From the NCBI GenBank assembly GCA_022822375.1, contig JAJEBU010000107.1, forward strand, positions 1 to 53,834: DNA of 53,834 nucleotides, written 5' to 3'. The notes under the pieces are model-generated. The model had not been told where the DNA came from and did not search any database. It was given only the letters and a program-made list of their open reading frames with translations. Each line of letters begins with the position of its first letter. The stretch's first letter is position 1. The translations under genes were made by a program, and so were the position numbers. Below are positions 1 to 53,834 of the stretch, piece by piece. The stretch is from Dehalococcoidia bacterium (lineage in GTDB: Bacteria > Chloroflexota > Dehalococcoidia > Bin125).

Positions 1-1
1 G

Positions 2-217
2 CTCTCCAACGCGCACATCGATCTCAGCGCCGAGGCGGCCGCGCCACTGCGCGGCGGCGGGCTCTACACCGGCGCGCCGTGGAAGCTGGAACGGACGCCA
101 GCCGCGCTCAGCGGCCCAATCCCCAACGCCGGCGAGCACGATGAAGACATCTACGGCGCGCTACTCGGCCTCGACGACGCAGCGCGGCAGGACCTGCGCG
201 AGACCGGAGTGATCTAG
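2..217 (+). CDS. CaiB/BaiF family CoA-transferase, C-terminal end (partial)
   Basis: The frame is open from the left edge of the window to a TAG stop and gives the last 71 residues of a protein. The tail reads GAPWKLERTP, then PNAGEHDEDIYGALLGL, and ends in RETGVI. This matches the usual end of class III CoA-transferases (a Pro/Gly-rich loop, G-E/Q-H-[TD]-[ED]-x-[IV] and a final GVI/GLI). Members move CoA between acids such as succinate, carnitine or oxalate. The substrate cannot be told from this fragment. It is transcribed towards the convergent ARPP-1 gene, with two small hairpins in the gap. The start and the catalytic Asp lie outside the window. Confidence 0.75.
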   Translation, partial: LSNAHIDLSAEAAAPLRGGGLYTGAPWKLERTPAALSGPIPNAGEHDEDIYGALLGLDDAARQDLRETGVI

Positions 218-238
218 GGCTAGTCGTTGCAGGCCGAT

Positions 239-268
239 TCCCCTTGCAGGGGGAGCGGCCGAAGGCCG
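239..268. terminator. two adjacent hairpins between convergent genes
   Basis: CCCCT-TGC-AGGGG (240-252) is followed at once by CGGCC-GAA-GGCCG (256-268). Neither has a T tract. The position between two convergent genes suggests a bidirectional termination or REP-like element. This role is inferred. Confidence 0.35.
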
Positions 269-334
269 AGGCGGCCCTGTTCGCTCGTCCTAGCCGCAAC
301 CGAGCAGCGGTCCGCGCTGAGGTGTCAAGATCCG

Positions 335-1363
335 TTAGTTGAAGCCGCGGTGAAATGCCGAGACGTGAACCGCGCCGCTGTCGGCGATCAAGCCGGCTCC
401 CTGTAATCGGGACTTTGGCCGCTGCAGCCGGATGTCGTGACCGATGCCCACCGCCGGAAATGCCTCGCAACGGCTACGTGCCAACCGGTCGATCAGCAGC
501 TGTGGATTGACTTCGGTGCGCTTGCCACGTCGAGTCCGTCGCGAGCTCGCCGCGATGGCGTCAAGCGCCCAGCTTCTGACCAACCTGCTTTGCAACGTTT
601 CGAAGGTTGATTGAGAGTCGAAGATATCCAACCCGTGCGGGCCACCGATCTGCTCAAAGATCGCGCCGCAGGCGCCCTTCGGAAACTGAAGTCGCCGGGT
701 GTAAGCGTCCAATGACTCTTCGTGTTGTCGAAATGCGTCATTGAGTGCGCCGGTCTCGGAAGGAGCGCCCAGGTCGCTGGCCAGCGCATCGATTCGGCTC
801 CACTCGCCCGACTGATCGGAGCGACGCGTCCGTCCGCTCGACGAGCGCAAGGAGTGTGACACGTCGTCCATCCGCTGCATCCGTAGAGAGGCGTTTACCA
901 CGTGATCAGCGGTTCCGAATGCGCGCCACTCGTTTACGGGCTTTCCCGGCAAGTAAGTAAAGCGCTCGGCCGCCAGGTCCTCTTCGTCGTATCCCCATCG
1001 ACCTGCCTCCATGCAGGAGACCGGAATGTTGGTTGTGGCTCCGGCAGGGGCCAGAATGCTGAGGTTGAGGCTGCGATTCTGCATGGCTCCGAGCAGTTCC
1101 TCGCCTTCCGCGAGGAATATCGGTTTGCTGCTGCCATTCCGTAGCTGAACTTCTGGCACGCTCCCCCCATTCAGTTCGATCACCTCGACCTCGTTGCGGC
1201 CGTTGACTTCGCTCAGCAGGTCGTAGTGGGCTTGCTGTCGACCTCCCAAGAGCGGCCAGACGCGCAGCATCTCGTGCCGGACGGGATCTCCGATCTCGAC
1301 GTCGTCGAGCAAGATCCTCAAGTGTCGTTGTCCTCGCAAGACTGCTTCCAATGACTGACTCAT
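335..1363 (-). CDS. ARPP-1 domain protein (DUF6569-like)
   Basis: A 342-residue protein without signal peptide or membrane segment. Residues about 70-125 carry the hallmark FLAEGEELLGAMQNR (83-97) and PVSCMEAGRW (114-123) blocks of the ARPP-1 domain (ARG and rhodanese-phosphatase superfamily associated protein). That domain was named for its association with ADP-ribosylglycohydrolases in predicted nucleotide or NAD-linked stress systems; its biochemistry is unknown to me. Residues 165-200 are Ser/Arg-rich and probably a linker, and residues 280-300 are basic. The ATG is preceded by AAAGGAA. It diverges from the dienelactone hydrolase gene across a doubled palindrome that covers a perfect TTGACA (-35, minus strand, 1443-1448), so it is probably repressor-controlled. 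Base composition looks less GC-rich than the flanking metabolic genes. The domain assignment is fairly firm, the role is open. Confidence 0.7.
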   Translation of the reverse strand: MSQSLEAVLRGQRHLRILLDDVEIGDPVRHEMLRVWPLLGGRQQAHYDLLSEVNGRNEVEVIELNGGSVPEVQLRNGSSKPIFLAEGEELLGAMQNRSLNLSILAPAGATTNIPVSCMEAGRWGYDEEDLAAERFTYLPGKPVNEWRAFGTADHVVNASLRMQRMDDVSHSLRSSSGRTRRSDQSGEWSRIDALASDLGAPSETGALNDAFRQHEESLDAYTRRLQFPKGACGAIFEQIGGPHGLDIFDSQSTFETLQSRLVRSWALDAIAASSRRTRRGKRTEVNPQLLIDRLARSRCEAFPAVGIGHDIRLQRPKSRLQGAGLIADSGAVHVSAFHRGFN

Positions 1364-1407
1364 CCGACTGTTCCTTTCGCGTGGGTCAGACTCGCTGCCT
1401 GCCCTTC

Positions 1408-1456
1408 GTGTCTCTATGACACTAACAAGAACGACATGTTGGTGTCAAGTGGACAC
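1408..1456. promoter_or_regulatory. doubled palindromic operator GTGTC-N5-GACAC in a divergent promoter region
   Basis: Two perfect inverted repeats of the same design, GTGTC-N5-GACAC, lie at 1408-1422 and 1442-1456, with centres 34 bp apart (about three helical turns). Between them is a third, imperfect pairing, GACACTAACA with TGTTGGTGTC (1418-1427/1437-1446). The right-hand site overlaps TTGACA (1443-1448, minus strand) for the ARPP-1 gene and lies just upstream of a TATGAT (1478-1483) usable by the dienelactone hydrolase gene. This is the expected geometry for a dimeric repressor acting on both genes. The regulator is not encoded in the window as far as I can see. Confidence 0.65.
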
Positions 1457-1522
1457 TTACACACTCGGCCGCGCAGCTATGATCAGGTGGCTGAACCACT
1501 CAAGACGAGAGGAAGTCTGGCT

Positions 1523-2281
1523 ATGTGCCACCGATATGACGCCTTGCCCGCCATCACACCGATCTCCGGCGCCGCGGTCGACGTTGAAGACCTCACCCTG
1601 ACCGCATCGGACGGCGTCGAGTTCGCCGCGTTCCATGCGCGGGCCGAGACGCCCACGGGCCCGGGCATGGTGATTCTGCCCGACGTGCGCGGACTCTTCC
1701 GCTTCTATGAAGAGCTGGCGATCCGCTTCGCCGAGATCGGCGTCGACGCGGTGGCCATCGACTACTTCGGCCGCACCGCCGGCAACTCCAAGCGCGACGC
1801 CGAGTTCGACTTCTGGCCGCACGTCCGCGCGACCACCGCCGAGGGCGTCGCCGCCGATACGGCTGCCGCCGTGGCCGTGCTCCGCGCGAACGACGCCGAC
1901 CGCGCGGTCTTCACCGTCGGCTTCTGCTTCGGCGGCTCCAACAGCTGGCTGCAGGCCTCCTCAGGGCATGGGCTCGCCGGCGCGATCGGCTTCTACGGCA
2001 GGCCGACGGCGGACGGTCTCAACGGCGCCCCAGCTCCGTCCTCGACGGTGGCCCAGATTGAATGTCCGATCCTCGGACTGATGGGCGGCGCCGACGAGAG
2101 CATCCCGGCCGATGCCGTCGCCGAATGGGATGCCGCGCTGGCCGCGGGCGGCGTCGAACGCGAGATTGTCACCTACGACGGTGCGCCGCACAGCTTCTTC
2201 GACCGCTCCTACGATGAGCACGTGGACGCCTGCAACGACGCCTGGTCGCGGATCCGAGCCTTCATCGCGGCCAACAGCTAG
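1523..2281 (+). CDS. dienelactone hydrolase family protein
   Basis: An alpha/beta hydrolase of 252 residues. The start chosen is the ATG giving MCHRYDALP, because GAGAGGAAG sits 7 bases upstream; the frame is open further upstream but lacks a ribosome site. The catalytic triad of the family is visible: nucleophile Cys135 in GFCFGG, Asp191 in GGADESIP and His223 in GAPHSFFD. Family members open dienelactones from aromatic degradation, and many act as general carboxyl-ester or lactone hydrolases. No aromatic ring-cleavage gene is adjacent, so the substrate is not known. The gene is cytoplasmic and controlled from the doubled operator shared with the ARPP-1 gene. The cupin gene follows 67 bases later and may be cotranscribed. 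Confidence 0.85.
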   Translation: MCHRYDALPAITPISGAAVDVEDLTLTASDGVEFAAFHARAETPTGPGMVILPDVRGLFRFYEELAIRFAEIGVDAVAIDYFGRTAGNSKRDAEFDFWPHVRATTAEGVAADTAAAVAVLRANDADRAVFTVGFCFGGSNSWLQASSGHGLAGAIGFYGRPTADGLNGAPAPSSTVAQIECPILGLMGGADESIPADAVAEWDAALAAGGVEREIVTYDGAPHSFFDRSYDEHVDACNDAWSRIRAFIAANS

Positions 2282-2302
2282 CGCGTCCATCCCAGCGGCA
2301 AC

Positions 2303-2329
2303 CGCACATCTGACGCACATCTGACGCAC
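2303..2329. repeat. tandem 11-bp duplication CGCACATCTGA
   Basis: Two perfect copies of CGCACATCTGA (2303-2313, 2314-2324) and the first five bases of a third lie between the dienelactone hydrolase stop and the cupin ribosome site. It looks like a slippage or duplication product. Confidence 0.8.
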
Positions 2330-2348
2330 CTATGAGAGGCAGAACATC

Positions 2349-2735
2349 ATGCGCGTGACCAAGTCATCGGACGGCAACACCAACAAGGGCAACGCCCCGA
2401 TCTTCACCGGCGGCGACGTCTGGGTGCGGGCCCTGGCAGGCTCAATCGGCGGACAGAACGCAGCGGACGACGCTGATTTCAACCTGGCCGTCGTGCAGTT
2501 CGGCGCGGGCGCGCGCACGAAGATGCACACCCACTCCTCGGAGCAGATGCTGTACGTGGTGGCCGGCATCGGCAAAGTCGGTACATCCGACGAAGAGCAC
2601 ACGATCTCGGTGGGCGACTTCGCAATCATCCCAGCCGGCGAGGAGCACTACCACGGCGCCGCCGACACCGGCTCGCCGATGTCGCATCTCGCGATCACCC
2701 GCCGCGACTCCATCACCGAGGTCACTGGCGACTAA
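2349..2735 (+). CDS. single-domain cupin protein
   Basis: A 128-residue small beta-barrel protein. Cupin motif 1 is present as H60-T-H62 followed by SSEQMLYVVAGIG, and motif 2 as GDFAIIPAGEEHYHG (89-103, His100). The His60/His62/Glu65 or Gln66/His100 set would hold one metal ion. The ATG has GAGAGG upstream. The barrel type is clear, the reaction is not: cupins of this size include dioxygenases, isomerases and sugar or ligand binders. Its place directly after a dienelactone hydrolase suggests a role in the same small catabolic unit, which is inference. Confidence 0.8.
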   Translation: MRVTKSSDGNTNKGNAPIFTGGDVWVRALAGSIGGQNAADDADFNLAVVQFGAGARTKMHTHSSEQMLYVVAGIGKVGTSDEEHTISVGDFAIIPAGEEHYHGAADTGSPMSHLAITRRDSITEVTGD

Positions 2736-2773
2736 ACTGAAGACTCCTGACGCTGTGTGAGGAGTCAGTTGAC

Positions 2774-3145
2774 ATGGTCAGCCAAGAGCTCTCGACCGAA
2801 CAATGGGGCCCTCGACCGGGTGAGGACTGGCGTGCGCATCGGATGCGTGTCTTCGCCGACCATCCGGAGATGCTGGCTGTGCTCCGAGTTGCCAAGTCAA
2901 GGGAGGACGAAGCAGAGATCTGGCGCGAGTGGCACGTCGCCCGCGCCGAAGGCGACCTTGAGTTAGAACAGCTGGCTCGCGAAGCACGATTCGATTTGGA
3001 AGCCCCGCCCGAAGAAGACGAAGATGACATTCGTTACATCAAGAATCAGAGTGATGCTCCGGATGATCAGCTGTCACGGGAGTTTTGGCGTTGGTTCGAG
3101 CTGCGGTTCCCCGATCAAGCAGGCCTGCCTTCCACCGTTGCATGA
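2774..3145 (+). CDS. putative antitoxin partner of RelE-type toxin
   Basis: A 123-residue acidic protein of no family I recognise. It is Trp/Glu/Asp-rich, with a very acidic stretch at about 76-84 (PPEEDEDDI), and is predicted to be mostly helical. It is called an antitoxin on context only: its TGA stop overlaps the ATG of a RelE/ParE-like gene in an ATGA arrangement, and GAGGAG precedes its own start. It is longer than a typical RelB (70-90 residues) and has no obvious ribbon-helix-helix or MazE/Phd domain. It may therefore be a new antitoxin family or an unrelated gene coupled to the toxin. Confidence 0.5.
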   Translation: MVSQELSTEQWGPRPGEDWRAHRMRVFADHPEMLAVLRVAKSREDEAEIWREWHVARAEGDLELEQLAREARFDLEAPPEEDEDDIRYIKNQSDAPDDQLSREFWRWFELRFPDQAGLPSTVA

Positions 3146-3450
3146 GTTTCACCGTTGATCTGGATCCGGCGGCGAGTGAAGCGTTGAGTCGGATGAGCCC
3201 TCATCCAAAGCGGGAAGTCAATCGGGTGTTGCGTAGGCTTCGGTCAGGACCAAACCGAGACATCGACATTGAGTTGGCAGGCCAGGATCGCATCTGGCGA
3301 GCTCGAGCCGGGCGAGGCTGGAGGGTCATCTATGAGGTTCAGCCCAGTCGTCACATCCAAATCAAACGCATCCGCCGACGAGTAGATGCGTACATATGTA
3401 TCGAGCATCCCGGTACCGACTTCCGGGAGTTAAGGGAACCGCAACCCTAA
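3142..3450 (+). CDS. RelE/ParE family toxin
   Basis: A 102-residue basic protein. The body has the RelE fold signature: an N-terminal LDPAASEALSRM helix, basic residues around KREVNRVLRRLRSG, then RAGRGWRVIYEV and HIQIKRIRRRVDAY, which match the beta strands and conserved Arg residues of RelE. The family cleaves mRNA in the ribosomal A site (RelE) or poisons gyrase (ParE); this sequence is closer to the RelE layout. The start ATG overlaps the stop of the upstream gene by four bases, so translation is coupled, as is normal for toxin-antitoxin operons. A longer in-frame extension upstream is rejected because it would run inside the antitoxin gene. The module sits alone between metabolic genes. 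Confidence 0.75.
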   Translation: MSFTVDLDPAASEALSRMSPHPKREVNRVLRRLRSGPNRDIDIELAGQDRIWRARAGRGWRVIYEVQPSRHIQIKRIRRRVDAYICIEHPGTDFRELREPQP

Positions 3451-3468
3451 TGGGTGACTGATGACGTG

Positions 3469-3942
3469 TCAGTAACCGCTGCGGCGGCCGATTGAGCGCA
3501 CGTCCCAGGCCGCGATGGCGACGGCCGCGGCCAGCGAGAAGGCGGTCAGTCCGAGCAGAACGTTGCCGCCGGCGCCGTCGATCTCGGCGAGCTGACGCAG
3601 GGCGATCAAGACCGCCGCGCTGACTACGGCGATCGCGATGTAGATCCAGTTGTGGATCCACTCTGCAGCGAAGTTGACGGCAATCGCCACGCCGACCGCC
3701 GCGTTGACCACAATCAGCAGATGCACATCTGCGTGACGGCTCCAGCCGCCCCAGGCGGTGCCCGTCAGCTCGTTCAGTTCGACAGCGGTGCCGCCGCGGA
3801 TGGCGAGGAACATCACGACGATTGCCGCGCCGACTGCGCCACCGACCAGCGGCCGCAGCATGCGCGGGCCGATCACATCCCAGGAACGCGACGGCAGCGC
3901 GCCCAGCTTGGTGCGGCTGTGCTCGTAGCGGTGCTCGTCCAT
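3469..3942 (-). CDS. four-helix membrane protein of unknown function
   Basis: A protein of 157 residues with about four hydrophobic helices (LVGGAVGAAIVVMFLAI, LLIVVNAAVGVAIAV, WIYIAIAVVSAAVLIAL, LLGLTAFSLAAAVAIAA) and short charged ends. The start chosen is the inner ATG (MDEHRYEHSR), which has a strong GAGGAGG five bases upstream; an ATG 24 bases earlier has none. I do not recognise the family. It lies 33 bases downstream of an SDR gene on the same strand and may be cotranscribed with it. Confidence 0.6.
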   Translation of the reverse strand: MDEHRYEHSRTKLGALPSRSWDVIGPRMLRPLVGGAVGAAIVVMFLAIRGGTAVELNELTGTAWGGWSRHADVHLLIVVNAAVGVAIAVNFAAEWIHNWIYIAIAVVSAAVLIALRQLAEIDGAGGNVLLGLTAFSLAAAVAIAAWDVRSIGRRSGY

Positions 3943-3975
3943 CACGGCCTCCTCGTCTGCGTCCATTCTAGATGT

Positions 3976-4755
3976 CTAGATGTTGGAGCGGGTCTGGCCG
4001 CCGTCGACGTTGAGGCACGCCCCCGTCACCCAGCTGGCGCGCGGGGAGGCCAGGAAGGCGACCACATCGGCTACTTCTTCGGGGCGGCCGAAGCGGTTGA
4101 ATGCGATCGTGTCCAGGACGCTCGCCTGAATGCCCTCGGGGTCAGCCTCATAGCGCGATTGCCAGCGAGAGTTGGGCCAGGCAATCGATCCGGGCGCGAC
4201 AGCGTTGGCGCGGATGTTGCGCGGCGCCAGCTCGAGCGCGAGCGACTTGGCGTGGCTGTGCATGGCGGCCTTCATCGCGTTGTACTGCGCCGAGCCGCCT
4301 GCCTCGCGTCCAAAGATTGATCCGATGTGGATGATCGAGGCGCTATCCGCGCCGTCGCCCGAGGCAGATGCCGTGAGGTGGGGCAACGCCGCGCGAGTCG
4401 TGCGCACGGCCGCCATCAGATTGAGTTCGAACATGTCCTGCCAGACCGCGTCTTCCTCGCCGCGCAGCGACACCCCCATGTTGTTGATCACGATGTCGAG
4501 TCCGCCGAACGCGTCGACGGCGGCCGCGACGACGGCATCCCCGGCACTCGGGTCGCCGAGATCGGCAACCGTCCAGTGTGCGCGGCCGGCGCCGGCGGCT
4601 TCGATCTGTTCCGCCGCCGCCTCCAATGCGTCGCGACGACGGGAACAGATGGACACGTCCGCGCCCTCAGCCGCGAGCGACCGCGCACAGAACAGGCCAA
4701 TGCCCTCCGATGCGCCCGTAATCAGGGCCCGCTTGCCAGAGAGTCCCAGTTCCAT
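3976..4755 (-). CDS. short-chain dehydrogenase/reductase (SDR)
   Basis: A classical SDR of 259 residues. It has the nucleotide-binding TGASEGIG (13-20), NNMG (91-94, usual NNAG) and the catalytic set Ser146, Tyr158 and Lys162 in GSIFGREAGGSAQYNAMK, ending with the usual VTGACLNVDGG. The basic SRRR after the second strand (38-41) suggests NADP(H) preference. A GTG two codons earlier is possible, but the ATG has GGGAGG at proper spacing, so that start is used. Such enzymes oxidise or reduce secondary alcohols, ketones or 3-oxoacyl groups; the substrate is not predictable. It diverges from the Ntn hydrolase gene. Confidence 0.85.
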   Translation of the reverse strand: MELGLSGKRALITGASEGIGLFCARSLAAEGADVSICSRRRDALEAAAEQIEAAGAGRAHWTVADLGDPSAGDAVVAAAVDAFGGLDIVINNMGVSLRGEEDAVWQDMFELNLMAAVRTTRAALPHLTASASGDGADSASIIHIGSIFGREAGGSAQYNAMKAAMHSHAKSLALELAPRNIRANAVAPGSIAWPNSRWQSRYEADPEGIQASVLDTIAFNRFGRPEEVADVVAFLASPRASWVTGACLNVDGGQTRSNI

Positions 4756-4826
4756 GTGCACCTCCCGCTGCCCGCTGCCTGCCGTCCGTGACTGGCTGCA
4801 TTCTATGACCGCATGATGATCGCACG

Positions 4827-7241
4827 GTGACCGCCTACGCTCTGATCATGAGCGCTCGGAACGACGTCGCGGTGGACTGGCGGGCAATCGCGCTGTCGCT
4901 GCGGCAGGCGGGCTCACTGGTCGGAGCGCTGGCGACGACCACGATCGCCAACGCGCTGCAGCGGCCCCAGACGCACCAACGGCGCGGTCGCGTCATCGTT
5001 TCCGGCGTCGACGCGCCGATCGAGGTGATCCGTGACCGCTACGACGTTCCGCACTGCTTCGCCGAGTCAGCCGCAGATGCTCTGTTTGCGCTGGGCTACG
5101 TCCAGGCGCAAGATCGGCTCTGGCAGATGCAGTGGAATCGCCGCGCGGCGCTGGGACGACTGTCCGAGGTGACGGGTCCAGCGGCGCTGACGGTCGACCG
5201 TCTGACGCGCACGCTGGGCTTCGGCCGAGTCTCGGAGATCGCCTGGCGTGAGACGACGGCTGAGCAACAGCAGCAGCTGGCGCCCTACATCGCCGGCATC
5301 AACGCGGCCAACGCGAGCGCGCCGCGGCCGTTCGAGGCGCAGATGCTCGGCGATCAGATCGGACCATGGCGTGCGGCCGACAGCATCGCCTGGGGCAAGC
5401 TCTTGTCGTGTCTGCTGGCGCCGGCATGGGAACAGCAGTTGATGCGTGCGCGGATCGTGGAGACGGCCGGCCTGGACGCGCTGCACGACCTGGACCCTGC
5501 ACTGGACTCGGACACCGTCGCCGCCATCCCGCCTGATGCCCCGTACGGCGAGCTCGCCGCACCGCTGCTCGAAGCGGCTGCGGCTGCATCCTCGATGCTC
5601 GGACTGCGTCAAGGCGCGTCCAACAACTGGGCCGTCGACGGCCGCAACACGGTCGACGGCGCACCGCTCTTCGCCTGCGACCCGCACCTCAACCCGGTCA
5701 CGCCGCCCCATACCTACTTCGTCCATCTGCACTGTCCCGAGTTCAACGCCGCCGGCGCCAGCGTGCCTGGTCTGCCCGGCATCGTGTGGGGGTTCAACGA
5801 CCACATCGCCTGGGGCCCGACGGCAGCGTTAATGGCCATGAGCGTGGCGGTCGTCGAACAGCTCTCGGACGACGGCGCGCAGACACTCACGCCCAACGGC
5901 TGGGCTGATCTGACTGAACATCGGGAAACGATTCATGTGCGCGGCCATGCGGACGAGCGGCTGGTCGTCCGCGAGAGCGTCAACGGACCCTTGGTGGACG
6001 GCGTGCTGTCCGCGCGGCCGAACTTCGGCGCCGGCCGACGCAGGATCGCCCTGCACTCCAGCATCCTCACGGCGCGACACGGCGGCGGCGGGATCGCGGA
6101 CATGCTGTCGGCTCGCGACTGGGACGAGTTCAGCGCGGCCGCGGGCGACATGGCCGACTTCAACCTCTGTTTCGCCTACGCCGATCAACGGCGCGTGGGA
6201 CTGCGGGTGAGCGCGCATGTCCCTCGCGGCGACGCGGCGTCGCTGCGCTTTCCGGCAGCGGGCTGGGAGACACCCGAACGCGGTGGGGTGCCAACCAGCG
6301 CCGTCAGCGGAGATGACCTGCCGCATGTCATCGATCCCCCGGCCGGAGTCGTGGTCAGCGCGAATGGGCCGCTGGCGCCAGTCTCCGAAAGCGCCTTCGG
6401 CGCGGAGTACCTCGATCCAGCCCGCGCCACCCGCATCCGCGAGCGGATCGACGCCAGCGGGCCTCACACGCCAGAGACCTTCGCTGCCATCCAGTCCGAC
6501 CGCGTCTCGCGTCCGCTGCGAGACTTCGCGCGGCGCATCCCAGATCCTTCGCTGCAGACGTGGGACGGCGAGATGTCCGCAGACTCGGTGGAGGCGGCCA
6601 TCGCGGCGGCCACGCTGATCGAGTATCGACGAGGCGAGATCGAGCTCATTCTGGGTTCAGGCGGACGCGATCTGCTCGATCCGCTGCTGGCCATTCCCAC
6701 CCTGGATATCTTTGCCGCGCGGGCCACAACGTGGGCGTTGGGACGCATCGCGGCCGATCCGAACGCCGCACGGTCGCGGCTGGCGCTGGCTCACGAGCGC
6801 GCCCTGACCGTGCTCCGTGACCAGTTTGGACCGGACCGTGCCGTGTGGACATGGGGACGCTGCCGACAGCTCACGCTGTGGCACGGGCTGTCGGACGCGC
6901 CGCTGATCGGCCGGCTGCTGTCTCCGGGACCGTTTCCCATCGGCGGTGAGGCGGACACCGTGGCACAGTCGGGCGTGTTGGGGCTGACGCACTTCTCGGC
7001 GGCGGCCGCGATCCCGGCACTGCGCTTGATCGTGAGAATGAGCGAACCGCCAGAAGCGTGGTTTGCAGTCGCCGGCGAGCAGAGACATGATCCGCTGCAC
7101 GCCACTGGACCGTTGACCGACGCCTGGCTGCAGGACCGCCATCTGCCGCTGCTCCGCGACCGCAGCGAGATTGAACGGACGGCCACCCCGACACGCCGAC
7201 TGCCGCGTTTGCTGCTTGTGCCAGAGCCTTCGGTAGACTGA
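4827..7241 (+). CDS. penicillin acylase family Ntn hydrolase
   Basis: An 804-residue protein of the penicillin/cephalosporin/AHL acylase family (peptidase S45). The alpha-chain start region (IRDRYDVPHCFAESAADALFALGYVQAQDRLWQM) is typical. Autoprocessing would cut before Ser265 in GASNNWAVDG, making Ser265 the N-terminal nucleophile of the beta chain, and SANGPL and a GEADTV motif follow as expected. Members hydrolyse amide bonds of beta-lactams, acyl-homoserine lactones or other acylated amines; most are exported, but no clear signal peptide is seen here. Two starts are possible (GTG at 4827 or ATG at 4848) and neither has a good ribosome site. The stop lies close to the next gene, a crotonase. 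Substrate unknown. Confidence 0.85.
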   Translation: MTAYALIMSARNDVAVDWRAIALSLRQAGSLVGALATTTIANALQRPQTHQRRGRVIVSGVDAPIEVIRDRYDVPHCFAESAADALFALGYVQAQDRLWQMQWNRRAALGRLSEVTGPAALTVDRLTRTLGFGRVSEIAWRETTAEQQQQLAPYIAGINAANASAPRPFEAQMLGDQIGPWRAADSIAWGKLLSCLLAPAWEQQLMRARIVETAGLDALHDLDPALDSDTVAAIPPDAPYGELAAPLLEAAAAASSMLGLRQGASNNWAVDGRNTVDGAPLFACDPHLNPVTPPHTYFVHLHCPEFNAAGASVPGLPGIVWGFNDHIAWGPTAALMAMSVAVVEQLSDDGAQTLTPNGWADLTEHRETIHVRGHADERLVVRESVNGPLVDGVLSARPNFGAGRRRIALHSSILTARHGGGGIADMLSARDWDEFSAAAGDMADFNLCFAYADQRRVGLRVSAHVPRGDAASLRFPAAGWETPERGGVPTSAVSGDDLPHVIDPPAGVVVSANGPLAPVSESAFGAEYLDPARATRIRERIDASGPHTPETFAAIQSDRVSRPLRDFARRIPDPSLQTWDGEMSADSVEAAIAAATLIEYRRGEIELILGSGGRDLLDPLLAIPTLDIFAARATTWALGRIAADPNAARSRLALAHERALTVLRDQFGPDRAVWTWGRCRQLTLWHGLSDAPLIGRLLSPGPFPIGGEADTVAQSGVLGLTHFSAAAAIPALRLIVRMSEPPEAWFAVAGEQRHDPLHATGPLTDAWLQDRHLPLLRDRSEIERTATPTRRLPRLLLVPEPSVD

Positions 7242-7289
7242 GTTGTCAACATCAAAACGCTTGCCAGCCCCCCAGAGACGACAGCCAGC

Positions 7290-7994
7290 ATGACGAGCCA
7301 ACCGCTCCGCATCCAACGCGACGGCGACATCCTGTCGCTGGTCGGCGGCGGCGTGCTGGACGACGCCTGCATTCAGAGCCTCGCGGATGCCTGTATGTCG
7401 GTTGCGGACGATGTCCGGGCGGTCGTGTTGGATCCCGATCCAGCAGTCTGGCGGGGCTTTGAGGGCGTCTCGCAAGCGGGCGATCTCTTTGCGTCCGTCG
7501 CGGGACTACCGCAGCCCACGATCGCCGTGCTCGGCGGGTCGGTCAGCGGCGGCGGACTTGAGCTGGCTCTCGCCGCGGACATCCGCGTGGGCGCATCAAG
7601 CTGTGAGATCAGCTTCGACGCGGCGGCAGGGCAGTTTCCCCAGGCGGGCGGGCTGCAGCGGTTGAGCCGGGCGATTGGGCGGTCTCGGGCGACGCAGCTG
7701 GTGATGCTGGAGGGCGCGATCGACGCCCCAACCGCGTTCGACTGGGGCCTGATCAACGCAGTTGCTGAGGATCCGTCGGCTGTCGCGCTGACGCTCGCCC
7801 AGACGATCTGCGCCCGCGGGCCGATTGCCGCCCGTTATGCCAAAGATGCGCTGCGCCACGGCCTCGAGATGCCGCTCGCCCAAGCGCTGCACTACGAAAC
7901 TGAGCTGACGATCCTGCTGCAAGACACAGCCGACCGCGCCGAAGGCGTTGACGCCTTTGTCAGCAAGCGAACCCCGCAGTTCACTGGAACCTGA
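7290..7994 (+). CDS. enoyl-CoA hydratase/isomerase family protein, catalytic Glu residues not conserved
   Basis: A 234-residue crotonase-fold protein. The oxyanion-hole segment PTIAVLGGSVSGGGLELALAADIRVGA and the FPQAGGLQRLSRAIG loop are clear. Aligned by eye with enoyl-CoA hydratase, the two catalytic glutamates (Glu144 and Glu164 in the rat enzyme) correspond here to Asp (SFDAAAGQFP) and Gln (RATQLVM). A normal hydratase reaction is therefore doubtful; isomerase, hydrolase or decarboxylase activity is possible. The protein is short by about 20 residues at the N-terminus. It is followed after 17 bases by the small paralogous genes and is probably cotranscribed with them. Confidence 0.75.
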   Translation: MTSQPLRIQRDGDILSLVGGGVLDDACIQSLADACMSVADDVRAVVLDPDPAVWRGFEGVSQAGDLFASVAGLPQPTIAVLGGSVSGGGLELALAADIRVGASSCEISFDAAAGQFPQAGGLQRLSRAIGRSRATQLVMLEGAIDAPTAFDWGLINAVAEDPSAVALTLAQTICARGPIAARYAKDALRHGLEMPLAQALHYETELTILLQDTADRAEGVDAFVSKRTPQFTGT

Positions 7995-8011
7995 GCCACA
8001 GGAGGCACGAG

Positions 8012-8260
8012 ATGCGACTGATACTGGACGAGGAAGAGACCTGGTCACTGATGACCCTGATCACCGCCCAGGTGTTGGACCAAGTCGAGCTGTCGGAGGA
8101 CGCGGTCAAAGCGATCCGCGACTGGCGCGGCGGGATTGTCGAGGGCAACGCCGCGATGGAGGCGGTCGCACACGGCGTCAACGAGGCGCTGGGCAACACC
8201 ATTGACGAGGAACTGACGCGCACGATCAAGCGACGCGACTACTACCGTACGGTCCGCTAA
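8012..8260 (+). CDS. small conserved-looking protein, first of a tandem pair
   Basis: An 82-residue protein with a perfect AGGAGG ribosome site. It begins LDEEETWSLMTLITAQVLDQVELSEDAVKAIRDWR, which aligns with the next gene product over about 35 residues (shared L-D-x-E-E-x-W, V-L/M-D-[QE]-V-[ED]-L, K-A-I-R-x-W). It ends with a basic segment. Predicted all-helical, no Cys, no membrane segment. I know no family for it. The strong ribosome sites and the paralogy argue that both genes are real. Confidence 0.6.
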   Translation: MRLILDEEETWSLMTLITAQVLDQVELSEDAVKAIRDWRGGIVEGNAAMEAVAHGVNEALGNTIDEELTRTIKRRDYYRTVR

Positions 8261-8289
8261 CCCGGCCGCACGAGCAAGAGGAGGCCAAC

Positions 8290-8532
8290 ATGGTCAAGGT
8301 AGAACTCGACGTTGAAGAGGCGTGGGCCGTCTTCAGCCAGGTGGTCAATCACATGCTCGACGAGGTCGACTTGCACAAGTCGGACAAGGCGGCGATCCGC
8401 CGCTGGAAGTCGAGCGAGATGCGTCCCGGTCGCGAGGAGATGGACGCGCTGCACGAAAAGATGAACGACGACATCGAACGACTCTGGGACGTGCGTCGGA
8501 AGAGCGAGATTCGCAAGCCCGATTGGCGCTAG
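8290..8532 (+). CDS. small conserved-looking protein, second of a tandem pair
   Basis: An 80-residue paralogue of the gene just upstream (LDVEEAWAVFSQVVNHMLDEVDLHKSDKAAIRRWKS), with GAGGAGG before the ATG. The N-terminal 40 residues are conserved between the two and the C-terminal halves differ (here a charged MNDDIERLWDVRRKSE helix). The fold is probably a helical bundle and the function is unknown. The 3' end overlaps the convergent PaREP1-like gene by four bases. Confidence 0.6.
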   Translation: MVKVELDVEEAWAVFSQVVNHMLDEVDLHKSDKAAIRRWKSSEMRPGREEMDALHEKMNDDIERLWDVRRKSEIRKPDWR

Positions 8533-8909
8533 GCGAACTGATTCAGCTTGGCGACCAGCCGATCGACGTGACCAAGGTATCGCTCAACTTCGTGGGCGGG
8601 CATGAACTGCTCGTAGAAGTTCGCGTGCAGTTTCTCAGCATGTCCGAATAGCTCGCTGAGCTCTTCGTCGCCGCTCTCATCCATCAGACCGCGCAAGCAG
8701 CGGTGCAACTGCCAGTGGCGATGGTGGTCCCAGCCGCGCTCCTCGGCCACGGCTTTCAGTGCCGTTCCAGCCGCACCCCAGCCCTTCTCCGACGCTTGCC
8801 CCAGGTCGCCTTCGCCGAAGTGCAACCGGGCCTTGTACAGGTAGTCGGTGCTCAGGTCGCTGTAGTGATCAGTACGCGCGGTCGTCATAGACTCAACGTT
8901 AGCAGGCAT
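8529..8909 (-). CDS. PaREP1/HEPN-like protein
   Basis: A 126-residue helical protein. The pattern YLYKARLHFGEGDLGQASEKGWGAAGTALKAVAEERG, followed by a HAEKLHANFYE block and a final VDRLVAKL helix, matches the PaREP1 family, a branch of the HEPN superfamily. Most HEPN proteins are RNA-binding or RNases, often as toxin halves paired with a nucleotidyltransferase (MNT). No MNT gene lies beside it here and the R-x4-6-H RNase motif is not obvious, so a toxin role is not supported. The start may be at 8909 or at the internal ATG at 8888; neither has a clear ribosome site. Confidence 0.55.
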   Translation of the reverse strand: MPANVESMTTARTDHYSDLSTDYLYKARLHFGEGDLGQASEKGWGAAGTALKAVAEERGWDHHRHWQLHRCLRGLMDESGDEELSELFGHAEKLHANFYEQFMPAHEVERYLGHVDRLVAKLNQFA

Positions 8910-8912
8910 ACT
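8907..8912 (+). promoter_or_regulatory. possible -10 element for leaderless crotonase mRNA
   Basis: CATACT lies 6 bases before the ATG at 8919, the spacing expected if transcription starts at or next to the start codon. There is no Shine-Dalgarno sequence before this ATG. No good -35 box is visible. Confidence 0.35.
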
Positions 8913-8918
8913 GACACC

Positions 8919-9653
8919 ATGACCGAAGCGCTCGTCGTCTACGAGAAGCCCGCTGAGCGTGTGGCGTCGATCACGCTGAATCGGCCCGAGGCGCTGAACG
9001 CCATCAACATGTCGATGCGCGATGACCTATGGACGTACATCCAGGCTGCGCTGCTCGACCCTGATGTGCGGGTGCTGATCTTCCGCGGCGCGGGACCGCG
9101 CGCGTTCTCGGCCGGCGCCGACATCTCAGAGTTCGGTAGCGCGCCGTCGCTGCATGAGTCGCGCGAGGCGCGCCGCCAGCGCGATCTCTGGGCGCTGCTG
9201 GAAGACCTTCCCTTGCCGACCATCGGCGCGCTGCACGGCTTCTGCTTCGGAGCCGGCATTGAACTGCCGCTCTATTGCGACCTGCGAATCGCCGCAGACG
9301 ACACGCGCATCGCCCTGCCGGAGGTGACGTTGGGCTACATTCCCTCAGCCGGTGGGACACAGCTGATGCCTCGTCTCGCACCGGTTGGCGCAGCGGCGGG
9401 GATGATCCTGAGCGGCGATCCGATCGACGCTGAGCGAGCAGAGCGATGGGGCATCGTCCACCGCGTGGTGCCGCTGGGCGAGTTGGACGACGCGGTCGAG
9501 GCCGCGGCTCGACGGCTCGCGGCAGCGGAGCCGCAGGTCATTTCCGCCGTCAAGCGGGGCATACGGCGCGGGCTCGATCTGCCGTTATCGACGGCGATCG
9601 CGCAGGATGCGCAGACCTTCCGCCGTTTGGCCAATACACTGTCTGATCGTTAA
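8919..9653 (+). CDS. enoyl-CoA hydratase/isomerase family protein
   Basis: A 244-residue crotonase. The ATG giving MTEALVVYEKP is chosen because this is where homology to the family begins; the frame is open further upstream but overlaps the divergent gene. It has FSAGADISEF (substrate CoA loop), PTIGALHGFCFGAGIELPLYCDLRIAA (oxyanion hole) and LPEVTLGYIPSAGGTQ. The first catalytic Glu position (LPE) is kept and the second (rat Glu164) is replaced (AAGM). It lies upstream of the acyl-CoA ligase on the same strand, 66 bases apart, which suggests a shared CoA-ester pathway. Confidence 0.85.
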   Translation: MTEALVVYEKPAERVASITLNRPEALNAINMSMRDDLWTYIQAALLDPDVRVLIFRGAGPRAFSAGADISEFGSAPSLHESREARRQRDLWALLEDLPLPTIGALHGFCFGAGIELPLYCDLRIAADDTRIALPEVTLGYIPSAGGTQLMPRLAPVGAAAGMILSGDPIDAERAERWGIVHRVVPLGELDDAVEAAARRLAAAEPQVISAVKRGIRRGLDLPLSTAIAQDAQTFRRLANTLSDR

Positions 9654-9719
9654 CCGACTCAGAGTTGCCAGCGCATGGGCGTTGGCACGATCCAGCTGGA
9701 CGCCACCTAGGAGTGCCGA

Positions 9720-11291
9720 ATGAACACCGCTGACTTCCTCGAACTCTCGGCCGCCGTCGTGCCTGATCGCGCGGCGCTGATCTGCGACGACACGGTCAAG
9801 ACCTACGCCGAGCTGCAGGCCGACGTGACCCGGCTGGGCAACGCCCTGCAGGGACTGGGCCTGACGCGCGGCGACCACATCGGCGTGATGTCCGTCAACT
9901 CGGCCGAGTACGTGGTGATCTACTACGCCTGCGCCAAGATCGGCGTCACCTTCGTGCCGCTCAACTACCGCGCCAAGCGCGAAGAGCTGACCTACATGAT
10001 CAACACCGTCGAGGCGAAGGCGATCTTCGTCTCCGACCGCTACCAGGACTTGGTCAGGGCGATCAAGGACGACTGCCCCACGGTCGATCACTTCATCGCG
10101 TTGGAAAACGACGTGGCGCTGGGACAGCAGCACTACCGCGACGTGATGGCCTCGGGCTCGGATGACTTCCTCTGGGCTGAGGTGGATGACAAAGACCCGA
10201 CTGTGATCATCTACACGTCGGGCACGACGGCGATGCCGAAGGGCGTGCAGGTCACCTACCAGGACCTCACCGTCTACGTGACCAACACGATGTCGCCCGC
10301 CGATCCGGAAGCCGCGCACGAGAAGACGCTGCTCTCGGTGCCGCTCTTCCACATCGCTGGCGCAACGACGATGGTTTCGTCGGTTTGGGGCGGCCGCACG
10401 CTGGTCATCCTGCCACAGTTTACTCCCGCTGCCTGGATCAACGCCGTGGACTCGCACGGCATCACCCACTCGATGGTCGTGCCGACGATGCTGAAGCGAA
10501 CGATGGAGGACGAGGCGTTTGCCGGCTTCAACGGCGGGACGCTGGAGCTGCTCACCTACGGCGCGGCGCCGATGCCCTACGACGTGATTCGCGCCGCCGT
10601 CGATGTCTTCCCGTCCAACGTTGGCTTCATGAACGCCTACGGCCAGACCGAGTCGACCAGTTCGATCTCGTTCCTCGGCCCTGACGATCACCGGCTCGAC
10701 GGAACACCTGAAGAGATCGCCGTCAAGGAGCACCGCCTGCGCTCGGTCGGCAAGGTCATGCCAGACATCGAAGTGCTGATCATGGACCCGTCGAACAACG
10801 TGGTGGGCACGGGCGAGGAGGGCGAGATCTGCGTCCGCGGTGACCGCATCATGGCCGGCTACTACAAGCAGGAGGAAGAGACCGCCACGGCCATCCAGGA
10901 CGGCATCCTGCACACGGGCGACGTCGGCTACCTGGACGATGAAGGCTACCTGTTCATCACTGGCCGCACGAAGGACTTGATCATTCGCGGCGGCGAGAAC
11001 ATCGCGCCGGGCGAGATCGAGCAGGTGCTGGAGGGTCACCCGGCCGTGGCCGAGGCTGCGGTGATCGGCGCTCCTGACCTGGAGTGGGGCGAGGTCGTCA
11101 AGGCGGTCGTCATCCTGCACGATGGCCAGAGCCTGTCGCTCGAAGAGGCGGTCGATTACACGAAGAGCCAACTCGCGAGCTACAAGGCGCCCAGCTATCT
11201 CGCCGTGGTCGACAGTCTGCCGCGCAACCACATGGGCAAAGTGCTGAAGAACGACCTCCGCAAGACGCACGGCGAAGCCAAGAACGGATGA
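9720..11291 (+). CDS. acyl-CoA synthetase (AMP-forming, ANL superfamily)
   Basis: A 523-residue adenylate-forming ligase. Core motifs are in order: A3 YTSGTTAMPKG, A5 AYGQTE, A7 HTGD followed by GYLFITGRTKDLIIRGGENI (A8), and A10 PRNHMGKVLKNDL with the catalytic Lys. The A3 loop has Ala where most members have Gly (TSGTTGxPKG). The enzyme would activate a fatty or aromatic acid to its CoA thioester using ATP; the chain type is not readable. The ATG has TAGGAGTG upstream. It follows a crotonase and precedes a cupredoxin lipoprotein gene. Confidence 0.9.
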   Translation: MNTADFLELSAAVVPDRAALICDDTVKTYAELQADVTRLGNALQGLGLTRGDHIGVMSVNSAEYVVIYYACAKIGVTFVPLNYRAKREELTYMINTVEAKAIFVSDRYQDLVRAIKDDCPTVDHFIALENDVALGQQHYRDVMASGSDDFLWAEVDDKDPTVIIYTSGTTAMPKGVQVTYQDLTVYVTNTMSPADPEAAHEKTLLSVPLFHIAGATTMVSSVWGGRTLVILPQFTPAAWINAVDSHGITHSMVVPTMLKRTMEDEAFAGFNGGTLELLTYGAAPMPYDVIRAAVDVFPSNVGFMNAYGQTESTSSISFLGPDDHRLDGTPEEIAVKEHRLRSVGKVMPDIEVLIMDPSNNVVGTGEEGEICVRGDRIMAGYYKQEEETATAIQDGILHTGDVGYLDDEGYLFITGRTKDLIIRGGENIAPGEIEQVLEGHPAVAEAAVIGAPDLEWGEVVKAVVILHDGQSLSLEEAVDYTKSQLASYKAPSYLAVVDSLPRNHMGKVLKNDLRKTHGEAKNG

Positions 11292-11337
11292 AACAGGCCT
11301 GTGCTCGCGCATGCAGAATCCTGCAGGGAGGGCCGAA

Positions 11338-11811
11338 ATGACGACTCCCAGAATCACAGCACTCCGACCGGCCCGCCGAGTCATCGGGGCGCTTCTGGCG
11401 CTGACGGTCGCTGCGATCAGCTTGGCCTGCAGCGGCGATGACAGCGCGACCGAGGTCGACATCACCTTGCACGAGTGGGGCATCAGTCCAGCCGCGATTG
11501 AGGTCGATGCCGGCACGATCGTGTTCAACATCAGCAACGACGGCCCCGATGATCCGCACGAGTTGGTCGTGATCCGCATCGGCGAGACCAACATCGCCGA
11601 CATCCCGGTCGTCGATGGCATGGTTCCAGAGGACGAGGTTGACTTCATCGACGAGCTGGAAGAGATCGAGGTCGGCGAATCCGGCGCACTCGAGGTCGAT
11701 CTGAGCGCCGGCCGTTACCTGCTGTTGTGCAACATCGTCGAGCAAGAGCGAGGTGGCGGCACTGAGAGCCACTACGAGATGGGCATGCGAGCATTGCTCA
11801 CCGTGAACTAA
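11338..11811 (+). CDS. cupredoxin-like lipoprotein (type 1 copper site)
   Basis: A 157-residue exported protein. The N-terminus is a lipoprotein signal with basic residues, a hydrophobic core and the lipobox SLAC (Cys31). The mature part is a beta-sandwich with candidate type 1 copper ligands His74 (DDPHEL), Cys131 (LLLCNIV), His145 and Met148 or Met150 (SHYEMGM), as in plastocyanin or sulfocyanin-type electron carriers. The loop between Cys and the second His holds an extra EQERGGGTE. The start is the ATG with GGGAGG eight bases upstream. It would carry electrons at the outer face of the membrane; its partner is not in the window. Confidence 0.8.
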   Translation: MTTPRITALRPARRVIGALLALTVAAISLACSGDDSATEVDITLHEWGISPAAIEVDAGTIVFNISNDGPDDPHELVVIRIGETNIADIPVVDGMVPEDEVDFIDELEEIEVGESGALEVDLSAGRYLLLCNIVEQERGGGTESHYEMGMRALLTVN

Positions 11812-11828
11812 CGGAGGGCGTCGACGCC

Positions 11829-11870
11829 GTGCCGCACATCCGAATGGACAAGGTGCTGAAGAACGGGTAA
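11829..11870 (+). pseudogene. relic of an acyl-CoA ligase 3' end
   Basis: The sequence encodes VPHIRMDKVLKNG and then TAA, closely like the A10 end PRNHMGKVLKND of the ligase gene 0.6 kb upstream. By hand count the DNA matches 11218-11256 at 30 of 39 positions without gaps. It has no start and no upstream coding remnant. It may be what is left of a second ligase copy or of the ligase's former end before the cupredoxin gene arrived. Confidence 0.5.
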
Positions 11871-11894
11871 GCCCCGACAACGTGCGACAGGCGT

Positions 11895-11900
11895 TACAAT
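11895..11900 (+). promoter_or_regulatory. -10 element TACAAT of the RNA gene
   Basis: TACAAT is five of six to the consensus. Transcription would begin near 11906-11908. A weak -35 candidate (CCGACA, 11874-11879) is spaced 15 bases. No coding gene starts downstream on this strand for 1.3 kb, so the promoter most likely serves the structured RNA. Confidence 0.5.
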
Positions 11901-11905
11901 GCTGA

Positions 11906-12042
11906 CAGAGCGCGAGGCCGTGCGTCCGTCGGAGGCCCTTCCTAGGAGCGCCAAAGCCGGGCGGTGATCAACCTCGCAAGCAATGGATAGGGGTTGCCCC
12001 TATCGGCGCCGTCTTCCCCTGGGAGGCGGCGCTTCATTTTTT
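11906..12042 (+). ncRNA. unassigned structured RNA, about 135 nt
   Basis: A TACAAT promoter and an intrinsic terminator bracket a non-coding stretch. Its 5' half can fold through GGCC...GGCC (11916-11937 region). The middle has an unpaired-looking purine-rich stretch (GCCAAAGCC, GCAAGCAATG). Just before the terminator is a perfect hairpin, GATAGGGG-TTG-CCCCTATC. It lacks the conserved cores of SRP RNA (GGAAG...AGCAG), tmRNA, RNase P RNA or the common riboswitches I compared by eye. The downstream gene is convergent, so a leader or riboswitch role is unlikely. The RNA 3' end is antisense to the last codons of the DUF3800 gene. Either a stand-alone small RNA or an antisense regulator. Confidence 0.5.
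12006..12042 (+). terminator. intrinsic terminator with T tract
   Basis: A GC-rich stem (GCGCCG 12006-12011 with CGGCGC 12027-12032, continued by inner U-G and C-G pairs) is followed by TTCATTTTTT. It is the only clear hairpin-plus-T-run terminator seen in the window. The T tract contains the stop codon (minus strand TGA, 12034-12036) and AAA-AAA lysine codons of the convergent DUF3800 gene. Confidence 0.8.
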
Positions 12043-13116
12043 CAGGCTGGCTCGGTGCGCTTCAATGGCATCGCGGATGTCCGAGTCCGGGAAGATCTTT
12101 AGTCCAAACTTGCCCATCCCCATATCCCCTCGTTGGTGGATTTGTGGTCCGAACGACTTCCACCGAGCGGGCTCCACCGAGCATTCCGCTCGAATCCACT
12201 CGAAGATGTCCCGAGCAAACATGTCGCTCAATTCGAGCGGATGCGAACCGAGTTTCGGAAGAAACTCGACTCCTGGTCGCACATACTGCTGAAATGCGCG
12301 ACCGGGGATCCACTGCGTTCCATCCAGGATCGTTTCTACGACAGATAGCTGGTGAGCTGCGTCCTCCTTTGGACCTTGAGCCTCGATGGTCACCGCGCCG
12401 AGTGGACGATCCTGCCGGTCAGCGAGGAAGTCAAGAAATCGCTCCAGCAATAGGTGAAGCGCCAGCCCGTAGACACTTCCTGGCAGGTACGGATCAGGGT
12501 CATCACCGTCGCTCAGGTTCTCAAACAGCTTCTTGCGGATCCCTACTCCGAAGGCGACATAATCGCTTTCTTGGATCAGCCTGTTCACCGCCTCGTTCAG
12601 TTCTTGCTGCTTGAGCGTGTCTCCCCTGAATGCAAACACGTCGTCTCCGCGGCGCAAATGCGGGTCATGGAATATGACGCCATTCGGATCACGAAAGAAC
12701 TGTCGTTTGATCTCGTCTGCTCTCCGCCGATAGTCCTCCAGTTGCTCTCGGGACATTGCAACGGCGCCGAGCGAGAACCATGCATCATTTGCTCGGTGTG
12801 CCCGCTGCGGGGTGCCTGATTCGTCTACGAACAGAGTGATGATTTCGCGTTCTTCCCGGACAGGATTGCCCTGACCACCGGCTTGGCGAAAGCGTGTTCG
12901 CGGTTCGATCCTCCCGTAGGATTTCAGCAGTTCAGACTGTTCTAAGTCAGCGATTCGACGAGTGAGGGAACCTGCAGCCGAGGCTTCAGACGCTCCAGCC
13001 CGACGCAGAAGCACTTCAAGCTGTGCCGAAAGTCGACCGGCCTCAGCCAAGAGCAACGACCGACGACGAGCGATTCTCCGACCCGTCGGGTCGCCCGCAG
13101 GCATCTGAGGAGGCAT
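12034..13116 (-). CDS. DUF3800 domain protein with N-terminal coiled coil
   Basis: A 360-residue protein. Residues about 15-65 form a charged Arg/Glu/Ala helix, likely coiled coil. The DUF3800 domain begins at ITLFVDESG (about 93-101), whose Asp98/Glu99 are the expected first acidic pair of an RNase H-like site, and continues through VIFHDPHLRRGDD, TIEAQGPKED and LELSDMFARDIFEW, which supply further acidic residues. DUF3800 proteins are widespread, often in defence or mobile contexts, and are predicted nucleases; direct functional data are few. AGGATGG precedes the ATG. Codon use seems less GC-biased than in neighbours, suggesting transfer. Its 3' end overlaps the terminator of the convergent RNA gene. 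Confidence 0.75.
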   Translation of the reverse strand: MPPQMPAGDPTGRRIARRRSLLLAEAGRLSAQLEVLLRRAGASEASAAGSLTRRIADLEQSELLKSYGRIEPRTRFRQAGGQGNPVREEREIITLFVDESGTPQRAHRANDAWFSLGAVAMSREQLEDYRRRADEIKRQFFRDPNGVIFHDPHLRRGDDVFAFRGDTLKQQELNEAVNRLIQESDYVAFGVGIRKKLFENLSDGDDPDPYLPGSVYGLALHLLLERFLDFLADRQDRPLGAVTIEAQGPKEDAAHQLSVVETILDGTQWIPGRAFQQYVRPGVEFLPKLGSHPLELSDMFARDIFEWIRAECSVEPARWKSFGPQIHQRGDMGMGKFGLKIFPDSDIRDAIEAHRASLKK

Positions 13117-13194
13117 TTGCCCATCCTAATCTGCAGAAGCGACACCGAACCTGCGCTCGTTTCCTTCCCCGGAAACACGACTCAGCACACGTGC

Positions 13195-13200
13195 GATAAT
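13195..13200 (+). promoter_or_regulatory. candidate -10 element GATAAT for etfD-like gene
   Basis: GATAAT lies 30 bases before the GTG start, leaving a leader of about 23 bases with GGGGGTG as ribosome site. The -35 region (GAAACA, 17 bases upstream) is weak. Confidence 0.4.
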
Positions 13201-13229
13201 GGCTGCTGACACTGGATGGGGGTGTTGCG

Positions 13230-15464
13230 GTGAGTCAGCAGACTGAATCTCGGCGGGCAGCGACGCCCTCGTCGACCACCAAGCGCGTTTCCGCGCTCGC
13301 CATTCCTGCCTGGCTGCCGCTGGGCGGCATCTTGCTCGTCTCCGGCGCCGAGACCGTCCGCGTGACCGGCGCCCATCGCGAGCTCTTCTTCAACATCGAC
13401 CACTTCTGGGTGCTCTACATGCTGCTCCCGTTTGTGATCGGAATCATCATCTACGGGCTCGTCCGACGCTCCCGCGTCTGGCGGCTCGGCCAGCCGATCG
13501 TCGATCTCAGTTCGGTCCGCGAACGCGGTCCGCGCGCCATTCTCGACAGTTTCAGCGACCTACCCGTCCGACTCGGACGCCTGGTCAAGGGCGGCGGCGG
13601 GACCGAGCGTGTCCTGCGCGATCCGTACTCAGGCGTGATGCACATCTGCATCATGTCGTCGATGATCGTGCTGTTCCTGGTCACGGCGCTGCTCGCGATT
13701 GACGACTACGTTCCTGTCGACATCCTCGTCGGACCGCGCTACCTCGGTTACTCGCTGGTGGCGGACATCTTCGGGCTGATCGGGATCATCGGCGTCGCGA
13801 TGGCGGTCGCGCACCGCTGGGTGCGACCGCGCACCGCCTGGCTGCCGACATGGGAGGATTGGCTGATTCTCGGCGGTCTCGGCGGGCTGCTGATCACCGG
13901 CTTCCTGGTCGAGGGTCTGCGCATTCACACCTCCGAAATCGACGTCAACCCCGAGTGGTCGTACTGGTCGCCGGTCGGCTACGTGGTGGCGCTGATGTTC
14001 TCGGGCGTGCGGATCTCGGTTGCGCTCGACATCCACCAGACCTTCTGGTGGATCCACATGATTGGCGCCCTGTCGTGGATCACCTTGTTGGGTTACTCCA
14101 AGCTCAACCACTTAATCCTCGCGCCGGCCAACGCCTTCCTCAAGCGCACCTCCGCGCCAGGCAAGCTCGACATGATCCCCAACATCGAGGAGCAGGAGCA
14201 CTTCGGTGTCTCACAGCTTGAACACTTCTCGATGAAGCAGCTCTTCGAGCTCGACGTCTGCGTGCGCTGCGGTCGCTGCACCGACAACTGCCCCGCCGAC
14301 ATCGCCGGCCAACCGCTCTCGCCGATGCACATCATCCAGGACCTCAAGTCGTACGCCACCGACGTCGGCGAGCGCAAGGTGGCCAACCTGGTGCAGGGCA
14401 ACGATCTCAACTTCGGACTGGAGGACGCCGCGCCGATGGTCGGTGGGGTGGTTCGCGATGAATCGCTGTGGGCCTGCCGCACCTGCGGTGCCTGCGTGGA
14501 GGCCTGTCCCGTCTTCATCGAGCACGTGCCGACGATCGTCGATATGCGCCGCTCCCTCGTGATGGAAGAGGCGCGCATGCCTGACACCGTGCAGGGCACG
14601 CTCGAGACGTTGGAGCGTCAGGGCCACCCCTGGCGGGGCACGCCGTACACGCGCGAGTCGTGGATGGAAGGCATCGAAGATCAGGTCCCCGAGTGGACCG
14701 GCGAGCAGGAGTACCTCTACTTCGTCGGCTGTACCGGCGCATTCGTTGACCGCGCCCAGGAGATCACCCGCTCGGTCCTCTCACTGCTGCGCGAGGCGGA
14801 CGTCTCCTTCGGCGTGATCAAGGGGATGGAGTCATGCAACGGCGATCCCGCGCGGCGTCTCGGGCACGAGTACCTCTACCAGATTCTGGCCGAGGGCCTG
14901 ATCGAGCTGTTCAACGAGACCGGCGTCAACGACGAACAGAAGACGGTCATCACCCACTGTCCGCACTGCTTCAACACGTTCATCAACGAGTACCCCGACA
15001 TGGGCGCGAAGTTCCAGGTGATTCATCACACGCAGCTGCTCGAGCAGCTGGTCGACGAAGGCCGGCTCGTCCCGCGCGATGACGGTCCCGAGCAGACGAT
15101 TACATACCACGACAGCTGCTACCTCGGCCGACACAACGACATCTTCGAGGCCCCGCGCCGGATTCTCGAGCAAGTGCCCAACGTCACGCTGATCGAGATG
15201 CCGCGCAACCGCGAGCAGGGTCTGTGTTGCGGCGCCGGCGGCGGTAACATGTGGATGGAAGAGCAGGGCAAGAGCCGCGTCAACGAGGTGCGGGTCGAGG
15301 AGGCCGTCGCCACCGGTGCGGACTCCGCCTGCACGGCTTGCCCGTTCTGCATCCAGATGTTCGATTCCGGGATCGGCACGGTCCAACTGGATGTCGAGGA
15401 CGAGGACAAGCTGAAGGTCCTCGACGTCGCGGAGCTGCTCCAGGCGGCGTCGGTGGAGGATTAG
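13230..15464 (+). CDS. etfD: membrane Fe-S oxidoreductase, EtfD/EMO-type ETF:quinone oxidoreductase
   Basis: A 744-residue protein in three parts. Residues about 20-320 have at least five membrane helices of the NarI/HdrE type with His residues that could hold heme b. Two [4Fe-4S] ferredoxin motifs follow, CVRCGRCTDNCP (Cys344, 347, 350, 354) and CRTCGACVEACP (Cys416, 419, 422, 426). The C-terminal half has two CCG-type cysteine domains (HCPHCFNT; SCYLGRHN, LCCGAGGGNMW, CTACPFC). This is the layout of mycobacterial EtfD (Rv0338c) and of EMO proteins, which pass electrons from EtfBA to menaquinone during beta-oxidation. The etfBA genes follow on the same strand after a Doc toxin cassette, which supports the call strongly. 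A FixC-type ETF-QO is not seen. Start GTG with GGGGGTG. Confidence 0.85.
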   Translation: MSQQTESRRAATPSSTTKRVSALAIPAWLPLGGILLVSGAETVRVTGAHRELFFNIDHFWVLYMLLPFVIGIIIYGLVRRSRVWRLGQPIVDLSSVRERGPRAILDSFSDLPVRLGRLVKGGGGTERVLRDPYSGVMHICIMSSMIVLFLVTALLAIDDYVPVDILVGPRYLGYSLVADIFGLIGIIGVAMAVAHRWVRPRTAWLPTWEDWLILGGLGGLLITGFLVEGLRIHTSEIDVNPEWSYWSPVGYVVALMFSGVRISVALDIHQTFWWIHMIGALSWITLLGYSKLNHLILAPANAFLKRTSAPGKLDMIPNIEEQEHFGVSQLEHFSMKQLFELDVCVRCGRCTDNCPADIAGQPLSPMHIIQDLKSYATDVGERKVANLVQGNDLNFGLEDAAPMVGGVVRDESLWACRTCGACVEACPVFIEHVPTIVDMRRSLVMEEARMPDTVQGTLETLERQGHPWRGTPYTRESWMEGIEDQVPEWTGEQEYLYFVGCTGAFVDRAQEITRSVLSLLREADVSFGVIKGMESCNGDPARRLGHEYLYQILAEGLIELFNETGVNDEQKTVITHCPHCFNTFINEYPDMGAKFQVIHHTQLLEQLVDEGRLVPRDDGPEQTITYHDSCYLGRHNDIFEAPRRILEQVPNVTLIEMPRNREQGLCCGAGGGNMWMEEQGKSRVNEVRVEEAVATGADSACTACPFCIQMFDSGIGTVQLDVEDEDKLKVLDVAELLQAASVED

Positions 15465-16024
15465 ACGTCCTCGGAAACGGAGCTGGATGGGTCCCGTAGG
15501 ACGGCGTCCATCACTCTCAACGTCAGCGGATCTGGTGCACGGTCGTTCAACATGTCGTCGAACGCTCGCACCACGTCCAGATCTTGTGCTTGCTGACGCT
15601 CGGCGACCAGAGCTCTGATTTTCGTCGGATGCCAGTGCCGACGAATCGTTCGGTCCTCAATGAACTTGCTGAGCTGCGGCTTGTCCCACTCGTGGCTCGC
15701 CACCTTCAGGCTGACGTCAGTCAGCATCTCGTCCGTCGTCAGCAAGATTGCCCCGTTGAGTCCCAGAAAGTACTCCATCGCCGCCAACGCGAATCTCTTG
15801 TTCCCGTCAACGAATGGATGGTTCTGACTGAGGTGATATTGGAGCGCCGCGGCCTTATGCGGCAAGGCACGGTAGTTCGGCTGCCGCGGCACGGCCAGCG
15901 CGCTCTGAAGCAACGCTTCACCCTGGAATCGCAACTGGAACGCCGGAGGCTCAGAGAACAGACCTCCGGCCGCTTCAATCAGCAACGCCGTGTCAGACAG
16001 TTCGAGATATCGCAGAGTCGCCAT
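15461..16024 (-). CDS. Doc/Fic family toxin
   Basis: A 187-residue Fic-fold protein. The active-site loop HPFVDGNKR (69-77) is intact, with the catalytic His replaced by nothing. The spacing YHLSQNHPFVDGNKRFALAAMEYFLGLNG is that of Doc, whose known activity is phosphorylation of EF-Tu; other Fic proteins AMPylate targets. It is about 60 residues longer than P1 Doc, with a C-terminal helical extension. The antitoxin gene lies three bases upstream. Its 3' end overlaps the end of the convergent etfD-like gene by four bases, so the cassette is packed tightly into the etfD-etfB gap. Confidence 0.85.
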   Translation of the reverse strand: MATLRYLELSDTALLIEAAGGLFSEPPAFQLRFQGEALLQSALAVPRQPNYRALPHKAAALQYHLSQNHPFVDGNKRFALAAMEYFLGLNGAILLTTDEMLTDVSLKVASHEWDKPQLSKFIEDRTIRRHWHPTKIRALVAERQQAQDLDVVRAFDDMLNDRAPDPLTLRVMDAVLRDPSSSVSEDV

Positions 16025-16027
16025 GCG

Positions 16028-16186
16028 CTACTGCTTGGACAGCTCCCGATGAGCATTCTCTCGACGGCGGAAGACGATCTCGGCCAACTGGCGCTTGTCC
16101 TCCTCGGTCCGCGGCGGCAGGTGGAACTCTTGATCAGCGGCCTGCTCTGCCTGGTGATTGCCGCTGCTGGTCTGCTTGTCGCTCAT
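16028..16186 (-). CDS. short antitoxin of the Doc module
   Basis: A 52-residue protein, MSDKQTSSGNHQAEQAADQE followed by FHLPPRTEEDKRQLAEIVFRRRENAHRELSKQ. The N-terminal part is polar and probably disordered, and the C-terminal part is a charged helix, which fits a peptide that wraps around and inhibits a Fic-fold toxin. AGAGGTG lies six bases before the ATG and the stop is three bases before the Doc ATG, so the two are translated together. It has no visible Phd/YefM DNA-binding domain. It is assigned by context and size. Confidence 0.65.
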   Translation of the reverse strand: MSDKQTSSGNHQAEQAADQEFHLPPRTEEDKRQLAEIVFRRRENAHRELSKQ

Positions 16187-16202
16187 CTTGACACCTCTGA
16201 CT

Positions 16203-16215
16203 TTGATGACATCAA
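16203..16215. promoter_or_regulatory. palindrome upstream of the Doc module
   Basis: TTGATG-A-CATCAA is a 13-bp perfect inverted repeat, 16 bases upstream of the antitoxin ATG (minus strand). It is a plausible autoregulatory operator. Confidence 0.45.
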
Positions 16216-16267
16216 CACTATCCGACTACTGGCACGCTGTGTCCTGCCTGATTGCCTCTCTGCGCAG

Positions 16268-16287
16268 ATCGTGACACTATTCACGAT
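16268..16287. promoter_or_regulatory. CRP/FNR-like palindrome upstream of etfBA
   Basis: ATCGTGA-N6-TCACGAT is a perfect 7+6+7 inverted repeat, ending 50 bases before the etfB ATG. Its core CGTGA-N6-TCACG is one base per half from the CRP consensus TGTGA-N6-TCACA. It could bind a CRP-family regulator controlling ETF supply. Confidence 0.5.
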
Positions 16288-16337
16288 TGAATGGATGCGC
16301 ACGTCGGGCTCGGCCCGGCGCAGTCAGTGAGGACATG

Positions 16338-17141
16338 ATGGATGTCATCGTCTGCGTGAAGCAGATTCCCGACCCAGAGACACCGGCCGCCGCCTTCAAG
16401 GTGGACGAGTCGGCCATGCAGGTGCTGCCCGCACAGGGCATCTCACCGGTGATATCGCCGTTCGACGCGCAGGCTGTTGAGGCTGCGCTGCGGATCAAGG
16501 ACGCCGCTGGCGAGGGGACGGTGAATGTCATCTCGCTCGGCCCCGACACCGCGCGCGATGCGATCAAGCACTCGCTGGCGATGGGCGCCGACGAGGGCTA
16601 CCACCTGAAGGACGACGCCTTCGACGGTGGCGACGCCTGGGCGACGGCGCTGGCCTTGTCCAAGGCGATCCAGCACATCGGTCTGCCTGACGTGCTGATC
16701 TTCGGCCGCCAGGCCGCGGACTGGGATCAGGGCACGGTTGGCAGCATCGTGGCCGAGCTGCTCGATCTGCCATCGGCGACTGTGCTGCGTGCGGTCGAGC
16801 TGGACGGCGACAGCATCTCGGTGTCGCGAGTGGTCGCCGACGGGTTTGAGAACATCTCCCTGCCCACGCCTTGCGCGTTGACGATCTCTAACGAGTTCGG
16901 CGATCCGCGCTACCCGCAGCTGCGCCAGATCATGCAGGCCGCGCGCAAGCAGGTGACTGAGTTGACGGCGGCGGACATTGGTGCGGATGCATCTGAGGTC
17001 GGCGCAGCAGGCGCGCGAGTGCAGATGCATGCGCTGTATCAACCGACGTCCGACGTGGAAGTCGAGATCATTGAAGGCGACACGCCTGAAGAGAAGGCCG
17101 CCGGCCTCGTCAACGCCCTTCGCGAAGCGAAGATTCTGTAG
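16338..17141 (+). CDS. etfB: electron transfer flavoprotein beta subunit
   Basis: A 267-residue protein. It begins MDVIVCVKQIPDPE, the standard EtfB start, then has SPFDAQAVEAALRIKD and ISLGPDTARDAIKHSLAMGADEGYHL, and the FGRQAADWDQGTVGSIVAELL block near the AMP/FAD-binding region. ETF takes electrons from acyl-CoA and other dehydrogenases. Two ATG codons lie in a row (16335, 16338); the second has GAGG five bases upstream and is preferred. It is followed by etfA after 11 bases and probably feeds the EtfD-like protein encoded upstream. Confidence 0.92.
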   Translation: MDVIVCVKQIPDPETPAAAFKVDESAMQVLPAQGISPVISPFDAQAVEAALRIKDAAGEGTVNVISLGPDTARDAIKHSLAMGADEGYHLKDDAFDGGDAWATALALSKAIQHIGLPDVLIFGRQAADWDQGTVGSIVAELLDLPSATVLRAVELDGDSISVSRVVADGFENISLPTPCALTISNEFGDPRYPQLRQIMQAARKQVTELTAADIGADASEVGAAGARVQMHALYQPTSDVEVEIIEGDTPEEKAAGLVNALREAKIL

Positions 17142-17152
17142 GGGAGTTCATC

Positions 17153-18127
17153 ATGGCAAGCATTCTCGTCATTGGCGAAACCGACGACGCCGGTCTGACC
17201 GCTCCGACGCTGGAGATGCTGGGCGCGGCCACGCGGCTCAGCGGCGGACTGGGCGGCGGTGTCGCGCTGGCGCTGATTGGATCGGGAGTCGGCGATGCGG
17301 CGGCCGCTGCCGCTGCGGCCGGCGCCGACACGGTCTACACCGCCGACGCCGATTCGCTGGACACGTACCAGACGGACAGCTACCTGCCGGTGGCGCAGGG
17401 CATCGTCGAGCAGGACTCGCCGAGCGTGGTGCTGCTGGCGCAGTCCAGCATCGGCCGCGACCTCGCGCCGCGCTTGGCGACGCGGCTCGGATCGGCCGCG
17501 ATCATGGACTCTCTGGCCCTCGAGATCGAGGGCGGCCGCGTCAAGGCGACCCGCAGCTGCTACGGCGGCAACGCACGGCAAGTCGTGACCGTCCAGACCG
17601 ATCCGCAGGTGATCACCGTGCGGCCCAAGTCGCAGGACCCGCTGGAAGCTGATGCGGCGCGGACGGCGGAGATCATCGCCGTGGACGTCGCGGAGCCCAC
17701 GCTGCGCGCACAGACCACCGGCAAGGAACTGGCCGAGTCCGACGGCATCCGCCTCGAGGACGCGGAGATCGTGGTTTCGGGCGGTCGCGGACTGGGCGGT
17801 CCGGAAGCCTTCGGCGACCTCGAACAGCTCGCCGGCGTGCTCTCGGCGGCGGTCGGATCGTCGCGCGCGGCCTGCGACCTTGGTTGGTACCCGCCCTCGC
17901 AACAGGTCGGCCTGACCGGACTCGTCGTGTCGCCCACGCTCTATCTGGCGATTGCGATCTCGGGCGCCAGCCAGCACATGGCCGGCTGCGGTGGATCGAA
18001 GAACATCGTCGCGATCAACAAGGATCCCGACGCGCCGATCTTCGGGTTCTCGCGATTCGGCATCGTGGATGACTACAAGAAGGTGCTGCCGGCGCTGGAG
18101 TCGGCCTTCGCCGCCGCGCTCGAGTAG
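17153..18127 (+). CDS. etfA: electron transfer flavoprotein alpha subunit
   Basis: A 324-residue protein with the EtfA domain I in the first 190 residues and the C-terminal FAD domain: [19 protein letters not shown], then [43 protein letters not shown] and [19 protein letters not shown], all standard. GGGGAG precedes the ATG. It forms the heterodimer with EtfB and carries FAD. The two-hairpin repeat starts 31 bases after its stop. Confidence 0.93.
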
Positions 18128-18158
18128 CGCCTGACCTGTCGACCTGATCGCCACCATC

Positions 18159-18256
18159 GTCATTCCAGCTTGACTGGAATCTCGTCCGGCATCTCGCCCG
18201 TCAAGAAGCGCGCAGAGGGAACGAGGTCCCAGACTTCGCTGGGGCGACGATCCACG
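18159..18256 (+). repeat. two-hairpin dispersed repeat, copy 1
   Basis: About 98 bp after the etfA stop, similar throughout to 51523-51615 on the other strand. It holds hairpin 1, ATTCCAG-cttga-CTGGAAT, and hairpin 2, GTCCCAG-acttcg-CTGGGGC. The second is perfect in the other copy and keeps pairing here through a U-G pair. It resembles a REP/BIME or MITE-like palindromic element. Confidence 0.75.
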
Positions 18257-18277
18257 GCCGTGGCCGCGTGGAGCGCG

Positions 18278-18754
18278 TTAGACGCCTTGCGTCTTGCGCC
18301 AGGAGCGGATCTGCGCGGCATGCTCCATGTCATGCTCGACGAGGCTGTCGACCAGCGCATTGGCCGAGAGCGTGACATCGTCAATCAGCAGACGGGGGGT
18401 GTTTCGCTCGTCGTCGGTCAGTTGAGAGAGATGCTCGGCCATCTCGTCGCGAACGCGTCGCAGCATGCTGAGCAGGTCTGTGATGGGCTTGTCGCGCCAG
18501 TCGCCTGGCGCCGCCTCGTTGATCTCACGCTCGCTGGGGAACGGCCCGACGGGAAAACCGTCGAACGAGCGCTCGAGCGCTCGCAACGCCCAACAGTCCC
18601 AGCCGACCAGGTGAGAGAGGCAGTCGCGCACGCTCCACTCGCCGACGACGTTGGGCAGGTCGAATGATTCAGGCGGGAGTCCGCGCACGGCCTCGAGCAA
18701 CGAGCTGCGGCCGTCCGTACAGTCAATCGTGTCCGACTTGATCTCAGTCACCAT
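18278..18754 (-). CDS. DinB-superfamily protein (maleylpyruvate isomerase/mycothiol-type N-terminal fold)
   Basis: A 158-residue four-helix-bundle protein. The pattern GEWSVRDCLSHLVGWDCWALRALE, with a C-terminal VEHDMEHAAQIRSWRK, gives the three-His (or Asp/His) metal site of the DinB/MDMPI fold. The family includes thiol-dependent enzymes using mycothiol or bacillithiol and many uncharacterised proteins. AGGGAG precedes the ATG. It ends only 21 bases from repeat copy 1. The specific reaction is not predictable. Confidence 0.7.
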   Translation of the reverse strand: MVTEIKSDTIDCTDGRSSLLEAVRGLPPESFDLPNVVGEWSVRDCLSHLVGWDCWALRALERSFDGFPVGPFPSEREINEAAPGDWRDKPITDLLSMLRRVRDEMAEHLSQLTDDERNTPRLLIDDVTLSANALVDSLVEHDMEHAAQIRSWRKTQGV

Positions 18755-19142
18755 GGTGTGGCTCCCTGCCAGTCAAGGCCAAATCAAGTACGAGGCGCGG
18801 CTGCGCTCCCGAACGCAATCGCGGCCACGGTTCGGACTAACCACGCTCTAGCACACTCACGCAGCGATGTCGGTCCGAATCGTCAACTGGTGGTTAACCC
18901 TAGCAATCGAGTGGGGCCTGCCTTGCTGACTGCGATACAGATGACGGTCGGCCGCCCCAGAGAATCGAGCAGCGGGCCGGCAGTGCTCGCAACACTCGAT
19001 CGGTTGACCCTGCCCAGACTCGCCAATAGCCTGCCTCTACACCTGATCGTTCAGCGTGCGTCCGCGGATGGGCGGCTGTTCGACGACACAGACGCTCGCG
19101 CCGCTTCGGCGTGCACGCGACGAAGGCAGGGACAGTTCCCAC
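18755..19142. other. 388-base gap without a recognisable gene
   Basis: Between the divergent DinB-like gene and coaE. Short open frames occur on both strands, but none has a ribosome site or recognisable sequence. It contains a GGTTAACC palindrome (about 18892-18899) and a TTGACC (about 19003) but no convincing promoter. A decayed gene is possible. Confidence 0.5.
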
Positions 19143-19748
19143 ATGCGCTCGATCGGACTCACCGGCGGGATTGCTTCAGGCAAATCGACTGTCGTTCAGC
19201 AGCTGCAGGAACTTGGCGCGGCCACGATCGACGCCGACCTGCTCGGCCATCAGACCTATGAACCGGGCACGGAGACCTTCCGCCAGGTCATCGAGGCGTT
19301 CGGCGAGGACTTGGTCGCGGAGGACGGCACGATCGACCGCTCCAAGCTAGGGCCCAAGGTCTTCGGCCATCCGGACGGCATGAAGCGGCTGACCGACATC
19401 GTCTGGCCTGGCATTCGCGCGTTGGCGGAAGCCGAGTTGGAGCGGCTGCGGTCGGCGGGGACCGAGGTTGCCGTTCTGGAAGCCGCTGTCATGATTGAGG
19501 CTGGCTGGCAAGATCTGGTCGACGAGGTCTGGGTCGTTGCGGTCAGTCGCGACACGGCGCGCGAGCGTCTGATGGCCCGCAACAACCTGTCCGCCGAGCA
19601 AGCGGACCAGCGAATCGAGTCTCAGATCACCAACGACGAGCGTCTGAAGCACGCCGACGTGTTGATCTCCAACGACTGCAGCATGGATGCCGCCCGCTCG
19701 CGCGTTGATCGCGCCTGGAGCGCGATGCATCAGTCGCTGCGGACCTAG
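19143..19748 (+). CDS. coaE: dephospho-CoA kinase
   Basis: A 201-residue P-loop kinase. It has LTGGIASGKST (6-16), then ATIDADLLGHQTYEPG, the acceptor-binding region, and VLEAAVMIEAG and RLMARNNLSAEQADQRIESQ with the lid arginines. It performs the last step of CoA synthesis, phosphorylation of the ribose 3'-OH. The ATG giving MRSIGLTGG is chosen on homology; the frame is open 29 codons upstream without support. AGGGACAG precedes it. In a window rich in CoA-ester enzymes this is the only CoA synthesis gene. Confidence 0.92.
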   Translation: MRSIGLTGGIASGKSTVVQQLQELGAATIDADLLGHQTYEPGTETFRQVIEAFGEDLVAEDGTIDRSKLGPKVFGHPDGMKRLTDIVWPGIRALAEAELERLRSAGTEVAVLEAAVMIEAGWQDLVDEVWVVAVSRDTARERLMARNNLSAEQADQRIESQITNDERLKHADVLISNDCSMDAARSRVDRAWSAMHQSLRT

Positions 19749-19759
19749 TCACAGGCACA

Positions 19760-19781
19760 GCTAGGCGGCGCGCCGCCTAGC
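19760..19781. repeat. 22-bp perfect palindrome after coaE
   Basis: A perfect inverted repeat centred on GGCGCGCC, with arms starting GCTAGGCG. It starts 11 bases after the coaE stop. No T tract follows, so it is either a Rho-dependent or weak terminator hairpin or a protein-binding site before the AAA/VWA operon. Confidence 0.7.
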
Positions 19782-19872
19782 CGCCAAGCACACACGAGGT
19801 AAACACGAGGGACACGACGGAACCGGGAAACACACTCGCCGTCAACATCGCGGCAGAGTTGGAGAGCCTTTG

Positions 19873-20769
<897 letters not shown>

Positions 20770-20792
20770 AACGAGCTGGGAATCGCTGCACC

Positions 20793-21365
20793 GTGCGGAT
20801 TGGCATCGTCTCCGACATCCACTGCAACGCGACCGCGCTCGATCGGGCGGTCGAGCAGATGGGCGACATTGACGAGCTGCTCTGCGCCGGCGACGCCTGC
20901 TACCAGTACCGCTTCTCGAATGATGTGGCCGAACGGCTCAAGCAGTTGGGCGGCCGCTACGTGGTCGGCAATCACGAGGAGATCCTGCTCTCGGAGGCTG
21001 GCGCGCGGGCGCAGGCCTCGCCGACTGTGGATCAATCGCTGCTGGAGTGGACGCGGGAGCAGCCGTATCTGCTGCGTACCGAGATTGGCTCGAAGAAGCT
21101 GTTGATGTTCCACGCCACGCCGTGGGCACCCTATCGCGACTATCTCTTCCCGCACGATCCGCAGCTGCAGCGCCTGGCCGAAGAAGAGGCCGACTTTATC
21201 ATTTACGGCCACACGCACGCGCCGCTGGTCAAGCGCATTGATCGGGCGCTGATCATCAACCCAGGCTCGGCGGGTGAAATGCGCGGGACCGAACAGGTCC
21301 TGACCTATGCTGTGCTGGATACGTCCGACGATCACGCCGAGATCCACGAGATCCGGTTCGACTGA
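20793..21365 (+). CDS. YfcE/MJ0936-type metallophosphoesterase
   Basis: A 190-residue calcineurin-like phosphoesterase. Metal ligands are all present: Asp8 and His10 in SDIH, GDA, GNHE, FHAT and GHTHAPL. The family includes phosphodiesterases acting on small nucleotides or bis-pNPP, substrate often unknown. It starts with GTG 23 bases after the AAA gene and precedes the VWA gene by 66 bases on the same strand, so it sits inside the CbbQ-CbbO-type operon. That is unusual and may mean a functional link. Confidence 0.85.
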   Translation: MRIGIVSDIHCNATALDRAVEQMGDIDELLCAGDACYQYRFSNDVAERLKQLGGRYVVGNHEEILLSEAGARAQASPTVDQSLLEWTREQPYLLRTEIGSKKLLMFHATPWAPYRDYLFPHDPQLQRLAEEEADFIIYGHTHAPLVKRIDRALIINPGSAGEMRGTEQVLTYAVLDTSDDHAEIHEIRFD

Positions 21366-21431
21366 CTGTGAGCCCCGCAACGGCGGTCGGCGGCTGCGGA
21401 GCCAACCGATCGCCGGCTTGGATGGACGCCC

Positions 21432-24400
21432 ATGACCGACGCGACCCCGAACTCGACCATTGAAGAGGCGCGGGAGGGCTTGCGCCAGTTCCCGCCGGCG
21501 CTGGGGCAGGAGTTTGAGTCCGCCCTGGAACAGGTGCAGCCGGTGCTCGAGCCCGACGAGCTCGCCCAGTGGCTGCGCGAGGGACTCGACATCGCGCGGC
21601 ATTCGCTGCGCAGCTGGGAGGCGGCGTCGGAGTACTACCGCGCCTCCGCTTCGGTGCTCGAGCAGATCACCTACGAGCGCATGCGCGACTGGTGCGCCGT
21701 GGGAATTGAGCTGATGGAGACGTCGCCCGCGCTGTCGGGTGCGCTGTTCCGCGCCTCACCGCAGGTGCTGCCTCACCTGTCTGTGTCGCAGGCCGACGAC
21801 TGGGCCGCGCAAGGCAAATCGCTCTACAAGGGCACCTGGAAGTCGGGCTCGCTCTCGGCGCAGTACTTCGATGTGTCGCCGCAGATTCTGCCCCACCTGC
21901 CGCTGTCCCAGATGCGCCTGCTGGTCGACCTGATTGATTCGCTGGCCTCGCATTCCTACGAGCTCGCGTCGGCCTGTCTCGGCATGGCGCCGGGCGTGCT
22001 CTCGCAGCTCGACCGATCTGATCGCGCGCCGTTTCTGGAGTTCGGCGGGATCGTCGCGCACACGGCGTGGGTCGACGCACGGGTCTACTTCGAGCGCGGT
22101 CCGGGCGCGCTGCGCCAGGTGTCCGAGCAGCAGCGGCCGCGCTACCTATCACTGTCCGGCCAGGTCGCCACGCAGGTCGGACGGCTGGGACATCCGTACT
22201 TCATCGAGGCCGCACAGGCGCTCTCGGAGGTCGACAAAGAGATTCACGAAGGACTGCTCGAACTCGCCGAACAGCTGGCCGAGCACTCGGGCGATGCGGC
22301 GATGGAGTTCATCAAGTCGTCTCCGCGCGTCGCAGATCGCCTGGGCATCGACGACATCGCTCGCTGGCAGGCGTTCGGACTCAACGTCCTGCAGCAATCG
22401 CGCGACGGCGGCGAGGCCTTCTTCCGGCTCGAGTCGGCGCGCGGCGAAGAGGTCATGGAGGCGCTCAGCAGCCGCGTCGACCTCGACCGCGTGTCTGAGC
22501 TGATCCGGATGTACTGCAAGGCGCTGACCGGCGTTGATGTCGGCGTGAAAGCGTCGGAGGAGCTGACCGCCAAGGGCGTCGGCTGGGTCGACGAGAGCTC
22601 GCCGACGACCGAGGGCACCACAATCTACCTGCCCGAGAATGTCGAGCGATACCCGACCAAGGACGAGAACTTCGCGGTCTACAAGGTCTTTGCCACGCAC
22701 CAGGCAGGGCGGCTCGAGTTCGGGTCGTTCGACTACCAGGCAGCGGCCGACCCTGCGCTGTTCCCGGCGTCCGAGAACGGATCGAGCAACGGCCAGCCGG
22801 ATCAGGGAGGTCAGGCAGGTTCCCACGGATCAGCGCTGGTCTCCGTGCAGGAGGACGAGGGCGAGATTCACACGGACATGGAACGCTTCTTCGACCAGTT
22901 CGAGGATCGGCGATTGGCGCATGATCTCTTCACCATCGTGGAGGACACGCGGATCGACACGATCGTCAAGCGGGAGTACGCCGGTGTTCGGCGGGCGTTT
23001 TCGCGTCTGCAGCAGGCGGCGATCGATCGTCGCCGGCCGATTGAGGACATGCCCGCGCGCCAGGCGATGGTCGAGAATCTGCTACGGGCCTCGCTGGATG
23101 AGGTGGGCAGAATTCGGTGGCCGGGCGAATTGGCCGAGGAACTGCGAACGCCGCTGCGCATCCTCAACCGCATCCGACAGGACGGCGCGACCGTTCAGGA
23201 CTCGGCTGCGGCGACGGCGCTGCTCTACAACTGGCTCTCGCAGATTCCCAACATGGAGATGGACTCCGAAGACTGGTCCGACTTTGAGCAGGAGATGTCG
23301 GGCGAGCCGGAAGCGGGCGATGACTCGGACATGATGCCAGGATCGGGATCGTCGGGCCTGGAAGAATCGTTCATGCCGTTCATGCCGGGATCGGAGGAGC
23401 AGCCCTACGACAGCCCTGACCCGGTCGATTTCCGCGGCGACTTCAAGCCTGAGCTGGTCCAGCTACTGATGAAGCTGAAGGGCGAAACGGGTTCCGGCGA
23501 CGCGCCGCCGATCCCGCTGACGAAAGAGCAACTCCAGGAACTGCTGGAGAAGTCGGTCGAGATTTCGATCAACGAGCTGATGGACATGGACCTGGCCGAG
23601 TCGTCGGGCATGTTCCTGGACAACCTGCTGAAGGAAGTCAACCAGATTCAGGGTGAGCGTCAAGAAGGCCAGCAGGCGATGGGAGACGACTCGACCGGTG
23701 CCGAAGACGGCGCAGAGCTGCCCGTGGAGGCGCAGTCGTTCTACTACGACGAGTGGGACTTCCGCGCGGCGGACTACAAGCCGCGCTGGTGCCGTGTGCA
23801 GGAGCAGCGCGGCGAGTCCGGCACCACCAACTACTACACCGAGACGCTGCACGAGCACACACAGCTCGTGCAGGAGACGCGCAAGCAGTTCGAGATGCTG
23901 CGGCCCGAAATGTTCCGCAAGATGAAGCGGCTGACCGACGGCGAGGACTACGACCTCGACGCTGTGATCGAGTGGTACACGGAGAAGATCGCTGGCGGCG
24001 CCTCCGAAACCAAGCTGTTCTACCGGCGCAACAAGGTCGACCGCGATGTTGCGGTGGCCTTCCTGCTCGATGTCTCAGCGTCGACCGACGAGGAGATCCA
24101 GAAGCACCACGACCAGCGTCAGGACGATCAGTTCGACGACGATCCGCGCAAGTACCTCAGCTGGTGGGCGCAGCGTCGAGCCGAGGCCGCGCGACATCCT
24201 GGCAAGCGGATCATTGACCTCGAGAAAGAGGCTGTGGTCCTCTTGATCGAGGCGCTGGAGACGATCGGCGACAAGTACGGCGTGTACGGATTCTCGGGCT
24301 ACGGTCGCGACAACGTCGAGTTCTTCGTCTACAAGGACATGGACGAGCCGTTCGGCGACCGGATTAAGGAGCGGATCGACAAGATCGCGCCGGTTCGCTC

Positions 24401-24731
24401 GACCCGCATGGGTCCGGCGATCCGTCATTGCATCTGGAAGCTGCAAAACACCGACGCCAAGGTGAAGATCCTGATTCTGCTCTCAGACGGGCGGCCGCAG
24501 GATCACGGCTACGGCCGCGACCGGACCGAGAAGGAGTACGCGATCCACGACACGAAGATGGCGCTGACGGAGGCGCGCCGCGAGGGGATGGTTCCGTTCG
24601 CGCTGACCGTCGACCGCGCCGGCCATGACTACCTGAAGCAGATGTGCCAGGACATGGCCTACGAAGTCGTGGCGGACATCGAGTCGCTGCCGCGCCGCCT
24701 GCCCGCGCTCTATCGACGGCTCACCGGCTGA
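21432..24731 (+). CDS. CbbO/NorD-like VWA protein with alpha-solenoid N-terminus
   Basis: A 1099-residue protein. Residues about 60-340 hold some seven degenerate repeats of about 36 residues with the core YF-x2-SPQ-x-LPHL-x3-Q-x3-W-x3-G, predicted as a helical solenoid. The middle (about 470-860) is the acidic NorD/CbbO region with IVEDTRIDTIVKREYAG. The C-terminal VWA domain has the metal site D880-x-S882-x-S884 in LLDVSAST and a LSDGRPQDHGY motif. Such proteins deliver the MoxR ATPase to a target. At 1099 residues it is longer than most CbbO/NorD members (600-800), the extra being the solenoid, probably the target-binding part. The 3' end overlaps the convergent addA by 11 bases. Confidence 0.85.
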   Translation: MTDATPNSTIEEAREGLRQFPPALGQEFESALEQVQPVLEPDELAQWLREGLDIARHSLRSWEAASEYYRASASVLEQITYERMRDWCAVGIELMETSPALSGALFRASPQVLPHLSVSQADDWAAQGKSLYKGTWKSGSLSAQYFDVSPQILPHLPLSQMRLLVDLIDSLASHSYELASACLGMAPGVLSQLDRSDRAPFLEFGGIVAHTAWVDARVYFERGPGALRQVSEQQRPRYLSLSGQVATQVGRLGHPYFIEAAQALSEVDKEIHEGLLELAEQLAEHSGDAAMEFIKSSPRVADRLGIDDIARWQAFGLNVLQQSRDGGEAFFRLESARGEEVMEALSSRVDLDRVSELIRMYCKALTGVDVGVKASEELTAKGVGWVDESSPTTEGTTIYLPENVERYPTKDENFAVYKVFATHQAGRLEFGSFDYQAAADPALFPASENGSSNGQPDQGGQAGSHGSALVSVQEDEGEIHTDMERFFDQFEDRRLAHDLFTIVEDTRIDTIVKREYAGVRRAFSRLQQAAIDRRRPIEDMPARQAMVENLLRASLDEVGRIRWPGELAEELRTPLRILNRIRQDGATVQDSAAATALLYNWLSQIPNMEMDSEDWSDFEQEMSGEPEAGDDSDMMPGSGSSGLEESFMPFMPGSEEQPYDSPDPVDFRGDFKPELVQLLMKLKGETGSGDAPPIPLTKEQLQELLEKSVEISINELMDMDLAESSGMFLDNLLKEVNQIQGERQEGQQAMGDDSTGAEDGAELPVEAQSFYYDEWDFRAADYKPRWCRVQEQRGESGTTNYYTETLHEHTQLVQETRKQFEMLRPEMFRKMKRLTDGEDYDLDAVIEWYTEKIAGGASETKLFYRRNKVDRDVAVAFLLDVSASTDEEIQKHHDQRQDDQFDDDPRKYLSWWAQRRAEAARHPGKRIIDLEKEAVVLLIEALETIGDKYGVYGFSGYGRDNVEFFVYKDMDEPFGDRIKERIDKIAPVRSTRMGPAIRHCIWKLQNTDAKVKILILLSDGRPQDHGYGRDRTEKEYAIHDTKMALTEARREGMVPFALTVDRAGHDYLKQMCQDMAYEVVADIESLPRRLPALYRRLTG

Positions 24732-27700
24732 CGGGCAACACCGGGAGCGTCGCCATTTCGGCGAGCCGCTGTCTGACGACTTCGATGCGATTGGCGAGGT
24801 CAGGCACTGCCACGGCAGCGTCGGGTTCGAGGAAGCAGAGCACGGCGCGATCGACGCGTCTGTTGAGGGACTGTTCGAGGATCAGCGCGTAGGCCGCTGC
24901 CTGGTCGCGGTACCGCACCACGGCGTCATCGACCGCTGAGCCAGCCTGCAATGAGTCGGTCTTGTAGTCGACCACGACCAATCCGCCGTCCGGCGTTTCG
25001 AAGACCAGGTCGATGAAGCCGTCCAGCAGGACGCCGTCGAAATCGGCGGAGGCGTAGATCTCGCGCCAGTAGCGCGGAGCGGCAACAGCTTCACGCACGA
25101 TGTCGCTGGCAACGGCGCGCCGCACGAGCCGCTCAACGGCCGTTGCGGCGCGTCCGCTCATCCCCTCACTCGCCGCTTGTGCTCGCGAGGCGTCGCGGAT
25201 TTGGTCGTCGTCGGGCTGCTCGATATCGATCACTTGCAGCACCGCGTGCACGGCGCGGCCGATGCTGGTGCCGGCGCGGCCGCGCCGCCAGGGCGGAAGT
25301 GATTCATCTGGTTCGAGGTTGGGCTGTTCGTGCGGCTCGGCGGTCGACCTCTGGCGCCGATTGATACTCGTCGCCGACTCATGCGGCAGCGCTGCGAATC
25401 GCTGGACGGCGGCAGTGCGCTCGTCGAACCACTCCTGTCGCCGCTGGATCTCATCGGCCGCCGGCAGCGGCGGTTCGGGCAACGGCGGCGCGGCCGGCAG
25501 CGGCGGCGACGGCAGCTCCTCGGGCGTGAGCCGGCGGCAGGGCGGATCGGAGAGGCTGGAGAGAACCGCGTCAATCTTGGCGGCATCAGTCCGGCCTTCG
25601 GCTTTCGTCGCCTTGCGGTAGAGGCTGACGATGAGATGGTCGCGCGCACGGGTTGCACCGACGTAGTTGCGCCGCACGTACTCCTGGACCTGCATCTCCT
25701 GCTCACGCTCCCACGACGCCTCGAAGCCAGGCGTGGCCAGTCCCGAACGCAGTTGCACCTCGACGCGGCCGTCTGCCATCCAGAGCAACGGCGGAGGCGT
25801 ATCGCGCGGGGGCGAGTTGAGGCCGGCGAACACGACGATCGGGAACTCCAGCCCCTTCGCCGCGTGGATCGTCATGATCCGCACGGCGTCGTGGTCTGCC
25901 TCGGGGACAATCGACTCGATCACGCGGGTGTCGGCCTCCGCCTGAAACTGGGCCCAGGCGAGGAATTCGCTCAGCGTCGAACCGCCTGCGTCGCAAAAGG
26001 CGCGGGCCTGGTCGTGCAGGAACCGGTAGCGGGCCCAGTGCTCGCGCGGCTGGCGATCCAGCACCGACAACTCAAGCAAGCGCCGCTCACGGATGATCAG
26101 GCCGACCAGCGCGCTGACCGATCGTTCCCAGCGTCGCTCACCGACACCGCGCAACCATCGCATCGAGTCGGCAACGGGATGGTCTGCGTCGATCTGGTCG
26201 GGCCGAGGCATGCGGTAGTCCCAACGACCGCCGGCGGCGCGCCATTGGTAGAGGTCGTCGTCGGCGCAGGCGAAGGCAGACGAATGCAGCGCCGCGACGA
26301 GCGATACCTGATCGGTCGGGTCGTCAATCGCGCGCAGCAGATTGAGCAGGTCGCGCACCTCGCGCGACCCATAGACGAGCGAGCGGCTTTCCAATCGGTA
26401 GGGGATGTTGCGGCGCTCGAGCGCCGGCAACAGATGTCTGAGTCCGGTGCGTGTGGGAACGAGCACCGCGGTATCGGCGAATCGCGCAGGACGCTGCTGG
26501 CCCAGCACTTTATCGAAGATCTCCCAGCCCGAGTGCGTGATGTCCGCGATCAGCCGCGAGAGCGCGTCGGCCTCGCGGTTGCGGATCGGACCAATCGGCC
26601 CGGGGTAGTCGTCGCCGATGACCGTGACGGCGAAGGTCTGATCGTCGAGTGGCTCGCGGTGCGGCTGCAAGCTGTCCCATTCGGCCTGGTCGGCTCCGCC
26701 ACCTTCCATCATCGGCGCGAAGATCGCGTTGACGAAGTCGGTCACGCCGGGCGTGGAGCGGAAGTTCTGTGACAACCGCGTCAGTCCTGGTGACTGCGCG
26801 TGTTTGACCGAGTTGAACTGCTGGATGTCGGCGCGGCGGAACCGGTAGATGGACTGTTTGGGATCGCCGACGAAGAAGGCGCGGCCCGGCTTGCCCTGCG
26901 TGATGCCATCGATGATCTGCGTCTGCAGCGGGTCGTTGTCCTGGAACTCGTCAATCAACAGCCGCTTGAAGCGCTGGTGCAGCGACAAGGCGACGGACTC
27001 ATCATGGCTGACCAACTGGCTCGCGCGGACGAGCAAGTCGTGGAAGCTGAGCATCCCGTAGCGGCGCCGCTCGTCGGCATAGTCAAGCACAAACTGGCGC
27101 AACGCATTGAAGACGGGCGCCAGTGAACTCTGCACGATCTGTGAGCGCAACACATTGCGATCGGAGTCGAGTCGCGTGATCGTTTCGCGCAGGTGCTCCA
27201 GCAGCCCCACGTCCCAGTTCGATTTGCGTCCGGTGCGACTGGCCTTGAACGAGGGTTTGTCCAGGGCCAGCAAGCGCATGAGCGCGCCGGGCTCGGCTCG
27301 ATGCTGCTTCAGTTCCTCCAGGTAGGGGCGCAGCTCCTCCAACTTCAGGTACATCTTGTCGCTGGGGTCGGCACAGTCGCTGGCTGCAATGACGACCCGC
27401 TCGAGCGTGTTGATGAATGGGTCTGGGTCGTAGTCGATCTCCTCCAGCACGGCCGATTTGGAGGCGGTGCGATCCCAGTCCTCATGCAGCTGACGGGCGA
27501 CCGCTTCGAGGTGAGCCAACTCGACGCCGGCGTCGAAGAGGGCGAGCAGCGGTTCGGCGAGCGCCTCATTCTCGAGGATGTCGTCGAGCGCGCGTTGCCA
27601 GCGTTCGCTGAACGCGAGGTGGTCCTGCGAGTCATCCATGACCTCGAACCCGGGCGGCAGGCCCGCCTGGATCAGATGCTGGCGCAGGATGCGTCCGGCG

Positions 27701-28029
27701 AAGGAGTGCAGCGTTTCGATGGCCGTCTGGTCGAGCTGGACCGCGGCGTCGCTGAAGAACTGCTGACGCTGCGGGTCAGTTTCCTTCTCGCGTCGACGGT
27801 CGAGTTCTTCCAGCACGCGGTCGTAGAGCTCGGCAGCGGCGCGGACGGTGAAGGTGATGGCGGCGATCTCGTTGGCCTGCACCTCGCCGGAGGCGATCAA
27901 GTTGGCAATCCGCTGAACCAGTTCGTGCGTCTTGCCGGTGCCGGCGCCGGCCTCGACGAAGAGCGTCTCGTCCAGGCGCTGCTCGATCCGATCGCGTTCT
28001 TGTTGGTCAGCCAGGGAGCGAGTGCTCAT
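24721..28029 (-). CDS. addA: AddA-like UvrD/RecB-type helicase-nuclease
   Basis: A 1102-residue protein. The N-terminal SF1 helicase has Walker A EAGAGTGKT (26-34), a LIDEFQDNDPLQ Walker B with GDPKQSIYRFRRAD, and QNFRST, with further motifs (MTIHAAKGLEFPIVVFAG; YVGATRARDHL) near the C-terminal third. The end has a PD-(D/E)XK nuclease (GFIDLVFETPDGGLVVVDYKTDS). This is the AddA half of the AddAB double-strand-break resection enzyme. The ATG overlaps the addB stop in ATGA, so the two are coupled. Confidence 0.88.
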   Translation of the reverse strand: MSTRSLADQQERDRIEQRLDETLFVEAGAGTGKTHELVQRIANLIASGEVQANEIAAITFTVRAAAELYDRVLEELDRRREKETDPQRQQFFSDAAVQLDQTAIETLHSFAGRILRQHLIQAGLPPGFEVMDDSQDHLAFSERWQRALDDILENEALAEPLLALFDAGVELAHLEAVARQLHEDWDRTASKSAVLEEIDYDPDPFINTLERVVIAASDCADPSDKMYLKLEELRPYLEELKQHRAEPGALMRLLALDKPSFKASRTGRKSNWDVGLLEHLRETITRLDSDRNVLRSQIVQSSLAPVFNALRQFVLDYADERRRYGMLSFHDLLVRASQLVSHDESVALSLHQRFKRLLIDEFQDNDPLQTQIIDGITQGKPGRAFFVGDPKQSIYRFRRADIQQFNSVKHAQSPGLTRLSQNFRSTPGVTDFVNAIFAPMMEGGGADQAEWDSLQPHREPLDDQTFAVTVIGDDYPGPIGPIRNREADALSRLIADITHSGWEIFDKVLGQQRPARFADTAVLVPTRTGLRHLLPALERRNIPYRLESRSLVYGSREVRDLLNLLRAIDDPTDQVSLVAALHSSAFACADDDLYQWRAAGGRWDYRMPRPDQIDADHPVADSMRWLRGVGERRWERSVSALVGLIIRERRLLELSVLDRQPREHWARYRFLHDQARAFCDAGGSTLSEFLAWAQFQAEADTRVIESIVPEADHDAVRIMTIHAAKGLEFPIVVFAGLNSPPRDTPPPLLWMADGRVEVQLRSGLATPGFEASWEREQEMQVQEYVRRNYVGATRARDHLIVSLYRKATKAEGRTDAAKIDAVLSSLSDPPCRRLTPEELPSPPLPAAPPLPEPPLPAADEIQRRQEWFDERTAAVQRFAALPHESATSINRRQRSTAEPHEQPNLEPDESLPPWRRGRAGTSIGRAVHAVLQVIDIEQPDDDQIRDASRAQAASEGMSGRAATAVERLVRRAVASDIVREAVAAPRYWREIYASADFDGVLLDGFIDLVFETPDGGLVVVDYKTDSLQAGSAVDDAVVRYRDQAAAYALILEQSLNRRVDRAVLCFLEPDAAVAVPDLANRIEVVRQRLAEMATLPVLPVSR

Positions 28030-31000
28030 GACTCATCGTCCTCTTCCGGCTCGGCCAGATCGACATACGCGGCGAGGCGCGGATCGTTGCGGAGCTGCTC
28101 CCAATGCTCACGACGATCGGCGGGGCAGATGGCGCTGAAGCTGCAGAAGTCGCAATGCCGACCAGGCGAGTTGCGGCTCACAGCGCCGGGATTGGCGGGA
28201 AAGCGCCCCGAGCGAATGCCATCGGCGATCAGATTGAGCACCTCATCGAAGCGGGCGCGGTTCTGCGCGTCCCAGCTGACCTCGCTGAACGTGAAGTCGC
28301 CGCGCGTGGTGATGTACCAATAGGCCGACGTGACCACGTCCTGGTCGCCCAAGCCGAACAGCTGGCGGACCGCGTGCGCATAGACGGGCAACTGTAGATA
28401 TTGGCCCCGCACCACCACGTCCTTGTTCAGTTCGCTCGGTCGGGGGTAGACGCCGCCCGTCTTGTAGTCGATCACCATGGTGGGAATGTTGGCCAGAGCT
28501 CCCACCACGCGCGACGGCGGTCGGTCGATGCGATCGATGATGCCGCGCAGCGGCAGGGTCGTCCCGTCCGGCAGTGGATATTCGACATCGCCCTGTGAAT
28601 CGGGCAGGCGTCCGAAGGCCAGCTCGCTGGCCTGCTGCGTGAGACCGCGCTGCAGTCGGTGGAGGTCATCTCGCTTCAACAGTGTCTGGAGATCGTCGAG
28701 GATGCGTCGACGGTCGCGGCGCCAGAGCAGCTGTCGGCCGGTGATGCCGGCCTCGCGCGCGGCGTCGAGCTGTTGCTCGGCGATGGCGAGCAGTCGGTCG
28801 AGGTCCTTCTGTGTCCAGGCTCGATCGGGATCTGGTTGCTGGGGCGTTTGCTGATGGAAGGCATCCATGATGTCGTGGATCAGCGAACCCTTGTCCAGCG
28901 CGGAGATTTGCAGATCGTCGCTGATCTCATCTCGCTCCTCGATGCGCAGCACACGGCCGAGGAAATAGCGGTATGGACAGGCGGCCCAGTCCTGCAGCGC
29001 TCCGGCCGAATGCGGACGACTCAACAGCAGACGCCCAATGTCTTCCGCTCCGCTGGCGCCGATCCAGCCGTCCCAGCGGGTCATCCGTTCGGAGCGCCGC
29101 GCGTCGTTCCGTTCGATGCCTCGACGGAACGACGCACTGAGCGCGGGCAGATAGTGCCGATCGATCTGGCGCCGCTGCCGGTGGACACTCTGCAGGTCGC
29201 GTTCCTGCAGGTCGGCCGGCATATCGGCGGCCAGGAGGGCGCGTTCGAACGACGGGATCGTCTCCAGGATCGCGGACGGCGCCTGGTCGATCTGGGAGGC
29301 ATAGACGCGCTTGCCGCCGTTCAACGCCGTCGCTGACTCCAACAGCCAGCGTCCGGGCAGATTGGCCTGCTGCGAGCGCGTGTCGGCGCGCGGATAGATG
29401 AGCACGCGCTGCTCACCCGCGTGCAGCGCGGCGAGATAGTGCTTGCGCTCGCGTCGTAAGCGGTCGGCGCTGGAGGGCAAGGCTGCGAGATCTCGCAGCC
29501 GATCGGAGATGAGCGGGTCTTCCTGGCCGATCATGGGCAGCTGCTTCTCGGCCGATCCGACGATGTAGACGCGCTTCCAGCGCTGGCCGACGGCGCGCGA
29601 CAGCGATCCAACGTAGACGCCGTCACCGCCACGCCCATGGTGGCCGCTGTCCCGCTCGAGCGAGCGTCGCAGCGCGGCGGCAACGCGGCGCGGGTCGGCC
29701 TCGTTGAGCTCGTCGAGCGCCGCCAAGTCCGAGAGCAGTTGCTGGACGTCGTCCCAGCGTGCCAGCTCGACGTCTCCGCCCTGGTGGGGAGCAGCGGAGG
29801 GAGCCTGGGTGTGGGCGGCGAGCGCGCTGCGCCCGCCGAGCAAGCGATCGAGGCCGGCCCGCGCACGATCGGCGTAGTCCGACCAGGCGGCCACGGCGGG
29901 CGTTTGCCGCGAGAAGTCATCCAACTCAGATACGAAGTCGGCGAGCGCGTCAATCTCGCGGAGCTCCGACTCGATCCAGGGCAACCGGCCGGGGCGACGC
30001 TCGATCGAGCTCTTCTGGGCGCGTTCGAGGTCGGACTGGAGCGTGGCTCGGTACCGCTTGAGTCGGAGGAGCCAGTCCGCAGTCCCGCGCTGCAGGTTGG
30101 CGCGCCGGGCGAGCTGGTTCCAGCGAGCGGTCGGAGCCACCCTGCCATTGGCGTCGAGGATCGGCGCAGCCGACAGCCAGGGCGCGACGTGGCTGGACCA
30201 GTCGATGTCGACCCGCTGCGGAGTGGCTTGCGGAGTTGCATGCGGCGTGGCATGTGGGGCGGCGGTCATCAGCGCGGCCAGACCGTCCAGGATGCGCCCG
30301 GCCATGGATTGGCGCAGGGTCGTCGTTTGCTCACCGTTCCAGGGCAGGCCTGCAGCGTCGAGCTGCTCAGCGCAGTTTCGAGCGTACGGCTCGGAGTGGC
30401 GGAACAGGATGGCGCACTCGTGCAGCGGCGTCGGGTCGTCGGCGACGAGCGCGGCTGCGATCTCGCGCACGGCGCTGCGCACTTCTTCCTCAGCATCGGG
30501 CGCCTGGACGATCCGCTGGGCTGTGGGCGCATCGATCACCGCCTCGGCCGACGACGGCTCTGGATCGAGCCCCCAGGCGGCCAGGTTGTGCGCATCGACC
30601 AGCTCCAGGTCACCCGTCAGGCCCAGGATCACCTCGACGTGCGCGATGGACGCCAGCTCATCCAGGAAGCGGCGTTGCTGCTGCTGCAAGTCGTCCGGCA
30701 GGTAGACGATCACCGCGCCGATGTCGCGGAGCACCGCCGGTTTGTCGGCGAGCGCTTCGGTTGCGGCGGTGGCGAGGTCGCGACGCGTGAAAAAGTCACG
30801 CGTGCTGTGTCGGTACTGGTCGTACAGGTGGAGCAGATCGGCGGGCAGGCCGGGCTGCGAACGCAGCTGGTCGAGGTCCTGTGGCTCGCAGCGGTCGAAC
30901 TCGCTGAAGCGCTCTTCCAGCGTGCGCAGCAGCGCACCCTCGACTGGTACGTCGCCGAAGATGCGATCGGAGGACTCGGCCACGGCGCGGATCACTTCGG

Positions 31001-31286
31001 CCCGGTAGGGGTCGGGCAGCGGACGCCGGCCGTCGCGAGTCAGCGTTGATGATCCGACGAGGTCGAGGACGGCGTTGAGCGGCTTGACCAGGACGTTGAC
31101 GACACCGCCGAAGCGTCGGCCGAGCAGTCTGCGGATGTGGTAACCGGCGCCCATGTCGGGGATGACGATGGTCAGCGGCGCGAGCGGATCGTGTTCACCG
31201 CTCACGGTCTTGGCGCGTCGGACGGCGGTGATCAGAGCATCTTCCGCTGCTTGTCCGAAGGCGTGGGCAGAGACTGAGAGCGCCAT
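28026..31286 (-). CDS. addB: AddB-like exonuclease/helicase-like subunit with Fe-S nuclease domain
   Basis: A 1086-residue protein. The N-terminal half is a degenerate helicase (PLTIVIPDMGAGYHIRRLLGRR, QQRRFLDELASI). The C-terminal nuclease has GIIDRIDRPP and MVIDYKTGG, and the iron-sulfur staple is formed by the Cys in DWAACPYRYFLGRVL plus HCDFCSFSAICP. This is the AddB arrangement. A short run of HATP/QATP units (about 350-362) looks like a recent codon duplication. It is the first gene of the pair and addA follows with a four-base overlap. The start ATG lacks a strong ribosome site. Confidence 0.82.
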   Translation of the reverse strand: MALSVSAHAFGQAAEDALITAVRRAKTVSGEHDPLAPLTIVIPDMGAGYHIRRLLGRRFGGVVNVLVKPLNAVLDLVGSSTLTRDGRRPLPDPYRAEVIRAVAESSDRIFGDVPVEGALLRTLEERFSEFDRCEPQDLDQLRSQPGLPADLLHLYDQYRHSTRDFFTRRDLATAATEALADKPAVLRDIGAVIVYLPDDLQQQQRRFLDELASIAHVEVILGLTGDLELVDAHNLAAWGLDPEPSSAEAVIDAPTAQRIVQAPDAEEEVRSAVREIAAALVADDPTPLHECAILFRHSEPYARNCAEQLDAAGLPWNGEQTTTLRQSMAGRILDGLAALMTAAPHATPHATPQATPQRVDIDWSSHVAPWLSAAPILDANGRVAPTARWNQLARRANLQRGTADWLLRLKRYRATLQSDLERAQKSSIERRPGRLPWIESELREIDALADFVSELDDFSRQTPAVAAWSDYADRARAGLDRLLGGRSALAAHTQAPSAAPHQGGDVELARWDDVQQLLSDLAALDELNEADPRRVAAALRRSLERDSGHHGRGGDGVYVGSLSRAVGQRWKRVYIVGSAEKQLPMIGQEDPLISDRLRDLAALPSSADRLRRERKHYLAALHAGEQRVLIYPRADTRSQQANLPGRWLLESATALNGGKRVYASQIDQAPSAILETIPSFERALLAADMPADLQERDLQSVHRQRRQIDRHYLPALSASFRRGIERNDARRSERMTRWDGWIGASGAEDIGRLLLSRPHSAGALQDWAACPYRYFLGRVLRIEERDEISDDLQISALDKGSLIHDIMDAFHQQTPQQPDPDRAWTQKDLDRLLAIAEQQLDAAREAGITGRQLLWRRDRRRILDDLQTLLKRDDLHRLQRGLTQQASELAFGRLPDSQGDVEYPLPDGTTLPLRGIIDRIDRPPSRVVGALANIPTMVIDYKTGGVYPRPSELNKDVVVRGQYLQLPVYAHAVRQLFGLGDQDVVTSAYWYITTRGDFTFSEVSWDAQNRARFDEVLNLIADGIRSGRFPANPGAVSRNSPGRHCDFCSFSAICPADRREHWEQLRNDPRLAAYVDLAEPEEDDES

Positions 31287-31303
31287 ACCGTCAGCGTACC
31301 GAT

Positions 31304-31358
31304 TGGCGCTGTGGCGCTGTCTGTGGCGCTAGGCGCTTGAGCGCTGTGGCGCTAGGCG
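31304..31358. repeat. cluster of GTGGCGCT(AGGCG) repeats between dnaN and addB
   Basis: The 13-mer GTGGCGCTAGGCG occurs perfectly at 31323-31335 and 31346-31358, with more GGCGCTGT units before it. The last copy contains the dnaN stop codon. It looks like stepwise duplication and can also fold through its AGCGC/GGCGCT parts. Confidence 0.75.
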
Positions 31359-32500
31359 TCTTCCCACTGGACGAACATCGGCATCAGCACGTGGACATAG
31401 TTGTCGCGGCCGACGATGCGGAAGACGCCGGGATTGCTGGGACCGCTGGTCTCCATCGCCACTTCGGCGGAGGCGCCACCCTTCGCGACATCCAGCACCT
31501 CTTCGAGGTACTTGACGTTGTAGGCGATGCGGGAGTCGTCGCCCTCGATCACCGCGTCGACGCGTCCGCGGTGGTTGCCGAGTTCTTCGGCCCGGGCCGT
31601 CAGCGTGATATGCGGGTCCGATTCTTCGCCCTCGAAGACGAGACGGATGATGCCGCTCGACTCGCGCGCGAAGACGGCCGCAGATCGAACGCCGCCCTGC
31701 AGGGTGTCACCCGGCAGCACGGCGCGGGTGGCGTACTCCGAGGGAATCAGCTGCTCGTAGCTGGGATAGTTGCCCTGGATCAGCTGGGCGGTCATCTGCA
31801 CGGCGCGGACGTGGAAGCGCACGTAGCTGCGGTCGTCATGGATATACATTTCGACGGCGCTGTCGTCGTCCGAGAGCAGTCGCTCGAGCTCGCGAAGGGC
31901 CCGTGCCGGCACGGTCAGTTCGAGCTGTTCCTGCAGATCCGATGCGACGTTCATCTGGTAGACCGCGAGGCGGAACCCGTCGGCGGCGGCGAGCGTCATG
32001 CTGTCGCCGTCGAAGCGGAAATGGACGCCGGTCAGCACGGGCCGGCCGTCGTCGGTGGCGGCGGCGAAGACCACATGGCGCAGGGCTTCACGCAGCTCAC
32101 GCGCAACGATGCGGACCCATTCGCCCTCGCCCACGCCGGGAATGCTGGGGTAGGTATCGGGCGACATGCCATGGATGGATGACTCATTGGCGTCGGAGCT
32201 GTGGACCTGCGCGACGTAGGAGCTGGCGGCGACGTCGATGGACACTTCGGCGACGGACAGCGAGGAGACGAGGTCGTTGATGAAGCGGTGCGGGATGGTG
32301 ATCGCGCCTGGCTCGGCGACGACGGCGTCGATGCTGCAGATCATGGCGATCTCGGTGTCAGTCGCGGTCAGCCGGACGCCGTCGTTGTCGGCTTCGAGGT
32401 GGACGTGGCGAAGCTGCTCGAGCGAGTGTCGCGTGGCCACGGCCCGCGAGACGACGCCGAGTCCGTGGGCCAACGCCGGTTGGGAAGTCTGGATGCGCAT
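31352..32500 (-). CDS. dnaN: DNA polymerase III sliding clamp (beta subunit)
   Basis: A 382-residue clamp with the three repeated domains of DnaN. Family segments include LADGFRLAVYQMNV-type (AAADGFRLAVYQM), TVPARALRELERLL, IQGNYPSYEQLIP, and the C-terminal PMFVQWEDA, a variant of the usual PMR ending (MPMFVQ). The ATG giving MRIQTSQPALAHG is chosen because GGGAGAG lies seven bases upstream; an earlier ATG is without support. dnaN is not next to dnaA or recF here. Two DnaA-box-like sequences lie about 100 bases upstream, suggesting DnaA control. Confidence 0.9.
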   Translation of the reverse strand: MRIQTSQPALAHGLGVVSRAVATRHSLEQLRHVHLEADNDGVRLTATDTEIAMICSIDAVVAEPGAITIPHRFINDLVSSLSVAEVSIDVAASSYVAQVHSSDANESSIHGMSPDTYPSIPGVGEGEWVRIVARELREALRHVVFAAATDDGRPVLTGVHFRFDGDSMTLAAADGFRLAVYQMNVASDLQEQLELTVPARALRELERLLSDDDSAVEMYIHDDRSYVRFHVRAVQMTAQLIQGNYPSYEQLIPSEYATRAVLPGDTLQGGVRSAAVFARESSGIIRLVFEGEESDPHITLTARAEELGNHRGRVDAVIEGDDSRIAYNVKYLEEVLDVAKGGASAEVAMETSGPSNPGVFRIVGRDNYVHVLMPMFVQWEDA

Positions 32501-32602
32501 CACGGTCTCTCCCAGTCGGTGGTTCCAGGAAATGATCACTCACCTGATCGATATCAAGAGTTTATCGCATCTGGCGAGATACCCCGTCGATCAGAATCAC
32601 GA

Positions 32603-32622
32603 TGTGGACAACGTGTGGATGA
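32603..32622 (-). promoter_or_regulatory. pair of DnaA-box-like sites upstream of dnaN
   Basis: On the minus strand, TCATCCACA (32614-32622) and TTGTCCACA (32603-32611) are two bases apart in the same direction. TTGTCCACA is the form favoured in GC-rich bacteria and TCATCCACA has one mismatch to TTATCCACA. Four GATC sites lie within about 90 bases. A TAAACT (-10 candidate) follows towards dnaN. Confidence 0.5.
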
Positions 32623-32649
32623 TCGCGCGGCTGTGGTCGGCAGTCAGAC

Positions 32650-33498
32650 TCAGTGCGGCGCGTTGGCGGGCAGGGCGGACAGGATTCCACGCAGATCAGG
32701 ACCGCTCCAGGTCGGCGCCGAGCGCATCTGCTTCTCCCGATCGGGGTCGGGATACCGAGACACCCAGTAGACGGGCAGACCGGCGTTGTTTGCGCCCGTC
32801 ACGTCGGCCCACGGACTGTCGCCGACGTAGAGCACCTCTGCAGGGTCAAGCTTGAGCTCGTCGCAGAGCTGGTCGTAGAACGGCTTGCGCGGCTTGTACG
32901 ACTTGGCGCCCTCCGAGGACAAGACCAGTTCGACCTCGGCGCCCTCGCGGATGTTGGCCCGTTCGAGCGCGTGGGCGAGGTGATCATCGTCGGCGTTGCT
33001 GCCGATCGCGAGTCGGTAGCCGCGCCGACGCAGCTCGTCACAGACGGCAGAGACCTCTGGATACGCGGGCGCGACCGAGAGCAGGTCCCACAGATGCTGG
33101 AACGCGGCGGCAGCGGGGATGGTCGCGACGCTGTGCTGCTTGAACGCTTCGCTGAAGAACAACGGCCAGGTTTCGGAAAAGGGTCGGAAGATGGGTTCGG
33201 GGCCTTCCAGCGGCCGATCGACACTGCGGCCTTCGCGCTTGGCCATCTCGCGCGAGGCGTCGAGCCAGGCGTCCCAGACCTGTTCACCAGTCACGTGGTC
33301 GACGCCGTGATCGTGGAGCAGATCCTGGATGTAGGCCGCGAACTGTCGCTCCTCGAGTTGGAGCAGGGTGCCGTAGCAATCAAACGCGACGGCGCGAACG
33401 GACTGCCGCGCCTGCTCCGCGCTGACGGTCGGCGGCGCGGGCGGTTCTGGCGTATCTGCCGGTGCGATCGTGTCGGCGTCGTTGCTCGACTCGCTCAT
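32650..33498 (-). CDS. HAD superfamily hydrolase
   Basis: A 282-residue protein. After a Pro/Ala-rich N-terminal tail of about 35 residues comes motif I FDCYGTLL (nucleophile Asp40), then IGSNADD (motif II Ser), a Lys in SYKPRKPFY and GDSPWADVTGANNAG (motif IV). The DxYGT form and the cap position resemble haloacid-dehalogenase/phosphatase members of subfamily I. It could dephosphorylate a small metabolite or dehalogenate; this cannot be decided. AAGGAG precedes the ATG. It is 33 bases downstream of hemB on the same strand and may be the last gene of that operon. Confidence 0.85.
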   Translation of the reverse strand: MSESSNDADTIAPADTPEPPAPPTVSAEQARQSVRAVAFDCYGTLLQLEERQFAAYIQDLLHDHGVDHVTGEQVWDAWLDASREMAKREGRSVDRPLEGPEPIFRPFSETWPLFFSEAFKQHSVATIPAAAAFQHLWDLLSVAPAYPEVSAVCDELRRRGYRLAIGSNADDDHLAHALERANIREGAEVELVLSSEGAKSYKPRKPFYDQLCDELKLDPAEVLYVGDSPWADVTGANNAGLPVYWVSRYPDPDREKQMRSAPTWSGPDLRGILSALPANAPH

Positions 33499-33531
33499 CG
33501 CGTCTCCTTCGCGTCTGAGGCCGTGGAATGC

Positions 33532-34557
33532 TCAGCCGGCCTGCCGGGCAAGCCAGCGTGCGGCGTCCTTGGCGTGATAGGTCAGGATCGTGTCAGCGCC
33601 CGCGCGACGAATACCGGTGAGGGTTTCCAGGACCACGCGCTCCTCGTCGATCCAACCGTTCGCAGCGGCGGCCTTCAGCATCGCGTACTCGCCGCTGACG
33701 TTGTAGGCGGCCAGCGGGGCGTCGAAGCGATCGCGCGCTTCGCGCACCAGATCCAGATAGGCGAGCGCCGGCTTGACCATGATCATGTCCGCGCCTTCGT
33801 CGAGGTCGCGGGCGATGGCGCGCATGGCCTCGCGGCCGTTGGGCGGGTCCATCTGGTAGCCGCGACGGTCGCCAAACTGCGGCGCCGAGTCAGCAGCGTC
33901 GCGGAACGGTCCGTAGAAGGCCGAGGCGAACTTGGCGGCATAGGAGAGCAGCGCGCGATCGGAGAAGCCGGCAGCGTCCAGCGTCTGTCGAATCACACCG
34001 ACGCGGCCGTCCATCATGTCCGACGGCGCGATGACATCTGCACCCGCCTCGGCCTGGCTCAGCGACGTCTGCGCGAGCAGTTCGACGGAAGCATCGTTGA
34101 TGATCGCGCCGTCGTCGTCCAGCACGCCGCAGTGGCCGTGATCGGTGTACTCGCAGAGGCACACGTCGGTCACGACCACCAGTTCGGGCTCCGCCTGTTT
34201 GAGGGCGTGCACGGCCTGCTGGACGACTCCGTCCGCGATCCAGGCGCCGGTGCCGATTGCGTCCTTTGACTCGGGCAGGCCGAAGAGGAGGATGGCGGGG
34301 ATGTCGAGCGAGCGGAGTTCAGCTGCTTCTTGCGCCAGTTGGTCGACCGAGAGTCGCGCCTGACCGGGCATGGACGGGATCGGCTCTCGGATACCGCGAC
34401 CGCTGGTCACAAAGACGGGGTAGATGAAGTCTGACGGCGACAGCTGCGTCTCGCGGACCATCCGTCTGAGGCCGGCGGATCGTCGCAGCCGCCGCATGCG
34501 GTGGGCACTGGGAATGCCCAGGTTGATCTCGGTGCGGGAGAGCGGCATGGAGGTCAT
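33532..34557 (-). CDS. hemB: delta-aminolevulinic acid dehydratase (porphobilinogen synthase)
   Basis: A 341-residue enzyme joining two 5-aminolevulinate molecules into porphobilinogen. The zinc cysteines Cys133, Cys135 and Cys143 are in [14 protein letters not shown]. Schiff-base lysines are Lys209 ([15 protein letters not shown]) and Lys262 ([10 protein letters not shown]). It is thus the Zn-dependent type. The ATG overlaps the stop of cobA-hemD by ATGA. It is the fourth gene of a tetrapyrrole operon read right to left. Confidence 0.93.
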
Positions 34558-36110
34558 CGCAGTCCAGACGGGTGCTCGGAGGCCAACTGCAACACGGCGT
34601 CGATCAGACCGTCGACGGTGTAGACATCCGCGACGGCAGCGACCGACAGGCCCAACTGACGGGCGGCAGCGGCCGAGACCGGCCCGATGCAGACCGCCTG
34701 CAATGAGTCTAGTTGCGCAGCAGCGCTGTCCGTATCGCGCAGCATCCTGACGAGTCCTTGAGCGGTCGACGGAGAGGTGAGCGTGACTAGATCGGCAGCG
34801 TGGCGGAGCTCGGCCAGCGCATCGGGATCGGGCGTCGGGGTGACGGTGTCGTAGAAGGCAACGTCGTCGACGCGGGCGCCGGCGTCGGCGAGCCGCTCGC
34901 GGAGGACCGGGCTGCCCAGCGCGGCTCTGGCGAGGAGTACTCGTTTGCCGGCCAGGTCTTCAGCGGCGAGACGGTCGCTCAGCGCGGTGCTGGTGAATGC
35001 CGCCGGGACGACGTCAGCTTGCAAGCCGCGGCGCGACAGCGCCCGAGCGGTTTCACTGCCAATCGCGGCAATCCGCACTCCGGCGAAGGCCCGCGCGTCG
35101 AACTGACGATGCTGCAGAGCATTCCAGAGCGTGTCGACGCCGTTGACGCTGGTCAGCGCGACGTAGTGGTACTGCCCGTCGGCGAGTCGCTGGACGGCCG
35201 CGTCGACGGCCGCGTCCTGGCGGGGGCGAATCTCAATCGTCGGCAGGGCGATGACCATCGACCCCAACGCTCGCAGCCGCTCGATCATCGACGCGCTCTG
35301 GGCGGCGGGGCGCGTGACGACGATCCGCCAGCCGGCCAGCGGCAGATCGGCGACGGGGTGGGCGAGTGGGACGGTCGGCCCGATCACGACCGTCACCGGT
35401 GGGTTGAGGGTGCGAGCGGACTCAGACAGCTCGGCAATCGGCGCTGTGATGACGCGCTGCTGCGGTGTGGTGGCACGCTCGATCGCGGCGGCCGGGGTCT
35501 GAGCGGACAGTCCGGCGTCAATCAAGCGAGCGGCGATGTGTTCGATGCTGCGCCAGGCCATCATCAGGACGATCACGCCGCCGACGTTGGCGACCGCGTG
35601 CCAATCGATCGGCTCTGCGCCGCCGTCGCCATCGGATCCGGTGACGATGGTCACCGACGAGGACGCACGGCGATCCGTGACGGCGATGCCGGCCGCTGCT
35701 GCAGCCGCTGTCGCGCTCGTGACGCCCGGGATGACGCGGACGGGAATGCCCGCCGCGGTCAGGGCAGACGCTTCTTCGCCGCCGCGTCCGAAGACGAAGG
35801 GGTCGCCGCCCTTGAGTCGGACGACGCGTCGTCCGCGCCGGGCGTGATCGATCAGCATCTGGTTGATGTCGTCCTGCGTGACGGTCTGGCCGCCGGGCGC
35901 TTTGCCGACATCGATCAGTTGGACCTTCCCGTCGGCGTGCCCATCGGAGTGCCCGTCGGCGTGCCTAGCCAGGTCGAGCAACTCGGGCGCAGCCAGACGG
36001 TCGTAGAGGACAACGTCGGCGCGTCGCAGCGCGTCCGCGCCGGCGAGCGTGATCAGGCGTGGATCGCCTGGTCCGGCGCCGACCAACAGGACGGGCTGCA
36101 GGTCAGGCAT
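34554..36110 (-). CDS. cobA-hemD: fused uroporphyrinogen-III C-methyltransferase / uroporphyrinogen-III synthase
   Basis: A 518-residue fusion. Residues 1-about 250 are the SAM-dependent methyltransferase ([41 protein letters not shown]), giving precorrin-2. Residues about 260-518 are HemD ([55 protein letters not shown]). One polypeptide thus makes uroporphyrinogen III and diverts it to siroheme or corrin. [13 protein letters not shown] insertion (about 50-61), an internal duplication, sits on the surface before the glycine-rich core. The start overlaps the end of hemC. Confidence 0.92.
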
Positions 36111-36990
36111 GCTGCTCCGCCATCAGACGCTCGCCTCGTTCCAGCAGCCGTTCGGCGACCTCGAGGCCGACCTGGTCAGGATCCTCGCCGGCGCGTTGGA
36201 CATCGATGGACGTCTCGCCGTCTTCGCTGAGTAAGCGTCCAGCGAGCACGACCTCGCCGCCGCGCACGCCGCCCAACGCGCCGAGCGGCAGCGAACAGCC
36301 GGCGCCCAGCGTTCGCAGCATCGCGCGCTCGGCCGAGACAGCCAGCGCGGTGGGCTCGTGGTTGATTGTGGCGAACGCGCTCGCATCATCGTTGCGGCAC
36401 TGCAGGACGAGCGCTCCCTGACCCGGCGATGGCATCATCAGATCGATCGGGATCAGCTCGTCGGGCATGCGGCCGAGCCGTTGCAGCGCAACGGCCGCGA
36501 CGACGACGGCGTCAACCTCACCGTTGGCCATGATGGCCACGCGCGTGTCGACGTTGCCGCGGATGTCGACAATCTCCAGGTCCGGGCGGCGTCTCAGCAG
36601 CTGGGCCGCGCGGCGGCGCGAACCAGTGCCGATCCGTGCGCCCGCAGGCAGCGCATCGAGGAGGCCGGCCCGGCTCGCGAGCGCGTCGCGGACATCCCCG
36701 CGCGGCAGCCAGCAGGCCAGCGCTGTGCCGTCCGCGATCTGCGGCGGGACATCCTTGGCCGAGTGCACGGCGAGGTCAATCTGCCCGTCGAGCAGCGCCC
36801 GTTCGACCGCTCGGACGAAGACGCCCTGGCCGCCGATCTGGCGCAAGCTGGACACGCGGTCTCGGTCTCCCTGCGTGGTGATGGGAATGAACTCGGTCTC
36901 GATGCCGGCCGCGGCGAGCGCCGCTGAGGCAATCTCCGCCTGCACCCGCGAGAGCGCGCTGCCGCGACCGCCCAGGCGTTGCGTGTTCAC
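36103..36990 (-). CDS. hemC: hydroxymethylbilane synthase (porphobilinogen deaminase)
   Basis: A 295-residue enzyme that polymerises four porphobilinogens. It has VHSAKDVP, GTGSRRRAAQLLRRRPDLEI and RGNVDTR, SPGQGAL, and the dipyrromethane cofactor Cys in GAGCSLPLGA. The start is GTG, overlapping the upstream stop in GTGA, and the 3' end overlaps the start of cobA-hemD by eight bases. Translational coupling along the operon is likely. Confidence 0.93.
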   Translation of the reverse strand: MNTQRLGGRGSALSRVQAEIASAALAAAGIETEFIPITTQGDRDRVSSLRQIGGQGVFVRAVERALLDGQIDLAVHSAKDVPPQIADGTALACWLPRGDVRDALASRAGLLDALPAGARIGTGSRRRAAQLLRRRPDLEIVDIRGNVDTRVAIMANGEVDAVVVAAVALQRLGRMPDELIPIDLMMPSPGQGALVLQCRNDDASAFATINHEPTALAVSAERAMLRTLGAGCSLPLGALGGVRGGEVVLAGRLLSEDGETSIDVQRAGEDPDQVGLEVAERLLERGERLMAEQHA

Positions 36991-37655
36991 GGCAGGGGAT
37001 CCGCGCTGCGAATGGGCTGTCCCAACCGCGCCAGGAGCAGCGCCTTGGCCTGGCCGCGTCGGCGTTGCGCGAGCAGGATGCGCAGTTGGCCGTCCATTGC
37101 GGCCTGCCAGGCATCTGCGGAGACGGATCGGAAGACGTGGCGGCGGCGCAGGTCGGCGCGGACCTCAGCGACGAGTTCGGTCATGCTCGATGTGTCAGCA
37201 TCCAGATAGTCGGTCAGTTCTTCGCGCAGTCGGCGGGCGGCAGCCGGGCTGCCGCCGCTAGTGGAGATTGCGAGGGTCACGGGCGGCTGTCTGACGACGG
37301 CGGGCAGGATGAAGTCACAGTGCTCAGGGTCGTCGGCGGCATTGAAGGGCACGCCGATCGCACGTGCGTGCGCCTGCAGGCGAGCGTTGTCAGACGGGTC
37401 GTCGGCGGCCGCCATGACCAGTGCGCAGCCGGCCATGTCTCCGATCTCATACTGGCGGGGCAGATGTTGAATGTGGCCCTGTTGCTCCAACGCTGCCAGC
37501 TCTGCCGACAGTTCAGCCGCTGCGACGCAGACATCCGCCTCGGCAGCCAATAGACCCCGCACCTTTTCCAGCGCCAGTCTGCCTCCGCCGATGACGAGCA
37601 CGCGCCGACCGCTCAGGTCGAAGAACACTGGATAGTAGGGTCGGCTGGGGGACAC
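36987..37655 (-). CDS. precorrin-2 dehydrogenase / sirohydrochlorin ferrochelatase-like (CysG N-domain, SirC/Met8-like)
   Basis: A 222-residue protein with an NAD-binding core GRRVLVIGGGRLALEKV, then NAADDPEHCDFILPAVV and ISTSGGSPAAARRLREE. The Asp in the ADDPEHCDF region is the usual catalytic residue of Met8p/SirC. The enzyme oxidises precorrin-2 to sirohydrochlorin and may insert iron. As first gene of the cluster with cobA it points to siroheme synthesis. In many bacteria hemA (glutamyl-tRNA reductase) comes next; here it is absent and an unrelated gene lies upstream. Confidence 0.85.
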   Translation of the reverse strand: MSPSRPYYPVFFDLSGRRVLVIGGGRLALEKVRGLLAAEADVCVAAAELSAELAALEQQGHIQHLPRQYEIGDMAGCALVMAAADDPSDNARLQAHARAIGVPFNAADDPEHCDFILPAVVRQPPVTLAISTSGGSPAAARRLREELTDYLDADTSSMTELVAEVRADLRRRHVFRSVSADAWQAAMDGQLRILLAQRRRGQAKALLLARLGQPIRSADPLP

Positions 37656-37661
37656 GGAGAC

Positions 37662-38600
37662 TCAGGCGGGGATATCGAGTTGGGCGATCGCGATGCCGCG
37701 CTCGCCCTGCGTGGTGTAGAGCAGGTATGTTTGGCCGTCGTCCTCAAAGACGGCGGGGTCGCGCAGTTCGTGGACGGGTTGCGGCGCGTAGCCGCGCACG
37801 CTCGGCGCGATCGGCAGGTGGGCGCCCTCCCAGTCGTAGGTGGGACGCAGCAGCTCCGAGGGTGGGCCGGCCGTCCATTCACGCCAGTCGCCGCAGAGCG
37901 CGATCGGCGCGGAGTAGATGCGCTCGGGGGCGTCGCCGACGGTCGTCCAGAAGACCCACAGCGCGTCAGCGGAGCGCAACAGCGCACAGTGGCGCATGTC
38001 GTCGGCGAACAGCTGAGGACCCGGCTCGAAGCTCGTCAACCCGTCGTCCGAGCGGTAGAGGATGCCGGGCATCGCCATGCCATACCAACCCGGCTCTTGC
38101 ACATCGTCGAGTTCGATCATGCGCAGGTATGGCGCGGCGATGATCTCGTCGCGGGCGTCGAAGTGCACGCCGTCTGCAGAGAGCGCGACGCGCGAGACCT
38201 GGCGTCCGTCAGCGAGCTGACCGTGATGATAGAGACGGATCTGTCGCGCGTCGTCGTCCACGACGGCGTCTGGCGAGGCGATATGAGGGTAGAGGCGGCC
38301 CAGTTCCTTGAGTCGGTCGAGTCCATCGTCGAACTCGTCGTATGAACTGGGGAACGCGGTCTGTTCGAGCTGCAGGGCGCCTGGTTCATGGGTCCGCCAC
38401 GGACCCAGCAGATGATCGGCGAGCGCGAGGCGGATGTAGCGGCCCTGGTGATCGGCGAAGTAGAGGTAGTACTCGGCCATGCGGTGTGGGAGCCACTCGG
38501 GCGCGCGGATCAGAGATGGGCCGTTGATGTTGGCGCCCATCCGCGGATCCATGTCGGGCTGGATGATGGGGCCGTCGGTCGACAACCGAATCGCGCGCAT
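37662..38600 (-). CDS. five-bladed beta-propeller protein, glycoside hydrolase family 43/62-like
   Basis: A 312-residue protein without a signal peptide. It has repeated strand blocks (YYLYFADHQGRYIRLALADHLLGPW; HIASPDAVVDDDARQIRLYHHG; ALWVFWTTVGDAPERIYSAPIAL; LRDPAVFEDDGQTYLLYTTQGERGIAIAQL) and the LRDP/SPDAV acid positions seen in GH43-type propellers. The last blade is the best match. Substrate and activity are unknown, and it could be a non-catalytic propeller. The start chosen is the ATG with GGAG six bases upstream. It lies six bases before the sirC-like gene and so may be the operon's first gene. Confidence 0.6.
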   Translation of the reverse strand: MRAIRLSTDGPIIQPDMDPRMGANINGPSLIRAPEWLPHRMAEYYLYFADHQGRYIRLALADHLLGPWRTHEPGALQLEQTAFPSSYDEFDDGLDRLKELGRLYPHIASPDAVVDDDARQIRLYHHGQLADGRQVSRVALSADGVHFDARDEIIAAPYLRMIELDDVQEPGWYGMAMPGILYRSDDGLTSFEPGPQLFADDMRHCALLRSADALWVFWTTVGDAPERIYSAPIALCGDWREWTAGPPSELLRPTYDWEGAHLPIAPSVRGYAPQPVHELRDPAVFEDDGQTYLLYTTQGERGIAIAQLDIPA

Positions 38601-38649
38601 GTCACACTCCGCACCGCTGCGCTCGGATGCTGTCATCTTAGAGGCGGAT

Positions 38650-39291
38650 ATGCTCGCTGGTATGAGACGTCACCAGCTGGGACTGCAGCACGGCGCGCTG
38701 CGCGAGATCATTGAGACGGCGATTCTGGGCTTGATCGTCTTCCTGCTCGCGCGCGAGGCGGTACAGAACTTCCAGGTCGAGGGGCGTTCGATGGCGCCGA
38801 CTCTGGCGAGCTCGGAGTTGGTCTTGGTCAACAAGATCGGATTCTGGGAGGTCGACCTCGGGCCCTTCGATGCGCTGCTCCCGGGTCGCAGCAACGGTGA
38901 TTTCCTGCTTTCAGGACCGCACCGCGGATCGGTGATCATCTTCCAACCGCCCTATCAGAGCGCGCACGACTTCGTGAAGCGGGTGATCGGGTTGCCCGGC
39001 GACATGATCGAGGTCACCCACGGGCGCGTCTTCGTCAACGGAACTGAGCTGAACGAGCAGGACTACACCTACGCGCCTCCCAGCTATCAGTGGGGGCCGG
39101 CCGTGATCCCGCCGGAGCACTATTTCGTGCTGGGTGACAACCGCAACTCCAGCCAGGACTCGCACGTCTTCGGCCCGATCCATGAGGACCAGATTGTCGG
39201 CGAGGTGATGTTCCGCTGGTTCCCGTTCGACAAGATCACGAGCGGCATCTCGCGGGAGACGGTCGACTACAACGGAACCGTGCTGCAATGA
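38650..39291 (+). CDS. lepB: signal peptidase I
   Basis: A protein of about 213 residues with one N-terminal membrane helix (IIETAILGLIVFLLA), the catalytic Ser in GRSMAPTL, the catalytic Lys in FVKRVIGLPGD and the GDNRNSSQDSHVFGP box, all as in type I signal peptidases. It cleaves signal peptides at the outer membrane face. Two starts are possible: ATG 38650 with GAGGCGG only two bases away, or ATG 38662, which a TATGCT (38649-38654) would place at the transcript start. The stop overlaps the pyrE start (ATGA). Confidence 0.9.
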   Translation: MLAGMRRHQLGLQHGALREIIETAILGLIVFLLAREAVQNFQVEGRSMAPTLASSELVLVNKIGFWEVDLGPFDALLPGRSNGDFLLSGPHRGSVIIFQPPYQSAHDFVKRVIGLPGDMIEVTHGRVFVNGTELNEQDYTYAPPSYQWGPAVIPPEHYFVLGDNRNSSQDSHVFGPIHEDQIVGEVMFRWFPFDKITSGISRETVDYNGTVLQ

Positions 39292-39863
39292 GCGGCTCAG
39301 CTGAGGCGATGACGATGCTGGAAGCGGCCGGCGCCGTGCTGCGCGGACACTTCCAGTACGCGTCGGGACGGCACGGCGACACCTACATCGAGAAGTTCCG
39401 ACTGCTCGAGCGTCCGCGACTGACCGAATCGTTGTGCGGACAGATCGCAGCATGGGCGCGGGCGCTGGATGTGGAGATCGTGGTCGGTCCGACGACCGGC
39501 GGCATCCTGCTCGGCCACGAGACCGCGAAACAGCTGGGCAACGACGTTCCCGCGTACTTCGCAGAGCGCCGTGAGGTCGGCGATGGGCGCTATCTGGGGC
39601 GCGGATTCAGCATTGACGCGGGGCAGCGGGTGTTGGTGGTGGACGACGTGCTGACCACAGGTGGATCGGTGCGTGACACGCTGGATGCGGTACGGGAGGC
39701 CGGTGGCGAGCCGGTTGGCGTGGGGTTGATCGTCGATCGGACGAACGGAGCGACCAGCTTCGACGGTCTTCCGATGTTCGCGTGTCTTGAGATCGACGTG
39801 GCGAGCTATGACCCGGCCGACTGTCCGCTCTGTCGTGACGGAGTGGCGCTGACCCGCACCTGA
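39288..39863 (+). CDS. pyrE: orotate phosphoribosyltransferase
   Basis: A 191-residue PRTase. It begins with the OPRT signature LRGHFQYASGRHGDTYIEKF and carries the PRPP loop RVLVVDDVLTTGGSV. A CPLCRDG near the end is common in the PyrE subgroup of GC-rich bacteria. It joins orotate to PRPP in pyrimidine synthesis. Coupled to lepB by ATGA; no other pyr gene is near. Confidence 0.87.
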   Translation: MSGSAEAMTMLEAAGAVLRGHFQYASGRHGDTYIEKFRLLERPRLTESLCGQIAAWARALDVEIVVGPTTGGILLGHETAKQLGNDVPAYFAERREVGDGRYLGRGFSIDAGQRVLVVDDVLTTGGSVRDTLDAVREAGGEPVGVGLIVDRTNGATSFDGLPMFACLEIDVASYDPADCPLCRDGVALTRT

Positions 39864-39876
39864 GTCGCACCTGAGT
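39855..39876. repeat. tandem 11-bp duplication CGCACCTGAGT
   Basis: Two perfect copies at 39855-39865 and 39866-39876. The first contains the pyrE stop TGA. Same unit length and similar sequence (CGCAC-x-TGA) as the duplication at 2303-2324. Confidence 0.8.
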
Positions 39877-39896
39877 CGACAGAGATGCAGCGGAGG

Positions 39897-40577
39897 CTAG
39901 CCGGCGGCATGGATGAAGACGCCTGCCGCGGCCCCAGTCAGGTCGGCGATGACGGCGAGGGCGATCGCGTAGGCGCCGAAGCCGAAGGCGGTGCTGATCA
40001 CTGCAGCACGATCGTCGGCCTCGGGCGCGGCCGCTCGGACCGCGATGACGGCGAGCAGGGCCATGGCGACGGTCGCGAGCAGTCCCACGGCGAAGCTGGC
40101 CGGACCGACTACCAGGAAGACGTGCCAGACGGCGAATCCGCCGGTGACCGCGAGCGCGCGCAGCAGGGCGCGCGGGCTGACATCGATCTCGAAGATCGAG
40201 CGCAGCGCATAACGCGTCAGAGCGAACCACAGCGTCCAGGCAGCGAGGGAGGCGAGCGTACCGAACAGCATCACGCGCAGCGCCGCGCCGCCGACTCCGC
40301 TGCCGCCCGACTCAATGATCATCCAGAGGAACGCGCCCAGACTGGATGCGATCATACCCACGAGAAGCACGGACAGGGCGGGCGCGGTGTCGGACTCGGT
40401 GCGGGCAGCGTCGCCGATGACGGCGAGATCGCCGGCGAGCAGGCGTCGATGCAGGCTCAAGGCTCGACGCCAGTCGATGCCGCGCTGTGCGGCGTCGGAC
40501 CACTGGCGGAACCGCGCCGCGGCCCCGCGCGAGCGGTCGTGGGCAGCGACCGTAGGATGAATGGGAATCTGGGTCAT
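39897..40577 (-). CDS. multi-helix membrane protein, Yip1-domain-like
   Basis: A 226-residue protein with an N-terminal cytoplasmic part of about 65 residues and five hydrophobic helices (LSVLLVGMIASSLGAFLWMII, VMLFGTLASLAAWTLWFAL, VTGGFAVWHVFLVV, SFAVGLLATVAMALLAVIAV, IALAVIADLTGAAAGVF). The arrangement and ALLRALAVTGGF fit the Yip1 membrane family, but sequence similarity is weak. It converges with pyrE. Function unknown. Confidence 0.5.
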   Translation of the reverse strand: MTQIPIHPTVAAHDRSRGAAARFRQWSDAAQRGIDWRRALSLHRRLLAGDLAVIGDAARTESDTAPALSVLLVGMIASSLGAFLWMIIESGGSGVGGAALRVMLFGTLASLAAWTLWFALTRYALRSIFEIDVSPRALLRALAVTGGFAVWHVFLVVGPASFAVGLLATVAMALLAVIAVRAAAPEADDRAAVISTAFGFGAYAIALAVIADLTGAAAGVFIHAAG

Positions 40578-40647
40578 GATGTCACCTGGCTGAGTCCGAG
40601 CGTGGCCCGGAACTGGAAGAGCGCCGCCACAACCTCACTATGCCCTG

Positions 40648-41349
40648 ATGCCGTCGTCGTCTGAATCGAACCTGCGTAAAATCGACACGCTCGCGGCGCT
40701 GGACCGCGCGGTGTCGGTGTGTCGCGCCTGCCCGCGGCTGGTCGAATGGCGCGAGCGGGCGGCGTCGGAGCGGCGAGCCGCGTATCGGGGGGAGACCTAC
40801 TGGGGACGGGCCGTGCCGTCGTTCGGAGCAAGCGACGCGCGCATCCTCGTCGTCGGACTCGCGCCGGCGGCGCACGGCGCCAACCGCACCGGCCGTATGT
40901 TCACCGGCGATCGCTCGGGTGATTTCCTGTATCGCGCCCTGTACGAGGCGGGCCTGGCGAGCCAGCCAGAGGCGTGGTCTGCCGACGACGGGTTGGTGCT
41001 GAACGGCGTGCGGGTGACGTCAGTGGTGCGTTGCGCACCGCCCGAAAATCGGCCGAGCACCGCCGAGCGCGACCAGTGTCTGCCGTATCTGCGGAAAGAG
41101 CTGGCGCTGATCGACGACCTGCGGGTGATCGTCTGTCTCGGGGCGTTTGCCTGGGACAACTGCGCGAGGGAGCTGGCTGTGCGTCCGCGTCCGAAGTTCG
41201 CGCATCGGCTGGAGCGGCAGGTCGGTTCTGTGACGCTGCTGGGCTCGTATCACCCGAGCCAGCGAAACACGTTCACCGGACTGTTGACGGCGGAGATGCT
41301 CGCGGACGTGTTCGCGCGTGCGGCGCAGCTGGCGGGTCTGCGCGGTTAG
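40648..41349 (+). CDS. family 5 (UdgB-type) uracil-DNA glycosylase
   Basis: A 233-residue DNA repair enzyme. Motif 1 is GLAPAAHGANRTGRMFTGDRSGD (from 70), with Ala where family 4 has Glu, as in UdgB. Motif 2 is HPSQRNTFTG (202-211). Cys25, Cys28, Cys129 and Cys144 are placed to hold the [4Fe-4S] cluster of families 4 and 5. It removes uracil and some other deaminated bases. No strong ribosome site precedes the ATG. It diverges from the membrane protein gene. Confidence 0.87.
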   Translation: MPSSSESNLRKIDTLAALDRAVSVCRACPRLVEWRERAASERRAAYRGETYWGRAVPSFGASDARILVVGLAPAAHGANRTGRMFTGDRSGDFLYRALYEAGLASQPEAWSADDGLVLNGVRVTSVVRCAPPENRPSTAERDQCLPYLRKELALIDDLRVIVCLGAFAWDNCARELAVRPRPKFAHRLERQVGSVTLLGSYHPSQRNTFTGLLTAEMLADVFARAAQLAGLRG

Positions 41350-41356
41350 ACAGCGG

Positions 41357-41833
41357 TTAGCCGACGCAGAGTCCGCCGTCGGCGCAGCAGTCTTCGATCG
41401 GCGAGGCGCCCGCGGTCACTTCGGCGAGCGGAATCAGGTTCTGGGCGCGCGACGCGTATGACGCTGCTGGTTGGTCGTCGGTGATCGTGTAGACCTCCCA
41501 GCGGGTGCCTGAGGGGTCTGCAACCCAGACCTTGTCTTGTTCAGCATGGCAGCAGACGACCTGGTCCTCGATCTCAATGTCGAGTCCGAGGCGGCCGAAG
41601 CGCTCGGTCTCGCTGTGGACCTCGGCGGTGGAGTCGACCTCGACGCCGAGATGGTTGAGCGGGGCGCTGGCGTGCTCGCTCTCGATCAGGACCAGCTTGA
41701 GCGGCGGGTCCTCGACCTCGAAGTTGGCATAGCCGGGCCGCACCTTGTGCGGATCGGTTTGGAACATCTGGCTGTAGAACTGAATGGCGGCATCGAGCTC
41801 CGCCACGTTCAGCGCCAGTTGGACTCGAGACAT
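41357..41833 (-). CDS. arsI: ArsI/CadI-type VOC protein (C-As lyase-like)
   Basis: A 158-residue protein of the glyoxalase/dioxygenase (VOC) fold. It has the vicinal cysteines Cys94-Cys95 in VVCCHAEQDKVWVADPSGTRWEVY, the metal ligands Gln5, His61 and Glu113, and a C-terminal Cys-rich CCADGGLCVG, all matching ArsI. ArsI splits the carbon-arsenic bond of trivalent organoarsenicals such as MAs(III) using Fe(II) and O2; cadmium-induced CadI is the close relative. No arsR, arsB/acr3 or arsM is nearby, so regulation is not by an adjacent repressor. It is followed downstream by udg (convergent). Confidence 0.82.
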   Translation of the reverse strand: MSRVQLALNVAELDAAIQFYSQMFQTDPHKVRPGYANFEVEDPPLKLVLIESEHASAPLNHLGVEVDSTAEVHSETERFGRLGLDIEIEDQVVCCHAEQDKVWVADPSGTRWEVYTITDDQPAASYASRAQNLIPLAEVTAGASPIEDCCADGGLCVG

Positions 41834-41844
41834 TGTTGATCCTC

Positions 41845-42975
41845 CTAGTCGGCGACGGCGAGGGCCGGCGCACCCTGGCCTGTCGCCTCCACGCTATTGC
41901 GGTCGTGTACCAGCGGCATGACGAGGTCGCCGAACAGCGTGGCTTCCTCGTCGTGCGGATATCCGGAGAGGCAGAACTCCGTGCAGCCGATGTCGATGAA
42001 TTGCTGGAGCGTGTCGGCGACTTGCTGCGGATTGCCGACGATCATGAGTCCGGCACCGCCGCGCACGGTGCTCAGTCCGCTCCACAGATGCGGCGCGATG
42101 CGGTAGTCGTTGTCGCGCGACTCTTCGGTCAGCTGCCACATACGGCTGTCGGCCTGGGAGTCGCCACGCCACGTCTTGCGCACCTCGCGCTGACGGTCGG
42201 TGGTGCCGGCGATCAGGCGGTGCGCGGCGTCCCAGGCGTCGTCCTCGGTCTCGCGCACGCAGACTTGCATTCGCATACCGAAGTTGATCGACTCGCGTCC
42301 GAAGCCGTCGGCGCGGCGGCGGATATCGGCGACTTTGCGTTCGGTGCGTTCTGGGGTATCGCCCCAGAAGAGGTAACAGTCGGCGTGTTTGGCGCCGACG
42401 TCCCGCGCGGCGTCCGACTCGCCGCCGATGTAGAAGCGTGGATACGGCTGCTGGAGTGGTTTGGGGTGCGCGATCGCGCCGTGCAACTGGAAGTGTTTGC
42501 CGTTCCAGTCGATTCGCTCGTCGGAGGTCCAGAGCGCCTTCATGACCTCGACCGACTCGTCCATCACTTCGTAGCGTTCGTCGTGGCTGAAGGTGATCCC
42601 ATCGCCGGCCAGGTCGCGCGGGTTGCCGCCTGCGATCAGGTTGATGTAGACGCGGCCCTGCGAGAGCTGGTCGAAGGCGGCGATCATGCGCGCCATCTGG
42701 GTGGGCAGGATGTATCCCGGCCGGGCAGCGACGAGCATTTTCAGCTTGGTCGTCCGCGCTGACATCATGGCGGTCGAGATCCAGGCTTCCCAGCAGGTCG
42801 GCGTGACGGGCACCAGCGCGTACTCGAAGCCCGCCGCCTCAGCGGCCAGCGAGACACGGTCGAACATCTCCATCGAGGCGGGGATGAATTCGTCAGGGTC
42901 GGCGAAGTTGGTCAGGTCGCCATGGGTTGGGATGTACCAACCGAAGCGGATAGGGGTCTGGGGGGAATCGGGCAT
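41845..42975 (-). CDS. SsuD-like FMNH2-dependent monooxygenase (luciferase-like)
   Basis: A 376-residue TIM-barrel flavin monooxygenase. It has FGWYIPTHGD at the start, LVAARPGYILPTQMARMIAAFDQLSQGRVYINLIAGGNPRDLAGDG, the alkanesulfonate-monooxygenase signature, and FYIGGESDAARDVGAKHAD. SsuD-type enzymes desulfonate alkanesulfonates using reduced FMN from a separate reductase; related enzymes attack other carbon-sulfur or ring substrates. No ssuE or ssuABC gene is near, so the substrate is open. It lies 11 bases upstream of arsI on the same strand and is probably cotranscribed with it. Confidence 0.85.
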   Translation of the reverse strand: MPDSPQTPIRFGWYIPTHGDLTNFADPDEFIPASMEMFDRVSLAAEAAGFEYALVPVTPTCWEAWISTAMMSARTTKLKMLVAARPGYILPTQMARMIAAFDQLSQGRVYINLIAGGNPRDLAGDGITFSHDERYEVMDESVEVMKALWTSDERIDWNGKHFQLHGAIAHPKPLQQPYPRFYIGGESDAARDVGAKHADCYLFWGDTPERTERKVADIRRRADGFGRESINFGMRMQVCVRETEDDAWDAAHRLIAGTTDRQREVRKTWRGDSQADSRMWQLTEESRDNDYRIAPHLWSGLSTVRGGAGLMIVGNPQQVADTLQQFIDIGCTEFCLSGYPHDEEATLFGDLVMPLVHDRNSVEATGQGAPALAVAD

Positions 42976-43083
42976 GGTGGGTCCAATGTCTGGCAGTTCA
43001 GCAAACTCTAGGCTAACGGCTGACGGTTATCGTGTCGGCAGCAGAGTCGTTCGGCGTCCTGCACGAGGTGAGGGGACCCTGAG

Positions 43084-43884
43084 ATGGGCAAGCTCGACGG
43101 TAAGGTGGCGGTGATCACGGGCGGCAACAGCGGTATCGGCGCGGAGACGGGCCGGCTGTTCGCGTCGGAGGGCGCGCGGGTGATCCTGATGGCGCGACGG
43201 GTGCCGGAGGGCGAGGCGATCGTCGCCGAGATCAACGCGTCGGGCGGCGAGGCGACGTTCATCGCCTGCGACGTTGGCGACAATGACTCGGTCGTCGCGG
43301 CGGTCGATGAAGCGGCGCAGGTGTACGGTCAGATCGATCTGTTGTTCAACAACGCGGGCGGTGGCGCGCCGGGCACATTCCCCAACGAACCCAACGACAT
43401 GTGGCTGCGGGTGATCAATGTCAATCTGACCGGTACGTTTTATGTCAGCCAGGCCGTCTGGCCGCACATCAAGGCTCAGGGCGGCGGAGCAATCGTGAAC
43501 ATGTCGTCGCTGGCAGCGCAGCGGGGATTCTCGTCGCGGATGCAGGACGAGTTTGGCACGGCGTCGGCGTCGTACTACGCGGCCAAGGCGGGCGTCGACG
43601 CATTGACGCGGTACATGGCCGGCGCCGGCGGCCGCGACAACATCCGCGTGAACTGCGTGCGGCCAGGCCAGATCATCACTCCCGGCGCGACACGCGGCAC
43701 ATACAACGATCCGGACGGCGGCCATCACGTCTTCGAGAAGATGTTCGACTTCGCGCAGATCGTGCAGGGGCCCGGCTACTCAATCGACGTCGCCAACCTG
43801 GTGTTGTTTCTGAGCTGCGATGACTCGCGCTTCATCACCGGGGAGATGATCAACATCGACGGCGGCGTCGCGGCGAAGATCTAG
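43084..43884 (+). CDS. short-chain dehydrogenase/reductase (SDR)
   Basis: A 266-residue classical SDR: ITGGNSGIGAETG, NNAGGG, the catalytic Ser in NMSSLAAQRG and Tyr-x3-Lys in YYAAKAGVDAL, ending FITGEMINIDGGVAAKI. An Arg-Arg-Val in MARRVPEG after strand 2 suggests NADP(H). An insertion of about 10 residues (GFSSRMQDEFGTAS) lies between Ser and Tyr. GAGGGG lies upstream of the ATG. Substrate unknown. It converges with a crotonase gene five bases away. Confidence 0.87.
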   Translation: MGKLDGKVAVITGGNSGIGAETGRLFASEGARVILMARRVPEGEAIVAEINASGGEATFIACDVGDNDSVVAAVDEAAQVYGQIDLLFNNAGGGAPGTFPNEPNDMWLRVINVNLTGTFYVSQAVWPHIKAQGGGAIVNMSSLAAQRGFSSRMQDEFGTASASYYAAKAGVDALTRYMAGAGGRDNIRVNCVRPGQIITPGATRGTYNDPDGGHHVFEKMFDFAQIVQGPGYSIDVANLVLFLSCDDSRFITGEMINIDGGVAAKI

Positions 43885-43889
43885 GTTGA

Positions 43890-44642
43890 TCAGCCCTGAT
43901 ACTCGGGGTCGCGCCGTTCGGCGAAGGCTCGGGTGCCTTCTCTAGCGTCGTCCGACGAGAATGCGAGCCTGGAGTATTCCTGATAGAGGCGGAGGCCGTC
44001 GGCCAGGGACATATCGCGGCCTCGACGGGCGAGATCCTTGGTCAGACGGAGGGCGAGCGGGCTGTTCGTGGCGATCTTCTCGGCCATGTCCTGGGCGGCT
44101 GGAACGAGGTCGTCCGGCTCGGTGACCATGCTGACCAGGCCGATGCGGTGAGCCTCCGCTGCGTCGATGAACTCGCCGGTCAGCAGCAAGCGCATGGCGT
44201 CGGACGTCCCGACCAGCCCGGGCGTACGGAGTGCCCCGTAGCCGTGCAGGATGCCCCAGCGAGGCTCGGGGCAGCCAAACTGCGCGGTGCGGTCGCAGAT
44301 GCGAATGTCACAGGTGAGCGCGAGCTCGAGTCCGCCGGCGAGGCAGTAGCCGTTGATCGCGGCGATGGTCGGCTTGGCCGTTTCGAGCCCGTTGTCGAAG
44401 CGCTCGCCGGACCACGGCATCCAGGCCTGTCGCTCACCGAACTCCAGCAGGTCGTGACCGGAGGAGAAGGCGCGGCCCGATCCGCTCACGATCACGCAGC
44501 GCACCTGTGGGTCGGCATCCGCCTCCTGCAGCGCATCTCCGATCGCTCGGTACATGTCATCGGTCATCGCGTTGAGCTTTTCCGGACGCAGCAAGCGCAG
44601 CGACGCGACGTGGCCCGTGACGCTGTAGCCAATCTCTTCCAT
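43890..44642 (-). CDS. enoyl-CoA hydratase/isomerase family protein
   Basis: A 250-residue crotonase. The ATG giving MEEIGYSVTG is preferred over earlier in-frame starts because GGAGGAG lies seven bases upstream. It has FSSGHDLLEFG, PTIAAINGYCLAGGLELALTCDIRIC (oxyanion hole), CPEPRWGILHGYGALR and LLLTGEFIDAAEA. The Glu144 position is kept (CPEP) and Glu164 is replaced by Arg (AMRLLLTG). This is the third crotonase in the window lacking at least one catalytic Glu. Confidence 0.87.
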   Translation of the reverse strand: MEEIGYSVTGHVASLRLLRPEKLNAMTDDMYRAIGDALQEADADPQVRCVIVSGSGRAFSSGHDLLEFGERQAWMPWSGERFDNGLETAKPTIAAINGYCLAGGLELALTCDIRICDRTAQFGCPEPRWGILHGYGALRTPGLVGTSDAMRLLLTGEFIDAAEAHRIGLVSMVTEPDDLVPAAQDMAEKIATNSPLALRLTKDLARRGRDMSLADGLRLYQEYSRLAFSSDDAREGTRAFAERRDPEYQG

Positions 44643-44782
44643 GGCAGACTCCTCCATTGAGCGCGGTCGTCGCTGTCCAAGATAGGAAGTCGCGGCTCGT
44701 GTCGGGATGTGTGTACTCTGGCAGCGATTGTCAGGCTGCGCGGCAGAGCGGAGCCGACTCAATGGCATCGAAGGAGACACCG

Positions 44783-45223
44783 ATGAAGGTGCGAGAACTC
44801 GGACATGCGGTGATCAAGGTGCGCGACCGTGCGCGCTCGGAGCATTTCTACGGAGAGGTGCTGGGCATGGAGCTGGCAGCGCGGCACGAGCAGATGCCGA
44901 TGACCTTCTACACGCTCGGCAATCATCATGACCTGGCGCTGCTCGAGGTCGGACCGGACGGCCCTGAGACGGCCGATCCGCAGGCGCCGGGTCTGTATCA
45001 CCTGGCATTTTGCATTGGCGACAGCCTCGACGAGTTGCGCGAGGCGCGCGACGAGCTCGAGGCGGCCGGCGTCAAGGTGTATGCCACGATCGACCACACG
45101 GTCTCGCAGTCGCTCTACCTGAACGACCCAGACGGCAACGGCGTGGAACTGTACGTCGACGGCTCGGACGTCTGGAAGGAAGACCCGCAGACGGTGGCGC
45201 AGGGCGTTCCGATGGAGCTGTAG
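44783..45223 (+). CDS. VOC-family metalloprotein (extradiol dioxygenase/glyoxalase-like)
   Basis: A 146-residue protein with two beta-alpha-beta-beta-beta units. Metal ligands His8 (ELGHAVIKV), His73-region (LYHLAFCI) and Glu near the end (NDPDGNGVELYVD) form the 2-His-1-Glu site of one-domain extradiol dioxygenase-like proteins. AAGGAG precedes the ATG. It is 58 bases upstream of an acyl-CoA dehydrogenase-fold monooxygenase gene, a pairing seen in aromatic and steroid ring degradation (for example HsaA with HsaC), although HsaC-type enzymes are two-domain and larger. A ring-cleavage role is therefore only suggested. Confidence 0.8.
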   Translation: MKVRELGHAVIKVRDRARSEHFYGEVLGMELAARHEQMPMTFYTLGNHHDLALLEVGPDGPETADPQAPGLYHLAFCIGDSLDELREARDELEAAGVKVYATIDHTVSQSLYLNDPDGNGVELYVDGSDVWKEDPQTVAQGVPMEL

Positions 45224-45281
45224 GGCTCGCTCGGGCCGCCTCGGCGGCGGTGGATTGCCGCTCTGACCGGAGTCGGAACGC

Positions 45282-46430
45282 ATGACCCCTGACGAGCGTG
45301 AGGCGCTGCTGGACGCTGCGCGATCGATCGCGCCTCAGATTCGTGCGGCCGCCGACGAGATCGAGGCAGCGCGGCAGATGCCGCCGCACGTCGTCGGCCT
45401 GCTCAAGAGCATCGGCGCCTTCCGTCTGCTGCAGCCCAAGTGGCTCGGAGGGCATGAGGCCGATCCCGTCACGCAGATACTGTTCATCGCGGAGATCGCG
45501 AAGGCGGACGCCTCGGCGGGTTGGGTGGTGATGATCGGCTGCGATAGCGGCTTTGTCTCGCGCGATGTCGCACCCGAGCTGGCGCGGGAGATGTTCGCGG
45601 ACCCGGAGTCGGCGTCGTGCGGCGGGGCGTTCCCACCCGGCACAACGCGTCGGGTCGACGGCGGCTATCTCGCGAGCGGGCGCTGGCCGTACATGAGCGG
45701 CGTCACGCACGCCGATTGGGTGCAGTTCAGCTGCCGCTTGCAGGACGACGCGGGCGAGCCGGTTGAGCCGCCGCAGTTCGTTCGCTTCGTCGTGCCACAG
45801 CGGGAGGTGACGGTGCTCGACACATGGCGCACGACGGGCATGCGCGGCACGGGCAGCCACGACGTGGAGGCCGCCGAACTGTTTGTCCCCGACGAGCGGG
45901 TGCTGCCTGCGCGCGCGCCTGGCCGACGGGTCAAGGACGATCCGCTCAGTCATCCTGCCTGGCTGCTGCCCAAACACCTCGGCGTGCCGCTGGGACTGAT
46001 CCAGGCCGCGCATGACGAGGTGCTGGAGATCGCGCGCGATCGCGTCGCCGTGCGCGGGGCGCTCAGGGACGACGCGCTGACGCAGTCGACGCTCGGCGAA
46101 ACGGCCGCTCGGATTGGCGCCTGCCGCGCGTACGCCGTGTCGGCCGCCGACGCGGCGTGGCAGGAGTGCTGCGAGACGGGCGAGATCTCCGCGGCCAGTC
46201 GAGCACAGCTTCGCCTGGCGATCACGTGGGTACACCGGGAATCAGTACAGATCATCGAGCAGTTGTACTCGATCGCTGGATCGTCGGCGTTGTACTCCGA
46301 ACGCTCGACGCTCGACCGTCGTCTGCGCGATATGCATGCGATGAACCAACACGTCGTGCTCGGCGCGTCCAACTATGCGGTCGCCGGGCAGGTGCTGCTG
46401 GGCCTGGATGTGAGAGCGCCGTTCTGGTGA
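45282..46430 (+). CDS. acyl-CoA dehydrogenase-fold flavin monooxygenase (HsaA/HpaB-C2/DszC-like)
   Basis: A 382-residue protein of the ACAD superfamily, group D. It has the helical N-terminus with PKWLGGHEADP, the middle beta-domain (GRWPYMSGVTHADWVQFSC, TWRTTGMRGTGSHDVEAAELFVPDERVL) and the C-terminal helical domain with SIAGSSALYSERSTLDRRLRDMHAMNQH. This C-terminal pattern is typical of reduced-flavin-dependent hydroxylases rather than true acyl-CoA dehydrogenases, which have a catalytic Glu. It would need a flavin reductase; none is near. Substrate probably a phenol or heteroaromatic compound. Confidence 0.82.
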   Translation: MTPDEREALLDAARSIAPQIRAAADEIEAARQMPPHVVGLLKSIGAFRLLQPKWLGGHEADPVTQILFIAEIAKADASAGWVVMIGCDSGFVSRDVAPELAREMFADPESASCGGAFPPGTTRRVDGGYLASGRWPYMSGVTHADWVQFSCRLQDDAGEPVEPPQFVRFVVPQREVTVLDTWRTTGMRGTGSHDVEAAELFVPDERVLPARAPGRRVKDDPLSHPAWLLPKHLGVPLGLIQAAHDEVLEIARDRVAVRGALRDDALTQSTLGETAARIGACRAYAVSAADAAWQECCETGEISAASRAQLRLAITWVHRESVQIIEQLYSIAGSSALYSERSTLDRRLRDMHAMNQHVVLGASNYAVAGQVLLGLDVRAPFW

Positions 46431-46553
46431 TGCTGTGGTCTCCGGGAGCCGCAGGTTATGCTGCGGGCAAGAGGTCGTCTGTATGTTGGTGTTACGACAT
46501 TAACCGTAGTGTTCTCAGCGATCTGACGGCTCATAGAGCATCGTAGGACTGCA

Positions 46554-46907
46554 GTGTTCTGGCCAGTACCTGCGCATGCCTTCTCTGTTGCCCTGATGCT
46601 CACGTTGGCCAAGCCGCTGTTGCCGGTTGCGGACTCCGTGGTTCATGTGCATGCCGACCTGCCAGCGTCGAGCCGTCACGTCCAGGCTCACTACGACGCA
46701 GGCTATCTGAGCGTGGATCTGTTCGATGCTGATGGGAACTGGCGTACCTCATGGCAAGCAGTTGACTCTCCCCTGCTGTGGACAGAAAATCCAGACCGGG
46801 CCCTGCTGAGAGTCAAGCAGGGCAACGAATCGGTCTACGCTCTCGCCGACCCATTGGGCACGGCGCTTCAGTTATCTGCGCACGGAGTGCATCTACATCA
46901 ACTTTGA
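46554..46907 (+). CDS. hypothetical protein, probably frameshifted near its end
   Basis: A 117-residue frame starting GTG (46554) or ATG (46596, MLTLAKPLLPVADS). The first 25 residues are hydrophobic, and the rest (YLSVDLFDADGNWRTSWQAV...NPDRALLRVKQGNESVYALADPLG) reads like a beta-rich protein. No family is recognised. After about position 46865 the reading continues more convincingly in the +1 frame (see next entry). The 46431-47305 stretch is clearly less GC-rich than its neighbours, suggesting transferred or decaying sequence. The gap before it (46431-46553) holds a CCGCAG-GTTATG-CTGCGG hairpin (about 46449-46466). Confidence 0.35.
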   Translation: MFWPVPAHAFSVALMLTLAKPLLPVADSVVHVHADLPASSRHVQAHYDAGYLSVDLFDADGNWRTSWQAVDSPLLWTENPDRALLRVKQGNESVYALADPLGTALQLSAHGVHLHQL

Positions 46908-47180
46908 TCAGCCGGTACATGCATTTGATACGGAGCGGCAGAACGCCCCGTGGCCTGACGGGAGGTTCGGCAAGTTCGTTGCAGGGTTTCACGGTGTGAG
47001 TGATGTCGTGCACGTCGTGTACCTGACTCCGCTGATTGTTGAAGTCAGTGAGGCATACGAATCGCGCGAGGCGTATGAGGCGGCCATGGCTCTCCATGAG
47101 AATGCCCAGACTACCGAGTGGAGCGTCGCGCTGCCGATGTCGGCAGTGCGGTGCGCGGGCTGTGGCAGAGCCGACAGGCC
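46870..47180 (+). pseudogene. continuation of the preceding hypothetical gene in the +1 frame
   Basis: The +1 frame is open from 46810 and reads SYLRTECIYINFDQPVHAFD, then TERQNAPWPDGRFGKFVAGF and HGVSDVVHVVYLTPLIVEVSEAY. It looks protein-like but has no start codon until a GTG at 46996. Joined to the preceding frame at about 46865 it would make a protein of over 200 residues. The open frame runs on to 47625 inside the next gene, where the sequence becomes Arg-rich and is not coding. A single-base insertion or deletion, or a sequencing error, is the simplest explanation. Confidence 0.35.
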
Positions 47181-47305
47181 GTTGGCTGCTTCCGTGCTAT
47201 GTTTCCGCGAGGGGACTCGGCAGGAGTTCGCCCTGCGTTGGCATCGCGCGAAGGCCGTGCGGACCGGCCACAGTAAGCAGACAGTCCGCCTAGATCGATT
47301 TCCTC

Positions 47306-48433
47306 ATGATCCGCAACAGCAGCGAGCACGTCCACGACGTGGTCGTCGTCGGGGCTGGCGCCGCAGGTGTTGGCGTCGCCGTCACGCTCGGGCACGCCGG
47401 CGTCGAGGACCTGGTCGTGATCGAACGTCATACGGTCGGCTCATCGTTTGCCGCCTGGCCGGCCGAGACGAGATTCATCACACCGTCGTACGCGACCAAC
47501 TCGATCGGCATGCTCGACATCAACTCAATCGCCATGGGGACTTCTCCGGCGTACAGCCTGGAGGTCGAGCATCCGACGGGCGAGGACTACGCGAAGTACT
47601 TGCGTGCGGTTGCGCACTTTTTTGAGGTTCCGGTTCGAACGAACACCAATGTGCTGCAGGTCGCCCAAGAGGGCGATGGCTTCCGCATCGACACTGACGA
47701 TGAGGCGCTGTATGCCAAGCACGTGATTTGGGCTGCTGGCGAGTTTCAGTATCCACGACTGAGCGGATTTCCGGGCAGCGATCTGTGCCGCCACACGGCG
47801 ACGATTCCCAGCTATGACGACTTGGACGGCGATGAGATCATCATCATCGGCGGCTACGAGAGCGGGATCGACGCTGCGTACCACCTGGCCTACTGCGACA
47901 AACGCGTGCGGGTCTTCGACATCGACTGCCCGTGGGAGAGCGAGAGCTCTGACCCAAGCATCGCGCTGTCACCGTTCACGCTGGAACGGATCCATGAGCG
48001 TCCGTTCGTTGAGCGAGTCGAGCTGCACGGTAACAGCGCGATTGAATGCGTCACCTGCACGGACGGCGGGTATGAGGTCGCCGTTGAGGGCGGACAGCGC
48101 TTTCGCACGCCGGTGCCGCCTTTGCTGGCGAGCGGATTTGAGGGCAGCCACCGGTTGGTCGCTGAACTGTTTGAGCAGCGGGACGACGGCTACTTGCTGC
48201 TGAGCGAAGACGATGAATCGACGATGACGCCGGGCATCTTTCTCTGCGGACCGGCGGTTCGTCACAACAATCACGTCTTCTGCTTCATCTTCAAGTATCG
48301 GCAGCGGTTTGCCGTGGTGGCCAAGGCGATTGCGACTTCGCTGGGGCTGCCGGCAGACGCGCTCGAGGAGTATCGCAAGTGGGGCATGTATCTCGATGAC
48401 CTCTCCTGCTGCGGCGAGGGCTGCGTATGTTGA
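47306..48433 (+). CDS. FAD/NAD(P)-binding oxidoreductase with Cys-rich C-terminal tail
   Basis: A 375-residue flavoprotein with two Rossmann motifs: FAD-binding VVVVGAGAAGVGVAVTLG (12-29) and NAD(P)-binding IIIIGGYESGIDAAYHLA. The fold is that of thioredoxin-reductase-like and YpdA/CzcO-like monooxygenase-type proteins. There is no internal CxxC redox pair. Instead the last eight residues are CCGEGCVC, four cysteines that could bind a soft metal or relay electrons or sulfane sulfur. The stop overlaps the start of a two-helix membrane protein, so the two are translated together. No ribosome site precedes the ATG. Substrate unknown. Confidence 0.75.
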   Translation: MIRNSSEHVHDVVVVGAGAAGVGVAVTLGHAGVEDLVVIERHTVGSSFAAWPAETRFITPSYATNSIGMLDINSIAMGTSPAYSLEVEHPTGEDYAKYLRAVAHFFEVPVRTNTNVLQVAQEGDGFRIDTDDEALYAKHVIWAAGEFQYPRLSGFPGSDLCRHTATIPSYDDLDGDEIIIIGGYESGIDAAYHLAYCDKRVRVFDIDCPWESESSDPSIALSPFTLERIHERPFVERVELHGNSAIECVTCTDGGYEVAVEGGQRFRTPVPPLLASGFEGSHRLVAELFEQRDDGYLLLSEDDESTMTPGIFLCGPAVRHNNHVFCFIFKYRQRFAVVAKAIATSLGLPADALEEYRKWGMYLDDLSCCGEGCVC

Positions 48434-48654
48434 CGATCTCCGATGACGCGGTGTTTGCATCGCGGCCGAAGCGAAGCCGTCTGAGCAGGGCGCGGAGCCT
48501 AAGTTGGCTGGGACAGACCGCCGCGAGTCTGTGCTGGATCGGGAGCATGCTGGTCTACGGGGTCGAGTCGGGCGGCGATTGGCTGCAACTGTGCGCTGCA
48601 TCTGCATGGCTGATGGCGAACGTCGCGAGCCTCGTCTGCGCCGATGCTGACTGA
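48427..48654 (+). CDS. small two-helix membrane protein coupled to the flavoprotein
   Basis: A 75-residue protein. A basic N-terminus (RPKRSRLSRARSLS) precedes two membrane helices (WLGQTAASLCWIGSMLVYG; WLQLCAASAWLMANVASLVC), each with Cys residues (Cys36, Cys56 and Cys71). Its ATG lies seven bases inside the end of the flavoprotein gene, and it has no ribosome site of its own, so expression depends on translation of the upstream gene. It is probably the membrane anchor or partner of the flavoprotein. No family recognised. Confidence 0.6.
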   Translation: MLTISDDAVFASRPKRSRLSRARSLSWLGQTAASLCWIGSMLVYGVESGGDWLQLCAASAWLMANVASLVCADAD

Positions 48655-48743
48655 TCACTGACGTGAGGACAGCGTTCTACGACGCCGCTGGCTGGAGGCT
48701 CTAGTCTGCCAGCGACGACCTCTCACTCGAATGGACGCTCTCG

Positions 48744-50144
48744 ATGACCGACGCTGCAGACCTTGCCTACGCCACGATTGAATCGCTTGCGCCGCGAATT
48801 GCATCGGGCGAGCTGTCGCCGGTCGACCTGACCGAGGCGCAGCTGGCTCGGATCGGCGCGCTCGATGGACCGCTCAAGAGCTATGCCACGGTGATGGCGG
48901 ACTCTGCATTGGCCGAGGCTCGGCAGGCGGCGGCGGAGATCGCGGCGGGCGATCTGCGCGGGCCGTTGCATGGGATTCCGATTGCGGTGAAGGACCTCTG
49001 CTACACGGCCGGCGTGCCCACCATGGGCGGGACGAAAGTGCTGGAGGACTTCAGGCCTGACTTCGACTCGACGGTGGTCTCGCGATTGCGCGACGCGGGC
49101 GCGGTGCTGCTGGGCAAGCTGAACCTGACTGAGGGCGCGATGGCCGGCTACAACCGCGCGCGGCAGGTGCCGGTGAATCCGTGGGCCGCAGATCGTTGGA
49201 CCGGCGTGTCCTCCAGCGGATCTGGCGTGGCGACGGCCGCGGGGCTGTGTTACGCCTCGCTCGGATCGGACACCGGCGGATCGATTCGCGGGCCGTCGGC
49301 GAGCTGTGGGATTGTCGGTCTGAAACCGACGTGGGGCCGCGTGAGCCGATACGGCGTGCTCGATTTGGCGCAGTCGCTCGACCATGTGGGTCCGATGTGC
49401 CGCTCAACCTGGGACTGCGCCGTCGTCCTGGAGGCGATGGCCGGCAGCGATCCGAATGATCCGACGACGCTGCCCGAGCCCGCGCCGGCCATGCTGGAGA
49501 GGATCGACGGCGGCGTGGCGGGCCTGCGGATCGGTTTCGACGAGCACTACGCGTCGGACGATGTGGCGCCAGAGGTCGCGCAGGCGGTGGCTGCGTCGGT
49601 GGAGGTGCTGGCTGGCTTGGGCGCCGAGATCGTGCCCGTACAGCTGCCTGACTTCGGCGACTACATGGCTGACTGGCCGACGCTGTGCTCGGTCGAGGCG
49701 CTGCATGCGCATCAGGCCTTCTATCCCGAGCGGGCGGACGACTATGGCAACTGGTTCGGCGCCTGGCTGGCTCGCGGCGCACAGGTGACCGCGGTCGAGT
49801 ACGCCGACGCCTGCATCCGGCGCGAGGAGCTGCGCGGTCGGTTGCAGCGGGTCTTCGCGGAGATCGACATGCTGGCCTGTCCAGCGCAACAGGCGCTGGC
49901 GCATCAGGTGACGGAAGACATGATGTACGACGACGTGCCAGGCGAGTTCAACTGGGGTCGGCTGCAGTACACCGCGCCGTGGGACATGAACCGCGCGCCC
50001 ACGCTGACCCTGCCGAACGGCTGGCACGACGGCCTGCCGATCGCGCTGCAGCTGGTCGGTCCGCTGGGCTCAGAGGCCGTGTTGTGCCGAGCGGGACACG
50101 CGTTCGAACAGGCCACGGACTTCATGCGCCACCCGGCGCTGTAA
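48744..50144 (+). CDS. amidase signature family hydrolase
   Basis: A 466-residue amidase. The Ser-cisSer-Lys triad is visible: Lys83 in PIAVKDL, cis-Ser within GVSSSGSG (154-161, a variant of GGSSGGS) and nucleophile Ser180 in GSDTGGSIRGPSASCGIVGLKPTWGRVSRYG. The family hydrolyses a range of amides, and GatA is a relative. No gatB or gatC lies nearby and the C-terminal part (LPNGWHDGLPIALQLVGPLGSE) is of the general amidase type, so it is not called GatA. Promoter and ribosome site are unclear. Confidence 0.88.
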   Translation: MTDAADLAYATIESLAPRIASGELSPVDLTEAQLARIGALDGPLKSYATVMADSALAEARQAAAEIAAGDLRGPLHGIPIAVKDLCYTAGVPTMGGTKVLEDFRPDFDSTVVSRLRDAGAVLLGKLNLTEGAMAGYNRARQVPVNPWAADRWTGVSSSGSGVATAAGLCYASLGSDTGGSIRGPSASCGIVGLKPTWGRVSRYGVLDLAQSLDHVGPMCRSTWDCAVVLEAMAGSDPNDPTTLPEPAPAMLERIDGGVAGLRIGFDEHYASDDVAPEVAQAVAASVEVLAGLGAEIVPVQLPDFGDYMADWPTLCSVEALHAHQAFYPERADDYGNWFGAWLARGAQVTAVEYADACIRREELRGRLQRVFAEIDMLACPAQQALAHQVTEDMMYDDVPGEFNWGRLQYTAPWDMNRAPTLTLPNGWHDGLPIALQLVGPLGSEAVLCRAGHAFEQATDFMRHPAL

Positions 50145-50170
50145 TCTCTCGACCAGCTGCAGGAGGCAAT

Positions 50171-50659
50171 ATGGAATCCCTGACATCGATGGCTGAATCC
50201 ATCGCCGAGCTGCTCGTTGAGCGGGGCGAGACGGTGGCGATCTGCGAAACGACGGGCGGCGGGCTGATCTCGGCGGCGCTGCTGTCGATTCCTGGCGCGT
50301 CGCGCTACTACCGAGGCGCGGCCGTGACCTACACCGGCGTGGCGCGGGCGGCGTTCCTGGAGATCGACCTTGAGTCTCATCCCGGCGTGCGATCATCGTC
50401 CGAGCCGTACGCGCTGTTGATTGCGGAGACGATCAGAGAGCGGTTGGGCGCGGACTGGGGTATCGGAGAGACGGGTGCGGCCGGTCCGACGGGCAATCCG
50501 TACGGCGACGCGGCGGGCCACACCTGCATCGCGGTGGTCGGCCCCGCGCAGCATGTCGAGACGCTGGAGACGGGCGACGCGGATCGCGAGGCCAACATGT
50601 GGGCCTTCAGCAAACGCACGCTGGAAGCATTCGAAGCAGTCCTGCGCGATGCGAGCTGA
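50171..50659 (+). CDS. CinA C-terminal domain protein (PncC-like)
   Basis: A 162-residue stand-alone CinA C-terminal domain. It has ICETTGGGLISAALLSIPGASRYYRGAAVTYTG (usual ESCTGGL...PGSSxxFxGG) and GETGAAGPTGNPYGDAAGHT (usual GxAGPxGG). PncC members deamidate nicotinamide mononucleotide in NAD recycling. The Thr in place of the usual Cys or Ser in E-[ST]-x-TGG (here ETTGGG) is a slight departure. AGGAGG precedes the ATG. It lies 26 bases after the amidase gene and is probably cotranscribed. Confidence 0.8.
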   Translation: MESLTSMAESIAELLVERGETVAICETTGGGLISAALLSIPGASRYYRGAAVTYTGVARAAFLEIDLESHPGVRSSSEPYALLIAETIRERLGADWGIGETGAAGPTGNPYGDAAGHTCIAVVGPAQHVETLETGDADREANMWAFSKRTLEAFEAVLRDAS

Positions 50660-50698
50660 TCCCTAGCGACTATTGGCCAGAACCGCGATGCTGTTGTT

Positions 50699-51448
50699 AT
50701 GCCAAGTAGCATGACTGCCGTCGCGGGATTCGGATTGATCTCCGCGCTGCTCGTCTTTCTGTTGCAGACGCCGGGCCTGTGGAGCTGTCCGTTCGTGCCG
50801 GAGCACTGCTTCGACCGACCGATCGAATCGTCCGAGTCCGAGTCGTCCGAGGGCTCATATGCTGTCGAGCAATCGGTCGTCCAGCGGGCTGAGGGCGATC
50901 CGGCGACGATCTACCTGACCTTTGACGACGGCCCGAACCCCGACTGGACGCCGCAGATTCTCGACCTGCTGGCGCAGTACGGAGCGCGAGCGACGTTCTT
51001 TGTCACGGGCTGGGCGGCGACGACGTATCCAGCGCTGATCGATCGGATCACGTCAGAGGGGCACACGCTGGGCAATCACTCGTGGGGGCACGAGAACCTG
51101 ACCACGCTGACGTCAAACGAGCTGCAGCAGAACTTGAGGCGCACGCAGGCAGCACTGGGCGAGCACGCGACGCCATGCATGCGGCCGCCGTACTTCGCGA
51201 GCAACGACGACGTCCGCCGTGGCGCAGCGGAGCTTGGTCTGCAGCTGGTCTTCGGCACGCTCGAGCCGCAGGATTGGACGCGTCCGGGCGCGGACGTGAT
51301 CGCCGAACGGATCGTCTCCTCGGCCTACACCGGATCGATCATCGTGCTGCACGACGGCGGCGGCGAGCGGAGTCAGACGGTGGCCGGGCTGGCACTGGCG
51401 ATGGAGCTGCTGTCGTCGCAGGGCTACCGCTTCGAGGCGGTCTGCTGA
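50699..51448 (+). CDS. polysaccharide deacetylase (NodB domain)
   Basis: A 249-residue exported or anchored carbohydrate esterase 4. A single N-terminal hydrophobic helix (GFGLISALLVFLLQTPGLW) and a Ser/Glu-rich linker precede the NodB domain: YLTFDDGPN (catalytic Asp and metal Asp), HSWGHEN (metal His pair), MRPPYF and IVLHDGG. These remove N- or O-acetyl groups from peptidoglycan, chitin or xylan. No lipobox at the N-terminus. Substrate unknown. Confidence 0.87.
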   Translation: MPSSMTAVAGFGLISALLVFLLQTPGLWSCPFVPEHCFDRPIESSESESSEGSYAVEQSVVQRAEGDPATIYLTFDDGPNPDWTPQILDLLAQYGARATFFVTGWAATTYPALIDRITSEGHTLGNHSWGHENLTTLTSNELQQNLRRTQAALGEHATPCMRPPYFASNDDVRRGAAELGLQLVFGTLEPQDWTRPGADVIAERIVSSAYTGSIIVLHDGGGERSQTVAGLALAMELLSSQGYRFEAVC

Positions 51449-51522
51449 GCGCTGTGGGCGGCGGCCCAGGGTCTGCTCGCAGCATTTGGAGCGCGTCCCA
51501 GACCACTGTGAGGTCGTGGATC

Positions 51523-51615
51523 GTGGATCGTCGTCCCAGCGACGTCTGGGACCTCGTTTCCTGTGCGTGCCTCTTGAAGGGCGAGTTGCCGAGATTCCAG
51601 ACAAGCTGGAATGAC
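51523..51615 (-). repeat. two-hairpin dispersed repeat, copy 2
   Basis: On the minus strand, starting at 51615, it is similar to 18159-18256 with a few base changes and a 3-base gap. Hairpin 1 is ATTCCAG-cttgt-CTGGAAT and hairpin 2 is GTCCCAG-acgtcg-CTGGGAC, both perfect. It lies 75 bases after the stop of the deacetylase gene. Confidence 0.75.
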
Positions 51616-51642
51616 GGTGGGGGTTGGAATGACGGTGGGGGC
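51607..51642. repeat. tandem 18-bp duplication next to repeat copy 2
   Basis: TGGAATGACGGTGGGGGT (51607-51624) is followed at once by TGGAATGACGGTGGGGGC (51625-51642), 17 of 18 identical. It begins within the end of the two-hairpin element, so the element's edge has been duplicated. Confidence 0.8.
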
Positions 51643-51709
51643 TGGGAACTCCGAGGTCGGCTGGGTGTGCGGCGTCTCGGCCATGGATCCCCCTCCCTGG
51701 GTGGTTCCA

Positions 51710-53834
51710 TCAGTCGCCGGTCAAGCGATCTGGTTCTAAGCCATCAGAACAGACAATGCGCACGATGTCTGGCTCCGGCGGATCGAGATCAGCAGCCGCC
51801 TGGGAAGCGGCGAGCCGATACGTATCTTGCAACGCCGTCAGCCGCGCCAGCAGCGCGGGACACTGAGGTTGGATCTTGTAGACCTCGCCGAGCGCAGCTT
51901 CAACTCGCGGTGGCAGCGGACCGCTGAAGATCCGGCGCAGTTCGTCGATCCGCCGCGATTCCGCAGGATCCCCTTCCGCCTCCGCCTTGGCGAGGTTCAG
52001 GTGCGCTGCCACGAACCGACGCGCTCTGGTGTTGCGTGGTCGTCTCGATCTGCCGAGGCGTTGGCCAAGTTCTCCCGTGAAACTGGCGAAGGCCGCCATC
52101 ACGCGGTCGTTCGTGCCGGTTGGCAGGGGTGTGGCCGGCGTGTCTTCGTCGCACTCGGCATAAGCAATGAACTGGGCGGGACTGATCGGTCGGGCGTCCA
52201 GGTCGTCGCCGATCGCGTAGCAGCTGTTGATCTCGCCGGCGCTGAGCAGCGCCAATGTCTCTCCCGCCACAGGATCGTCGAACGGTGCAGGGCTCGCGGG
52301 CTTGAGGTTGCTTGGCGACAACAGCGCTGGCTGGGTTCCTTCTATGTCAGGCGTGGGGGACAAGGACTCGCCGCCTGTTACGGGCACCGATTCGCGTGTC
52401 GGTCGCACAGCCAACGCTGAGCGAATCCCGTCCGGCAGGCGCTCGATCGTCTCCCAGAGTTCAGGCTGCTCCTCGCGGATTCGCTGCAACGTCGCGACCG
52501 CACGCTGGTGTACGGACACATCATCCAGGCCGTCATCGGATTCCGGCAGCTCTTGATCGCCGTAGATGCGGTACATCGCGTCGGCGTTGAGCCGCTCTGC
52601 CTCGGACAGCAGCCGGCTATCGAGGCCGATCAGGTCGTGGAAAAGTTGGATCCGCCGAGTGAGCCGGTCTGTCAGGTCCAGATCCTGGTCCACCTCGAAG
52701 TCTGGCCACATGCTCTGCAGATGGATCACATCGTGCTCAGTGCCGATTCGGTCGACGCGGCCGAATCGCTGGATCAATCGAACCGGGTTCCAGTGCAGGT
52801 CATAGTTCAGTACACGAGCGCAATCCTGGAGGTTCTGTCCTTCGGAGACCACGTCGGTCGCCAGCAGAATGCGAATCTCCTTGAGCCCTCGACGTTTCTC
52901 CTCGGGCAGATTCGAGCGGGGCGAGAACCTGCCGACTATGGTCTCGGCGCGATCGCGGTTGCTGCCGGTGAGACGTTCGATCTCTGGATTGCGTCCGCCC
53001 GCGTTGAGTTGCTCGTACAGATAGTCGATCGTCGTTTCTGCCTCGGAGAAGATCAGCACCTTGCCGCTTGCAACATCGGAACCCTGAAGGAACGCTCTCA
53101 GAGCGCGTAGCTTGTCGTCGTCTTCGGGCTTGACCGATTCCACGCGATCATGAAGTTCGCCCAACAGCTCGTGGTCCGAGTCGAGGTCCTGGATCCATTC
53201 CTCAACCCTGAAGTCGCTCGCCGGATACGCGGAGCTGTCGGTTCCGCGATGCTGATCTTCCTGGCTGAGGATCTCAAATGCCTCATCGGCATCAAATTCT
53301 TGCCCATTGATCAGCCGCGTGGCTAACGGACCGACGGGCACAAATCCGCGTTCCAGCGCCGCTCGGAAGTGGCGGTTACTGCGCATGAGGGATCCGAGCG
53401 TTGATCGGAACGCGGCGACGCTGGATTCCAGTCGCTTCAGGAGCAAGACCTTCATCAGGCCGGCGACACGATCTCTCGACCGCAACAGGCCCGAATAGCA
53501 ATCCTGGTCGCGCGCCTCGGGCCACAGGTATTCGCTGGCCTGGTAGCGGGATGCCTTGTGGTCCTGGAGCAACGCAGTAATCTGCTCGAACGTGCCAGCG
53601 CGACCGTAGACGCGATCCAAGCGGTACTCGATGTTCTCAAGCGCCGGCCGGGGAAACCGGATCGGCTTGCCGTAGATGGTCGCGGTATCGCCGTAGAGGT
53701 CTCGCACGTCGCGCCGACGGCGGCGGATAAACACCTGGGTCAGCACCTCTTCAATCCGGGCGTGAGGGATGGACGGCGTAGCGGGCGGAATCGGCGGCGC
53801 CGCTTGATCACGATTCCGCTGCCATTCCTCAAAC
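51710..53834 (-). CDS. SNF2-family helicase, C-terminal part (5' end beyond window)
   Basis: At least 707 residues; the frame is open through the right edge, so no start is seen. The sequence holds the second RecA-like domain: SGKVLIFSEAETTIDYLYEQL (motif IV region), RILLATDVVSEGQNLQDCARVLNYDLHWNPVRLIQRFGRVDRIG (motifs V and VI) and HLQSMWP. The DEAD/Walker A domain would lie upstream. A C-terminal extension of about 300 residues (from IRSALAV on) has no recognised domain. Bacterial SNF2 proteins of this type occur in restriction-like and phage-defence loci (for example DISARM or Dnd/Pgl-type associations) but also alone. Less GC-rich than the neighbouring metabolic genes. The neighbour to the right would decide its role. 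Confidence 0.8.
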   Translation of the reverse strand, partial: FEEWQRNRDQAAPPIPPATPSIPHARIEEVLTQVFIRRRRRDVRDLYGDTATIYGKPIRFPRPALENIEYRLDRVYGRAGTFEQITALLQDHKASRYQASEYLWPEARDQDCYSGLLRSRDRVAGLMKVLLLKRLESSVAAFRSTLGSLMRSNRHFRAALERGFVPVGPLATRLINGQEFDADEAFEILSQEDQHRGTDSSAYPASDFRVEEWIQDLDSDHELLGELHDRVESVKPEDDDKLRALRAFLQGSDVASGKVLIFSEAETTIDYLYEQLNAGGRNPEIERLTGSNRDRAETIVGRFSPRSNLPEEKRRGLKEIRILLATDVVSEGQNLQDCARVLNYDLHWNPVRLIQRFGRVDRIGTEHDVIHLQSMWPDFEVDQDLDLTDRLTRRIQLFHDLIGLDSRLLSEAERLNADAMYRIYGDQELPESDDGLDDVSVHQRAVATLQRIREEQPELWETIERLPDGIRSALAVRPTRESVPVTGGESLSPTPDIEGTQPALLSPSNLKPASPAPFDDPVAGETLALLSAGEINSCYAIGDDLDARPISPAQFIAYAECDEDTPATPLPTGTNDRVMAAFASFTGELGQRLGRSRRPRNTRARRFVAAHLNLAKAEAEGDPAESRRIDELRRIFSGPLPPRVEAALGEVYKIQPQCPALLARLTALQDTYRLAASQAAADLDPPEPDIVRIVCSDGLEPDRLTGD

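Follow-up and report, generated by a model that had tools for sequence, protein, structure and literature searches.

A small structured RNA gene convergent with a DUF3800 gene in Dehalococcoidia resembles a new class of DUF3800-associated RNA

Proteins of the DUF3800 family are described as having an RNase H fold in which the catalytic arrangement is altered (PMC10910872) and have been reported adjoining Cas12a2, type VI-F and type V-A2 loci (PMC10910872, PMC12669027). Their association with putative non-coding RNAs is indicated in the part of PMC10910872 that cites Weinberg 2017. Several DUF3800-associated RNA families are held in Rfam, and a search of the literature yielded no assigned function for any of them. 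A related layout is that of type III toxin-antitoxin systems, where ToxI is described as an RNA made of repeats and transcribed together with the endoribonuclease (PMC8860590, PMC5772629).

Examination of a 53,834-nt contig of a Dehalococcoidia bacterium (hereafter the window, meaning the whole stretch analysed) revealed what is almost certainly a real small RNA gene at 11982-12043 of the + strand, facing a DUF3800 gene. The features of the locus, and one gene of a related locus, are as follows.

11896-11901, + strand: possible -10 hexamer TACAAT, with a weak -35 CCGACA at 11874-11879 and a spacing of 16 (sequence; weak)
11902-11981, + strand: 5' extension that the window shares with its sister genome G007 alone, lacking structural support (fold z, comparison with G007)
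11982-12043, + strand: RNA core, 62 nt, two hairpins with an AAUG/AGUG 5' leader (75.7 bits with model R1; covariation in 18 homologues)
11986-12004, + strand: hairpin 1, 8 bp, GAUAGGGG-UUG-CCCCUAUC (both sides changed in 4 of 8 pairs among homologues)
12005-12033, + strand: hairpin 2, the terminator stem, 13 bp (both sides changed in 6 of 13 pairs; terminator scan)
12037-12042, + strand: the terminator's U-run, which lies antisense to the final Lys codons of DUF3800 (sequence)
12034-13116, - strand: 360-aa protein of DUF3800, an RNase H-fold family (PF12686; motifs conserved in homologues)
L045:1611-2258, in the related locus: T5orf172 (GIY-YIG) gene replacing DUF3800 beside an intact RNA

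A preliminary description of this DNA had proposed a structured RNA of about 135 nt with its own promoter and terminator. The perfect GATAGGGG/CCCCTATC hairpin that it reported is indeed present at 11986-12004; it abuts hairpin 2 directly and the T-run follows. The fold of the 141-nt stretch has a z-score of -2.7. In an alignment of 18 homologues fitted to R1, a model built from eight copies, 95.6% of the cells at paired positions are paired and both sides have changed in 10 of 21 pairs. None of 500 shuffles was as good as the real alignment, cells changed on both sides numbered 37 where shuffles gave 9.9, and only 36-58% of cells were paired in slid controls; an alignment made earlier with MAFFT agreed with this. 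The MAFFT alignment shows G-U pairs and no A-C mismatches on the + strand, as would be expected if the RNA is read from this strand rather than from its complement. A variable guide-like segment was found in none of the 18 copies. The terminator had been called the only strong one of the window; at 12005-12042 (13 bp and T-run) it is the longest-stemmed terminator-like site, but 47601-47617 holds another, which is shorter and has six T.

The proposed length did not stand. The stretch 11902-11981 folds with a z-score of only -0.3, and changes in G007 disrupt its predicted pairs, although the extension of about 80 nt is about 85% identical between the two genomes (76 of 89 columns unchanged). 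Given this lack of structural signal it was left out of the conserved RNA, and the 135-nt model was dropped. The TACAAT hexamer exists as described, but it reads TACACT in G007, its -35 is weak and a consensus promoter scan of the window lists none at 11896, which makes the start and length of the window RNA tentative. Of 19 loci, 17 have a promoter-like pair, often resembling TTGACA-17-TATAAT, that ends 5-7 nt ahead of the core; between 0.05% and about 7% of random positions score as well as the individual pairs, and closely related loci are not independent of each other. The window and G007 do not have this pair and carry instead the additional 80 nt or so after TACAAT/TACACT; transcription of the RNA in the window organism is presumed. 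Upstream, a cupredoxin-like gene (11311-11871), absent in G007, lies between an AMP-binding gene and the RNA, and behind it comes a short segment similar to the 3' end of the AMP-binding gene.

The window protein matches PF12686 with 28.8 bits against a cut-off of 21 (E 2e-6), and its homologues keep the acidic motifs and invariant residues expected of family members. RNA and gene are convergent: as had been noticed, the 3' end of the RNA is antisense to the last DUF3800 codons, the stop codon (12034-12036) sitting between terminator stem and U-run and the coding overlap being about 10 nt. Searches of PADLOC, NCBIfam and PDB sequences with the protein returned nothing useful, no relatives were found in phage, plasmid and viral collections, and an AlphaFold2 model built from two sequences only reached a pLDDT of 37. 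DUF3800 genes are common in the class (74 of 285 genomes). Further along the window, 15461-16024 and 16028-16186 (- strand) hold a Doc/Fic death-on-curing toxin gene (TIGR01550) and an upstream ORF of 52 aa that could be a candidate antitoxin, the pair being inserted beside FeS/electron-transfer genes.

Linkage of the RNA gene to DUF3800 is highly probable. DUF3800 homologues with identities as low as about 45%, from other genera and families and from one MAG of the Deltaproteobacteria, have the same two hairpins at their 3' ends, in agreement with the suggestion that RNA and gene form a unit. A protein search for close DUF3800 relatives found the RNA in all seven genomes, in one as a weak variant. 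To whether the RNA travels with DUF3800, a covariance search with R1, which used no protein information, gave a largely positive answer. The scan covered 393 genomes from the class and 400 from the phylum, about 740 different genomes in all, and produced 17 strong matches at 43-81 bits, 12 of which lie opposite DUF3800, intact or as a remnant. The gene is full in six (the window, L013, L014, L015, L068 and L074), reaches at least 310 aa next to a run of N in L043, and is broken or partial in L003, L002, L021, L069 and L070. The RNA of L045 faces T5orf172, and no DUF3800 lies near those of L071, L072, L073 and L075. All remaining matches scored 32 bits or less; the R1 matches at or below about 33 bits that were checked were without DUF3800 and mostly ordinary terminators.

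Only about 2% of the sampled genomes in the class carry the RNA, so that the housekeeping RNA offered as an alternative in the preliminary description can be set aside. In genomes of the same genus the gap between the AMP-binding and FeS genes is short or filled with other sequence and holds no strong RNA copy, which makes the RNA-DUF3800 unit accessory; one of them, G011, has a DUF3800 gene at another site. Of 46 other DUF3800 3' ends, 19 have a strong terminator (-15 kcal/mol or lower) convergent with the gene, compared with 9 of 67 control ORF ends, in a sample that was not random.

Several neighbouring observations were made at these loci. A HerA/DUF87-like ATPase gene adjoins the RNA-DUF3800 pair of the Deltaproteobacteria MAG (L010:7285-9060); in defence loci HerA is often found next to a nuclease. 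Both RNA-DUF3800 copies of G153 adjoin an IS1595-type transposase (L015:2778-3827, tested with Pfam, and a similar ORF at L021:2386-3435), a possible route of duplication of the pair. More distant DUF3800 genes (L018, L019 and L020; 22-27% identity to the window protein) have at the same convergent 3' place a GUCGGCG-hairpin-AGCUUU element, possibly a diverged form of the window RNA.

The RNA persists beside truncated and frameshifted DUF3800 genes and also where the gene has been deleted. Within genus g244, L074 retains the gene, and L071, L072 and L075 retain flanks and RNA but have lost it; L073 compared with these three is 91-93% identical in the core, 30-35% upstream and 67-71% downstream. 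The genome carrying L072 (G454) has no DUF3800 anywhere by Pfam, a search that misses some subfamily members, for example in G153. Conversely, no close DUF3800 without the RNA was seen among the seven genomes of the protein search. The loss cases are few and in part one event, and the numbers are low throughout, with shared descent behind some of them. At the ArgJ-MmgE/PrpD site, with flanks 83% and 87% identical, G356 has the RNA and DUF3800, and G241 the same RNA and a T5orf172 GIY-YIG gene.

The best overall explanation (probability roughly 0.45) is an RNA gene that converges with DUF3800 and is linked to it in function, in an antitoxin-like manner. The folded RNA would bind the RNase H-fold protein to form a ribonucleoprotein, and would then hold it inactive, or license the nuclease until a trigger, as RNA antitoxins do; restraint of the nuclease by the RNA is, from the comparison of sequences, possible at somewhat under even odds. 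An RNA that outlasts DUF3800, with no close DUF3800 lacking it, shows the asymmetry expected of a neutraliser, and together with the tight fold, the nuclease partner and the want of a guide segment this favours binding and restraint. The convergent placement counts against an antitoxin, ToxIN-type RNAs being upstream and repeated, and the exchange for T5orf172 at one site is odd for a specific one. A structural or guide-like RNA that activates DUF3800, in an effector ribonucleoprotein requiring it, would suit an RNase H fold like that of RNA-guided nucleases and the reported vicinity of Cas12a2, type VI-F and type V-A2 loci, but it is unlikely, since none of the 18 copies has a variable segment and the RNA is conserved after nuclease loss.

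The retention of the RNA in G454 suggests a function beyond DUF3800, and it would also suit, as would the T5orf172 swap and the conservation of solo copies within one genus, an independent regulatory RNA that the host has adopted or an element carries and that merely adjoins exchangeable nuclease genes. This we regard as unlikely, the RNA being rare and mostly found at DUF3800 3' ends in distant lineages. A tentative idea of comparably low probability makes the RNA the constant part of an RNA-plus-nuclease module, protecting the host from exchangeable nucleases (DUF3800 or T5orf172) and so outlasting them. The overlap with the stop codon and the full complementarity to any read-through 3' UTR would allow a convergent RNA to pair with the 3' end of the DUF3800 mRNA and lower its expression; yet compensatory changes on one strand maintain the fold, the coding overlap is short and the RNA persists without the gene, so that cis-antisense regulation appears quite improbable. 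Finally, hairpin 2 is a good terminator, but a plain terminator between convergent genes would hardly account for a conserved, covarying hairpin 1 and a promoter-like pair just upstream in most loci, and is very improbable.

No match at gathering score was obtained in the window with all 4227 families of Rfam 15 (cmscan); by eye, the preliminary description had seen none of the cores of common bacterial RNAs that it could test. It had also held that a known class conserved without DUF3800 would speak against the pairing; no known class fits, though RNA copies without DUF3800 do exist. For 11860-12070 the sole match under 0.1 in a scan at E<=10 was tfoR, rejected because its 26.6 bits fall short of the gathering score, 70, and no Rfam DUF3800 family was among the sub-threshold matches. 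The model of DUF3800-IX (RF02968), with which true members score 45-72 bits, had no match at E<=10 in the window region or homologues and none at E<=1 in further copies; that of DUF3800-I (RF02969) matched nothing in 151 genomes, controls included, and is uninformative. The window RNA is conserved, structured and consistently beside DUF3800 genes, and since no Rfam model matched, it looks like a new class of an already known kind. This kind was overlooked in the preliminary description: DUF3800-VI and DUF3800-IX lie near other DUF3800 genes. The new class offers a minimal 62-nt partner, natural nuclease losses and a natural swap, making binding and neutralisation directly testable.

A second structured RNA, three-way-junction-like (GGUUCCyCCCCGA..UAGUCGGGGrGG) and without Rfam match, is convergent with short DUF3800 genes at L100 (G000:C9:8359-8910), L096-L099, L103, L112 and L120, one of them in the window's own genome; it is perhaps a relative of DUF3800-IX. 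Two tandem DUF3800-IX RNAs occur at one DUF3800 locus (L151:2130-2195 and 2269-2338).

Type III toxin-antitoxin systems such as ToxIN share with our locus a structured RNA adjoining a nuclease gene. ToxI RNA lies upstream of the toxin gene; ours is, in all loci read, a single convergent unit with no repeat array upstream, and its nuclease has an unrelated fold. DUF3800-VI (RF02915, Cis-reg) also adjoins DUF3800 genes, but its copies found here, all below threshold, lie upstream of the gene in sense orientation, and it belongs to a different family model. DUF3800-IX (Gene; sRNA), which matches DUF3800 loci of the same bacterial class in convergent layout, differs by its three-way junction with an outer stem in place of our two adjacent hairpins, but is like our RNA in its length of about 67 nt, its convergence with DUF3800, its terminator at or near the stop codon, its TTGACA-17-TATAAT-like promoter just upstream and, in several copies, its GUGG-like 5' start.
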